Assembly: GCA_027729785.1 (NCBI GenBank)
Contig: JAQCDY010000002.1
Coordinates: 1 to 44,803 of the forward strand
Origin: Actinomycetota bacterium
GTDB taxonomy: Bacteria; Actinomycetota; Acidimicrobiia; Acidimicrobiales; Ilumatobacteraceae
Reading direction: 5' to 3'
Length of the DNA stretch: 44,803 bases
Each line of letters starts with the position of its first letter. The first letter of the stretch is position 1. Shown piece after piece: positions 1-44,803 of the stretch. A program made the translations under genes and the position numbers. Under the pieces are notes generated by a model. That model made no database searches. It was given only the letters and a program-made list of their open reading frames with translations, and was not told the origin of the DNA.

Positions 1-582
1 AATGCTTTGAATAATTTTGAACGCATCCGATGAGATAGTCACCCCACTGCGACAATTTCGACATTGTCCCCCACCACGAAACAAATCGAATGCAATCAAC
101 TCGCTACCAGGTGCCCCACAACCGACACAACTTTCTACGTGTGCTCCGACACCCTCGACTACCAACAACTTGAAATAAAACGCCGCCAGCACGAGCGCCG
201 AGTCGTTCTCTGAAAGCCACTGCAGTGCGCCGACCAACATCTTGTATAAATGCTCTGTCGGTTCACCATCCATACCCAGTTGGTCGATCGCTTCGAGCAT
301 CGCTAATCCACGGGTCAAACGATCCAAATCCGTATAAAGTCCGCGCGCACTGGTCACGAGTTCAACCTGACTGACGGTGTCAAGATCCTTGCCAGAACTC
401 AACAACACATCGATGTGACTCAATGGTTCGAGTCGCGACCCAAATCTTGACGACATCTTGCGCACACCATTGGCCACCGCACGAACTTTGCCGTGTTCAA
501 GCGTCATCATCACGATGATTCGATCAGATTCACGAAGGTCATAAGTGCGAAGCACGACCGCCTTGTCGCGATACAGACTCAT
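1..582 (-). CDS. recO: DNA repair protein RecO, 3' end cut by the window edge
   Basis: RecO works in the RecFOR pathway, helping load RecA onto SSB-coated single-stranded DNA. The first 194 codons are visible and the reading frame is still open at base 1. The N-terminal OB-fold starts with SLYRDKAVVLRTYDL, typical of the family. A zinc-finger-like set of cysteines follows, at residues 152 and 155 (CVGC) and 174 and 177 (CRNC), as in many actinobacterial and Gram-positive RecO proteins. The ATG at 582 overlaps the TGA of the upstream cis-prenyltransferase-like gene (ATGA), so the two are translationally coupled. RecO next to a UppS-family gene is a common actinobacterial arrangement. I am sure of the family; the C-terminus is outside the window. 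Confidence 0.93.
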   Translation of the reverse strand, partial: MSLYRDKAVVLRTYDLRESDRIIVMMTLEHGKVRAVANGVRKMSSRFGSRLEPLSHIDVLLSSGKDLDTVSQVELVTSARGLYTDLDRLTRGLAMLEAIDQLGMDGEPTEHLYKMLVGALQWLSENDSALVLAAFYFKLLVVEGVGAHVESCVGCGAPGSELIAFDLFRGGGQCRNCRSGVTISSDAFKIIQSI

Positions 583-1172
583 GAATCAATACCACCGAAA
601 CGACGATCGCGTCTTTGAAAATCGCCGATCGCCATTTGAATATGTTCGACGTCGCACTTCAACCACGGCACGTTCAGAAAAACAAGTTCGCTGTATGCAA
701 GTTCCCACATCAGCGACTCTGGCACCCGGGTTGGCGAGCCCAAAACCAAGACCAAATCAGGCTCACCAGAAGCTGGCGACAAAAGTGTCGCCGCAAGCTT
801 TGCTTCGTCGATGTTCTGAGCAACACCAAGCTGCGCAACCGCATTGACGAATCTCTCTTGTCCGTCGGCGCATGTATCAATCACGACGATCAACCCACCA
901 TCAGCGACCACAGAAATACGATCGCCCGAACGATGCCCACCATGTGCCTCGATTATCGAATTGCAGATTTCAGTGCGCTCGAGCGGAGTTGCCACCCCGG
1001 AATAAGGATAAATCGACAACCATCGCACGCCGACCCCGCTGACCGAGCGAACAAGTGCATCGATCTGCGATTTCCATTGCGCTGGCGTTGTCTTGCGCCA
1101 CTCAACAATCGTGCCCGCACACACCAAGACATGGGCCAAGTCACTGTTCACATTGCGTGCCACTTTGACCAT
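579..1172 (-). CDS. Non-catalytic cis-prenyltransferase-like subunit (UppS/NgBR-like)
   Basis: A 197-residue protein with the outline of undecaprenyl diphosphate synthase but without its catalytic site. The N-terminal strand HVLVCAGTIVEW (14-25) aligns with the HVAIIMDGNGRW region of UppS, but the catalytic Asp and the phosphate-binding residues are gone. The middle is shortened. The C-terminus is well kept: PDLVLVLGSP (138-147), MWELAYSELVF (155-165) and a terminal RRFGG (190-194), the RxG motif that reaches the neighbouring active site in cis-prenyltransferase dimers. This is the pattern of the eukaryotic NgBR/Nus1 accessory subunit. The divergent neighbour is a catalytic UppS lacking that tail, so I infer the two form a heteromer. 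The gene overlaps recO by 4 nt. A degenerate, non-functional paralogue is the alternative, but the intact frame and the conserved tail argue against it. Confidence 0.75.
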   Translation of the reverse strand: MVKVARNVNSDLAHVLVCAGTIVEWRKTTPAQWKSQIDALVRSVSGVGVRWLSIYPYSGVATPLERTEICNSIIEAHGGHRSGDRISVVADGGLIVVIDTCADGQERFVNAVAQLGVAQNIDEAKLAATLLSPASGEPDLVLVLGSPTRVPESLMWELAYSELVFLNVPWLKCDVEHIQMAIGDFQRRDRRFGGIDS

Positions 1173-1222
1173 GTTTACATTCTCTCACTTTCATCCGACC
1201 CGACTCGCCAACTAATAGTTGT

Positions 1223-1228
1223 TAGCGT
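1223..1228 (+). promoter_or_regulatory. Candidate -10 box for uppS (leaderless)
   Basis: TAGCGT lies 7 nt before the uppS ATG, in the 63-bp spacer between the two divergent cis-prenyltransferase-like genes. The spacing would put the transcript start at or next to the start codon. No Shine-Dalgarno sequence is visible. Confidence 0.45.
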
Positions 1229-1235
1229 TCCGTAG

Positions 1236-1904
1236 ATGAATTCGAAACCCCTTCACGTGGCGTGCATTATGGACGGCAACGGCAGATGGGCTGGTAAACG
1301 AGGCCTACCCCGCACCGCTGGCCACACGGCAGGAGAAGAGTCTCTGGCAGACATTGTTCGTGCGGCATCAAAACGCGAAGTCGACTACTTGACGGTGTTC
1401 GGCTTCAGCACCGAAAATTGGGTTCGTCCGCGCGCCGAGGTGCGACACATCTTGGGGCTGCACAAAAAACTTTTCGGACGAATAAAAGAACTCAACGAAA
1501 ACAATGTCCGCGTCAATTGGATTGGCCGACCGTTCGATGAGCCGGGCTCGCGCACTCCGCTTTATGTTCAACGGGCGATTCGCAAAGCTATTGATGACAC
1601 CTCCAAAAACACTGGCATGGTTTTGACAGTGGCATTTGACTATGGCTCACGCAGTGAACTCACTCGTGCAGCGATAAAACTCGTGAATAGCGACCAAGAA
1701 ATGACTCCGACAAATCTGCAGTCGTGGCTCTACGATGCTTCGCTACCGCCAGTTGACGTGCTCGTTCGCACATCAGGTGAATCCCGTATATCGAACTTCT
1801 TGCTGTGGCAAATCAAATCAGCAAAAATATATTTCACCGAACGACCATGGCCGGACTTTGACGATGTCGATCTGGATGCGGCAATTGCGTTGACGAAAAA
1901 TTAA
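1236..1904 (+). CDS. uppS: Cis-prenyltransferase catalytic subunit (undecaprenyl diphosphate synthase family), tail-less
   Basis: Adds isopentenyl units in cis to an allylic diphosphate to make the long polyprenyl diphosphate that carries cell-wall precursors. Catalytic features are intact: HVACIMDGNGRW (7-18) with the essential Asp13, GFSTENW (56-62), RTSGESRISNFLLW (178-191) and WPDFDD (205-210). At 222 residues it is shorter than the usual 240-260 and stops at about the point where family members continue into the ERRFGG tail. No such tail is encoded in any frame just downstream. The usual RxG motif, which in homodimers completes the partner's active site, is therefore missing. It is present in the divergent neighbour, which suggests a two-subunit enzyme. 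The start is the ATG 7 nt after a TAGCGT box. Confidence 0.9.
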   Translation: MNSKPLHVACIMDGNGRWAGKRGLPRTAGHTAGEESLADIVRAASKREVDYLTVFGFSTENWVRPRAEVRHILGLHKKLFGRIKELNENNVRVNWIGRPFDEPGSRTPLYVQRAIRKAIDDTSKNTGMVLTVAFDYGSRSELTRAAIKLVNSDQEMTPTNLQSWLYDASLPPVDVLVRTSGESRISNFLLWQIKSAKIYFTERPWPDFDDVDLDAAIALTKN

Positions 1905-1924
1905 TTTCAGTTAGTGACCATCTA

Positions 1925-3832
1925 ATGACAACCAATATCGCTGACCAAGAAATTCTCAATGCATTGCGTCGTGTCACCACTGAACTGGCAAACGCCGAAG
2001 AACGTCAGGGCCAAGATGAAATGGCCGTGCTCGTTGGTCGGGCTTTGCGCAAGAACCGACACCTGATCGTTCAAGCCGGCACCGGCACCGGCAAAACCCT
2101 TGGTTACTTGGTGCCGGCGGTTATTTCGGGGCGACGAATCGTTGTTTCGACGGTCACGAAAGCGTTGCAAGATCAACTTTCACAAAACGATCTACCACTG
2201 TTGGCGGCGGCATTAAATCCGATCCTTGATCATCAACTGACTTGGACCGTATTGAAAGGTCGCAGCAATTATCTTTGTCGCCAACGCATCGCCGAACTCG
2301 CGGATCGGACGCAATCAAAACTCGAACTCGACGAGGTGTCAGTGCGAACAAAAGCCGACGTAAAAAAACTTATTGAATGGTCCGGCACAACCACAACCGG
2401 CGACGAGGGCGAACTTGATTGGCAACCGCAAAGAATTGCGTGGTCAATGGTCAGCGTCACAAGCGAAGAATGCCCAGGTGCGTCCCGATGTCCGCAAGGA
2501 GAAAATTGTTTTGCTGAGCGTGCGCGTGCGCAAAGTCAGACCGCCGATGTTGTGATTGTCAATGGTTGGCTATATGCCCTCGACATCGTCACGCAAGGCA
2601 CGATCATCGGTGAACACGACGTCGTAGTTTTCGACGAGGCCCACGAACTCGAAGACGTCGTCACAGATTCTGCAGGTCTGGCTCTTTCTCCGAGTCGAAT
2701 TACAACAATCGGCTCGGCAATGCGATCGATCATTCGCGATGATGCCATGTCGGGTGGTTTCGCCAAGAGTGCCGCGAGATTGCGCGATGCGATTGTGCCG
2801 TTCATCAGCAAACGTGTGGTCCTGCCCCTAGACAGTGAATCACGCGAAACTCTCGTCGAGGTTCGCGGTCGTGCCAATGACGCCCTTGAGTCTTTGCGCA
2901 CGATTGCTACAAACGACGAATCGGCCAAGCAGAGAAAGCTCCGTGCCCAGTCGCTATGCACTCGGTTCATCGAAGACCTTGATCTCGCACTCGCCGATCG
3001 CAGCGGATTTGTCGCCTATGTCTCGGGTAACGCCGATCGTTGCTCACTCGAAATGCGACCGCTAAACATAGGACCGACCCTGCACGAGGCGGTTTGGTCA
3101 CAGCGCACGGCGATTCTTACCAGCGCGACAATCCCAACGAACCTGCCCCAAAGAATCGGCCTGACTGCCGACAGTTTTGACGCATGCCATGTGGCCAGCC
3201 CATTTGATTATGAGAACAACTCGCTGTTGTACTGTGCCTCCCATCTTCCAGACCCCGCTCAAGGGATGCGCGACAACGCGGTGCATAAAGAAATTTATGA
3301 GTTGATCAACGCTGCGGGCGGCAGAACCTTGGCATTGTTCACCAGTTACGCAAGACTTAACGCCGCCTACGACGCATTGGCGGATAAATTCGAGTTTGAA
3401 ATTCTCAAGCAAGACGATCTGCCAAAAATGGAGTTGTTGCGAAAGTTTGCCGCCAGTGAATCAACCTGCCTGTTCGCCACGCAAAGTTTCTTTCAAGGTG
3501 TAGATGTACCCGGTCAAACACTGAGTTGCGTGATAATCGACCGACTTCCGTTTCCCGTGCCGACAGATCCATTGATGAGCGCACGGCGTGATGCCTTCGG
3601 CAAGTCGGCGTTCACGGCAATCGACATACCGATTGCCGCTACAAAACTTGCTCAAGCGGCAGGACGTTTGATTCGCACTCAAACAGACATGGGCGTAGTT
3701 GCCGTGCTAGACCCGCGACTCGTAACCAAAAGTTATGGTAAAGCAATTATCGAGATGTTGCCGCCCATGGAGTTCACCGACAAAGTTAAACGTGCCACAG
3801 AATTTTTAACTTACGCGGTGAGCAAGCGATAA
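1925..3832 (+). CDS. dinG: DinG/XPD-family ATP-dependent DNA helicase
   Basis: A 635-residue superfamily 2 helicase of the DinG/Rad3/XPD group, which unwinds DNA 5'-3' at damaged, forked or R-loop structures. The Walker A motif is AGTGTGKT (51-58), the Walker B box is DEAH (237-240), and the C-terminal motor carries SATIPTNLP, QSFFQGVDVPG and AAGRLIRT. Cysteines at 118, 183, 189 and 195 (CPGASRCPQGENC) match the four-cysteine Fe-S cluster of the family. It follows uppS by 20 nt on the same strand and may be co-transcribed. Its 3' end overlaps the convergent response-regulator gene by 22 nt. No strong Shine-Dalgarno sequence is visible before the ATG. Confidence 0.92.
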   Translation: MTTNIADQEILNALRRVTTELANAEERQGQDEMAVLVGRALRKNRHLIVQAGTGTGKTLGYLVPAVISGRRIVVSTVTKALQDQLSQNDLPLLAAALNPILDHQLTWTVLKGRSNYLCRQRIAELADRTQSKLELDEVSVRTKADVKKLIEWSGTTTTGDEGELDWQPQRIAWSMVSVTSEECPGASRCPQGENCFAERARAQSQTADVVIVNGWLYALDIVTQGTIIGEHDVVVFDEAHELEDVVTDSAGLALSPSRITTIGSAMRSIIRDDAMSGGFAKSAARLRDAIVPFISKRVVLPLDSESRETLVEVRGRANDALESLRTIATNDESAKQRKLRAQSLCTRFIEDLDLALADRSGFVAYVSGNADRCSLEMRPLNIGPTLHEAVWSQRTAILTSATIPTNLPQRIGLTADSFDACHVASPFDYENNSLLYCASHLPDPAQGMRDNAVHKEIYELINAAGGRTLALFTSYARLNAAYDALADKFEFEILKQDDLPKMELLRKFAASESTCLFATQSFFQGVDVPGQTLSCVIIDRLPFPVPTDPLMSARRDAFGKSAFTAIDIPIAATKLAQAAGRLIRTQTDMGVVAVLDPRLVTKSYGKAIIEMLPPMEFTDKVKRATEFLTYAVSKR

Positions 3833-4500
3833 CCCATGCCACGCACCGTGGCGATAATTTTTGGGTCTTCTGCAGAGTCTTCAATCTTCACCCTCAGACG
3901 TCGAATGTGGGCGTCGACTAATCGGCTATCGCCAAGGTATTCATAGCCCCAGACCAACTCAAGCAACTGGTCTCGCGACAAAACTTTGTTTGCATTTTCC
4001 ATGAAAATGTGCAAAAGCCGATATTCGGTTTTGGTCAGCGGAAGTTCGACGCCAGCCTTCAAGACAATCCCCTGATCACTGCGCATCTCGACGTCGCCAA
4101 CGACGAATCGATCCATCTGCGCTGCCGATGCCGACAACAACGTGGTGCGTCGCAATGCCGCACGAATCCGCGCCGCCAGTTCTTTTGGAACAACTGGCTT
4201 TGTCACGTAGTCGTCGGCTCCAGCCTCCAACCCCGCAACAAGATCATGCGTATCTGTTTGCGCGGTGACCATGATGATCGGCACGAGACTCTTGCGGCGA
4301 AGTTCGCGGCAGACGTCAAAACCCGACATGTCGGGCAAACGCAGATCGAGCAAAACTAGGTCGACAGTTTCGGTACTGAAAGTTGCCAGACCCGAGATGC
4401 CATCTGACGCCTCGATTACTTTGTAGCCCTCATCTTCTAAGGCCAGACGCAACGCCGCGCGTATGTCTTGGTCGTCTTCAATGAAAAGAAGCTTTTGCAC
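3811..4500 (-). CDS. OmpR/PhoB-family response regulator, MtrA-like
   Basis: A 229-residue two-component regulator. The receiver domain (1-115) has the acidic pair at 9-10, phosphoacceptor Asp52 (LLDLRLPDMSG), Thr79 and Lys101. The winged-helix DNA-binding domain follows (about 135-229), ending in VRGMGYRLL. The segments around TAQTDTHDLVAGLEAGADDY and LLELVWGYEYLGDSRLVDAHIR closely resemble actinobacterial MtrA, which controls cell-wall and division genes. The start is GTG. The gene is divergent from a histidine kinase across a 168-bp spacer and convergent with, and overlapping, dinG. In Mycobacterium mtrA and mtrB lie in one operon, so the divergent layout is unusual. The MtrA assignment is by similarity recalled from memory. 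Confidence 0.93.
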   Translation of the reverse strand: MQKLLFIEDDQDIRAALRLALEDEGYKVIEASDGISGLATFSTETVDLVLLDLRLPDMSGFDVCRELRRKSLVPIIMVTAQTDTHDLVAGLEAGADDYVTKPVVPKELAARIRAALRRTTLLSASAAQMDRFVVGDVEMRSDQGIVLKAGVELPLTKTEYRLLHIFMENANKVLSRDQLLELVWGYEYLGDSRLVDAHIRRLRVKIEDSAEDPKIIATVRGMGYRLLTA

Positions 4501-4531
4501 GGTGTTCTATTCTGCCCCGAAGTTGAGATTT

Positions 4532-4597
4532 GTTACAGGAATAGCACAGTTTTATTGGGGTTCTGTCAAATTCACCAAGCAGTATGGGGCTGTCACA
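4532..4597. promoter_or_regulatory. Three GTYAMA-like candidate regulator boxes
   Basis: GTTACA (4532-4537), GTCAAA (4565-4570) and GTCACA (4592-4597) are spaced by 33 and 27 bp in the spacer between the divergent regulator and kinase genes. They resemble the GTCACA core I recall for mycobacterial MtrA sites. Autoregulation of both genes by the regulator is an inference; the motif is short and could recur by chance. Confidence 0.3.
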
Positions 4598-4636
4598 CCG
4601 GCGGGTCGTCTTGCTCCCCCTTGATGCCCGCCGGTG
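4596..4636. repeat. 10-bp perfect inverted repeat with a competing hairpin
   Basis: CACCGGCGGG (4596-4605) and CCCGCCGGTG (4627-4636) form a perfect GC-rich stem with a 21-nt loop. The loop ends in a C-run (about 4615-4620) that can instead pair with the G-run at 4636-4640, giving a second, mutually exclusive hairpin. No U-tract follows. It sits in the presumed 5' leader or promoter of the histidine kinase gene. It could be an operator or an attenuator-like leader structure; I do not recognise it as a known riboswitch. Confidence 0.5.
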
Positions 4637-4668
4637 GGGGTTGGCAAAAATCCCGCAATGCTTGAAGT

Positions 4669-6117
4669 GTGCAGGTCAAAACCGCGTCGGATCCAAACGG
4701 AATCTTTCAACCGTTGCTTACAAAGACTAAAAATTTGCGCGGTCTGCGCGGTCGCATCATCCTGTATTTCAGTCTCAGTGCTTTTGCTGCAGCAGTTTCG
4801 TTGAGCATTGTCACCTACGCATCAACGCGCGCGTACTTATTGGATCAAAGATCCGAATTTGCGACTAGTCAGGCGATCAACAACGCGCAGTTGTTGCGCA
4901 CGCTAGTCGGCGTCAATCCACAAGAAGCGGGTGACATCGTCACCAACATCCGCACAGAAAATGGTGGCTATGCGGTTCTGCACCTAGTTGATGATGACGC
5001 ATTTTTCGCCCAAGAACCGTTGCGGTTCACCCAGTCGAACTTGCCAACCGAACTACTCACGCAAACGCTCGAAAGAAAAAGCGGTCGTCAACGATTTGAA
5101 TTCGACGGCCAACCATACGAAGCACTCGGTATCTCGATCTCTTCGATTTCTGGACATTACTTCGAGGCATTTCCGCTCACTGATGTCGAACGAACACTCA
5201 ACACGATCCGTACAACCCTAATTTTCGGAATTCTTCTGATCACCCTCGCCGGCGGCATTTTGGGATTCTCAAGCAGCAACACCGTGCTACGACCATTGCG
5301 ACGAGTTGCATCCGTAGCAACAGACATTGCGTCTGGTGGGTTAGATGTTCGCCTTGAGGATGAGCGCGACCCAGAACTCGCGCGACTCGCGAGTTCTTTC
5401 AACAACATGGTTGATGCTGTTCAAACACGCATTCAGCGTGAAACTCGTTTTGCTAGCGATGTAAGTCACGAACTGCGCTCGCCAATCACTGCCCTGGTTG
5501 CGGCCGTCGAAGTAATGCAAGCCCGAAGGGACGATCTAAGCGATCGGAACCGGCAGGCTTTCGACATCATCGCCAGCCAAGTGCGTCGCTTCGACCGCAC
5601 GGTTCTAGATTTGCTCGAGCTTTCTCGCCTTGACGCTGGTGCAGGAAAATCTCAGGAGGAAACCGTAAATCTTGCCGATCTGGTCAAGCGAGTTGCGCAA
5701 CGTCACGGGTTTGACGAAGTTGCGTTCACAACGACTCTCAATCTCGACGACCAAACAGTGCTTGACAAGCGGCGAATTGAACGCATCGTTTTGAACTTGC
5801 TAGAAAATGCTCGCGATCACGCGGGCGGAGCGACTGCAATTTCAGTGACGGGCGACGAGAAAACTATGCGAATCATTGTCGAAGATAGTGGTGCTGGCGT
5901 TGCCCAAAGCGAACGCGAAAGAATATTTGATCGGTTTGCGCGCGGCACTGCATCACGCAACAGCACAGGCAGCGGTCTTGGCCTGGCAATCGTCCAAGAG
6001 CACGCCAAAGCGCTTGGCGGCAAAGCATGGGTAGAGACGAACAGTAACGGCGGTGCCAGATTCATCGTTTCGATCATCCGCCAAGACCCCAATCAGACAG
6101 CACGGTTATTTCAATGA
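4669..6117 (+). CDS. Sensor histidine kinase, MtrB-like
   Basis: A 482-residue membrane kinase. The first transmembrane helix is at about 28-50. A roughly 130-residue extracytoplasmic sensor region follows, then a second helix (about 181-203), a HAMP linker (204-258), a HisKA domain with phosphoacceptor His267 (FASDVSHELRSPI) and an ATPase domain with the N box (LLENARDHA), the G1 box (VEDSGAGVA) and the G2 box (GSGLGLAIVQ). The start is GTG; an earlier in-frame start is not supported. The next gene, a GerMN lipoprotein, overlaps by 4 nt, as lpqB follows mtrB in other actinobacteria. The partner is presumably the divergent response regulator. What it senses is unknown. Confidence 0.93.
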   Translation: MQVKTASDPNGIFQPLLTKTKNLRGLRGRIILYFSLSAFAAAVSLSIVTYASTRAYLLDQRSEFATSQAINNAQLLRTLVGVNPQEAGDIVTNIRTENGGYAVLHLVDDDAFFAQEPLRFTQSNLPTELLTQTLERKSGRQRFEFDGQPYEALGISISSISGHYFEAFPLTDVERTLNTIRTTLIFGILLITLAGGILGFSSSNTVLRPLRRVASVATDIASGGLDVRLEDERDPELARLASSFNNMVDAVQTRIQRETRFASDVSHELRSPITALVAAVEVMQARRDDLSDRNRQAFDIIASQVRRFDRTVLDLLELSRLDAGAGKSQEETVNLADLVKRVAQRHGFDEVAFTTTLNLDDQTVLDKRRIERIVLNLLENARDHAGGATAISVTGDEKTMRIIVEDSGAGVAQSERERIFDRFARGTASRNSTGSGLGLAIVQEHAKALGGKAWVETNSNGGARFIVSIIRQDPNQTARLFQ

Positions 6118-6743
6118 CCAAGTTGGTGGCTCTCGTCGCGGTTTTTGCCATCAGCGCTTGTGGCGTGCCGAGCGCAAGCGACGTCGTCCAACTTTCTGAG
6201 TCAGAACTGCCACCTGAACTGAACGAGCAAACGACGACGACTTCAACGACGACGACTACCGTCGTCGTCACAAAACCAGTCGAAGAGACGACTACTTCAT
6301 TAGCCGAAGTTCTCTCTGAACCTGTCGAACTTTATTACGTCAGTGCAAATCGTGTGGTCGCCACCACTCTGACGATCGTCAGCCCAGCCACGACCTCACA
6401 GGTTCTGGCTGCATTAATCGCTGGTCCACCATCTGGCGATAACGGACTCGGACTGCGCAGCGCGCTACCCGCAAATCTCAGCGCTGAAATCAAAATTTCA
6501 AAAGGAATTGCCCAAATCGACACGACGGCACAATTCTTGAGCTCGCTCTCCCCAATTGATCAACGCCTAGCGATTGCCCAACTTGTGATGACATTTACCC
6601 GCCGACCCGGGATCGGTCAAGTAATTTTCACGGTTGACGGAGAAAATGTTTCGGTTCCGCGCGGTCGTGGCGATCTTGCCGCACCTGGATCTGCCGTAAG
6701 CTTCGACGATTACTCCTCACTCTTGGTCGCCCCGACGGGCTGA
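6114..6743 (+). CDS. GerMN-domain lipoprotein, LpqB-like
   Basis: A 209-residue predicted lipoprotein. The signal peptide ends in the lipobox ISAC with lipidated Cys16. A low-complexity Thr/Val linker (about 40-63, rich in TTTT and VVV) follows, then a GerMN-type domain (about 72-195: ELYYVSANRVVATTLTI, LLAGP-like ALIAGPPSGD, VIFTVDGENV). GerMN domains occur in spore-germination GerM and in LpqB, which modulates the MtrB kinase in Mycobacterium. The ATG overlaps the TGA of the kinase gene, so coupling to this kinase is likely. It lacks the large C-terminal beta-propeller-like part of mycobacterial LpqB. Its 3' end is 4 bp from the convergent era gene. Confidence 0.82.
   Translation: MTKLVALVAVFAISACGVPSASDVVQLSESELPPELNEQTTTTSTTTTTVVVTKPVEETTTSLAEVLSEPVELYYVSANRVVATTLTIVSPATTSQVLAALIAGPPSGDNGLGLRSALPANLSAEIKISKGIAQIDTTAQFLSSLSPIDQRLAIAQLVMTFTRRPGIGQVIFTVDGENVSVPRGRGDLAAPGSAVSFDDYSSLLVAPTG
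6248..6269 (+). repeat. Perfect 9-bp hairpin inside the Thr/Val linker codons
   Basis: GACGACGAC (6248-6256) and GTCGTCGTC (6261-6269) are separated by TACC. The hairpin comes from the switch from ACG threonine codons to GTC valine codons, so it may simply reflect codon repetition. Confidence 0.6.
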
Positions 6744-6747
6744 TCAG

Positions 6748-7587
6748 TTAATAGCCGAGACGTTCAACACGATCTATTCGGTGCTGCCAGTCTTTATCCA
6801 CGACGACAAACAGTTCAAGAAACGCGCCCTCGGGCATTTGCTTGCGTACTTCGATGCCCACTGCTTTGAGAACGCTGCCAGACTTTCCGATGACCATACC
6901 TTTTTGGCTCTTTCGCTCGACGATGATTTCACATCGCACACGCGGCCACTCCCACTCGGTAACTCGCGTGGCAATTGAATATGGCAACTCGTCTCGCGTG
7001 ACCGCAAGCAATTGCTCTCGCACAAGTTCTGCCACCCATTGGGCTTGCGGCATTTCTGAGACCATTTCAGGCGGGAACATCGCCTGACCCTCTGGCGCGC
7101 GCTTGATCAACTCGGCGATCAATTGCTCGACACCATCTCCGGTCTTGGCCGAAAGCGGAAAATAATCGGCTGCACCCAGCGAAGAGACGCTGGCCAGTTG
7201 GGCGAGAACTTTCGCCGAACCCGCGGAGTCAGTTTTGTTCAGCACGACTATCGCTTTTGAAACATCTAGTTGTTCGCTGACCCATTTGTCGCCAGAGCCG
7301 AAGGGCTGTGTCGCATCGATCAGCAGACAAACGATGTCCACATCGCGCATCGATTCAAGCGCGGTTGCGTTGACGCGTTCGCCCAGCGCGGTTGTCGCCT
7401 TATGCAGACCAGGCGTATCCACAAAAACAAGTTGAGTATCGCCACGATTCAAAATACCTCGCACACGGGTGCGAGTCGTCTGGGGCTTATCCGAAACAAT
7501 GCTGACTTTCTTGCCGATTATCGCATTGAGCAATGTCGACTTGCCTACATTTGGTCTGCCAACCAATGAAACGAATGCAGTGCGCAC
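6748..7587 (-). CDS. era: GTPase Era
   Basis: Era is an essential GTPase that binds the 3' end of 16S rRNA during 30S assembly. The N-terminal G domain shows GRPNVGKST (P-loop), the switch DTPGLH and NKTD (base recognition). The C-terminal KH RNA-binding domain contains VIGKSGSVLKAVG. I chose the GTG at 7587, giving 279 residues from MRTAFVSLVGRPNVG. It follows a TAGCCT box by 6 nt, as for other leaderless-looking starts here; a TTG two codons upstream is the alternative. The gene belongs to the scattered phoH-ybeY-CNNM-era-recO series. It is convergent with the lipoprotein gene. Confidence 0.96.
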   Translation of the reverse strand: MRTAFVSLVGRPNVGKSTLLNAIIGKKVSIVSDKPQTTRTRVRGILNRGDTQLVFVDTPGLHKATTALGERVNATALESMRDVDIVCLLIDATQPFGSGDKWVSEQLDVSKAIVVLNKTDSAGSAKVLAQLASVSSLGAADYFPLSAKTGDGVEQLIAELIKRAPEGQAMFPPEMVSEMPQAQWVAELVREQLLAVTRDELPYSIATRVTEWEWPRVRCEIIVERKSQKGMVIGKSGSVLKAVGIEVRKQMPEGAFLELFVVVDKDWQHRIDRVERLGY

Positions 7588-7593
7588 ATCCAA

Positions 7594-7599
7594 AGGCTA
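7594..7599 (-). promoter_or_regulatory. Candidate -10 box for era (leaderless)
   Basis: TAGCCT on the minus strand, 6 nt upstream of the GTG at 7587. It decides the choice of the GTG over the upstream TTG as the start of era. Confidence 0.45.
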
Positions 7600-7635
7600 C
7601 CGAGATGCAACTAGGCAATCTGGCAGAATTGAATA

Positions 7636-8076
7636 ATGCTGAGCATCAACTGGCGAAAATGGTTCGACCGAATGCAACCACAAACTTTGCAGGTTGCGGC
7701 GATGTTGCTCTATCTGAACGGGTTTTTCGCGCTGATCAGCGTGATCGACAAAACAGATTATTTGGGTCATCTGCGTGGTCGATTTGCATTTGGTCTGGTA
7801 ATTGGTTTGGTGGTTGTGGCACTGCATGCACTTTCAGGTATTTTCATGGCCAATGATCTGAAACTTGGCTACAAGTTTGCCGTCGTCGCCGCTTTCTCGC
7901 CCTTCGTGTTGCGGTTCTGGGCATTCAGTGATTTAGAGCGAATCAGCAGCTTCAAGTTCTCTTTTTATGACAAATTAACTGGTGGCAGCACCCTGAGTTT
8001 GATTTTTGAGGTTGCTTTGTGCGCACTGATATTGCATCCGCAAAGCAGAAACCACCAAAAGATTTGGTACCACTGA
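7636..8076 (+). CDS. Small polytopic membrane protein of unknown function
   Basis: 146 residues with about four hydrophobic segments (near 19-37, 50-70, 78-97 and 118-137). The N-terminus is positively charged and Trp-rich (NWRKWFDRM). I do not recognise a family and see no catalytic motif. It is divergent from era across about 50 bp and lies 40 bp before the MaoC-like hydratase gene, with which it may be co-transcribed. A CAGAAT box lies 6 nt before the ATG, like the one before gdhA. The steady hydrophobic pattern and a frame not shared with another gene make it likely to be real. Confidence 0.65.
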   Translation: MLSINWRKWFDRMQPQTLQVAAMLLYLNGFFALISVIDKTDYLGHLRGRFAFGLVIGLVVVALHALSGIFMANDLKLGYKFAVVAAFSPFVLRFWAFSDLERISSFKFSFYDKLTGGSTLSLIFEVALCALILHPQSRNHQKIWYH

Positions 8077-8116
8077 CACTTCGTTTTTAAGCCTGCCTAT
8101 CTGCCACACTTGAGAT

Positions 8117-8575
8117 ATGCCAAGACTGATAATTAAAGGTGTCGACGAACTCAAAGCCCAAGTAGGTAACCACCTCGGATTTTCTGATTACCTCACAATC
8201 ACCCAAGAGCAGGTCATTCGCTTCGCCGATGCAACTGGTGATCATCAGTGGATTCACATCGATGTCGAGCGCGCCAAGGCGGGCCCATTCGGTGGTCCGA
8301 TTGCACACGGATATCTCACGCTTTCACTTGGACCCGTTTTTCTACCTCAAATATTCGCCGTAGAAGGCGTAGCAATGGGCGTCAACTACGGCGCGAACAA
8401 AGTTCGTTTTCCATCACCAGTGCCGGTGGGCTCGAAGCTTCGCGCAGGCGTAAAACTTTTGAGTGTCGAGGATGTAACTGGCGGCGTACAAGTAACCCTT
8501 GAGACAACTTTTGAAGTGGAAGGCGCAAAAAAGCCTTCGTGTGTCGCTGAAGTCGTCTTTCGCTACTACTTGTAA
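8117..8575 (+). CDS. MaoC-family (R)-specific enoyl-CoA hydratase
   Basis: A 152-residue single hotdog-fold hydratase. The hydratase-2 signature is clear: FADATGDHQWIHIDVERA followed by GPFGGPIAHGYLTLS, with the expected catalytic Asp42 and His47. Proteins of this type hydrate trans-2-enoyl-CoA thioesters and are often linked to beta-oxidation or polyketide-like pathways. The convergent neighbours are an LLM oxidoreductase and an acyl-CoA dehydrogenase, which fits a role in degrading an acyl-CoA. The substrate is not evident. The family assignment is firm. Confidence 0.9.
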   Translation: MPRLIIKGVDELKAQVGNHLGFSDYLTITQEQVIRFADATGDHQWIHIDVERAKAGPFGGPIAHGYLTLSLGPVFLPQIFAVEGVAMGVNYGANKVRFPSPVPVGSKLRAGVKLLSVEDVTGGVQVTLETTFEVEGAKKPSCVAEVVFRYYL

Positions 8576-8579
8576 ATAG

Positions 8580-9548
8580 TTATCTGAAGTTATTCATTAC
8601 TTCGGCGAACAATTCGACCGTTTCAGTACTTGGATAATCGGCGCACCAGGGTATGAATCCGCTGCAACCCAAATCGATATATTTCTGAACTTTTTCAGTG
8701 ACTTGTTCGACGGTGCCGACAAGATTGGTCTTTTGCCAATCATCAAAGGGGTCGGCTCGCAGACTGAGTGAACCAGCAGCCTTGATTTCTTTCTCGGTGC
8801 GACGAACGAATACATCGGGTGACCAGGTTTTGCGAATCTCAGATTCGTCTCGACCCACGGCTGCGCAGTGACCTTTCAAAATTTCGCGTTTTCGGGCGAA
8901 GTCTTCGGGGCTGCCACCAAAGTTCGAGTAGTCGGCGTATCGCGCCACGACTCGCAGCGTGAGTTGTTCTCCTCCGCCACCGATCCAGATCGGTGGATGG
9001 GGCTTTTGCAGTGGCTTGGGGTCGCAGTTGCCCCGAACCAAGTTGTAATACTTGCCCGAATAATTCGTCTCTTCTTGGGTCCACATTGATCGCACGATTT
9101 CAACGCATTCACGCAACATCGCAATACGCACTTTCGGCTCAGGAAAATCGAACCCATAGCCACGACATTCGTTCTCGTACCAACCAGCACCGATACCCCA
9201 GTCAAGTCGACCACCTGAAATCACATCGAGCGTCGAAGTAATTTTCGCCAACAAACTCGGTTCGCGATACAAATTGCAACCAACCATCTGACCGAGTCTG
9301 ATTTTGGATGTTCGCTGACTCATCGCCGCCATCACCGTCCAGCATTCAAACACCGCCTCATGAGCCGGGCGTGGCACGTTATGAAAGTGGTCGTAGACCC
9401 AGATCGAGTCGTAACCAAGTTTTTCTGCCAACTGGGCGATCTCAACTGCTTTGTTCCATTTAGCAACTGGGTCAGAGATAGAAACGAGTTCCATTTTCCA
9501 ACCCTGCGGAATAAAAACTCCGAATGTCGTGTGCTGTTTGGCCGTCAC
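8580..9548 (-). CDS. LLM-class (F420-type) flavin-dependent oxidoreductase
   Basis: 322 residues with the luciferase-like TIM barrel: SIWVYDHFHNVP near the N-terminus, a conserved stretch ending LDWGIGAGWYENE, then PHPPIWIGGGGEQLTLR. These are typical of actinobacterial LLM proteins that use coenzyme F420, though FMN use cannot be ruled out from sequence. The GTG start overlaps the TGA of the upstream acyl-CoA dehydrogenase (GTGA), so the two form an operon. The substrate is unknown. The gene ends 4 bp from the convergent maoC-like gene. Confidence 0.88.
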   Translation of the reverse strand: MTAKQHTTFGVFIPQGWKMELVSISDPVAKWNKAVEIAQLAEKLGYDSIWVYDHFHNVPRPAHEAVFECWTVMAAMSQRTSKIRLGQMVGCNLYREPSLLAKITSTLDVISGGRLDWGIGAGWYENECRGYGFDFPEPKVRIAMLRECVEIVRSMWTQEETNYSGKYYNLVRGNCDPKPLQKPHPPIWIGGGGEQLTLRVVARYADYSNFGGSPEDFARKREILKGHCAAVGRDESEIRKTWSPDVFVRRTEKEIKAAGSLSLRADPFDDWQKTNLVGTVEQVTEKVQKYIDLGCSGFIPWCADYPSTETVELFAEVMNNFR

Positions 9549-10765
9549 AACGGCAGGTCTCCGGTCGCAGCCTTTGTTGAGCCATGATCTTTGTAAGCGG
9601 CAATTGTGCGCTGGGCAATGCGCATTTGATGAATCTCATCTGCGCCATCGGCGAAGCGACTCCAACGGGCTTGTTGCAACATGTGCGCCAGTGGTGTGTC
9701 GGTTGAATAGCCGAGCGCACCATGCACCTGAATTGCACGATCGATAATTCTCCACAAACTATTGGCGACGAAATGTTTCGCCATCGAAACTTCAGATGTG
9801 AAACTCTGGCCGTTTTCAATTTTGTATGCCGCATGCAAGACCATCAACTTGCATTGGTAAAGCTCCATTGATGAGTCGGCGATCAACCATTGAATACCCT
9901 GTTTCTCGGCAAGCACCGAGCCGTGCGAATAACGCTTCAGCGCACGGTCGACCATCATGTCAAGCGCAATCTCTGCTTGACCAATCCATCGCATGCAATG
10001 TGCGAGTCGCGCTGGTCCGAGGCGATATTGACCCAGCAAGTGACCTTGTCCTCGCCCACCCAACATATTTTTCGCTGACACTCGAAGGTCTTGGATCAAA
10101 ATCTCGCAGTGATTATGGCCACCCGACATAGTTTCGACATCTCGTACGATGTTGAAACCTTCGCTGGGTATGTCAACGATGAAGCACGAGTTCGCGGCCT
10201 GGGGCAGATCAGGATTGTCTTCAGTGCGCGCGACCAACAGCGCAAACTGCGCACCCCGCGCCCCCGATATGAACCACTTGTGTCCGTTGATCACCCATTC
10301 ATCGCCGTCTTGATACGCCTGAGTTTTTATCAGGGTCGGATCACTGCCCGCGACTTCTGGCTCGGTCATCGCGAAGCAACTTCGCGCCGTGCCACTGCAT
10401 AGCGGGCGCAAATACTTTTCTTTTTGCTCATCTGTCGCCCAATGCAGCAACGTATGTTGGTTGCCTTCATCGGGTGCCTGAGCATTCAGCACAAACGGGC
10501 CGATGCTCACCTTGGCGGCCTCGGCAGAAACTGCCGCCATTGCCGTTGGACCTAAACCCATGCCACCCCATTCGGCGGGCATATGCGGCAGCCAAAGATT
10601 CCACTTCTCTCGTGCGGACCCACGCAATTTGACGATCGTGCGCACAACTTCACCGCGATCTTTCTGATCGATTGCGTCCCATTGCGGACGAACCTCGGTG
10701 TCCATAAATTCGCGCACCTTGAGGCGAACTTTTTCTACTTCTGGCGTAAAACTAAAATCGATCAA
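9545..10765 (-). CDS. Acyl-CoA dehydrogenase, ACAD10/11-like
   Basis: A 406-residue FAD enzyme that oxidises an acyl-CoA to an enoyl-CoA. The FAD/acyl site segment CFAMTEPEVAGSDPT and the C-terminal helical domain with QVHGALGYS are present. The catalytic-base position reads FADGADEIHQ, with Asp in place of the usual Glu, as in the ACAD10/11 group. The start is TTG, supported by an AGGAGG Shine-Dalgarno sequence (minus strand, 10778-10783) 12 nt upstream. This is one of the few genes here with such a strong site. It is coupled to the LLM gene by a 4-nt overlap. The acyl substrate is unknown. Confidence 0.9.
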   Translation of the reverse strand: MIDFSFTPEVEKVRLKVREFMDTEVRPQWDAIDQKDRGEVVRTIVKLRGSAREKWNLWLPHMPAEWGGMGLGPTAMAAVSAEAAKVSIGPFVLNAQAPDEGNQHTLLHWATDEQKEKYLRPLCSGTARSCFAMTEPEVAGSDPTLIKTQAYQDGDEWVINGHKWFISGARGAQFALLVARTEDNPDLPQAANSCFIVDIPSEGFNIVRDVETMSGGHNHCEILIQDLRVSAKNMLGGRGQGHLLGQYRLGPARLAHCMRWIGQAEIALDMMVDRALKRYSHGSVLAEKQGIQWLIADSSMELYQCKLMVLHAAYKIENGQSFTSEVSMAKHFVANSLWRIIDRAIQVHGALGYSTDTPLAHMLQQARWSRFADGADEIHQMRIAQRTIAAYKDHGSTKAATGDLPL

Positions 10766-10843
10766 GACAAAGGTTCTCCTCCTATTAGTTTGTCAGACTT
10801 GTGTCACAAAACCACTACCAGTCTCGGCAACTAAGAAACCCTC

Positions 10844-10849
10844 TAGCCT
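10844..10849 (+). promoter_or_regulatory. Candidate -10 box for menG (leaderless)
   Basis: TAGCCT ends 7 nt before the GTG at 10857. Identical boxes precede era and the PhnD-like gene at similar distances. It supports the GTG as the start rather than in-frame codons further upstream. Confidence 0.45.
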
Positions 10850-10856
10850 GAACCAC

Positions 10857-11576
10857 GTGCAGCCAAAAGACCGCAAACGTCGCAAATGGGATCGACAAGA
10901 TTTGCCGAAAGGCGCTGAAAAAGTTGAGGCGGTGCGCGAAATGTTCGACGCAATCGCCCCAAGATACGACTTCGTAAATCGTCTGATGACGTTTCGACTC
11001 GATGTGCGATGGCGCAAACGCACTATCCGCGCACTCGACTTGCCAAAAGGCTCAAGGGTGCTGGATCTAGCGAGTGGCACCGGCGACTTGTGCATCGAAC
11101 TTGAAAAAAGCGAATATCTGCCGATTTCCATGGACTTATCATTTGGGATGTTAAGCGCAGATCGAAGCGGGGCCCCGAGAACTCAGGTCGATATTTTGAA
11201 ACTGCCGATACCCAACGCGAGTGTTGACGGCATCACCTGCGGTTTCGCATTGCGCAACCTCGAAAATCTGCAACTATTCTTCATCGAACTTGCGCGAGTC
11301 ACACGTCGTGGCGGACGAATTGCCTTGCTCGATGTAAGCGTGCCAACGAATCGGTTGGTTCGTTTCGGCAACGGCATCTACTTTGGCAAAATAGTGCCGA
11401 TTATCGGTGGGTTGCTTTCTGACCGAGCCGCGTATAAATATTTGCCAAGAAGCGTCGCCTATTTGCCACCACCCACAGAGTTGATTTCGATGCTCAAGCA
11501 GACTGGGTTCGGCGATGCGACCCACCAGCAACTTTCGGGCGGACTCACACAGCTAATAGTTGCGACACGAAACTAG
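10857..11576 (+). CDS. menG: Demethylmenaquinone methyltransferase
   Basis: The last step of menaquinone synthesis: C-methylation of demethylmenaquinone with S-adenosylmethionine. The 239-residue protein has the UbiE/MenG hallmarks VREMFDAIAPRYDFVNRLM (26-44) and motif I VLDLASGTGDL (68-78). Later come GFALRNLENL and a C-terminal LPPPTELISMLKQTGF. The frame is open further upstream, but homology starts near residue 20 of the model given here, and the GTG 7 nt after a TAGCCT box is the best start. It stops one base before menF and is surely co-transcribed with it. Confidence 0.94.
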   Translation: MQPKDRKRRKWDRQDLPKGAEKVEAVREMFDAIAPRYDFVNRLMTFRLDVRWRKRTIRALDLPKGSRVLDLASGTGDLCIELEKSEYLPISMDLSFGMLSADRSGAPRTQVDILKLPIPNASVDGITCGFALRNLENLQLFFIELARVTRRGGRIALLDVSVPTNRLVRFGNGIYFGKIVPIIGGLLSDRAAYKYLPRSVAYLPPPTELISMLKQTGFGDATHQQLSGGLTQLIVATRN

Positions 11577-12770
11577 ATGCGATCAACAACCAAGTTGCTT
11601 TCGACGGTCACCGACCAGCCAGTTGACCTCAATGATTTTGCTGGCGATGCTGGTTACTTGTTCGTGCGCGACGGCATCGGTGTCGCCGGTCGGGGCGTAG
11701 CGGCGCGCGTTGGTCGCAAAGAAGTCGAGTCGGTATTGCAACAAATAGACGACTCAAACTCGAGTGGCGTCGACGGTGCCGGGCCAATCGCCATCGGGTG
11801 CATCCCGTTTATCAGTTCTGACGCGCATGAATTTGTGATACCCAAAACTGTCGTCGGCAAAACAGAATCGGGTCAACAATGGGTAACGCAAATTGACGAT
11901 TCACCCTTTGATTTTGTGCCGCCTGCGAAGACAAAGCCGGTGGCCGCATCGTTTTCGGTGAATCACGGTGTCACTATTGAGCATTATCTTGAGGCAGTTC
12001 GACTTACCGCCGCAGCCGTGGGTGAAAATCGACTGGCTAAAGCTGTCATCGCCCGGGACATTTTTGTGACCACCGACAAAAGTTTCGATATCGCCGCGAT
12101 TATGCAACGGCTGAGGGCATCATTCGGATCAAGCTACAGATACTTGGTAGATGGTTTTATCGGCGCATCACCTGAACTCTTGATCGCCGTGAGCGGCAAT
12201 CAAGTTTCAAGTCATCCGCTAGCAGGCACCGCCCCGCGCACCGGCAATGCGATTACAGATCAAAAAATCGCAGAAACCCTGATCGCCAGTACAAAAAACC
12301 AGTTAGAGCATCGCATCGTGATTGATATGGTCCATGAAACTTTGTTGCCTTGGTGCTCATATCTAGATTGGCAAGCCGAGCCTTCCATCGTTGCAGTCGC
12401 CAATGTGCAACATCTGGGAACTGAGATCTCTGGGCAACTCAGTGAACCACGACCGAGCGTGCTCGAACTTGCTTATGCGCTCTCACCCACCCCGGCACTT
12501 GGCGGCGCACCCCGTGATGCGGCACTTGCACAGATCGCACTAGTAGAAGGTATGTCTCGGGGCCGCTATGGCGGCGCAGTTGGCTATTTCAATAAGTATG
12601 GAGACGGCAGGTTTGCAGTATCGATTCGATGCGCCGAATTCGACCAAGCCCGAACAACTGCACGTTTATTTGCTGGCGGAGGCATCGTTGCTGACAGCGA
12701 ACCAGAGAGCGAACTCGCCGAGACTCAGGCGAAGTTTCAGGCGATGTTGGCCGCCTTGATTCGGCCGTGA
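11577..12770 (+). CDS. menF: Isochorismate synthase
   Basis: Converts chorismate to isochorismate, the entry step of menaquinone synthesis. The 397-residue protein has the chorismate-binding fold in its C-terminal two thirds: GENRLAKAVIARDI, GASPELLIAVSG, HPLAGTAPRTG, SPTPALGGAPRD, EGMSRGRYGGAVGYF and RLFAGGGIVADSEPESE. The N-terminal 120 residues are more divergent, as usual. The ATG follows the menG stop codon directly. A salicylate synthase or another chorismate enzyme is possible by fold, but menG, menD, menH, menA and menE nearby make the menaquinone role clear. Confidence 0.93.
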   Translation: MRSTTKLLSTVTDQPVDLNDFAGDAGYLFVRDGIGVAGRGVAARVGRKEVESVLQQIDDSNSSGVDGAGPIAIGCIPFISSDAHEFVIPKTVVGKTESGQQWVTQIDDSPFDFVPPAKTKPVAASFSVNHGVTIEHYLEAVRLTAAAVGENRLAKAVIARDIFVTTDKSFDIAAIMQRLRASFGSSYRYLVDGFIGASPELLIAVSGNQVSSHPLAGTAPRTGNAITDQKIAETLIASTKNQLEHRIVIDMVHETLLPWCSYLDWQAEPSIVAVANVQHLGTEISGQLSEPRPSVLELAYALSPTPALGGAPRDAALAQIALVEGMSRGRYGGAVGYFNKYGDGRFAVSIRCAEFDQARTTARLFAGGGIVADSEPESELAETQAKFQAMLAALIRP

Positions 12771-12783
12771 GGATTCTGCAAAA

Positions 12784-14493
12784 TTAAATTCTCGACAACG
12801 CTGCCGAGACCATCTGATTTATCCGATCATGTACCTTTACATTCTCGGTGCGATCGGTTGAAACACGAATCAAAAACGGGCCATGCTGATTGACTGCCTC
12901 GGCAAACGCATCAAGATTTGAGATCGTCTCGGCAGATATCTGATGGGCTTTAGCCAGCATAGTTATATCAACTTTGTGGGGAGTCCCGAAAATCTTTTCG
13001 AACTTGTCTTGATCTAGCGTCGATGCTTGTGGCAGAAACGAAAATATTCCGCCACCACCATTGTCAATGACGACAATTCTCAAGTCGACTTTGCGGCCCA
13101 CCAAATTGATCAGCCCGTTGGTGTCGTGCAACAAGGCGATATCACCGATCAGCAAACTCGTCGGTTCTTTTGTCGCCAGAGCCACTCCAACTGCAGTACT
13201 CACTACGCCGTCAATACCGTTGACCCCGCGGTTGGCGTGAACCGTGAGACCCGTGCGCGGCGCGCCGAACCATTCAACATCGCGAATCGGCATCGAACTA
13301 GACACGACCAAGTGCGACGACTCGGGCAACATCGAGCAAAGTGCACGAGCAATCGCCGGCTCGGTCAACGTCGGCTCGTTCGTCAGCGCTTCATTAATCG
13401 CCAGTTGCGCTGCTTCTTCGGCATGTGACCATTCGGTGATCCACTTGCGATCAGAATTAACGCCACAACTGGCAACGACATCGGCACAAAGTCCGTCGAT
13501 TTCGCCGAAAAGGTGCATTTCTGTTCGCCGTTCAGGGTCGACGAGCTTTTGTGTGGTTGTCAAGACCACTTGCGTTGCGACCGATGATGCCAACCAACTA
13601 TTCGTGACCTTAGATGCGGGTGGGGTTCCGAGGCGCAGAATAACTTCAGGTTGATGGTTTTGTGCGAACAGCGAATTACGCAAAATTGAATCAAAGGCAG
13701 CGATCACCAACTTGTTTTTTACCCGAGCCACGCTGCGCGGATCAGCAAATATTGGCCAACCAAGTTGCTCGGCTAGTTGCAGCACCGAACTGAGTCGGTA
13801 TGTTTCTGGTCCGGCAACGATCAGACCGCGTTTGTTGCCAAGAAGGTCGAGAAGTTTTCGTCGCTGTCGCGAAGAGACTCCGGCAAAAGTTTTCATGATC
13901 GTTTCGGGACGATGCTCGTTGCGTTGTGGTAATTCTGTCGCTACTCCAACCAGGGGCTCACGAAACTGAAGATTCAAGTGCACGGGACCCGAACTTTGTG
14001 AGTCACCAGCACCCAACGCTGCAGAGAACATTTCATGCGCGAGGGTCCGCCATAAATCGCGCTGCGAATCATCGGCCACATCGGCATTGAAAAATTTGCG
14101 AACTTCGTCGCCGTAGATACCCCGCTGATTAATGGTTTGAGGTGCGCCTACACCCTGCAATTCTGGGGGTCTGTCGGCGGTACAGACCAGCATCGGTACC
14201 TCGGCGTGACTTGCCTCAACGACAGCCGAATGAAACTCAACTGCGGCAGTGCCTGAGGTGCACAAAAGAATCGCCGGCACACCCGATGCCTTGGCGATGC
14301 CGAGCGCGGCAAAACTGGCACTACGTTCATCATGGAAGATGTGCATTTCGATTTCAGATCGATTGGAAATTTCAAGGACCATCGGCGTCGACCTTGAGCC
14401 AGGCGAAACCACTGCGTGACGCACCCCACAGAGCACCCACTCATCCACCAAAGTGGCGCAAAAAGTCGCCGTGGTCGCCGCTGAAGAAGCCAT
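12784..14493 (-). CDS. menD: MenD, SEPHCHC synthase
   Basis: A thiamine-diphosphate enzyme joining isochorismate and 2-oxoglutarate to give SEPHCHC in the menaquinone pathway. The 569-residue model starts at the ATG giving MASSAATTATFCATLVDEW. Diagnostic segments are VVSPGSRSTPMVLEI, LLCTSGTAAVEFHSAV, NRGVNGIDGVVSTAVG and IVVIDNGGGGIFSFLPQ (ThDP/Mg site). The frame is open 31 codons further upstream, but those codons overlap the divergent menH region and do not look like MenD. The gene is convergent with menF and divergent from menH. Confidence 0.95.
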   Translation of the reverse strand: MASSAATTATFCATLVDEWVLCGVRHAVVSPGSRSTPMVLEISNRSEIEMHIFHDERSASFAALGIAKASGVPAILLCTSGTAAVEFHSAVVEASHAEVPMLVCTADRPPELQGVGAPQTINQRGIYGDEVRKFFNADVADDSQRDLWRTLAHEMFSAALGAGDSQSSGPVHLNLQFREPLVGVATELPQRNEHRPETIMKTFAGVSSRQRRKLLDLLGNKRGLIVAGPETYRLSSVLQLAEQLGWPIFADPRSVARVKNKLVIAAFDSILRNSLFAQNHQPEVILRLGTPPASKVTNSWLASSVATQVVLTTTQKLVDPERRTEMHLFGEIDGLCADVVASCGVNSDRKWITEWSHAEEAAQLAINEALTNEPTLTEPAIARALCSMLPESSHLVVSSSMPIRDVEWFGAPRTGLTVHANRGVNGIDGVVSTAVGVALATKEPTSLLIGDIALLHDTNGLINLVGRKVDLRIVVIDNGGGGIFSFLPQASTLDQDKFEKIFGTPHKVDITMLAKAHQISAETISNLDAFAEAVNQHGPFLIRVSTDRTENVKVHDRINQMVSAALSRI

Positions 14494-14576
14494 GCCTCTA
14501 TCGTGGCAGCAATGAGAGTAAAAAGTTTGTCGACTGTGGCAAACCTCACAAAGCCACGCCCGCTGAGCACCAACTG

Positions 14577-15332
14577 ATGCTCGCAAATGCGCGTTTTGGC
14601 AACGGACAAAGAATCGTATTGCTCCATGGATTTACTCAGACACACGAAACTTGGACCCAAATTGTCGCGAGCCTCGATGAACAATTTGAAGTTGTCGCAA
14701 TTGACGCACCGAACCATGGCAACTCGAGCGATATCTCACTGAATTTAGAGTCAGGTGCAAAGGCGATCCTCGATGTCGGTGGTGATGCAACTTATGTCGG
14801 TTACTCAATGGGTGGCAGGTTCTGTTTGACAGCAGCCCTTGCCGAGCCAGGCAAGGTTCAGCGACTGGTTCTCGTCAGTGCGAATGCGGGCATCGAAGAT
14901 AAAGAGATTCGCATGGCGCGAATTCGTAGCGACGAAGAACTCGCCAGACGAATAGAGCAAATTGGTGTACCGAAGTTCATCGACGAGTGGCTCCAGCAGC
15001 CCTTGTTTAGTGGATTGACCGCAGCGACGAACCAAAGATCAATTCGTCTGAAGAACACGCCCATCGGTTTGAGTTCAAGTTTGCGTCTGTGTGGTGCAGG
15101 TCGTCAACAGCCGACTTGGTCAAGGCTGCAAAATCTTCAAATGCCCGTGCTAGTTGTGGCTGGCGCAAATGACACGAAGTATGTCGAGGTCGCCAATCGC
15201 ATCGCCGCCACGATCGGCGAAAACGCGACACTTAAAATTATTCAACACTCAGGACACACGCCACACATCGAGCAACCCGAACATTTCGCCAATATCTTAC
15301 AAAAATTCGTGTCATCTACCGGCAATCACTAG
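14577..15332 (+). CDS. menH: MenH, SHCHC synthase (alpha/beta hydrolase)
   Basis: An alpha/beta-hydrolase-fold enzyme of 251 residues that eliminates pyruvate from SEPHCHC, the step after MenD. It has the oxyanion loop VLLHGFTQTHETW, the nucleophile elbow GYSMGG (Ser77), an Asp-bearing VVAGANDTKY strand and the catalytic His in HSGHTPHIEQPEHF (His227). The start at 14577 is the first in-frame ATG fitting the family; the long upstream extension of the frame is antisense to menD. The 3' end overlaps convergent menA by 21 bp. The menH name rests on context plus the fold. Confidence 0.88.
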   Translation: MLANARFGNGQRIVLLHGFTQTHETWTQIVASLDEQFEVVAIDAPNHGNSSDISLNLESGAKAILDVGGDATYVGYSMGGRFCLTAALAEPGKVQRLVLVSANAGIEDKEIRMARIRSDEELARRIEQIGVPKFIDEWLQQPLFSGLTAATNQRSIRLKNTPIGLSSSLRLCGAGRQQPTWSRLQNLQMPVLVVAGANDTKYVEVANRIAATIGENATLKIIQHSGHTPHIEQPEHFANILQKFVSSTGNH

Positions 15333-16196
15333 GCCGAAACTTAACATCACGGCGACGGCAATTTGTGTTCGACCCGTCATGCCCAAAACGACAATTAAAT
15401 CTGCGCCAATTGCCCCGCTTCGAACTTTACGAATTGGCAAGATTGCCGTGGCAAGTCCCACCAACCCGAGCAGGACAGAAACATGACTGATCGACAACAC
15501 GATTATCGCAATCGCAGCGACGACAAATAGCGAAACATAAAAATTTCGTGCATGTTTGTCGCCAAGTCGCACCGCCAAGGTGCGTTTGCTTGAAACTGTG
15601 TCACCAGCTATGTCGCGCAAGTTATTGATGGCCAAAAGCGCGCACGCCAGACTGCCAACGACCAAAGAAGACAAAAAGCTTACGAGAGTAATCTTTTGAA
15701 TCACGACAAAAGTTGTGCCGACGGTGGCGACTACGCCGAAGAATACGAATACGAACAGTTCACCGAGGCCGATATAGCCATACGGGTTTTTACCACCTGT
15801 ATAAAACCAACCCGCCGCCAGGCACATCCCACCAATTACCAACAACCACAATGTCGTCGTCACCGCAAGAATCAGCCCGAAGATCGCCGCCATACCGAAT
15901 GCGATAAATGCCGCTCGTTTGACTGATGCTGCAGATTTCGAGCCCGAGCCCACCAACCGCAACGGTCCAACACGCTTTTGATCTGTGCCGCGTACGCCGT
16001 CTGAATAATCATTGGCGTAGTTGACCGCGACTTGAAGCGCCAAACTAACCACGAGGGCCAACAAACTGTTGATCCATTCGCGATCAATAGATTCTTCAAG
16101 CGAAACACATGCGGCACCGACAAGCACCGGTGCGATTGCCGCGGGCAGTGTCTTTGGTCGAGCACCCTTGATCCACAAAGTAAGTGACTCTTGCAC
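15312..16196 (-). CDS. menA: 1,4-dihydroxy-2-naphthoate polyprenyltransferase
   Basis: A UbiA-superfamily membrane enzyme that attaches the polyprenyl tail to 1,4-dihydroxy-2-naphthoate, giving demethylmenaquinone. The 294-residue protein has about eight to nine transmembrane helices. The Mg-diphosphate motif is NDYSDGVRGTDQKR, and a second acidic region is NNLRDIAGDTVSSKRTLAVR. It begins with ARPKTLPAAIAPVLVG after a short lead, as MenA proteins do. The start is GTG, 6 nt after a TAAGTT box. It is divergent from menE across 37 bp and convergent with menH. Confidence 0.94.
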   Translation of the reverse strand: MQESLTLWIKGARPKTLPAAIAPVLVGAACVSLEESIDREWINSLLALVVSLALQVAVNYANDYSDGVRGTDQKRVGPLRLVGSGSKSAASVKRAAFIAFGMAAIFGLILAVTTTLWLLVIGGMCLAAGWFYTGGKNPYGYIGLGELFVFVFFGVVATVGTTFVVIQKITLVSFLSSLVVGSLACALLAINNLRDIAGDTVSSKRTLAVRLGDKHARNFYVSLFVVAAIAIIVLSISHVSVLLGLVGLATAILPIRKVRSGAIGADLIVVLGMTGRTQIAVAVMLSFGLVIAGR

Positions 16197-16202
16197 GGCT
16201 CC

Positions 16203-16208
16203 AACTTA
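16203..16208 (-). promoter_or_regulatory. Candidate -10 box for menA (leaderless)
   Basis: TAAGTT on the minus strand, 6 nt upstream of the menA GTG, in the 37-bp spacer shared with menE. Confidence 0.4.
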
Positions 16209-16221
16209 ACAACAAAACATC

Positions 16222-16227
16222 TACGCT
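16222..16227 (+). promoter_or_regulatory. Candidate -10 box for menE (leaderless)
   Basis: TACGCT ends 6 nt before the menE ATG. Together with the menA box it gives two divergent promoters in 37 bp. Confidence 0.4.
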
Positions 16228-16233
16228 GAAAAG

Positions 16234-17358
16234 ATGAATTCGCTCGTTGCACTTGACATGCCTGCGAGCCAAGATTTTGTTAGTGCCCTTAAATCGATTT
16301 GGGATTCTGGCGATGCAGCACTGCCAATTGACCAACGCTTGCCCCAGCATGCGCGGCGAAAATTAATCGAACAATTCAGCGCGTCAGCGATAATTGAAGA
16401 AGACAACTTAAGAACAAATCTTTCTGGCGGTGTACCAGTCGAACAAGGTGACGCACTAGTCATTGCAACTTCTGGTTCGACTGGTGAGCCCAAAGGAGTC
16501 GTGCATACTCATGGCTCAATTGAGGCCGCCATTTTGACAACTGGTGGACGACTGAAATGCTCAAGCCACGATCATTGGCTGTCATGTCTCTCACTCGCCC
16601 ATGTGGGTGGACTCTCGGTCGTACTTCGAGCACTTCATTTTGGATCGAGCCTGACCATCAGCAATCGAGCAGATCAAAAAACTTTCTTAGCCGCTCTCGA
16701 CAACGGCGCGACAATGACATCGCTGGTGCCAACTGTCTTGCAATCCGTCGACATATCTAAATTTAGAACTGTGTTGATCGGCGGGACGCAAGCACCCGAC
16801 GAATTGCCGAGTAACGCCGTTTCGACCTACGGATTGACCGAAACTATGGGCGGTGTCGTCTACGACGGCGTACCGCTTGAAGGTGTTGAGGTTCGAATCG
16901 CCGAAGACTCAGAAATTCTGATCAGAAGTCGAACTTTATTGCGTTGCTATCGAGATGGCACCAACCCAACGACAAAAGACGGATGGTTGCCGACGGGAGA
17001 TCTTGGCGAGATGACCGATGGACGGTTGTCGGTGCACGGGCGCCGCGATGAATTGATCAACACAGGCGGCTACAAAGTTTGGCCCAAAACTGTAGAAACT
17101 TCGATCACCACTATTGACGGTGTCGCTGATTGCGTCGTGCGGGGTTTAACCGACAAAAAATGGGGTTCTGTGGTCAGCGCATGGATCGTGCTGGCAGACC
17201 CAGAAGTTCGTCTTAATCTTGATGATGTGCGCAGACATGTAAAACAATCTCTGCCCGACTACTGCGCACCAAACAAAATATTTATCGTCGACCAAATTCC
17301 CCGCTCGACACTCGGCAAGGTGCAAGTCTCAGAGTTGCTGAAGTTGAAAAATATCTGA
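16234..17358 (+). CDS. menE: o-Succinylbenzoate-CoA ligase
   Basis: An adenylate-forming ligase of 374 residues that activates o-succinylbenzoate for ring closure by MenB. Motifs are the P-loop TSGSTGEPKGVVHTH, the A5 region STYGLTETMGG, A7 WLPTGDL, A8 VHGRRDELINTGGYKVWP and the A10 lysine in PRSTLGKVQ. The short length, without a long N-terminal extension, is typical of actinobacterial MenE. menB and menC are not in the window. The ATG lies 6 nt after a TACGCT box. A different acyl substrate is formally possible, but the neighbours make MenE the natural reading. Confidence 0.9.
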   Translation: MNSLVALDMPASQDFVSALKSIWDSGDAALPIDQRLPQHARRKLIEQFSASAIIEEDNLRTNLSGGVPVEQGDALVIATSGSTGEPKGVVHTHGSIEAAILTTGGRLKCSSHDHWLSCLSLAHVGGLSVVLRALHFGSSLTISNRADQKTFLAALDNGATMTSLVPTVLQSVDISKFRTVLIGGTQAPDELPSNAVSTYGLTETMGGVVYDGVPLEGVEVRIAEDSEILIRSRTLLRCYRDGTNPTTKDGWLPTGDLGEMTDGRLSVHGRRDELINTGGYKVWPKTVETSITTIDGVADCVVRGLTDKKWGSVVSAWIVLADPEVRLNLDDVRRHVKQSLPDYCAPNKIFIVDQIPRSTLGKVQVSELLKLKNI

Positions 17359-17447
17359 TCAAATGAGCGAAAAAATTCTTACTGATTGCCCAGATCTTAT
17401 TGGCGGCTTTTATTGCCGTCCATGATTTCTAACCTGGGTGACACAAT

Positions 17448-17470
17448 GATTTTTGCCTGCGGCAAAAATC
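17448..17470. terminator. 10-bp perfect hairpin between convergent genes
   Basis: GATTTTTGCC (17448-17457) and GGCAAAAATC (17461-17470) with a TGC loop. The stem carries its own A and T runs, so it could stop transcription from both sides. It lies in the 111-bp convergent spacer between menE and the SDR gene and ends on the first base of the SDR stop codon. It is not a textbook intrinsic terminator, because the T-run is inside the stem. Confidence 0.45.
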
Positions 17471-18219
17471 TACATCGCACCCGAGCGGACTCCGGCGCCG
17501 CCGTCAATCACATAAGTCTCACCGGTTATCCACGACGCCAAATCAGAACACAAAAAAAGCGCCAAGTTGGCGATGTCTTCGGGTTCACCGAGACGCTTTG
17601 TCGGCAACGCGGCCGCCAGTTTGTCCCCAAAATTTTCGATCAACACCGAGGCAAACAGTGTCTTGACTAGTCCGGGTGCGATGCCAACCACTCTTGTTTT
17701 GCCCAGTTCGCAGGCCAGTTGACTCGTCAAATGAATGACCGCGGCCTTGGTCAAGTTGTAGACACCGAGCCCATGCTCGGCTCTAAGACCGCCAACTGAT
17801 GCAATGTTCAGAATCACGCCCGGATTGTTTTGCATCGAAGCGTTCCATGCTGCCTGACTCCAAAATAATGGACCCTTCAAGTTGACCTGAAACGTTTTGT
17901 CGAAGCGTGCCGAATCGACACCAAGAGTGTCGCCATAGTACGGATTGGTTGCCGCATTGTTGACCAAGATGTCAATTTTGCCAAACCGTTTCATCGTCGC
18001 ATCAACGCATGCCTGCGCTTGTTCAATGTCGCCAGCGTTGGCCGCAAAAACATCGGTCTCACCATCCATTTCGTTGGCGGCTGCATGCAGGGCGTCAATT
18101 TTGCGAGATGTGAGCATTACTTGAGCACCAGCATCGACAAAAGAGTTTGCAATTGCTTTGCCAATACCGCGTGACGCGCCAGTGACGAGAGCCGTCTTAC
18201 CGCGCAGCGAGATTTCCAT
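17470..18219 (-). CDS. Short-chain dehydrogenase/reductase
   Basis: 249 residues with the classical SDR Rossmann fold: nucleotide-binding TGASRGIGKAI, NNAATNPYYG, catalytic Ser in NIASVGG, YNLTK (YxxxK) and the C-terminal SWITGETYVIDGGAGVRSG. It is likely NAD(P)(H)-dependent. The substrate cannot be told from sequence; the context gives little, as it sits between menE and the CNNM gene. It is preceded by a TAGTCT box 6 nt from the ATG, so it probably has its own promoter although the CNNM gene upstream is on the same strand. Confidence 0.9.
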   Translation of the reverse strand: MEISLRGKTALVTGASRGIGKAIANSFVDAGAQVMLTSRKIDALHAAANEMDGETDVFAANAGDIEQAQACVDATMKRFGKIDILVNNAATNPYYGDTLGVDSARFDKTFQVNLKGPLFWSQAAWNASMQNNPGVILNIASVGGLRAEHGLGVYNLTKAAVIHLTSQLACELGKTRVVGIAPGLVKTLFASVLIENFGDKLAAALPTKRLGEPEDIANLALFLCSDLASWITGETYVIDGGAGVRSGAM

Positions 18220-18225
18220 GCTCCG

Positions 18226-18231
18226 AGACTA
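18226..18231 (-). promoter_or_regulatory. Candidate -10 box for the SDR gene (leaderless)
   Basis: TAGTCT on the minus strand, 6 nt before the ATG at 18219, in the 20-bp gap after the CNNM gene. Confidence 0.4.
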
Positions 18232-18239
18232 ACTTGAAA

Positions 18240-19517
18240 CTATTTGACCGACGAAATGCGCACAATTTGAATTCTTCGACCGTCTAGATCTTCAACACGA
18301 AACTTCCAGCGATCTTGGATAACAGTCTCGCCAACTTCGGGCACATGACCTAGCTCACCAAAAACCAAACCGCCAACAGTGTCATAATCTTCGGTGCTGA
18401 TTTCTGATTCAAGGATTTCGTTCAATTTGTCGATCGTTGTGACGCCCGCAACCAGAAGATCACCGTTGGGTTCTCGCTGAACCGAAGTGTCATCTTCGTC
18501 GTGCTCATCGCCGATCTCGCCGACGAGCTCTTCAAGGCAATCTTCAAGCGTCACGAGACCCGCCAGCAAACCGTATTCATCGGCGACCATCGCCAAATGA
18601 AACTTGCCCTGTTGCATTTGACGCATCAACTCAGAGACAGGTTTCGTTTCTGGCACCACTTCAACCGTATGCAACGAACTCTTGATCGAATCGTTGCCTC
18701 GTCCCGCTCGTTCGGCAGCTATCAGATCTTTGGCGAAGACGACACCAACGAGGTCGTCTTGATCATCGTCATCGGCGCGCAACACCGGCAAACGACTGAG
18801 TTGGTGCTCGACGACGATATCGATCGCTTGGCTGATGGTTAGGTCGTCATTAATTGTGACCACATCGGGACGTGGCACCATAATTTTGCGCACCACGGTG
18901 TCACCAAACTCAATCACAGATTCAATCAACTCACGTTCTTCGTGCTCGATCACTGAATCATGAGCCGCCGCCTCGACGATGCCAAGAAACTCTTGTTCGC
19001 TGATGAATGGTCCGGCCACAAAGCCCTTGCCACGAACTATGACATTAGTGAGTTTGATCAGTCCTTGCGAAATCATCCGCAATGGATAAAAACTCGTCAA
19101 TGCCAGCACTGGTATCGCAGTGAGCGTTGCACCACGCACAGGATGGATCAGCCCGTATGTTTTCGGTACTGCTTCGGCCAACACAAAGAAAACAATGACA
19201 TTGAGCGTGACGCCGATTGCCACTCCCGGTGCTGCGAACAGTCTGCCTGCCACGATGCCGGTCAATGTGGCTTGCACCGTCTGAAAAATATTCACGGTCA
19301 ACAACAACGGATTGACCCATTTGGTTGGGTCTGCGGCAAGTCTCAATATGATTTTGGCGCGTTTACTATTTTGATCTAAAAGCGCCTGCGCTTTTTGTTT
19401 TGTGATCCTTGAGAGACTCATCTCAGCCAACGACAAAAAGGTCAAGGCGATGAGCAAAACAGCAATCGCAAACAGCATCCAATAATCTGCTGCCGTAGGT
19501 GCGCTGGCGAGAATCAT
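18240..19517 (-). CDS. CNNM/CorC (hemolysin C-like) CBS-domain membrane protein
   Basis: A 425-residue member of the DUF21-CBS-CorC family, implicated in Mg/Co homeostasis. The N-terminal DUF21 domain has about four transmembrane helices (from MLFAIAVLLIALTFLSLAEM). A CBS pair follows (near VMVPRPDVVTIND and FHLAMVADEYGLLAGLVTLE), then an acidic linker and the C-terminal CorC_HlyC domain ending DLDGRRIQIVRI. I chose the ATG at 19517, whose ATGA overlaps the ybeY stop codon; an in-frame start further upstream would run into ybeY. The order phoH-ybeY-CNNM is widely conserved. Confidence 0.92.
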   Translation of the reverse strand: MILASAPTAADYWMLFAIAVLLIALTFLSLAEMSLSRITKQKAQALLDQNSKRAKIILRLAADPTKWVNPLLLTVNIFQTVQATLTGIVAGRLFAAPGVAIGVTLNVIVFFVLAEAVPKTYGLIHPVRGATLTAIPVLALTSFYPLRMISQGLIKLTNVIVRGKGFVAGPFISEQEFLGIVEAAAHDSVIEHEERELIESVIEFGDTVVRKIMVPRPDVVTINDDLTISQAIDIVVEHQLSRLPVLRADDDDQDDLVGVVFAKDLIAAERAGRGNDSIKSSLHTVEVVPETKPVSELMRQMQQGKFHLAMVADEYGLLAGLVTLEDCLEELVGEIGDEHDEDDTSVQREPNGDLLVAGVTTIDKLNEILESEISTEDYDTVGGLVFGELGHVPEVGETVIQDRWKFRVEDLDGRRIQIVRISSVK

Positions 19518-20104
19518 TCGTAGACCTTGTTGAAATTCGCCGGCATCGGCGCACGCCAATGATGCATCTCAAGCAACTCTCGCTCGCGAGATTGCATTTT
19601 TTCAGCATCAGCGTCTTGCGTATGGTCGTAGCCCAAGACGTGCAGCACACCGTGAGTCACGAGCAATGCGAATTCGTCGTCAATGTTGCCAGCATGATTC
19701 GGGGCTTGGCGCTTGGCGACAGCGGGACAAATTACGACGTCACCAAGCAGAATCGGCAGATCGTTGATGTCAATCGCAGATTTATGCGGACCACTCGTCA
19801 ATGCACTCGGGCCTGGCGTGCGCGTGGTTTCAACAGCATCTAACGGAAACGAAAGAACGTCTGTTGGCCCGGATTTACCCATATATTTTTCGTTCAGTCC
19901 CGCGATTGCCGACTCTGGCACAAACATCAAGGTCAACTCAGCCGCACCACGAACGCCCTCGGCGATCAAGACGTCTTTAGCGAGCGAGTGCCAGCGTGCA
20001 ACATCTACAGAGACATCCGTTTGTTCATCGGCACAAAAGACTTCAATTTCACCATCTCCACCAACTTTTCGCGGACCAGTGCGTTTGATGTGCGGCTCAA
20101 GCAC
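19514..20104 (-). CDS. ybeY: Endoribonuclease YbeY
   Basis: A metal-dependent RNase involved in 16S rRNA 3' maturation and ribosome quality control. The 196-residue protein carries the signature HGVLHVLGYDH, whose three histidines bind zinc, and the upstream block LNEKYMGKSGPTDVLSFP. There is a longer N-terminal lead than usual (about 40 residues before the core). It overlaps phoH by 8 nt and the CNNM gene by 4 nt, so all three are tightly coupled. Confidence 0.95.
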   Translation of the reverse strand: MLEPHIKRTGPRKVGGDGEIEVFCADEQTDVSVDVARWHSLAKDVLIAEGVRGAAELTLMFVPESAIAGLNEKYMGKSGPTDVLSFPLDAVETTRTPGPSALTSGPHKSAIDINDLPILLGDVVICPAVAKRQAPNHAGNIDDEFALLVTHGVLHVLGYDHTQDADAEKMQSRERELLEMHHWRAPMPANFNKVYE

Positions 20105-21068
20105 GGTTATTCACCGTACTCGGTCCTCTTTGCTCATAAGCCGAAACGATGTCGCTAACAATTTTATGGCGCACGATATCGCTGGTGCCAAGATGCACGA
20201 ATGACAAACCTTCGATGCCCGTTAGAATTTTTTCTAAGCCGACCAAACCACTGCGATTATCCGGTACATCGACTTGCGTCATGTCACCGGTGACGACGAC
20301 TTTAGAGCCGAAGCCGATGCGAGTTAGAAACATTTTGATTTGTTCAGGTGTCGCATTTTGCGCTTCGTCCAAAATAATGAAACTGTTGTTCAGCGTTCGT
20401 CCGCGCATATAGGCAAGTGGTGCAACTTCAACTATTTGTTTCTCAATCAGTTTTTGGGCGCCCTCGGCACCGACCATGTCGTGTAGTGCGTCATAGAGTG
20501 GCCGAAGATAGGGATCTAACTTGGCCATCAAATCGCCCGGTAAAAACCCAAGCCGCTCGCCTGCCTCGACTGCTGGTCGGGTCAGAATAATCCTTTGAAC
20601 AGTTTTTGTCTGCAATGCATGCACCGCCATGGCAATCGCTAACCAACTCTTGCCTGAGCCCGCAGGACCAAAACCAAAAGTGATCACGCTGTCGCGAATT
20701 GCGTCGACGTATTGCTTTTGCCCCGAAGTTTTGGGGCGCACTGGTTTGCCGTGAATCGCGCGGTGGATATCGTGCGTCAACACCGACGTTGGTCGCTGCT
20801 GCAGTCGAAGCATCTCGATGCTTCGGGCCACCACGGTCAAATCAAGATTTTCGCCAGCCTGCAATAGCGATGTGAGCTCTTCAAACAGACGACCTACCGT
20901 GTCTGTCTCGTCTCTGGAGATAGAAATTTCATTGCCGCGCACCGAAATCTTGGTATTCGGAAACCTAGTTTCAATCAGTCGCAGGTGCGAGTCTCGTTCG
21001 CCGAGCAAACCTGACATTAAGTGTGAACCTGGCACAACAACCGTTACTGCGGCTACGGAAACACTCAT
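20097..21068 (-). CDS. phoH: PhoH-like ATPase
   Basis: A PhoH/YbeZ-type P-loop ATPase of 323 residues, often paired with YbeY in RNA metabolism. It has a short N-terminal KH-like region (KISVRGNEISISRDE), the Walker A FGFGPAGSGKSWLA, RLGFLPGDLMAKLDPYLRP, the Walker B FIILDEAQNATPEQ and a VVTGDMTQVD sensor. I chose the ATG at 21068, which gives MSVSVAAVTVVVPG. The in-frame extension upstream is antisense-like and overlaps the previous gene. The 13-bp gap from the GNAT-like gene suggests one operon. Confidence 0.94.
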   Translation of the reverse strand: MSVSVAAVTVVVPGSHLMSGLLGERDSHLRLIETRFPNTKISVRGNEISISRDETDTVGRLFEELTSLLQAGENLDLTVVARSIEMLRLQQRPTSVLTHDIHRAIHGKPVRPKTSGQKQYVDAIRDSVITFGFGPAGSGKSWLAIAMAVHALQTKTVQRIILTRPAVEAGERLGFLPGDLMAKLDPYLRPLYDALHDMVGAEGAQKLIEKQIVEVAPLAYMRGRTLNNSFIILDEAQNATPEQIKMFLTRIGFGSKVVVTGDMTQVDVPDNRSGLVGLEKILTGIEGLSFVHLGTSDIVRHKIVSDIVSAYEQRGPSTVNNRA

Positions 21069-21081
21069 CTGCGAACTAAGA

Positions 21082-21702
21082 CTAGCGGAGTACCGCACGA
21101 TCTGTATTTTGCGAGTTATCTGCTTGATTAGAACTGTGAACCGAGTTGGTTCGTGCAGATGTCGCGAAATCGAGCGCAAAATAACGCTGTGTTGAGAGGG
21201 GCAATAATTCGACGTCACCGACCATCTTGGCCATTCGATAGAGCAACTCTGCCGCCCCACCTTTTGGTCCTGGCTGATGAAGATCGGGCACGTCGAATAC
21301 GAGTAGCGCGCCATCACGGGCTTCTGCAGAAAGTGCCTGACGGGCCAACAGCGAATTGGCGCCATGCGCATCAGCGGCCGCATCAACCACAACCCAAACG
21401 ATGTAGTGCACCTGTCCTGCATTGAAGCGCTCAGGAAAATGTTTTTCAAAATATATGTCACTCAACCAACGCGTGGCGCGAACATCGGTTGACACAAGCG
21501 TCATCGCAACCGGCAGAGACTCGCACCAAACCACCCAAACACGATTTGAATCTTGTGCAATCTGGTCGTTGAATTCACTTTGCTCGAGCATCTCGTGAGT
21601 TACGGTCGCCTCGGCAGTCTGTTGATATGCGCGCCGATATAGGTGCCACAACTTTTCCCGCAACGCCGGGTCTACAACGTTGGAATGTCGGGTAACAAAC
21701 AT
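21082..21702 (-). CDS. Putative GNAT-fold acyltransferase
   Basis: 206 residues from the ATG at 21702. The central part looks like an N-acetyltransferase fold: RVWVVWCESLPVAMTLVSTDV, then the beta-strand YIVWVVVDAAADAHGANSLLA where the acetyl-CoA loop would be, and ALLVFDVPD. The CoA-binding motif is not canonical, so the assignment is tentative. It sits 13 bp before phoH and is divergent from the GGDEF-EAL gene. The frame is open upstream to 21807, but that part overlaps the divergent gene and looks random. Confidence 0.6.
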   Translation of the reverse strand: MFVTRHSNVVDPALREKLWHLYRRAYQQTAEATVTHEMLEQSEFNDQIAQDSNRVWVVWCESLPVAMTLVSTDVRATRWLSDIYFEKHFPERFNAGQVHYIVWVVVDAAADAHGANSLLARQALSAEARDGALLVFDVPDLHQPGPKGGAAELLYRMAKMVGDVELLPLSTQRYFALDFATSARTNSVHSSNQADNSQNTDRAVLR

Positions 21703-21820
21703 CGGCGAAAGGTTCTTTCTCGGCGTGACAGTACGCCGACCGTTGGTCCAAAACCCCGCCTGACCAAAGTTTAGGACATCCGACCCTCGTGCCGTCGTAT
21801 ACCGCACAAAACATATGTAG

Positions 21821-21826
21821 TACCGT
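21821..21826 (+). promoter_or_regulatory. Candidate -10 box for the GGDEF-EAL gene (leaderless)
   Basis: TACCGT ends 7 nt before the ATG at 21834, supporting that codon as the start. Confidence 0.38.
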
Positions 21827-21833
21827 TTTCGTG

Positions 21834-24113
21834 ATGTCCAAAGCCGTTTCTCGCGCGGCGTGGGTGATGATCGGCTTCGCTCTCATCGCCGCAAGCCTGC
21901 ATATCTTCGGGAGAGGTGGCGAGCTCAACAACCTGATCTATCTGATCGCAGCCGCCCAAGTCATCGTCGCCGTGGCGATCGGCACCGTTGTCAATAAACC
22001 TGACCGCCGGGTTTGGCCTGCATTGTTGTTGCTTGTTTCATTCTTGATTGCCGCACAAATCTTCGACAACAGAGATTCAGACTCGATTTCAACCCAAGTA
22101 ATTTCAGAGGCCTTGTTTCTGACCGTGCAGTTGATCCTGGTCTGTGGTCTTTTCGTGACGGTGCAGAACCGAATCGGTCGCGATGCTTTGAATGTCATCT
22201 TTGATTCGCTGATTATCGGACTCGGCTCGTGGTTCTTAATCTGGGTGGTTTTTTTGAACCCTGCGCGAGCGAACTCACAAGATGTTTTCTCGGTGACCGC
22301 CGTTCGCGGAATCACACTGGCATCAAGTGCCGTGGTCATTTTTATGTTGGCCACGCTTTTGTTTGGAGACTCAGAACGCACACCCGCCGTGTGGCTGGCT
22401 AGTGGGGCGATTTCTTGCTCGTTGGTCGGGGACTTTCTGTATGCGACAAACCAATCGGGACGATTGCAGATCAATGAACAGATTACAAACTCCCCCTACG
22501 TCGTGAGTTTGTTTTTGGTGTCAGCGACGATTCTGCATCCGAGTGTTTCGACACTGTCATCACACACGGCAGTTCGATCAAAACAACCACTCTTGGGACG
22601 ACTCGTACTGACCACGGCCGCGCTCGTTCTGCCGGTCGTTGTTCTGGCTCTGACCACGCCGACAGATGAAACCGATCGAACAGTCAGGGCGGTTTCTGTC
22701 TTTGTGTTGGCACTAGCCGTGACCACACGAGTGATATTTTCGGTTCGCGCTAGTGCCTCTCTACAAGAGCGACTGATTGATTCGGCGCAGACAGATGCTC
22801 TGACGAACTTGCCAAATCGTGGTTTGATGCTCGAACATGTTTCTACCGCGATAATCAAGTCGCGATTCAACGGTTGTTCGCCGACTGTTTTGTTTATCGA
22901 CGTCGACCGCTTCAAAAATATCAACGACAGTCTTGGGCACTCGGCAGGCGACGACGTTCTTATCTCTGTCGCCCAGAGACTTCGTGTCGCCTTGCCAGAA
23001 AGATGCATTGTCGGGCGAATATCGGGCGATGAGTTTGTGGTGCTCGATGCCAAGTCAAAAAACCAAAGTGACGCGGTTCTGCTTGCCGACATGGTGCTCG
23101 AGTCATTTCACGAACCACTCTCTTTGCGTCAGGGAGATGTTTTCGTCTCGGCGAGTATCGGTGTTGCCGTGCACGACCAAGAAATCACGATGACGGCCGA
23201 TGACCTGCTGCGTCACGCCGACACCGCGATGTATCGAGCCAAAGATGCTGGGCGAAATTGTGTCGCGATTTTTGACAAGTCAATGCTTGAGCGAGTCAAC
23301 CAGCGTCTCGCCGTTGAAACGGCGCTTTATCGGGCGCTCGAGCGCCGTGAACTGAGGCTCGTTCATCAGCCAATTATTGACATTGATCTGGGTGACGTGA
23401 TTGGTTTCGAGGCTCTTATGCGTTGGGATATGGAGGACGGGATGACCGTCTCGCCCGCCGAGTTCATACCGATTGCCGAAGAGACAGGCATCATCGTGCC
23501 GATCGGCTCTTGGGCATTGCTTGAGGCTCTCACGCATTTGCGCGGATGGATCAACCAAGGCATTTGTCGTCGTGATGCAACGATGTCGGTAAATGTGTCT
23601 CCGCGACAATTGCATGATCCGAATTTTGTTGCCGTCGTCAACGAGGCTTTGATGCGATCACGAATGCCGGCAGATCAATTGTGGCTTGAAGTGACCGAAG
23701 GTGTGATGATCACACAACCCGAACAAGCGCTCGACACCTTGCGCAGACTTTCTGAAATCGGGGTGCGTGTCGCGATCGACGACTTCGGTACCGGATATTC
23801 TTCGTTGTCTTTTTTGCAGCGATTCCCGATCCATAGATTAAAAATCGACAGAACTTTCATCAACGAATTGGCGAGCGATGCGAACGCGAGATCGCTTGTT
23901 AAAACGATTATCGCCATGGCCAACTCGCTTGGTCTTGATGTCGTAGCAGAGGGTGTCGAAACAGTCGAACAGTTGCACGCTCTTAACGACTTGCACTGCG
24001 GCAAAGCGCAGGGATACTTGATTAGTCATCCCGTTACACCAGAGACAATGGCCAGCACTGTCGCCGGTTTGGACAAAATTGGCAAGTGGCCGCGCTTGCG
24101 CCCGCTCAAATGA
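21834..24113 (+). CDS. Membrane GGDEF-EAL cyclic-di-GMP protein
   Basis: A 759-residue protein with an N-terminal membrane region (about eight helices within the first 300 residues), a GGDEF domain and an EAL domain. The diguanylate cyclase site reads GRISGDEF, with Ser replacing the first Gly, which is tolerated in many active enzymes. EAL motifs are complete: FEALMRW, VSPRQLHD, EVTEGVM, DDFGTGYSSLSFL, LKIDRTFI and AEGVET, so c-di-GMP phosphodiesterase activity is likely. The membrane part may sense a signal. It is divergent from the GNAT-like gene. I chose the ATG at 21834; a GTG one codon earlier is possible. Confidence 0.92.
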   Translation: MSKAVSRAAWVMIGFALIAASLHIFGRGGELNNLIYLIAAAQVIVAVAIGTVVNKPDRRVWPALLLLVSFLIAAQIFDNRDSDSISTQVISEALFLTVQLILVCGLFVTVQNRIGRDALNVIFDSLIIGLGSWFLIWVVFLNPARANSQDVFSVTAVRGITLASSAVVIFMLATLLFGDSERTPAVWLASGAISCSLVGDFLYATNQSGRLQINEQITNSPYVVSLFLVSATILHPSVSTLSSHTAVRSKQPLLGRLVLTTAALVLPVVVLALTTPTDETDRTVRAVSVFVLALAVTTRVIFSVRASASLQERLIDSAQTDALTNLPNRGLMLEHVSTAIIKSRFNGCSPTVLFIDVDRFKNINDSLGHSAGDDVLISVAQRLRVALPERCIVGRISGDEFVVLDAKSKNQSDAVLLADMVLESFHEPLSLRQGDVFVSASIGVAVHDQEITMTADDLLRHADTAMYRAKDAGRNCVAIFDKSMLERVNQRLAVETALYRALERRELRLVHQPIIDIDLGDVIGFEALMRWDMEDGMTVSPAEFIPIAEETGIIVPIGSWALLEALTHLRGWINQGICRRDATMSVNVSPRQLHDPNFVAVVNEALMRSRMPADQLWLEVTEGVMITQPEQALDTLRRLSEIGVRVAIDDFGTGYSSLSFLQRFPIHRLKIDRTFINELASDANARSLVKTIIAMANSLGLDVVAEGVETVEQLHALNDLHCGKAQGYLISHPVTPETMASTVAGLDKIGKWPRLRPLK

Positions 24114-24130
24114 TTCCCGCTCAAATAATT
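24101..24130 (+). repeat. 15-bp tandem duplication over the stop codon
   Basis: CCCGCTCAAATGATT (24101-24115) is followed at once by CCCGCTCAAATAATT (24116-24130), differing at one base. The first copy holds the TGA of the GGDEF-EAL gene; the second supplies a TAA in the same frame, five codons later. Confidence 0.85.
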
Positions 24131-24184
24131 CACGACTAAACCGAGTATTCATCTGAGTTTCACCATCGGTTCTCAAATTTGAGG

Positions 24185-24190
24185 CAGAAT
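24185..24190 (+). promoter_or_regulatory. Candidate -10-like box for gdhA
   Basis: CAGAAT ends 6 nt before the ATG at 24197 and lies in the same GGCAGAAT context as boxes before the genes at 7636 and 4500. Weaker than the TANNNT boxes. Confidence 0.3.
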
Positions 24191-24196
24191 GTAACC

Positions 24197-25477
24197 ATGT
24201 CCTCGTCACATGCGCCGAAAGAATTAGCACTCGAATCAGCCGAGTTTCGAATGCGGCAAGCTGGCGAGTGGTTGGGTCTTGAAGATGGATTAATTGAGAC
24301 GATTATTGCCCCGCGTCGCATACTTGAAGTTTCAATTCCGTTTCGTCGCGATGATGGCACTCGTGACCATCTGGTTGGTTGGAGAGTTCACCACAACACA
24401 ACTCGAGGTCCAGCCAAAGGTGGCATTCGCTATCACCCAGGTGTGACCCGCGACGAAGTTGTGGCGCTGGCAATCGGCATGTCGTTGAAGACGGCGATCA
24501 TGAACTTGCCGCTGGGTGGTGCAAAGGGCGGTATCGCAATCGATCCCAAAACATTGACCACCGGAGAACTTGAGCGAATCACGCGTCGTTATGTTTCAGA
24601 ACTCATTCCATTTTTGGGCCCCGACAAAGATGTCCCTGCACCTGACGTCGGAACCAACGCCCAGGTCATGGCATGGGTGCTCGACCAATATTCGGCGAGC
24701 GTTGGTCACATCGTGCCGGGCGTGGTGACTGGCAAGCCGATTGAACTGGGCGGATCACTTGGTCGCGAATCGGCAACTGGTCGAGGTGCCGTTGAAGCCG
24801 CCGCACTTGCTGGAGAAATAATTGGACTCCCGCTGAATGGCGCGAAAATTGCAATTCAGGGATACGGACAAGTGGGTGCATGGGCTGCTCGCCTGGCAAA
24901 TGCTCGCGGGGCAAAAATTGTCGCGGTCGCCGATGTCGGCGGCGCAATTCACAACGCTCGCGGTCTCGATATTGCGATGATCGACCGCAAAATGCGTGAA
25001 GGTGCACGCAGCGTCACAGCTACTGAATGTGGCGAAGTACTCGGCAAGGGCACTGATGGATCAGCAAATATCTTTGCTGTTGATTGCGACATTCTTATGC
25101 CATGCGCGCTGGGCGACGCGGTTGACGAAAAGATCGCATCACAGATAAAAGCCAAACTTGTCGTTGAGGGTGCCAACGGACCACTCACTCCAAAAGCAGA
25201 CGACGTCTTACTTGAACGCGGCATCATCGTCGTGCCGGATGTTTATGCCAATGCTGGTGGTGTGACCTGCAGTTACCTCGAGCAGTGTCAAAACTTTGCC
25301 CACTTAAGTTGGGACGAAGACGAAGTGAACGAAAAAGTGATCTCGCTGATGCAGTCGGCATTCAAGCGATTGCATTCGTTCTCGGTCGAGCAGAAAATGC
25401 CCTATCGCTTGGCGGCCTCGGTGCTCGGCGTCAAGACGATCGCCGACTCGCATCGCATGCGCGGGCTACATCCATAG
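24197..25477 (+). CDS. gdhA: Glu/Leu-type amino-acid dehydrogenase, likely glutamate dehydrogenase
   Basis: A 426-residue NAD(P)-dependent enzyme interconverting glutamate and 2-oxoglutarate plus ammonia. Family motifs are RGPAKGGIRYHPGV, LGGAKGGIAIDPK with the catalytic Lys, PAPDVGTNAQVMAW and the Rossmann segment IQGYGQVGAWAARL. EGANGPLTP and VYANAGGVTCSYLEQCQN lie near the end. The ATG at 24197 fits the family; a TTG six codons upstream is the alternative. Coenzyme preference and the catabolic or anabolic role are not readable. It sits 22 bp before the PhnD-like gene. Confidence 0.93.
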   Translation: MSSSHAPKELALESAEFRMRQAGEWLGLEDGLIETIIAPRRILEVSIPFRRDDGTRDHLVGWRVHHNTTRGPAKGGIRYHPGVTRDEVVALAIGMSLKTAIMNLPLGGAKGGIAIDPKTLTTGELERITRRYVSELIPFLGPDKDVPAPDVGTNAQVMAWVLDQYSASVGHIVPGVVTGKPIELGGSLGRESATGRGAVEAAALAGEIIGLPLNGAKIAIQGYGQVGAWAARLANARGAKIVAVADVGGAIHNARGLDIAMIDRKMREGARSVTATECGEVLGKGTDGSANIFAVDCDILMPCALGDAVDEKIASQIKAKLVVEGANGPLTPKADDVLLERGIIVVPDVYANAGGVTCSYLEQCQNFAHLSWDEDEVNEKVISLMQSAFKRLHSFSVEQKMPYRLAASVLGVKTIADSHRMRGLHP

Positions 25478-25486
25478 ATAATTAAC

Positions 25487-25492
25487 TAGCCT
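25487..25492 (+). promoter_or_regulatory. Candidate -10 box for the PhnD-like gene (leaderless)
   Basis: TAGCCT ends 7 nt before the ATG at 25500; the same hexamer and spacing precede menG. Confidence 0.45.
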
Positions 25493-25499
25493 TAGATTC

Positions 25500-26264
25500 A
25501 TGGTGGTCTCAGGCAAATCCGTTGCCGAACTGGGGTTTTACCCGTTTGAAGATGTGCGTTGGGCGCACGAAGAACTTTGGGCAGAAATTTCAAAGCGATG
25601 CAGTTGGGTGGCGCCACACTTGACTTGGTCAAACGACCCAAAGGGTGTTTGGCAAAGTGATAACAAATTCGTCAGCCAGTCCTGTGGCTGGCCACTGGTA
25701 ACGCGGCTCACCGACAAAGTTCGCGTCGTCGGCGCGTTTCGCCATACGACCCCCGAATCGGCGAGCCACTTCTATCGCAGCGTTGTCGTTGGACGCGTCG
25801 ATGGCACACCGTTTGATTTTCAAGGGTCTGTCGCTGTCGTGAACGAAACTGAAAGCCTTTCAGGGTGGATCAGTCTGATCGCCGCGATTCATGGTCCACA
25901 AGAAACTTGGCGCGGCGAGGTTCGCATCTCTGGATCACACGCCGAAAGTGTGCGCATGCTGCATCGTGGAGAGGCGGATGTTGCCTCAATCGACAGCGTC
26001 TCTTTGGCTCATCTAAGGCGAATTTACCCCGAACTGATCGCTTCACTGTTCGTCATTTGTAACGGACCTCTCGTGCCGTGTTTGCCGTTGATTGCTCACC
26101 ACGCGATTAGCGACTCGCAATTAAATGAATTGCGCCAAGCGATTCACGCGGCGACACACGAACCGAATCTTTCTGATGCAACTGGCGCACTTTTTATTTG
26201 TGGATTTGATTCACTCGACTTAGAGGACTATTTGCCGTTACGAAACTTGACACCGAACAACTGA
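25500..26264 (+). CDS. PhnD-like substrate-binding fold protein without a signal peptide
   Basis: 254 residues resembling the PhnD/SsuA/transferrin-type binding proteins: YPFEDVRWAHEELW, SQSCGWPLVTRLTDKVRVVG, FYRSVVVGRVD, VVNETESLSGWISL and GEADVASIDSVSLAHLRRI, which trace the two-lobed ligand-binding fold. Unlike ABC-transporter binding proteins it starts directly in the domain, with no signal peptide or lipobox. No permease or ATPase genes flank it. It may be a cytoplasmic sensor or an enzyme-like relative; the ligand is unknown. It is convergent with the acetoacetyl-CoA synthetase gene, 9 bp away. Confidence 0.75.
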   Translation: MVVSGKSVAELGFYPFEDVRWAHEELWAEISKRCSWVAPHLTWSNDPKGVWQSDNKFVSQSCGWPLVTRLTDKVRVVGAFRHTTPESASHFYRSVVVGRVDGTPFDFQGSVAVVNETESLSGWISLIAAIHGPQETWRGEVRISGSHAESVRMLHRGEADVASIDSVSLAHLRRIYPELIASLFVICNGPLVPCLPLIAHHAISDSQLNELRQAIHAATHEPNLSDATGALFICGFDSLDLEDYLPLRNLTPNN

Positions 26265-26273
26265 CTGGTCGAA

Positions 26274-28244
26274 TTACTGCTTCAAAGCGTCGACGATCGC
26301 AGATATTGCTTCGGGGTTCGCAATCGCTTCGATATTGCGCACCGCACGTCCATTAACCGCATCGGCGACTGCAAGCTCGACAAGCTTGTTGCTGCGAGTG
26401 CGCGGCAAATCGGCGACTGCGATGACAATGGCAGGCACATGGCGCGGTGAGCAGGCGTTGCGAATTCGCAACTTCAGATCAGCGATTAGTGCCTCAGACA
26501 ACGCGATATTGGGCTTCAACCTGACAGCCAACACGATGCGCACATCATTGTCAAAATCTTGACCAAACACGAGGCTCTCAAGAACATCCGCATGTTGTTC
26601 GACTACGCGATAAATCTCGGCGGTGCCGATTCGCACGCCACCAGGGTTGAGGGTCGTATCACTTCTTCCGTGAATCGTCATGCCGCCATGGGCCGACCAA
26701 GACGCAAAGTCCCCATGGCTCCACATGCCGGGAAACTTTTCAAAGTATGTGGCACGAAACTTTGGGCCTGGCGATCTCGGGTCAGGCAAACCGTCTGTTC
26801 CATCACCCCAGAAACCCAACGGCACGGACGGAAACGGTTGGCGACAAACTAGTTCGCCTGCAGTGTCGAAATTTTGTTTCATCGAGCGCCCATGTTCATC
26901 GAGCACATCTGTGTCCATGCCCAAACATGCGCGTTGAATTTCGCCTGCATGAACCGCGCTCGTTGGATCGCCGGCCACAAAACATGCGCAAAGATCAGTG
27001 CCGCCAGAGATCGATGCCAAGTGAACATTCTTCGACACTTTTTCGTAAATCCAGCCGAAGCCCTCGGGCGCAAGAGGCGAACCAGTCGAGCAAACTGTGC
27101 GCAAAGTTTCGATCGAGTGAGTTTTCATCGGATCAATTTCTGACTTTCGCGCCGAGTCAATGAACTTGGCTGAAGTGCCGAGCAACGTGAGTCTCTCTTG
27201 GTCGACAATGTCGAACAGTCGATTCATCGTCGGAAAACTTGGTGACCCGTCATACAGCACCACGGTTGCGCCGCTCGCGAGCACCGAGACGAGCCAGTTC
27301 CACATCATCCACCCAGTTGTCGTGAAGTACATCACGCGATCGTTCAGTTTGATATCGCAGTGCAGTTGATGTTCTTTGAGATGTTGCAACAACACCCCGC
27401 CCGTGCGGTGCACGATGCATTTTGGTACTCCTGTTGTGCCCGATGAGTAGAGCACGTACCACGGGTGATCAAAACTAAATCTGCGCGGTGCGATCGGCGA
27501 CTTTGCACCCGACTGCAAAAAAGTTTCATAGTCAACCATGTCGTCTGAAATAGACGAGCCAGCGGGTGAAACTATCAGCGTTGCCCTCAGTGACGGCAGA
27601 CCTTCGCGCACAACCGCGAGTCGTTCAAGGCAATCGAACTTCTTTCCACCATATATATATGAGTCGGTGGCGACTAAAACTTTTGGCGTGATCTGGGTAA
27701 ATCGGTCGAGTACGCCTTGCGCACCGAAGTCTGGCGAGCAAGATGAAAACACCGCGCCGATCGAACTCGCTGCCAACATCGTCTCGATCGCCTCGATCGC
27801 GTTCGGCAACCAAGCAACGACGCGGTCACCTTCAGCCACGCCGAGACTTTCGAGCGCACCCGCAAGATTCGCGACGCGCTGGCGCAACTCATCCCATGAG
27901 CGAGTCGTGCGCTTACCCGTTTCGTCAATGGCGACCAATGCTTCACCTGGGCCTGAGCAACGCAACAAATTTTCCACGAGACTCAATTTGGCATCGGGAA
28001 AAAACCGTGTGGCGATGTAATCAGCCGACGGATCATTCGGGTTCGAGCTCTTGTGAATCGTGCGCTCGCCTTGCTCTCCGATTATCTCGCAGAACTGCCA
28101 GATTTTGCGCCAAAACTCATCGGGCTTGTCAATCGACCATTTATGCAATGCTTCGAAGCCGACGCCGTTCGCGAAGTCAACAAGACGCGTTGCCCTCGCC
28201 TGTTTATCGCTTGGCTTCCAAACGATTTCCCCCCGCTGCGTCAC
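26274..28244 (-). CDS. aacS: Acetoacetyl-CoA synthetase (acetoacetate-CoA ligase)
   Basis: A 656-residue adenylate-forming enzyme converting acetoacetate, ATP and CoA to acetoacetyl-CoA. It opens with the acetyl-CoA-synthetase N-terminal cap (DEFWRKIWQFCEIIG). It then carries the P-loop YSSGTTGVPKCIVHR, TTTGWMMWNWLVS, A8 HGRSDTTLNPGGVRIGTAE and the A10 lysine RTRSNKLVE. These match AacS rather than acetyl-CoA synthetase. The start is GTG. It is divergent from the BKACE gene across 19 bp. BKACE releases acetoacetate, so this enzyme would return it to central metabolism. Confidence 0.92.
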   Translation of the reverse strand: MTQRGEIVWKPSDKQARATRLVDFANGVGFEALHKWSIDKPDEFWRKIWQFCEIIGEQGERTIHKSSNPNDPSADYIATRFFPDAKLSLVENLLRCSGPGEALVAIDETGKRTTRSWDELRQRVANLAGALESLGVAEGDRVVAWLPNAIEAIETMLAASSIGAVFSSCSPDFGAQGVLDRFTQITPKVLVATDSYIYGGKKFDCLERLAVVREGLPSLRATLIVSPAGSSISDDMVDYETFLQSGAKSPIAPRRFSFDHPWYVLYSSGTTGVPKCIVHRTGGVLLQHLKEHQLHCDIKLNDRVMYFTTTGWMMWNWLVSVLASGATVVLYDGSPSFPTMNRLFDIVDQERLTLLGTSAKFIDSARKSEIDPMKTHSIETLRTVCSTGSPLAPEGFGWIYEKVSKNVHLASISGGTDLCACFVAGDPTSAVHAGEIQRACLGMDTDVLDEHGRSMKQNFDTAGELVCRQPFPSVPLGFWGDGTDGLPDPRSPGPKFRATYFEKFPGMWSHGDFASWSAHGGMTIHGRSDTTLNPGGVRIGTAEIYRVVEQHADVLESLVFGQDFDNDVRIVLAVRLKPNIALSEALIADLKLRIRNACSPRHVPAIVIAVADLPRTRSNKLVELAVADAVNGRAVRNIEAIANPEAISAIVDALKQ

Positions 28245-28250
28245 GTTCTA

Positions 28251-28257
28251 TAAACTA
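28251..28257. promoter_or_regulatory. Overlapping divergent -10 boxes of aacS and the BKACE gene
   Basis: On the plus strand TAAACT (28251-28256) ends 7 nt before the BKACE ATG. On the minus strand TAGTTT (28257-28252) ends 7 nt before the aacS GTG. The two hexamers share 5 bp, so one polymerase would exclude the other. Confidence 0.45.
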
Positions 28258-28263
28258 ATCACT

Positions 28264-29160
28264 ATGAATTGGGATGTGTTTATTACATGTGCGGTGACGG
28301 GTGCTGGTGACACAACGGGCAAGAGCGACAAAGTTCCTGTAACACCAAAGCAAATTGCAGACTCGGCGCTTGATGCCGCCAAGGCTGGTGCCGCCATCGT
28401 GCATATTCACGTGCGAGACCCGCGCACTGGCAAGGGCACTCGCGATGTCGAACTTTATGCCGAGGTTGTCGACCGCATCAGATCGTCGAACACCGACGTC
28501 GTTTTGAACCTGACCGCAGGCATGGGCGGCGACATGGTGCTGGGCGGCGACGAAAAAGTTCTACCACTTGACGAAATCGGTACCGACATGGTCGGCGCAA
28601 CTGAACGTCTCGCGCATGTCACCCGCCTGCTGCCAGAAATTTGCACACTCGATTGCGGCACGATGAACTTCTCTTCGGGTGGCGACTACATCATGGTCAA
28701 CACACCAAGTGTGTTGCGCACGATGGCCAAGCAAGTCCAGAAACTTGGCGTTCGCGCCGAACTCGAAGTTTTCGACACTGGTCATTTAGTAATGGTCAAA
28801 GATCTAATCGCCGAAGGTTTGCTCGACGACCCGATCATGATTCAATTGTGCATGGGCATTGCTTATGGCGCGCCGGATGATCCGTCAACTTTTATGGCAA
28901 TGGTCAATCAAATTCCACCAGGTGCGATATTCTCGGCTTTCTCGATTAGTCGCATGCAGTTGCCATTCGTGGCGATGGCGGCGCTGGCTGGTGGCAACGT
29001 GCGGGTCGGTCTTGAAGACAACATTTATCTCTCGCGCGGCAAAATGGCGTCGAACGCAGATCTTGTCGCGCGCGCCGTCAAAATTCTCGAAAATATGAAC
29101 GTCAATGTGATCGGCCCACAGGACGTTCGAAAAAAACTCCAACTCACGAAACACTCGTGA
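28264..29160 (+). CDS. BKACE-family 3-keto acid cleavage enzyme, probably 3-dehydrocarnitine cleavage
   Basis: A 298-residue TIM-barrel enzyme of the BKACE (DUF849) family, which transfers the acyl part of a beta-keto acid to CoA with acetyl-CoA as partner, giving acetoacetate. The metal-binding HIHVRDP motif, the N-terminal FITCAVTGAGDT and the segment RVGLEDNIYLSRGKMA are clear. The next gene is a carnitine dehydrogenase fused to a thioesterase, so the likely substrate is 3-dehydrocarnitine, giving betainyl-CoA and acetoacetate. The ATG at 28264 fits the family start; the frame is open further upstream but there it is antisense to aacS. The stop overlaps the next GTG start (GTGA). Confidence 0.92.
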   Translation: MNWDVFITCAVTGAGDTTGKSDKVPVTPKQIADSALDAAKAGAAIVHIHVRDPRTGKGTRDVELYAEVVDRIRSSNTDVVLNLTAGMGGDMVLGGDEKVLPLDEIGTDMVGATERLAHVTRLLPEICTLDCGTMNFSSGGDYIMVNTPSVLRTMAKQVQKLGVRAELEVFDTGHLVMVKDLIAEGLLDDPIMIQLCMGIAYGAPDDPSTFMAMVNQIPPGAIFSAFSISRMQLPFVAMAALAGGNVRVGLEDNIYLSRGKMASNADLVARAVKILENMNVNVIGPQDVRKKLQLTKHS

Positions 29161-30638
29161 CTCTCAGCAAACCGTTGCGCACGGTTGGCCTATTGGGCGG
29201 CGGAGTAATTGGCGGAGGTTGGGCTGCACGGTTCATCATCAACGGTATCGATGTAAAAATTTACGATGTCGACCCGCAGGCAGAGCGAAAAATTGGCGAA
29301 GTCATGGCAAATGCCCGGCGCGCATATGCCAAGTTGACCCTCGCCCCTCTGCCACGCGAAGGCACAATAACTTTCGTCGCGACACCCGAAGAGGCTGTCA
29401 CCGATGTGGACTTCGTTCAAGAAAGTGCGCCCGAGCGGGTCGAACTGAAACAAGAGCTTTTTGCCCGTGCCAGTCGAGCCGCACGACCCGACACTGTTTT
29501 TGGATCCTCAACTTCTGGCATTTTGCCAACGCAGTTGCAGCGCGACATGGTCAACCCTGAACGACTAGTTGTTGGTCATCCATTCAACCCGGTCTACCTG
29601 TTGCCACTTGTCGAGATCTGTGGTGGTGACAAAACGTCAGTGCAGGCCCGCGAACGGGCACGAGAGGTCTACGAATCAATCGGCATGCGTCCGCTGATGT
29701 TGCAAAAAGAAATCGACGGCTTTATCGCCGATCGCCTGATGGAGTCAATGTGGCGCGAAGCACTGTGGCTGATTAACGATGGTGTGGCAACCGCCGAAGA
29801 AATTGACGATGCAATTCGATTCGGTGCTGGATTGCGCTGGTCTTTCATGGGAACTTTCTTGGTTTATCGCATCGCAGGCGGCGAGGCCGGCATGCGACAT
29901 TTCATGGCACAGTTCGGGCCGACCCTCAAATGGCCATGGACAAAACTGATGGATGTGCCCGAACTCGACGATGTGTTGCTCGAAAAAATCGTCTCGCAAT
30001 CAGACACGCAGGCAGGCACCAAGTCGATTCGTGAACTCGAAAAACTGCGCGACGACTGCTTGGTCGCCGTAATGCAAGGCTTGAAATCAGTCGGCTTCGG
30101 TGCGGGTGAGGTGCTCGCGAACTACGAGAACAAACTATTTAGCGGTGCAACACCCGCGCCGGCAAAAATTGATCAGCCGATCGAGGCTCAACGACGACTC
30201 ATTACTGCTGATTGGGCCGACTACAACGGGCACACCAACGACAGTCGTTACATGCAACTCTCAAGCGAAGCGCTTGACACATTTTTCAGGTCAATTGGTT
30301 TCAACTCTGACTATCTGGCGACGGGTCGGTCGTTTTACACGCTCGAAAGCCACATTCGCTATATCAACGAAAGCAAGGTCGGCGACGAAATAGTCGTGAC
30401 GGCGCAAGTGATCTCGCTAGATGAAAAGAAAGTACACCTTCACTCGGTAATGTCAAAAACTGATGGCACCGTCGTAGCAACGGCTGAACATATCTACTTA
30501 CATGTCGACACAAACCTCAAGAAGGCCTCACCGATCGGCAAAGAACTCTTGGCGCGCCTCGAGCCGATCGCCAAGGCTCATGCCAAACTTGCAAAACCAG
30601 ATGGCCTCGGCAGATTTGTTGGTCAGAGCGTTAAATGA
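29157..30638 (+). CDS. lcdH: L-carnitine dehydrogenase fused to a thioesterase domain
   Basis: 493 residues in two parts. Residues 1 to about 330 form a 3-hydroxyacyl-CoA-dehydrogenase-like enzyme: NAD site LLGGGVIGGGWAARF (12-26), STSGILPTQLQ, VVGHPFNPVYLLPLVEICGG and FIADRLMESMWREAL. This is the arrangement of L-carnitine 3-dehydrogenase, which oxidises carnitine to 3-dehydrocarnitine. Residues from about 340 to 470 form a hotdog thioesterase (ITADWADYNGHTNDSRYM), known fused to carnitine dehydrogenase in rhizobia and others and thought to hydrolyse betainyl-CoA. The GTG start and the ATGA at the end overlap both neighbours, so translation is coupled with the BKACE and the free thioesterase. 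A different 3-hydroxy acid substrate is possible but less likely. Confidence 0.87.
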   Translation: MTLSKPLRTVGLLGGGVIGGGWAARFIINGIDVKIYDVDPQAERKIGEVMANARRAYAKLTLAPLPREGTITFVATPEEAVTDVDFVQESAPERVELKQELFARASRAARPDTVFGSSTSGILPTQLQRDMVNPERLVVGHPFNPVYLLPLVEICGGDKTSVQARERAREVYESIGMRPLMLQKEIDGFIADRLMESMWREALWLINDGVATAEEIDDAIRFGAGLRWSFMGTFLVYRIAGGEAGMRHFMAQFGPTLKWPWTKLMDVPELDDVLLEKIVSQSDTQAGTKSIRELEKLRDDCLVAVMQGLKSVGFGAGEVLANYENKLFSGATPAPAKIDQPIEAQRRLITADWADYNGHTNDSRYMQLSSEALDTFFRSIGFNSDYLATGRSFYTLESHIRYINESKVGDEIVVTAQVISLDEKKVHLHSVMSKTDGTVVATAEHIYLHVDTNLKKASPIGKELLARLEPIAKAHAKLAKPDGLGRFVGQSVK

Positions 30639-31150
30639 TTTTGAAAGTTGAGCCTCTTAAGGTCGGTGATGTCGTGCCAGCACCTCTAGATATTTATAGG
30701 TGCAACGTTGTCGCCGAATGGGTTGACTACAACAATCACATGACTGAAGCGGCATATCTCACGGCATTTGGTTGGGCGTCGGATGTTTTATTTCAATACA
30801 TTGGCATCAATGACGCGTACCGCAGTGCAGGCAACTCCTATTACACGGTTGAAACTCACATCATTTATGAACGCGAGGCCGATCGCGACGACAAACTGAG
30901 GGTCACGACCCAGGTTCTCGATTTCGATGCCAAGCGACTGCATTTCAACCACGAGATGTTCAATGAGACGACGCAAATGCGACTCGCCACCTGCGAGCAA
31001 ATGCTGCTGCATGTTGACTCGAAGGCGGCCAAAGCGTCACCAATCCCCGATTCGGTGGCAAAAGCATTGACAGCCATCAGACAAAGTCATGACAGGTTGC
31101 CCATCCCGCCAGAAATCGGCAGAATTATGAAAATTAAGCCCAAGAACTGA
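30635..31150 (+). CDS. Free-standing hotdog thioesterase, carnitine-cluster type
   Basis: A 171-residue acyl-CoA thioesterase of the 4-hydroxybenzoyl-CoA-thioesterase-like group. The active-site segment AEWVDYNNHMTEAAYL (27-42) parallels ADWADYNGHTNDSRYM in the fused domain of the preceding gene, with Asp31 in the catalytic position. The rest of the fold (YTVETHIIYEREA, CEQMLLHVDSKAAKASP) also matches the fused domain, so the two are paralogues. With two thioesterases, one could hydrolyse betainyl-CoA and the other carnitinyl-CoA; which does which is not visible. It is coupled to lcdH by a 4-nt overlap. Confidence 0.85.
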   Translation: MILKVEPLKVGDVVPAPLDIYRCNVVAEWVDYNNHMTEAAYLTAFGWASDVLFQYIGINDAYRSAGNSYYTVETHIIYEREADRDDKLRVTTQVLDFDAKRLHFNHEMFNETTQMRLATCEQMLLHVDSKAAKASPIPDSVAKALTAIRQSHDRLPIPPEIGRIMKIKPKN

Positions 31151-31161
31151 GAGACTGAAAC

Positions 31162-32322
31162 ATGCGCTTTGACCTGACAGAAGAACAACAAATGATCGTC
31201 GACACGACACGCAATTTCACCGAGCGCGAAATGATGCCGTATGAAGAGCAAGTCGAACGAGATCGTGAAGTCTCGCCAGATTTGGTCCAGCAAATTAAAC
31301 AGCGATCAATTGACGCGGGCATCTACGCCTGCAATATGCCGAGCGACCTCGGGGGCGGCGGGCTCGACTCGTTTGATACGACGCTCGTGGATCGCGAGTT
31401 CGGCGCAACCTCTTATGCGTTGCACTACATCGTCGCCCGACCAAGCAACATTCTGCGGGCTTGCCGCGACCAACAGATCGCCGAATATTTAATTCCAACG
31501 ATCACCGGCGAACGTGTTGAATGCTTGGCAATGTCGGAGCCTGACGCAGGTTCTGACGTGCGTGGCATGAAGTGCACTGCCACGCGCGATGGCGACGATT
31601 GGATTATCAACGGCACCAAACACTTCATCTCGCACGCCGACATGGCCGACTATGTCATCTTGTTTGCAGCCAGTGGTGAAGAGCAAACTTCAAAGGGTGT
31701 AAAAAAGAAGATTACGGGCTTTCTGGTCGATTTTGATTCAAAGGGTTGCGAGCGGGTCAAGGGTTACAACTGCATTTCGAATAACGGCTACCAAAACATG
31801 ATTATCAATTTCGACAACTGTCGTGTACCAAGTCAAAACATTTTGGGTGAAGAACACAAAGGTTTTGATGCAGCCAATGAATGGCTAGGCGCGACGCGAC
31901 TGCAAGTTGCCGCCGTCTGCGTCGGCCGTGCACGGCGGGCCCTCAAACTCTCGGTTGAATGGGCCGCAACCCGAGAGCAATTCGGTCAGCAGATCGGCAA
32001 GTTTCAGGGTGTTTCGTTCAAATTGGCAGACATGCAAATACAACTTGACGCCGCCGAACTTTTGACCCTGCGCGCCGCATACAACGATGCCCAGGGCAGG
32101 TTCAGCGACACAGAAGTGGCGATGGCCAAAGTGTTCTCGAGCGAAATGTGTCAGTTCGTCACTGATGAAGCGATACAAATTTTTGGCGGTATGGGTTTGA
32201 TGGATGAACTACCGCTCGAACGCATGTGGCGCGACACGCGCGTAGATCGCATTTGGGATGGCACCAGCGAGATTCAACGTCACATCATTTCGCGCGCGCT
32301 GTTGCGACCATATGGTGGCTGA
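31162..32322 (+). CDS. Acyl-CoA dehydrogenase, candidate gamma-butyrobetainyl-CoA dehydrogenase
   Basis: A 386-residue FAD-dependent acyl-CoA dehydrogenase: AMSEPDAGSDVRGM, HFISHADMADY, ATREQFGQQIGKFQG, IFGGMGLMDELPLERMWRD. The catalytic-base position reads RIWDGTSEIQR, with Asp instead of Glu. Lying between the carnitine genes and a CaiD-like hydratase, it would fit the step gamma-butyrobetainyl-CoA to crotonobetainyl-CoA, as CaiA does in the reverse sense in enterobacteria. That is an inference from neighbours; the fold alone does not give the substrate. The start is ATG, 11 bp after the thioesterase. The next gene starts inside its 3' end (11-nt overlap). Confidence 0.88.
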   Translation: MRFDLTEEQQMIVDTTRNFTEREMMPYEEQVERDREVSPDLVQQIKQRSIDAGIYACNMPSDLGGGGLDSFDTTLVDREFGATSYALHYIVARPSNILRACRDQQIAEYLIPTITGERVECLAMSEPDAGSDVRGMKCTATRDGDDWIINGTKHFISHADMADYVILFAASGEEQTSKGVKKKITGFLVDFDSKGCERVKGYNCISNNGYQNMIINFDNCRVPSQNILGEEHKGFDAANEWLGATRLQVAAVCVGRARRALKLSVEWAATREQFGQQIGKFQGVSFKLADMQIQLDAAELLTLRAAYNDAQGRFSDTEVAMAKVFSSEMCQFVTDEAIQIFGGMGLMDELPLERMWRDTRVDRIWDGTSEIQRHIISRALLRPYGG

Positions 32323-34351
32323 CCAACTGCTATCGCGCACGCTGAATCCCCGATCAATCGCCTTGTTCGGCACTGGTCCCGCGCAAAGCGTGATCGAACA
32401 ATGTCAAAAATTAGGATTCACCGGCCAGTTGTGGCCCGTGCATCCGACACGCGAGAGCATCGCTGGCGTGCAGTGCTTTAAATCAATCGCTGATTTGCCG
32501 AGCGCACCCGATGTCGCATTCATCGCGGTTAATCGCAACGCGACGATCGATGTCGTCGCGCAGTTGGCAAAAATTGGCACGGGTGGTGCAGTTTGTTATG
32601 CATCAGGTTTCGCCGAGTCGGGCACACAGTCGGGTGTTGACGGCATCGCGTTGCAGCAAAAACTCGTTGCCGCAGCCGGTGAAATGCCGCTTCTCGGGCC
32701 GAATTGTTACGGCTATATCAATTCACTCGATGGTGTCGCCTTATGGCCCGACCAACATGGCTGCAAACCCGAAACGACTGGCTCAGCAATCGTCAGTCAA
32801 AGCGGCAATGTCGGTCTCAACTTGACGCTTCAACAACGCGGTTTGAATCTTGCATACATGGTCACCGTCGGCAATCAGGCGGTCGCCGGCGTCGAAGATT
32901 GTCTTGAAGTTTTCATCAACGACGGCCGCGTTACTTCGATCGGATTATTCATTGAGGCGATCGTCGACCCCGTGCGATTTGCGCGACTCGCCCATTACGC
33001 TGCGCAGCGCAATCTTCGAATTGTCGCTTTACAAACAGGTCGCAGCGAAGTTGGAGCGGTCATCGCAGCATCACATACGGCATCGCTTGCAGGTCGACGA
33101 CGTGCTTATGAGGCACTGTTTGCGAGATGCGGGGTGGCGATGGTGAATTCTCCGACAGAACTAATCGAAACTCTCAAACTTTTGAATCATGGTGGTGCGC
33201 TCACCGGCAACAAACTCGTTTCGCTTTCATGCTCAGGCGGAGAGGCCTCGCTCATTGCCGACCTAAGCGAAAAAACAACTTTATGTTTTCAGCCATTTGA
33301 CGACGAGCAACATCAACGCATCAGCGCGACGCTGACTGAACTCGTGACGATCGGCAATCCATTCGACTATCACACTTTTATGTGGGGCGACCGAGTCGCC
33401 ACCGCGAATACCTTCACCCAAGTTATGAATGGTCCGCAAGATGCCACGCTGTTGATTCTTGACACGCCACCCCGCGATGATCATCAATCAGATTCGTGGA
33501 CAGTGGCGGCACTGGCCCTCGGTGATGCCGCGGATGCCACGCAACGACGTGGTGTCGTCGTGGCGACAATCCCCGAGTGTGTTACGCCTGATGTGCGCGA
33601 CGCTTGCCTTGCCGCAAATATCAGCGTGTTGCAAGGTTTGCAAGAATCTCTCGCCGCACTCGATGCAGCAGCGTGGCTTGGCACAAACTTGCCTGGTGAA
33701 CTACCAGCAACTGTTGTTGCACCACGCAGCACGAAACTCATCGACGAGGCTGAAGCAAAATTAATGCTGTCACGCAACGGCGTCACAGTGCCCGCAGGCG
33801 CTCGAAGTCGACGCGAAGAACTCGTCGCAACTGCCAACAATGTCGGCTACCCCGTCACGCTGAAAGGTCTCGGCCTCGCCCACAAGAGTGAGTCTGGTGC
33901 GGTGCGAGTCGGTATCAAAGACTCTGATGAGTTGATTTTGGCCGCTGGCTCAATGCCAAAAGAAATCAGCGAATTTCTCGTCGAACAAACAATTACCAAC
34001 ATTGTTGCCGAAGTTTTGGTCAGCGTGCGACGAGACGCACCAGTTGGTTGGCTGATAACGCTCGGCGCAGGTGGCATCTTTACCGAACTCTGGCGCGACA
34101 CTGTGTGCTTGCTGGCACCAGCAACCAACGCCGAGATTGCACGAGCGCTACAAGAAATGCGTATCGCCCCGCTATTAAACGGCTTTCGCGGTAAACCGGC
34201 GGCGAATATAGACGCGTTGGTCGAACTTATCCAAAAACTAATCGGCACTGCATTAAACAACGCCTTAGTCGAGATTGAATTAAACCCTGTGCTGGTTACT
34301 CCAAAATCTGCAGTCGCAGTTGACGCTTTGATGATTGCCGAGCAGTTATGA
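32312..34351 (+). CDS. ADP-forming acyl-CoA synthetase
   Basis: A 679-residue single-chain NDP-forming acyl-CoA synthetase. Domains in order: CoA-binding Rossmann-like (RTLNPRSIALFGTG onward, about 1-130), two succinyl-CoA-ligase-like subdomains (AIVSQSGNVGLNLTLQ; the phosphohistidine region ASHTASLAGRRRAYEALF), and a C-terminal ATP-grasp domain (DEAEAKLMLSRNGVTVPAG, PVTLKGLGLAHKSE). It uses ATP, CoA and a carboxylate and yields ADP. The context suggests activation of gamma-butyrobetaine, crotonobetaine or carnitine, a role filled by CaiC or CaiB elsewhere. I chose the ATG at 32312; it overlaps the dehydrogenase stop by 11 nt. The next gene overlaps by 4 nt. Confidence 0.9.
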   Translation: MVADQLLSRTLNPRSIALFGTGPAQSVIEQCQKLGFTGQLWPVHPTRESIAGVQCFKSIADLPSAPDVAFIAVNRNATIDVVAQLAKIGTGGAVCYASGFAESGTQSGVDGIALQQKLVAAAGEMPLLGPNCYGYINSLDGVALWPDQHGCKPETTGSAIVSQSGNVGLNLTLQQRGLNLAYMVTVGNQAVAGVEDCLEVFINDGRVTSIGLFIEAIVDPVRFARLAHYAAQRNLRIVALQTGRSEVGAVIAASHTASLAGRRRAYEALFARCGVAMVNSPTELIETLKLLNHGGALTGNKLVSLSCSGGEASLIADLSEKTTLCFQPFDDEQHQRISATLTELVTIGNPFDYHTFMWGDRVATANTFTQVMNGPQDATLLILDTPPRDDHQSDSWTVAALALGDAADATQRRGVVVATIPECVTPDVRDACLAANISVLQGLQESLAALDAAAWLGTNLPGELPATVVAPRSTKLIDEAEAKLMLSRNGVTVPAGARSRREELVATANNVGYPVTLKGLGLAHKSESGAVRVGIKDSDELILAAGSMPKEISEFLVEQTITNIVAEVLVSVRRDAPVGWLITLGAGGIFTELWRDTVCLLAPATNAEIARALQEMRIAPLLNGFRGKPAANIDALVELIQKLIGTALNNALVEIELNPVLVTPKSAVAVDALMIAEQL

Positions 34352-35118
34352 GCGTCGAAGTCACGCGAAACGGCGCGATTTTAGAAGTCACGATAAATCG
34401 CCCGAAGGCTAATGCGATTGACGCACCGACAAGTCGCGAGATGAGTTCGGTCTTTGATTCGTTCATGCGTGATTCTGATTTGCGAGTTGCGATCTTGACT
34501 GGTGCGGGCACCAAGTTTTTTTCTGCAGGCTGGGATCTCGGCGCCGCCAACGAGGGCGAATCATTTGAATCTGACTACGGAGTTGGCGGCTTTGGTGGAA
34601 TTAGTGAACTCAAATACCGACCAAAGCCGGTGATCGCGGCAATTAACGGCATGGCCGTTGGGGGCGGTTTCGAAATTGCGTTGGCGGCCGATTTGATGGT
34701 TGCCGCCGAACATGCCGAATTCTTTTTGCCCGAGACAACTCTTGGCTTGATCGCTGATAATGCGACAATTCGTCTGCCAAGAGTTTTGCCGCCGAATATT
34801 GCCCGTGAGATGTTGATCTCTGGACGCCGCATGTCTGCGTCAGAAGCACAAAATTGGGGAATCGTCAATCAAGTGACGACGAGTGACGACCTGATGCCTG
34901 CTGCGCGCCGACTTGCCGAAACGATTTGCCTCTCTGCCCCACTCAGCGTTGCTGCGGTGCTCGAACTGATGCGTGAGCTCGAAACCGTGTCGACAGATGA
35001 TGCGATGAAAGTATTGCGCGAAAATTCGACATATCGTTCGGCGATCGACTCACAAGATGCGCTAGAAGGCACGAAGGCATTCGCCGAAAAACGAGCACCG
35101 AAGTGGCAGGGAAAGTAA
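34348..35118 (+). CDS. caiD: CaiD-like enoyl-CoA hydratase (carnitinyl-CoA dehydratase)
   Basis: A 256-residue crotonase-fold enzyme. The sequence follows Escherichia coli CaiD, recalled from memory, over its length: ILEVTINRPKANAIDA, LTGAGTKFFSAGWDLGAA (oxyanion hole), KPVIAAINGMAVGGGFEIA, LPPNIAREMLISGRRM and the C-terminal AFAEKRAPKWQGK. CaiD interconverts crotonobetainyl-CoA and carnitinyl-CoA. One position differs: the loop that carries a second Glu in many hydratases reads LPETTLGLIADNATIRLP, with the usual glycine pair changed to NA. It overlaps the synthetase gene by 4 nt and is followed immediately by a methyltransferase. The carnitine role is strongly supported by the neighbours. 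Confidence 0.87.
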   Translation: MSVEVTRNGAILEVTINRPKANAIDAPTSREMSSVFDSFMRDSDLRVAILTGAGTKFFSAGWDLGAANEGESFESDYGVGGFGGISELKYRPKPVIAAINGMAVGGGFEIALAADLMVAAEHAEFFLPETTLGLIADNATIRLPRVLPPNIAREMLISGRRMSASEAQNWGIVNQVTTSDDLMPAARRLAETICLSAPLSVAAVLELMRELETVSTDDAMKVLRENSTYRSAIDSQDALEGTKAFAEKRAPKWQGK

Positions 35119-35760
35119 TTGGATCTCGACGACGCCTACGCGGTTAAAACTCCTGAAGACAGCCGAAAACTCTATGCAGCCTGGGCAGCGACCTACAACG
35201 AAACGTTCATCAAAGCCAACGACTATGTCTATCCGCGGACGCTTGCTCAAAGATTCGACGAGAAAATCTCCAAAACAGACATCAACAAAGTTTTAGATAT
35301 TGGTTGTGGCACTGGTGCGGTCGGTAGTTATCTGGCAAATCTTCGACCTAACTTGAGTATTGACGGCTTCGACATTTCACGCGAGATGTTGGCAGAGGCT
35401 GCTGCACTGCGACGCATCGACAACTCGCCTGTCTACAACGATCTGCTCGAAATCGACTTGACCGCCGAGTCACCGACACGGGCATACGATGCGATGACCA
35501 GCTCCGGCACGTTCACCCATGGCCACCTTGGACCAGAAACTCTTATTTCGTTAATTCAACTCGTGCGAATCGGTGGCTGGTTTGTTATTGGTATCAACGC
35601 CCAGCATTTTGAGTTGCGAGGTTTCGCCGCAACCCTGCGTAGTGCTCACGAATCAGGTGCAATTTCTGAAGTCAGATTTTACGAAGAGCAAGTTTATGGT
35701 CCGACGAGCCCCCACTACGGTGACACAACCCAGATCGCAATCTTCTCTCGCTTAAAATGA
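35119..35760 (+). CDS. Class I SAM-dependent methyltransferase
   Basis: 213 residues with the Rossmann-fold methyltransferase core: an N-terminal YAAWAATYNETF block, motif I VLDIGCGTGAVGSYLA, an acidic motif II (DGFDISREMLAEA) and a post-motif segment DAMTSSGTFTHGHLGP. It resembles the METTL27/WBSCR27 group. The start is TTG directly after the caiD stop codon, with GGGAAAG upstream as a Shine-Dalgarno-like sequence, so it is the last gene of the carnitine operon. The substrate is unknown; a link to quaternary-amine metabolism is only suggested by position. Confidence 0.8.
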   Translation: MDLDDAYAVKTPEDSRKLYAAWAATYNETFIKANDYVYPRTLAQRFDEKISKTDINKVLDIGCGTGAVGSYLANLRPNLSIDGFDISREMLAEAAALRRIDNSPVYNDLLEIDLTAESPTRAYDAMTSSGTFTHGHLGPETLISLIQLVRIGGWFVIGINAQHFELRGFAATLRSAHESGAISEVRFYEEQVYGPTSPHYGDTTQIAIFSRLK

Positions 35761-35801
35761 CACACTCGCTGATAATCCTCCTCCACAAAAGCCGATTACA
35801 T

Positions 35802-35807
35802 TAACCT
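35802..35807 (+). promoter_or_regulatory. Candidate -10 box for the MocD-like gene (leaderless)
   Basis: TAACCT ends 6 nt before the ATG at 35814. It suggests a separate transcript for the oxygenase and Rieske genes and favours this ATG over the TTG one codon upstream. Confidence 0.4.
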
Positions 35808-35813
35808 GACTTG

Positions 35814-36839
35814 ATGCGTGATTACACCGTTGGCGGTGCCGAGGCGAAAATTGCCGAAGCGAATGGTCTAGTTGATGCCGATTGGTATAAACCAAAAGTC
35901 GACCGTGAGTTGATGAAACAATTTATGGCACGCAACAACGGTTTCGCCGCACTGCATATTGCAAGTTGGTTCGCCGCACTCGGCGTGTTCGGCTATCTCG
36001 CTCATCTGAGTTGGGGTTCTTGGTGGGCTGTGCCGGCGTTCGCCACTTACGGCGTGCTTTACGGCTCGATGAGCGATTCGCGTTGGCACGAGACGGGTCA
36101 CCGAACCGCATTCCGCACCAAATGGATGAATGACGTCATCTACTACATCGCGTCGTTCATGGTCTTTCGAGAGCCAGAAACTTGGCGCTGGAGTCACGCG
36201 CGTCACCACTCAGACACGATTATCGTCGGGCGCGACGCTGAAATCGCGGGCAAACGCAATGTTCCTTTTTATAAATACTTGCTTGAACTGTTTAGTTTCG
36301 CGGCCTTCCCAGCCGAATTGAAGCAATGGATACAAAACGCGTTCGGCAAAATCACCGCGAATCAAAAAGACTTTCAACCGCCTGAGACTTTTCGTATTTC
36401 AAAGTGGGCTTCGCGTGTTTACCTGTTGATACTTACTGCGACTGTTGTTTTCAGTTGGCAAATTCGCAGTTTCGAGCCGATGATGTTCATTGGTTTACCC
36501 AGCATTTACGGACACTGGTTCCTTGTCATGCTCGGATTTACACAACACGCAGGCCTTGCCGAGAACACGATCGACCATCGCCTGAACAGTCGCACCGTCT
36601 ACATGGGGCCACTCAATCGCTGGATCTATTGGAACATGAATTACCACGTCGAGCACCACATGTTTCCATCGGTGCCATTTCACCAACTCAAGAATCTGCA
36701 CGAGGCCGTGAAAGACCAACTGCCACCACCATACAAGAGCACGCTCTCGGCGCTTCGCGAAGTTGTCTACGCGTTGCGACGCCAAGCCAAAGACGAAAAC
36801 TTTTTTATTCAACGACAATTGCCACAAACTGCAGCCTGA
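35814..36839 (+). CDS. MocD-like membrane di-iron oxygenase (fatty-acid-desaturase family)
   Basis: A 341-residue integral membrane protein of the fatty acid desaturase/hydroxylase superfamily. The three histidine boxes that bind two irons are HETGH (92-96), HARHH (128-132) and HVEHH (278-282), separated by hydrophobic helices near 47-85, 105-117 and 200-240. The partner just downstream is a MocE-like Rieske ferredoxin, the pairing known from rhizopine catabolism. It probably hydroxylates or oxidatively demethylates a small molecule rather than desaturating a lipid. Next to a pathway ending in glycine betaine, a methylated amine is a tempting substrate, but nothing in the sequence proves it. 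Confidence 0.85.
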   Translation: MRDYTVGGAEAKIAEANGLVDADWYKPKVDRELMKQFMARNNGFAALHIASWFAALGVFGYLAHLSWGSWWAVPAFATYGVLYGSMSDSRWHETGHRTAFRTKWMNDVIYYIASFMVFREPETWRWSHARHHSDTIIVGRDAEIAGKRNVPFYKYLLELFSFAAFPAELKQWIQNAFGKITANQKDFQPPETFRISKWASRVYLLILTATVVFSWQIRSFEPMMFIGLPSIYGHWFLVMLGFTQHAGLAENTIDHRLNSRTVYMGPLNRWIYWNMNYHVEHHMFPSVPFHQLKNLHEAVKDQLPPPYKSTLSALREVVYALRRQAKDENFFIQRQLPQTAA

Positions 36840-36844
36840 TCGCT

Positions 36845-37162
36845 GTGAGTGACGAGTGGATAGTTGCTTGCGACTTTGCGTCTGTTGCCGCAAATGATGT
36901 CGTGCGTTGTGATGTTGCCGATGCAACATATGCGGTTATCAAACTCAGCGATGGACGTTGCAGTGTGATTGATGGTCTTTGCACTCACGGTAAAGCACAT
37001 CTGGCTGAAGGTTTTGTCGATGGCACAACTATTGAGTGTCCGAAGCACAACGGCAGATTTGATGCCTTGACCGGCGAGCCTGTGGCTTCGCCCGTGCGAG
37101 TTGCAACGACTGTTTACGAAACACGAGTCAACGTCGACAAAATCGAGTTTCGAAAGAATTAA
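36845..37162 (+). CDS. MocE-like Rieske ferredoxin
   Basis: A 105-residue soluble Rieske [2Fe-2S] protein. Ligand motifs are CTHGKAH (Cys46, His48) and CPKHNGRF (Cys65, His68). Length and pattern match the small ferredoxins that feed oxygenases. It starts with GTG 5 bp after the stop of the MocD-like gene, so it is almost surely the electron donor for that oxygenase. The frame is open far upstream inside the oxygenase gene, but that is a shadow. It is convergent with the redoxin gene, 7 bp away. No reductase gene is seen nearby. Confidence 0.9.
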   Translation: MSDEWIVACDFASVAANDVVRCDVADATYAVIKLSDGRCSVIDGLCTHGKAHLAEGFVDGTTIECPKHNGRFDALTGEPVASPVRVATTVYETRVNVDKIEFRKN

Positions 37163-37169
37163 GTGTTAA

Positions 37170-38225
37170 TTAGATATCGGTTCGGCCAGTGCCGAGTTTG
37201 AAACCCGGTCGACCAGCTTGCGACCACTGACCAACAAACTTGAAGAACTCGTCACCGAACGGATCAGCACCGACAAGCGGCATGTTGCCTCGACGAATTG
37301 TCCAGTCAAGTGGCGCGAGCTCTTCGGCTCGAGCGAGATGAACGCTGACACCATCAGCGTCTGTGCCACTCTCGCGCAAAGCAATTGCGATGCGGCGGTG
37401 TAGACGCGCCAACTGAAGATCTTGATCGGGCGAAACTTGAAACTCACGAACTTGCTGATCGTTGAGATCGCGCTCGCCCGTGCGAACCCACTTACGCAAC
37501 AAACTGTGATGCACCTCTGAGTCAACATTTGTAAACGAACGAAACATATCGCTACCCGGAACGCTGTCTGCAGGGCGAACAATCTTCGAGTCTTCGTCGA
37601 CCCACACTGCTGCTGGCACGTTTACAATTCCATAAAGATCGGCGACGATGTGATATTTGTCGATCAGAATTGGCATTGACATCGGTTCTTTTGTCGCCCA
37701 CTCGCGCACCGCTGCCTCATCGGCGTCTAATGCGACGGCGATAACCGTGAAACCAGTGTCTTGCAGTTCGTTAGTGAGTTGCTGCCAAACTGGCAGCTCG
37801 TAGCGACAGCCTCACCAAGATGACCATGCGAGCAGAAGCCTCTTGCGTCTGTTGTAGTCGCTGAAAGAAACTTGCCGACCGTGGATGTCGGGCAACGTAA
37901 AGTCTGGTGCGTCAAGCGTGGTCATCGCTTCGCTTCGTACATCGGCTTGCTCACCAAGTGCCGCCACTTTACGTTGTTGGTCGACGGCGATGTTTTGGTT
38001 CGTCACTCGTGCGAACTCAATGAGGTCAATGTGTGTGTGATTCGTCAGCATTTTCGCGTCGCGCACTGGCACACAATTTTCAGCGATGCACAGACCTTCT
38101 GGTTTTAGTTGCCAACCGGTGATAGTTGCAAAATCGTCGAGTGAAATCGCAAATTCGCCGAAATTTGAAGCAACTTCTACGCTCGCCGTCTCACCATTTT
38201 GATTAATGATCAGCCCAACTGTCAT
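37170..38225 (-). CDS. Probable selenocysteine-containing redoxin (thioredoxin-like), UGA at codon 138
   Basis: One frame of 351 codons with a single in-frame TGA at 37812-37814. Upstream of it is an unrecognised N-terminal domain (about 1-95, with GWQLKPEGLC) and the start of a redoxin fold (DAPDFTLPDIHGRQVSF). The TGA follows LLLAWSSW and precedes GCRYELPVW, exactly where the catalytic Cys of a TlpA/ResA-like protein stands. The fold then continues normally (TGFTVIAVALDADEAAVREW, MPILIDKYHIVADLYGIVNVPAAVWVDEDS, shown in parts) and ends in a helical extension. A SECIS-like hairpin lies just downstream. I therefore read the TGA as selenocysteine, giving W-S-S-W-U-G-C. The ATG at 38225 has AGGTG 5 nt upstream; GTG codons at 38228 and 38231 are alternatives. 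A nonsense mutation is the competing view. Confidence 0.72.
37776..37799 (-). promoter_or_regulatory. SECIS-like hairpin downstream of the in-frame UGA
   Basis: On the minus strand CTGCCA - GTT - TGGCAG forms a perfect 6-bp stem with a 3-nt loop (37796-37782), extended by GAG/CTC below a 3-nt bulge. The first loop base is a G, 22 nt after the UGA. This matches what is known of bacterial SECIS elements: a short stem-loop 16-37 nt downstream with a G at the start of the apical loop. Confidence 0.6.
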
Positions 38226-38286
38226 CACCACACCTTATGCGAAGTAGTGTCGCCACAGGCAATCAGACGAAAGTTTTGGGGATCAA

Positions 38287-39045
38287 ATGGGCAAGACGGT
38301 ATTAATCACTGGAGCAGGTTCGGGCTTCGGCAAGGCAACTTCAATTGCCCTTGCGGCACGCGGACACAAAGTAATCGCCACAACCGAAACACAAGCACAG
38401 GCTGACGCTCTGCGTGCTGAAGCGCCGCAACTCGAAGTCGTCAAACTTGATATCTCATCACCTAGCGATGTCGCTAGTGCCAGCAAGTTTGATGTTGATG
38501 TGTTGATCAACAATGCAGGTGCTGGGCAGACAGGCCCGATGGCCGACGTGCCGATCGCCCGCGTGCGACACCTATTCGAAGTAAATGTGTTCGGCACGCT
38601 TGCAATCACACAGGCTGTGTTACCCAAGATGGCGGCGCGTGGCAGTGGCCGCGTGATCATCGTTTCTTCAATTGCGGGTGTGCTGCCGGGGCCTTCGTTT
38701 GGTCCATATGCGATGACCAAACATGCACTCGAAGCCATGGGCAAAGCGATGCGCGCCGAACTCGCACCTGTGGGCATTGACGTGACGCTGATCAATCCTG
38801 GCCCTTACAACACGGGTTTCAACGATCGAATGGCGGCGTCAATGTGGGAGTGGTTTGGTGCCGGTGCAATCAGCGCGCCCGCGACCGAGATGTTGCGCGC
38901 AATCGGCACGATGGTGACGACAAATCAACTTGACCCTATTGATGTCTCCAACAGACTCGTTGAACTTGTCGAAGCCGACACGACTGATGAGAACAATTTC
39001 ATGCCGCCAGAGATTCGTGACCTGATTAAAGCCCGCCTCAAGTGA
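38287..39045 (+). CDS. Short-chain dehydrogenase/reductase
   Basis: 252 residues with the classical SDR features: TGAGSGFGKAT for NAD(P) binding, NNAGAGQTGPM, the active-site Ser in IIVSSIAG and YAMTK (YxxxK). The TGAGSGFG variant and the C-terminal region ending FMPPEIRDLIKARLK are typical of a group of SDRs acting on small alcohols or ketones, but the substrate is not evident. GGGG precedes the ATG by 5 nt as a weak Shine-Dalgarno sequence. It is divergent from the selenoredoxin-like gene across about 55 bp. Confidence 0.88.
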   Translation: MGKTVLITGAGSGFGKATSIALAARGHKVIATTETQAQADALRAEAPQLEVVKLDISSPSDVASASKFDVDVLINNAGAGQTGPMADVPIARVRHLFEVNVFGTLAITQAVLPKMAARGSGRVIIVSSIAGVLPGPSFGPYAMTKHALEAMGKAMRAELAPVGIDVTLINPGPYNTGFNDRMAASMWEWFGAGAISAPATEMLRAIGTMVTTNQLDPIDVSNRLVELVEADTTDENNFMPPEIRDLIKARLK

Positions 39046-39075
39046 TTTAGGTTGCGGGTGTGCTTAACTGTTTAG

Positions 39076-39162
39076 ATGCAGAGCATCCAAAAATTGATAG
39101 CGCCAGTAGTTGTTATCGGGATAACACTTGCAGTTTTAATTGCAAGTGTCGCCCGTCTTTAA
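39076..39162 (+). CDS. Possible 28-residue single-helix membrane microprotein
   Basis: A short frame reading MQSIQKLIAPVVVIGITLAV and ending ASVARL, with a hydrophobic helix from about residue 8 to 25 and basic residues on both sides, as in small bacterial membrane proteins. TTAACT lies 6 nt before the ATG, close to the leaderless pattern of this window. A perfect 9-bp inverted repeat covers its 3' half, so the stretch may instead be an untranslated hairpin. There is no homology evidence. Confidence 0.35.
   Translation: MQSIQKLIAPVVVIGITLAVLIASVARL
39124..39149. repeat. 9-bp perfect inverted repeat
   Basis: ACACTTGCA (39124-39132) and TGCAAGTGT (39141-39149) with an 8-nt loop GTTTTAAT. It lies in the convergent spacer after the SDR gene. 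It could end transcription from either side or be part of the small frame at 39076. Confidence 0.5.
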
Positions 39163-39184
39163 CACGAACTGACTTTGATAGCGG

Positions 39185-39397
39185 TTATTTACCGGCTGGC
39201 AAGTTATCGATACCGTTGCCAAGTGCCATGAATGTTGGCGCCCAGAGTCCGACGAAAATTCCCAGGAGTTCACCTGAAGTTTCGCCTTCTACGCCACCTT
39301 GTGTGATCCAAATTACGATGCTGGCGATTACCGATAAAAATCCGAGCGCATATGAAAGGTTCGCGCCGAATCCGAGTGCTTTTAGCTTGCTTAACAT
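39185..39397 (-). CDS. Small membrane protein of 70 residues
   Basis: Two hydrophobic segments (about 14-34 and 44-60) are joined by an acidic loop (GGVEGETSGE), with IFVGLWAPTFMALGN near the end. I recall similar FVGLWAPTF proteins in actinobacteria but no function. A good Shine-Dalgarno sequence, AGGAGA, stands 4 nt before the ATG (minus strand, 39402-39407), one of the clearest in the window, which supports it as a real gene. Confidence 0.75.
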   Translation of the reverse strand: MLSKLKALGFGANLSYALGFLSVIASIVIWITQGGVEGETSGELLGIFVGLWAPTFMALGNGIDNLPAGK

Positions 39398-39491
39398 GAT
39401 TTCTCCTATTTAATTTGCTGGATAAAGGAAAATCCGACTTACGCCGTTATCCCGAGAATATCAGGCTTGACCTGCGAAATCGGGTATGGCT

Positions 39492-39497
39492 TAAGAT
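39492..39497 (+). promoter_or_regulatory. Candidate -10 box for the isochorismatase-like gene (leaderless)
   Basis: TAAGAT ends 7 nt before the ATG at 39505 and argues for that start over the in-frame ATG 30 codons upstream. Confidence 0.4.
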
Positions 39498-39504
39498 CAA
39501 TTTC

Positions 39505-40125
39505 ATGATCAAACAGTTCGGGCACCAAACGGCGCTTTTGTTGATTGACGTGCAAGTTGGCGTTGACGTGCTGTCGCATTGGGGTGGACCAACTGGTCGT
39601 AGAAATAACCCTGACGCTGAAAACAAAATGTTGCAATTACTGGCTGCCTGGCGAAAATCAAAACTTCAAGTTGCATTCACTCGCCACGATTCGCGCGAGG
39701 CGGCGTCGCCACTCAAGTTTTCGCTGCCAACTGGCGCGCAGAAGCCAGGCTTTGAGCCTGTTGCCGGAGAAATTGTGGTCGAAAAAGATGTCAACTCTGG
39801 GTTCATCGGCACAGATCTGGAAATTCAGTTACGGCGCGCCAACATTTCGCGCCTCGCAATTGTTGGCTTTTTCACAAACTTTTGCGTCGAGACAACAACA
39901 CGCATGGCGGGAAACCTCGGCTTCGATACTTACTTAGTAGAAGACTGCTGCTCAGCATCAAATCGTGTCGGCCCCGACGGCATTGACCGTGATCCAGAGC
40001 TGGTGCATGCAATGACCGTTGCCAATTTGCATGGCGAATTCTGCACCGCAATTAAATTCGCCGACGCGCTAAAGCTCGTCACTGCCGACAACATGTCTCT
40101 CTCTCGCTGCCAAGGCAACGAATAA
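39505..40125 (+). CDS. Isochorismatase-like cysteine hydrolase
   Basis: A 206-residue hydrolase of the isochorismatase/nicotinamidase superfamily. The expected triad is visible: Asp in TALLLIDVQVGVD, Lys in VVEKDVNSGF and Cys in FFTNFCVETTTR. The superfamily includes nicotinamidase, N-carbamoylsarcosine amidase and other amidases; this sequence does not settle which. I chose the ATG at 39505 because the fold begins there and a TAAGAT box precedes it. The 3' end is convergent with the Lys-rich small gene, 32 bp away. Confidence 0.88.
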   Translation: MIKQFGHQTALLLIDVQVGVDVLSHWGGPTGRRNNPDAENKMLQLLAAWRKSKLQVAFTRHDSREAASPLKFSLPTGAQKPGFEPVAGEIVVEKDVNSGFIGTDLEIQLRRANISRLAIVGFFTNFCVETTTRMAGNLGFDTYLVEDCCSASNRVGPDGIDRDPELVHAMTVANLHGEFCTAIKFADALKLVTADNMSLSRCQGNE

Positions 40126-40157
40126 ACGCTTTGATGGTGCGTTAGTACGCGAGTGCG

Positions 40158-40259
40158 CTAGTGCTTCTTTTTTTCTTGCTTCTTTAAACGCTTCTCTTTG
40201 AGAGAGAGTTTTGCAACTTTTTTGTTGTTGGCATTACCTTTTTGTTCTTTGTTAGCCAT
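40158..40259 (-). CDS. 33-residue Lys-rich basic protein
   Basis: The protein begins MANKEQKGNANNKKVAKLSL and ends in alternating Lys/Glu/Arg (KEKRLKKQEKKKH). About 14 of 33 residues are Lys or Arg, so nucleic-acid or ribosome binding is plausible but unproven. GGAG stands 8 nt before the ATG at 40259, which favours this short start over longer in-frame forms that would overlap the SDR gene upstream. Its stop lies 32 bp from the convergent hydrolase gene. Confidence 0.6.
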   Translation of the reverse strand: MANKEQKGNANNKKVAKLSLKEKRLKKQEKKKH

Positions 40260-40318
40260 TTGATTCTCCATTTTTTGAAACTTAATTACGAGTTTGGTGA
40301 TTGTGTTTAGATTAGCCG

Positions 40319-41071
40319 CTAACGCTGCTTCAAGCGCAATGATTGCCATGAGCCGTCGCTCGTCCAACCGCCATCGACAGGCAGCGCAATACCGTTGACA
40401 AACCCCGACTGCGTGTCGTCGCACAACCAGGCGATCGCGTGGGCGATATCGTGCGGGCGCGCAAACCGCCCCATCGGCACATGGTCGATGATGTCTTGGT
40501 CAGAGTATGAGCCACCCGCTTGATCTTTGTGGTCCATTTCAGTTTTTACCCAGCCGGGGCAAACCGCGTTTACGCGAACTCCGCGGGCGCCCCACTCAAC
40601 GGCAAGTGTGCGAGTCAATCCAATTAGCCCGTGTTTGCTCGCGTTATATGCCGAGCGATCGGCAACTCCCTGCAAGCCCGCGACCGAGGCAACATTGACG
40701 ATTGCCCCAGAGCCAGCATCGAGCATGATTTTGCCGAAAGCTTTGGCCAGCATAAACGGTGCCACCAGATTGACCTCGAGCACTTGGCGATATTTTTCGG
40801 TTGAGGTGTCGAGGGCTGGCGAAATGTTTGAGATGCCGGCGTTGTTAACCAGCGCATCGACACGTTTAAAATTCTTCACTGTCGACGCTGCTGCCTCGGT
40901 AACGAACTTTTCGCTTGTAATATCGCCAATTAGTGCAATCGCATTCTTATATTGCTGCGTTTCAATCGGTTGCAGGTCGATCAGCGCAAGAGCCCAGCCC
41001 AATTCGTCGAGTAACGTCGCAGTCTGCTTGCCAATACCCTGAGCCGCCCCAGTGATGACTGCAGTTCTCAC
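40319..41071 (-). CDS. Short-chain dehydrogenase/reductase
   Basis: 250 residues: TGAAQGIGKQTA for cofactor binding, DITSEKFV (acidic residue suggesting NAD-linked turns), NNAGISNISPA, NVASVAG with the catalytic Ser, YNASK (YxxxK) and the C-terminal GFVNGIALPVDGGWTSD. This C-terminus is the FabG-like pattern with a conserved glycine-rich end. The start is GTG. It is followed on the same strand by the Lys-rich small gene. The substrate is unknown. Confidence 0.9.
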   Translation of the reverse strand: MRTAVITGAAQGIGKQTATLLDELGWALALIDLQPIETQQYKNAIALIGDITSEKFVTEAAASTVKNFKRVDALVNNAGISNISPALDTSTEKYRQVLEVNLVAPFMLAKAFGKIMLDAGSGAIVNVASVAGLQGVADRSAYNASKHGLIGLTRTLAVEWGARGVRVNAVCPGWVKTEMDHKDQAGGSYSDQDIIDHVPMGRFARPHDIAHAIAWLCDDTQSGFVNGIALPVDGGWTSDGSWQSLRLKQR

Positions 41072-41087
41072 CTAAAAATTTATGCGA

Positions 41088-41744
41088 TTAATTCGTTGGA
41101 CGCGTTACCCAAATTGACTGCGGTGAACCAAGCAACACAGTTTGAACAACACCCGCAGTGTCTGCAATCGAGAATGTCGTTGCGGCGGCGAGGATTGTTT
41201 CGCGAGTATCACCATCTGGTTCGGCTATTGACTGAGCATTTACTGTGCAAACCTTTGCACTTGTCTGAGCGATCGAGTTGATGCGTGAAATTCTTGTTCC
41301 GTTAAAGTCAACGCCAAGGTCGGTCGACAATGTTGCACAGTTGAGGTCTTTGTCACCTGTCACTGTATAGTTCACTGATGGCGAGGTAGAAGAGCCCCCA
41401 GCGCGAAGAAGAGTGACGACCGGCTTTACTGCTGCAGCGACTGTTGTAGTGGTCGTTGGCGCGACTGTTGTAGTGGTCGTTGGCGCGACTGTTGTAGTGG
41501 TTGGTGCCGGACGTTTTACCCATTTTAGAGTTTTCTTAACTTTGGTACAAACAAGTTTTTTGCCAGAGACATTTTTTTTGCCAGAGACATTTTTTTTGCC
41601 AGAGACATTTTTTTTGCCAGAGACATTCACGATCTTGCCCCTAACGGTGCATTTTGCGCCTTCTTTTTTCACAGCATGAACCGATGAACCGAAAATGCCA
41701 ATAAGACCCAAAACAATTGCGAACGAAACTAGTTTTTTTCCCAT
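41088..41744 (-). CDS. Secreted protein with Lys/Ser and Thr/Val tandem repeats
   Basis: 218 residues. An N-terminal signal peptide (MGKKLVSFAIVLGLIGIFGSS) is followed by two cysteines flanking a repeat of NVSGKK units (four in a row), then a Thr-rich linker of three TTTTTVAP-like units, and a C-terminal beta-rich domain of about 110 residues (KPVVTLLRAGGSSTSPSVNY onward) with two more Cys. The first part resembles small Cys-containing wall-associated repeats; the second looks like an extracellular domain I cannot name. TAGACT stands 6 nt before the ATG. The repeats are visible at DNA level and could vary in number. Confidence 0.75.
   Translation of the reverse strand: MGKKLVSFAIVLGLIGIFGSSVHAVKKEGAKCTVRGKIVNVSGKKNVSGKKNVSGKKNVSGKKLVCTKVKKTLKWVKRPAPTTTTVAPTTTTTVAPTTTTTVAAAVKPVVTLLRAGGSSTSPSVNYTVTGDKDLNCATLSTDLGVDFNGTRISRINSIAQTSAKVCTVNAQSIAEPDGDTRETILAAATTFSIADTAGVVQTVLLGSPQSIWVTRPTN
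41437..41508. repeat. 24-bp tandem repeat, three copies (Thr/Val linker)
   Basis: Units beginning GCGACTGTTGTAGTGG start at 41437, 41461 and 41485, in frame, and encode the TTTTTVAP-like linker of the secreted protein. Confidence 0.85.
41556..41629. repeat. 18-bp tandem repeat, four copies (NVSGKK)
   Basis: GCCAGAGACATTTTTTTT-type units at 41562, 41580, 41598 and 41616, nearly identical at base level, each with a run of eight T. They encode NVSGKK on the minus strand. Confidence 0.88.
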
Positions 41745-41750
41745 ACCAAA

Positions 41751-41756
41751 AGTCTA
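41751..41756 (-). promoter_or_regulatory. Candidate -10 box for the secreted repeat protein (leaderless)
   Basis: TAGACT on the minus strand ends 6 nt before the ATG at 41744. Confidence 0.4.
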
Positions 41757-41869
41757 GTCATTTCAACCTCAATCAACATTTATCATTTAGCACAAATATT
41801 CATGGCTTTTAAGGTGCAAATACCCTCAAAGGTGCAACTAAGCGGTCTTTTCTGGCTGGCCTTAAAACA

Positions 41870-42565
41870 CTAAGGACGTCTGGAATTTAATTGCCAAATG
41901 GCGACGTAGCTCTCGCCAAATCCGACAGGCATAAACTTGCGACCACTGAACACTTGAAGCGCACAAGGCACTTGCAAAAGAAGTTTCTCTAGCTTCAGAC
42001 CTGTTATGTAGGGTCCATTCCAAGGACCATCTGTGAACTCCTTAATCGGACTGAATCCGTTAAGGGATAATAAATCACGAATATTTTGTGCTGTCATTAA
42101 GTTGCAATGCGTGTTGTCTGAAAAACCACTCCAAAAAGAGCCGGTCCTTTTATGCGCGAAACCATCAAACTGAGGGGTGACAATCAGAAGTCTCCCATCT
42201 GCCCTTAATGATCGAACCAAAATCTCAATTGCCGAGGATAGTTCTGATGGCTCAAGATGCTCAAAAACGTGAATCGAGACCACTGCGCTGAACGTTGACG
42301 CAGGAATCTCATCTAATTGGCTGTACAAATTCGACTTTGGGTTACGCAATTTGGCTTCGCTGAGAGCAAATTTTGATGTGTCAAAACCATCAACTTGCCC
42401 AAGTGGTGAGAGTCGCTCAATAACTGTGCCTGTTCCACAACCAAAGTCAAGCATGTGAGCAGTGTCAAGATACCTACTCGAAAGTTTTTTATACCATCCC
42501 AAGGCTGGCCGATCACCAATCTGTCCATTATTGATGTAGTAGGTCTCGTCAAATGGTTGAACCAC
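41870..42565 (-). CDS. Class I SAM-dependent methyltransferase in an envelope-glycan region
   Basis: 231 residues: motif I LDFGCGTGTVIERL, acidic DGFDTSKFALSEAK, SIHVFEHLEP and RADGRLLIVTPQFDGF, followed by a variable C-terminus (FWSGFSDNTHCNLMTAQNI). This is a common type in polysaccharide or lipid-linked sugar clusters. It is divergent from a DPPR-synthase-like gene across 69 bp and lies in the more AT-rich right end. The substrate is unknown. Confidence 0.85.
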   Translation of the reverse strand: MVQPFDETYYINNGQIGDRPALGWYKKLSSRYLDTAHMLDFGCGTGTVIERLSPLGQVDGFDTSKFALSEAKLRNPKSNLYSQLDEIPASTFSAVVSIHVFEHLEPSELSSAIEILVRSLRADGRLLIVTPQFDGFAHKRTGSFWSGFSDNTHCNLMTAQNIRDLLSLNGFSPIKEFTDGPWNGPYITGLKLEKLLLQVPCALQVFSGRKFMPVGFGESYVAIWQLNSRRP

Positions 42566-42622
42566 ATCTTGATACTAGATGTTGGTCAAACGACTTAATC
42601 AGACCCAAACTGGCGAACAACT

Positions 42623-42628
42623 TATAAT
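42623..42628 (+). promoter_or_regulatory. Consensus -10 box for the UbiA-family gene (leaderless)
   Basis: A perfect TATAAT ends 6 nt before the ATG at 42635. It is the best single example of the spacing seen across the window. Confidence 0.6.
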
Positions 42629-42634
42629 TAGGTC

Positions 42635-43501
42635 ATGTCTGCCCTGCTCTTGAGTGCCACGCGACCACGTCAATGGAGCAAGAATTTTCTGGTATTCATC
42701 GCAGGTCTCACTTCAGGAGATGCGTTCGAATTAGGAGTTTGGCCAAAATTATTACTTGCATTTTGGCTTTATACTTTTGCGTCAGCGTCAATGTACCTAG
42801 TAAATGATGTTCGCGATAAAAAAGTCGACGCCAGCCACCCAAAAAAGAAATTCAGGGCAATCGCTTCAGGACAATTGTCGTCCCGTACTGCACTTTTTGC
42901 AGCCGCTGCACTCTCGTCAATCAGCATCGTCGGAGTGGTGGCGCTACCTAAAAAAGCCTTTTTCATACTCGCTGCCTATCTTTTGATTACGGTAATTTAC
43001 TCACTGAAATTAAAGTCGATTCGCATAATCGAAATAGTCATTGTGTCATCTGGTTTTGTCTTGAGAATTTGGTTCGGCGCCGCAGCAATTAATGTACCGA
43101 TGTCTGTTTGGCTCTGTGTCAGCATTTATGCGGGTTCGGCAATGATTGTCATTGCCAAACGGCACGCTGAATTGAGAATGCACGACCCAAAAATAGTTCG
43201 AGAAGTGATCTTAAAATATAGTCGGAGAATTCTTCAAGTTTCTGGATTGTTTGCGTCGTTGTGTCTGACAACTACCTATGTTTTGTGGACACTTTTTGGT
43301 CAACAAGACACACTCACAGACAGACTTTTTTTGTACATCTCTTGCATTCCATTTGTAGTCGGGGTGGCCAAGTTCTATAGTCAGGACCAAATTCATGGAG
43401 TTGAAGAACCAGAAGAGTTCCTACTCACAGACAGAACAATGCAGATTTCTGGATCTATTTTTTTACTCCTACTGGCACTTGGAATTTTTGTAAATCGTTA
43501 G
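42635..43501 (+). CDS. Decaprenyl-phosphate phosphoribosyltransferase-like UbiA-family protein
   Basis: A 288-residue membrane protein with about nine hydrophobic helices. The N-terminal RPRQWSKNFLVFIAG, the Mg-binding NDVRDKKVDASHPKKKFR and YSLKLKSIRIIEIVIVSSGF followed by AKRHAELRM resemble the mycobacterial enzyme (Rv3806c type). That enzyme transfers phosphoribose from PRPP to decaprenyl phosphate, the first step toward the arabinose donor for the cell wall. The polyprenyl phosphate ultimately comes from the UppS product. No DprE genes are in the window, so an arabinan role is inferred. Confidence 0.85.
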   Translation: MSALLLSATRPRQWSKNFLVFIAGLTSGDAFELGVWPKLLLAFWLYTFASASMYLVNDVRDKKVDASHPKKKFRAIASGQLSSRTALFAAAALSSISIVGVVALPKKAFFILAAYLLITVIYSLKLKSIRIIEIVIVSSGFVLRIWFGAAAINVPMSVWLCVSIYAGSAMIVIAKRHAELRMHDPKIVREVILKYSRRILQVSGLFASLCLTTTYVLWTLFGQQDTLTDRLFLYISCIPFVVGVAKFYSQDQIHGVEEPEEFLLTDRTMQISGSIFLLLLALGIFVNR

Positions 43502-43504
43502 AGT

Positions 43505-44611
43505 TTATTTTAAAAGTTGCAAAATTAAATCGCTATATTTTTGCATGCTGGTGCTACTAACGGCTCTGGGAGATTTCTTCGTTATGTTTCGCACCTCCTT
43601 CATCCCGACTGTTAGTGCTGCAATATCATTCGGGCGAACAAGAACTCCTACGTCTGAAGAGTCGACCACTGTTCGCACTCCAGGTAGATCGCTCGTGACA
43701 AGCGGTATCCCAAGAGCCTTTGCCTCCGCTTGGGCTATTCCGAATGCCTCCAAAGCGTTTATCGACGGGAATATGAACGCATCGATAGATGCATAAAAAT
43801 CTGCGACATCATCTTCAGGAACGAATCCCAATAAATCAATACGTGAGTCGCTATTCGAACTTGCTTCAAGTCTTTTATATATTTCTTGACCCTCTGAACT
43901 GACCGGACTACCCGCAATCAAAAGTTGGTCTTCAGGATTTGCCGCGAAGGTAAAAGCCGCGACTAAATTTTCAAGACCTTTCTCTGCGGCGATTCGTCCC
44001 AGAAATCCGTAGTGAAAACCTGAAGACTTACGAAATGAAGGTTTTGAAAGCTGTCGGATTTGCAGTGGTGGAGCAATCGCAATCGAATCAATCAATCCAG
44101 ATTTTATTCGTGAATAGTCTGCATAATCTCTGCTTGAAACTACCGAAGATTTCGATCTCTTTAACGCGAAACGACAACTCCGATCCATAATAATTTCAAT
44201 GATTTTTCCCAAAAATGATTTTTCGGAAACGAAATCGCATTGATATGTTAACAATTTTGGAGTTGACGACATGAAAGAAATTAATCCAGATTCAAGCATC
44301 GGCAAATGAAGATGAAGCAAACGGGCCCGCCTGGCATATCGGTAAACTAAAAAAGGAAACGATGCGCTAATCAGACCATTTGCCACACGCAGGACAACAC
44401 TTGCGCGCACCACATCCACGCCATTAATATTCTCAAATTTCATTAAAGATTTGTCGTGTTGCTGACACACCACACATACGGTCAAACCCTTCGCCACCAT
44501 TTCTTCTGCGACACGTTTAGCCATATCGGTAAGTCCACTTATATGTGGGTGATAATAATTTAGTGCAACGACATAGTCGTAGTCACAGATACGTTTACTC
44601 GTGCGAGACAT
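43505..44611 (-). CDS. GT4-type glycosyltransferase
   Basis: 368 residues with the GT-B fold of family 4. The N-terminal domain has YYHPHISGLTDMAKRVAE (acceptor side). The C-terminal domain has HYGFLGRIAAEKGLENLVAA and the sugar-nucleotide region FPSINALEAFGIAQAEAKALG, with the EX7E-like EAFGIAQAE motif. It likely transfers a hexose or related sugar to a lipid-linked or envelope glycan. It is convergent with the UbiA-like gene, 4 bp away. Codons are visibly more AT-rich than in the left part of the window. Donor and acceptor are unknown. Confidence 0.88.
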   Translation of the reverse strand: MSRTSKRICDYDYVVALNYYHPHISGLTDMAKRVAEEMVAKGLTVCVVCQQHDKSLMKFENINGVDVVRASVVLRVANGLISASFPFLVYRYARRARLLHLHLPMLESGLISFMSSTPKLLTYQCDFVSEKSFLGKIIEIIMDRSCRFALKRSKSSVVSSRDYADYSRIKSGLIDSIAIAPPLQIRQLSKPSFRKSSGFHYGFLGRIAAEKGLENLVAAFTFAANPEDQLLIAGSPVSSEGQEIYKRLEASSNSDSRIDLLGFVPEDDVADFYASIDAFIFPSINALEAFGIAQAEAKALGIPLVTSDLPGVRTVVDSSDVGVLVRPNDIAALTVGMKEVRNITKKSPRAVSSTSMQKYSDLILQLLK

Positions 44612-44639
44612 TAGTTATCTATTCGCAGAAGCAACTAGA

Positions 44640-44803
44640 TCAGATTTCTGCACGTTGAAAAGCATCAGTATTGTCGAGCAGTGGATCGAGATAGCTTCCA
44701 TCAATTGGTCTGCTTATTCGAGACTTGATTCTTGCTTGACGGCTGATCACATAAAGTCCTGATAACCCAAACGCAAGCTGCGTCGCCACAACATGCCTGG
44801 GAT
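44640..44803 (-). CDS. 3' end of an unidentified membrane-protein gene, cut by the window edge
   Basis: The last 54 codons of a frame still open at the right edge, ending YLDPLLDNTDAFQRAEI. It contains one possible membrane helix (VVATQLAFGLSGLYVIS) and an Arg/Lys-rich stretch. It lies 28 bp upstream of the glycosyltransferase gene on the same strand, so it may share its operon. Too little is visible to name a family. Confidence 0.5.
   Translation of the reverse strand, partial: PRHVVATQLAFGLSGLYVISRQARIKSRISRPIDGSYLDPLLDNTDAFQRAEI

Follow-up and report, generated by a model that had tools for sequence, protein, structure and literature searches.

Here, we describe a gene from an uncultured member of the Ilumatobacteraceae (Actinomycetota) which, judged by comparison with its relatives and with a probability of about 95%, encodes a selenoprotein, the UGA at codon 138 being read as selenocysteine (Sec). 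The gene lies in a stretch of 44,803 nucleotides, in the following called the window. A Sec in the site WSSW-U-GC had been proposed from the letters of the DNA, and this reading is now supported by pairs of UGA and Cys homologues, by co-occurrence with selA, by a hairpin downstream of the UGA and by genes of the Sec machinery.

The frame runs on the minus strand, which the original prediction had left unnamed, from an ATG at 38225-38223 to a TAA at 37172-37170, and two in-frame GTG codons just 5' of the ATG provide an alternative start at 38231 (Table 1). The predicted coordinates proved exact, as did the description of a 351-codon frame with one TGA between AWSSW and GCRYELP: this single TGA (37814-37812) is flanked by LLLAWSSW and GCRYELP, the site reading LLLAWSSW-U-GCRYELPVWQQL, and the same-frame coding announced for more than 200 codons beyond it amounts to 213 sense codons. 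Read on the plus strand, 37170-38225 contains several stops and no such frame. The interval 35811-37162 encodes a fatty-acid desaturase and, after it, a small Rieske protein, convergent with the selenoprotein gene. No tRNA genes were found in the window, and no Rfam family exceeded its gathering score there.

Table 1. Features of the predicted selenoprotein gene (positions in the window).
Feature	Position	Strand	Remarks
Selenoprotein gene	37170..38225	-	ATG to TAA, 351 codons with UGA as Sec; homologues aligned full length
In-frame UGA, codon 138, predicted selenocysteine	37812..37814	-	U in 65/80 or C in 15/80 (best 80 relatives); 119 distinct UGA genes
SECIS-like hairpin GCUGCCA-GUU-UGGCAGC	37781..37797	-	-10.5 kcal/mol; stem kept beyond codon chance
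N-terminal domain, about residues 1-100, invariant Trp38, Cys46, Cys51	37926..38225	-	model mean pLDDT 91.1
Cys46 codon	38088..38090	-	invariant in 61 aligned sequences
Cys51 codon	38073..38075	-	invariant in 61 aligned sequences
Cys140 codon, predicted resolving cysteine of U-G-C	37806..37808	-	invariant in 61 aligned sequences
Thioredoxin-fold (ResA/TlpA-like, AhpC-TSA) domain, about residues 103-250	37476..37919	-	Pfam PF00578 1.2e-19; 2f9s_A Z 14.6
C-terminal helical region, about residues 251-351, TPR-like sequence	37173..37475	-	model helices; profile matches to engineered TPR proteins

Eight frames of the window are interrupted by a single TGA that has 80 or more sense codons to either side, if no start codon is required. 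Only the frame at 37170-38225 is accompanied by a SECIS-like hairpin whose energy reaches -7.5 kcal/mol or lower; in the other seven, the hairpin is absent or weaker, the best reaching -5.4 kcal/mol. This frame is not a product of chance. Since TGA also ends 17 of 35 long open reading frames picked in the window, a reassigned genetic code is ruled out.

The ordinary use of UGA as a stop in this genome speaks for a pseudogene created by a nonsense mutation, or for a true stop that leaves a short protein and a separate one downstream. Nevertheless, we consider either of these practically dismissed. In ungapped comparisons, the codons 3' of the TGA revealed a pN of 0.034 and a pS of 0.352 against G030, the nearest relative examined, and of 0.185 and 0.738 against a second relative (G095); two more relatives displayed a similar pattern, with figures that a small late gap may blur. 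These codons are thus under purifying selection. The same position furthermore holds a UGA in contigs whose titles name several phyla, Cys stands there wherever the UGA is absent, and the UGA form co-occurs with selA, all of which argues against a stop.

A scan of named genome contigs, from which the best 80 relatives were taken, unveiled only two residues at the site, namely U in 65 and Cys in 15 (including L232 and L252, both showing CGC), with none of any other kind. Thus, an in-frame UGA aligned with the Cys of homologues, the criterion by which bacterial selenoproteins are recognised, is found among these relatives. Their titles name Acidimicrobiia, other Actinomycetota, Deltaproteobacteria, Myxococcales, Alpha- and Gammaproteobacteria, Rokubacteria, Planctomycetia and Chloroflexi, though nearly all of the contigs are metagenome assemblies whose record titles may be wrong. 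A phylum-wide sample, found with the sister model NF041054, added 19 genes, 16 with U and three with Cys; here, 22 loci were read, of which two (L176, L179) stop short of the site and one (L177) is the same gene as L277. The expectation that homologues carry either Cys or UGA at this position therefore held in both sets. The Cys forms of the family, such as L198, L201 and L169, display WxSWCGC at the same site, with Cys in place of the Sec predicted here; a selA match is absent from 12 of the 15 genomes concerned, and the hairpin stem is intact in seven of the 15 genes.

Of 200 genomes searched at the level of the bacterial family, 145 contain a match, in many cases to a distant redoxin. Every match with E <1e-20 that covers residue 140 has at least one TGA, at identities from 83% to about 33%, while matches of this strength lacking a TGA are pieces that fall short of residue 140. 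Reading 27 family relatives and 40 further loci directly, we found U at the site in all of them; these 67 were picked from the strongest matches, and some are the same genes as in the set of 80. In a tree of 87 sequences, built with the site left out, the distribution of U and Cys needs five changes, at least four of which are forced by well-supported branches, and the gene of the window falls within an all-U clade of ten rows. Three alignments were used, consisting of the window and 21 chosen relatives (A1), the window and 60 of the 80 loci (A2), and 53 of the 61 rows of A2 (A3).

An error of sequencing or assembly, turning the TGC or TGT of an ordinary Cys redoxin into TGA, had to be considered, because the genome is a draft and Cys homologues do exist among the best 80. 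It is untenable, however, since TGA occupies this codon in many separate assemblies, including the 65 of the best 80 relatives and the 67 that were read directly. Moreover, UGA genes keep the hairpin stem by their choice of codons, which Cys genes do much less.

Some further members of the family deserve mention. One genome carries three UGA-containing matches within 6 kb (L132, G015:C519:1-6000). A metagenome contig titled Klebsiella pneumoniae (L202) has a UGA member that groups with the Proteobacteria-titled L204 and L206, the title probably being a mislabel. An unannotated 35% relative of residues 129-340 lies in two pieces on a Streptomyces plasmid (NZ_CP107820.1:14904-15501). In G425:C1 (L175), a relative is spread over two frames, and another match in the same genome has an extra TAG; these are possibly decayed copies. 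G464:C1 (L275), from another family of the same order, holds the exact motif WSSWUGCRYELPVW, so that the subfamily of the window is not confined to its own bacterial family. Two records of the phage collection and 47 of the plasmid collection gave matches, none covering 80% of the query.

Immediately downstream of the UGA, the gene can form a hairpin with a stem of 7 bp and the loop GUU, the apical loop lying 21 nt past the UGA. The published model of the bacterial SECIS has a loop of 3-9 nt, a stem of 4-16 bp, a G in the first two loop positions and a distance of 16-37 nt from UGA to loop (PMC13188914); the criterion applied here also includes a minimum free energy of -7.5 kcal/mol or lower. 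The hairpin of the window falls within all four constraints of that model (PMC13188914) and below the energy limit. For the counts of hairpins and codons, 147 genes (28 including the window, 39 and 80) were reduced to 134 distinct stretches of 66 bases, 119 with U and 15 with Cys, leaving out L132 with its several copies, a repeat of L045, and L041 and L042, in which the site is missing.

The five inner pairs of the stem are intact in 118 of the 119 distinct UGA genes as against 41.1 expected from synonymous recoding (sd 5.1, highest 56, 300 runs), although this count, like the codon counts below, overstates independence because the UGA genes are related. Among the Cys genes, the same pairs are intact in seven of 15, with 4.4 expected. 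In the stem, the Leu codon has a G at its third position in 118 of 119 UGA genes and in nine of 15 Cys genes, the background being 1230 G-ending codons among 2697 nearby Leu codons of UGA genes. Six genes have TTG and CAA in place of CTG and CAG, thereby preserving the pair; the exceptions are TTG with CAG in one gene and CTA with CAG in another. That 119 of 119 UGA genes have the loop motif N-G-[GU]-N-U counts for nothing, since the motif is dictated by the encoded protein (recoding gives an expectation of 119.0). Energy alone also separates the two forms poorly, a simple hairpin energy of -7.5 kcal/mol being reached by 98 of 119 UGA and seven of 15 Cys genes.

With regard to the machinery of Sec insertion, for which selA, selB, selC and selD had been named as genes to look for, our genome has selA on contig C131 (325.6 bits) and, directly after it, selB (288 bits, over the cut-off). 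A family search of the assembly found no whole selD. Contig C67, however, ends in 93 bases that encode the opening 31 residues of the region matched in the G030 SelD (80.6% identity, E 3e-12), and the sequence 3' of selD in G030 is picked up again where contig C128 begins (loci L271 and L272), which means that the assembly breaks inside selD. Across the genus, a selD match was seen in 22 of 29 genomes. For tRNA-Sec (selC), the assembly, which is 86% complete, gave no RF01852 match over the cut-off. Nine matches below the threshold had been considered as selC, but the eight loci that were fetched are ordinary tRNAs according to ARAGORN. G030 does have a tRNA-Sec with the anticodon TCA; its 6 kb around selC gave no DNA match in our assembly beyond a repeat of about 109 bases. 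Within the 200 family genomes, 138 have a tRNA-Sec match over the cut-off, a few being barely above it and possibly other tRNAs. The predicted machinery was thus recovered as far as the adjacent selA and selB and the start of selD are concerned, while selC was not found in this incomplete assembly but is present in G030.

The missing selC, together with the Cys that replaces U in 15 of the best 80 homologues, would fit the insertion of Cys or Trp at the UGA through a different tRNA, or general readthrough, in place of Sec. This is very improbable in view of selA, selB and the start of selD, of the SECIS-like hairpin, and of the tRNA-Sec with anticodon TCA in G030. We rather infer for the Sec reading that SelB, carrying Sec-tRNA, would decode UGA 138 as directed by the hairpin downstream, the codon and the hairpin themselves being evident from comparison.

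The occurrence of selA follows that of the UGA form. The comparison drew on the genomes in which 46 of the 80 loci lie, namely all 15 Cys and 31 of the 65 U loci. A selA was present in 30 of 31 genomes with a UGA gene but in three of 15 with a Cys gene (Fisher p 1.4e-7, with kinship ignored), and the sole UGA genome without it (L182) is apparently an 83%-complete draft. In the sample of 200 family genomes, again ignoring kinship, 85 of 92 with a strong match to the UGA redoxin have selA as against 66 of 108 without such a match; the seven UGA-redoxin genomes lacking selA are drafts of 75-90% completeness. Because the counted sequences are related, such p-values are too strong. Contrasts of U and Cys based on the tree leave four well-supported independent cases; in the typical pairing, selA follows the U form in three of these and runs counter to it in none, a result not significant alone. 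SelA itself scored over the cut-off in 150 of the 200 genomes of the bacterial family (151 with a match), so the earlier view that selenoproteins are uncommon in actinobacteria fails for this family. Actinobacteria using Sec are named in a survey from 2016 (PMC5029168).

Selenoproteins of a comparable build have been described before. A survey of ocean metagenomes from 2008 lists Prx-like (UGC-containing) selenoproteins with pfam00578 and the motif UGC, in a row with the figures 46, 15 and 855, and reports them to be commoner in non-marine samples (PMC2398784). UGC-containing Prx-like selenoproteins appear again in a 2022 review (PMC9312934) and, under the name 'UGC-containing TlpA disulfide reductase family protein' (cd02966), in a 2026 review (PMC13188914); members on record include MDE0950781.1 and MBL6689828.1 (PMC13188914, PMC9312934). 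The protein of the window has the same kind of domain, of the pfam00578 type, and its predicted Sec in the same U-G-C, as the literature describes it, a likeness that may or may not extend to identity of the subfamily.

The closest curated model is NCBIfam NF041054, WAxxUGC_long, an equivalog for a ResA-like WAxxUGC motif-containing protein of similar length and with the U-G-C site in common. Catalogued selenoproteins with a WAxxUGC motif had been mentioned with the prediction; the family exists, but the protein of the window scores 212.8 bits where the cut-off is 300, its best stretch being residues 28-224 of a 353-residue reading, and it has WSSWUGC instead of the motif that gives the model its name. 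Within the same bacterial family, four other proteins score 470-554 bits, and six nearer to the type of the window score 196-240. In the tree of 87 sequences, six rows of the NF041054 type form a clade separate from that of the window with a support of 100. Since UGC-containing Prx-like/TlpA selenoproteins are already catalogued and NCBIfam holds a sister model, the protein is, by its sequence, assigned to a known kind of selenoprotein, as a subfamily beyond the cut-off of the curated model. Neither WAxxUGC nor NF041054 was mentioned in the open-access texts searched. Pairing selenocysteine or selenoprotein with Acidimicrobi- or Ilumatobacteraceae returned nothing from the portions of the open-access literature covered, and pairing them with Ilumatobacter only a soil metaproteomics study.

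The predicted structure, built with Cys for Sec, has a mean pLDDT of 95.4 over the whole protein. Across 61 aligned sequences, Trp38, Cys46, Cys51, Trp137, Sec/Cys138, Gly139 and Cys140 do not vary. Pfam assigns the middle domain to AhpC-TSA/Redoxin (PF00578, 70.9 bits, cut-off 26). By sequence, the closest proteins of solved structure are ResA and DsbE-like, with peroxiredoxins lower in the same lists; by fold, the Cys-for-Sec model matches 3gl3 with a Z of 15.7 and, over model residues 103-250, ResA (2f9s_A; Z 14.6, rmsd 2.3, 136 aligned). With the thiol-disulfide oxidoreductases ResA, TlpA and DsbE, the protein shares the thioredoxin fold, as far as this model goes, and the position of the nucleophile. 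In the alignment, U takes the place of the leading Cys in the ResA motif WCEPC, but the second Cys is one residue closer, U-G-C being one residue shorter than CxxC. It also differs from these proteins in its additional N- and C-terminal parts and in the N-terminus, where inspection by eye revealed no evident signal peptide or membrane anchor. The N-terminal domain, modelled alone, gave no Foldseek match at E <=0.001 (best VIA Z 5.0), which is not proof of a new fold; nor did it give a significant Pfam match or, up to E 1, any PDB chain of similar sequence. As for the neighbourhood, genes resembling acyl-CoA ligase, acyl-CoA dehydrogenase and enoyl-CoA hydratase were seen at 11, 10 and 14 of the 80 loci, and within 1.5 kb at seven, seven and two; these names come from reading the starts of the sequences, and no function was inferred from them.

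Among proteins of the thioredoxin fold, a CGC motif is associated with isomerase activity. We favour, by some way short of certainty, the prediction that the protein is most likely a thiol-disulfide reductase or isomerase, and a cytoplasmic one because of the lack of a signal peptide by eye. Sec138, which the alignment places at the first Cys of CxxC in ResA/TlpA, would be the nucleophile, and Cys140, within the shortened Sec-Gly-Cys motif, would serve as the resolving thiol. The protein could instead be a selenoprotein acting chiefly as a peroxidase of the peroxiredoxin kind, as suggested by AhpC-TSA being the best Pfam match and by the name 'Prx-like' in the literature (PMC2398784, PMC9312934). 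We hold this to be unlikely, though worth keeping in mind: the closest sequences and folds are ResA/TlpA/DsbE-like in spite of the peroxiredoxins further down the lists, U corresponds to the leading Cys of CxxC with the second Cys two residues on, and the motif PxxxTxxU of Sec-peroxiredoxins, as given in a review (PMC13188914), is not at this site. For a thiol-disulfide reductase or isomerase, the weakest step is how the Sec-Cys bond returns to its reduced state; that the Cys46/Cys51 pair re-reduces it is a tentative suggestion. Equally speculative is a broader proposal, in which the N-terminal domain would be an undescribed redox module recycling Sec138-Cys140 as a selenium-to-thiol relay within one chain, in a clade that occurs in contigs titled as several phyla and whose members would alternate between Sec and Cys with the loss of the Sec machinery.

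The gene adds a well-supported predicted selenoprotein to an uncultured actinobacterial family in which most of the sampled genomes have selA (a match in 151 of 200). A gene finder lacking a suitable model would presumably cut the protein after codon 137. With UGA and Cys forms alongside each other and a trace of the SECIS at the level of codons, the family would lend itself well to a test, in nature, of how organisms retain or lose Sec.
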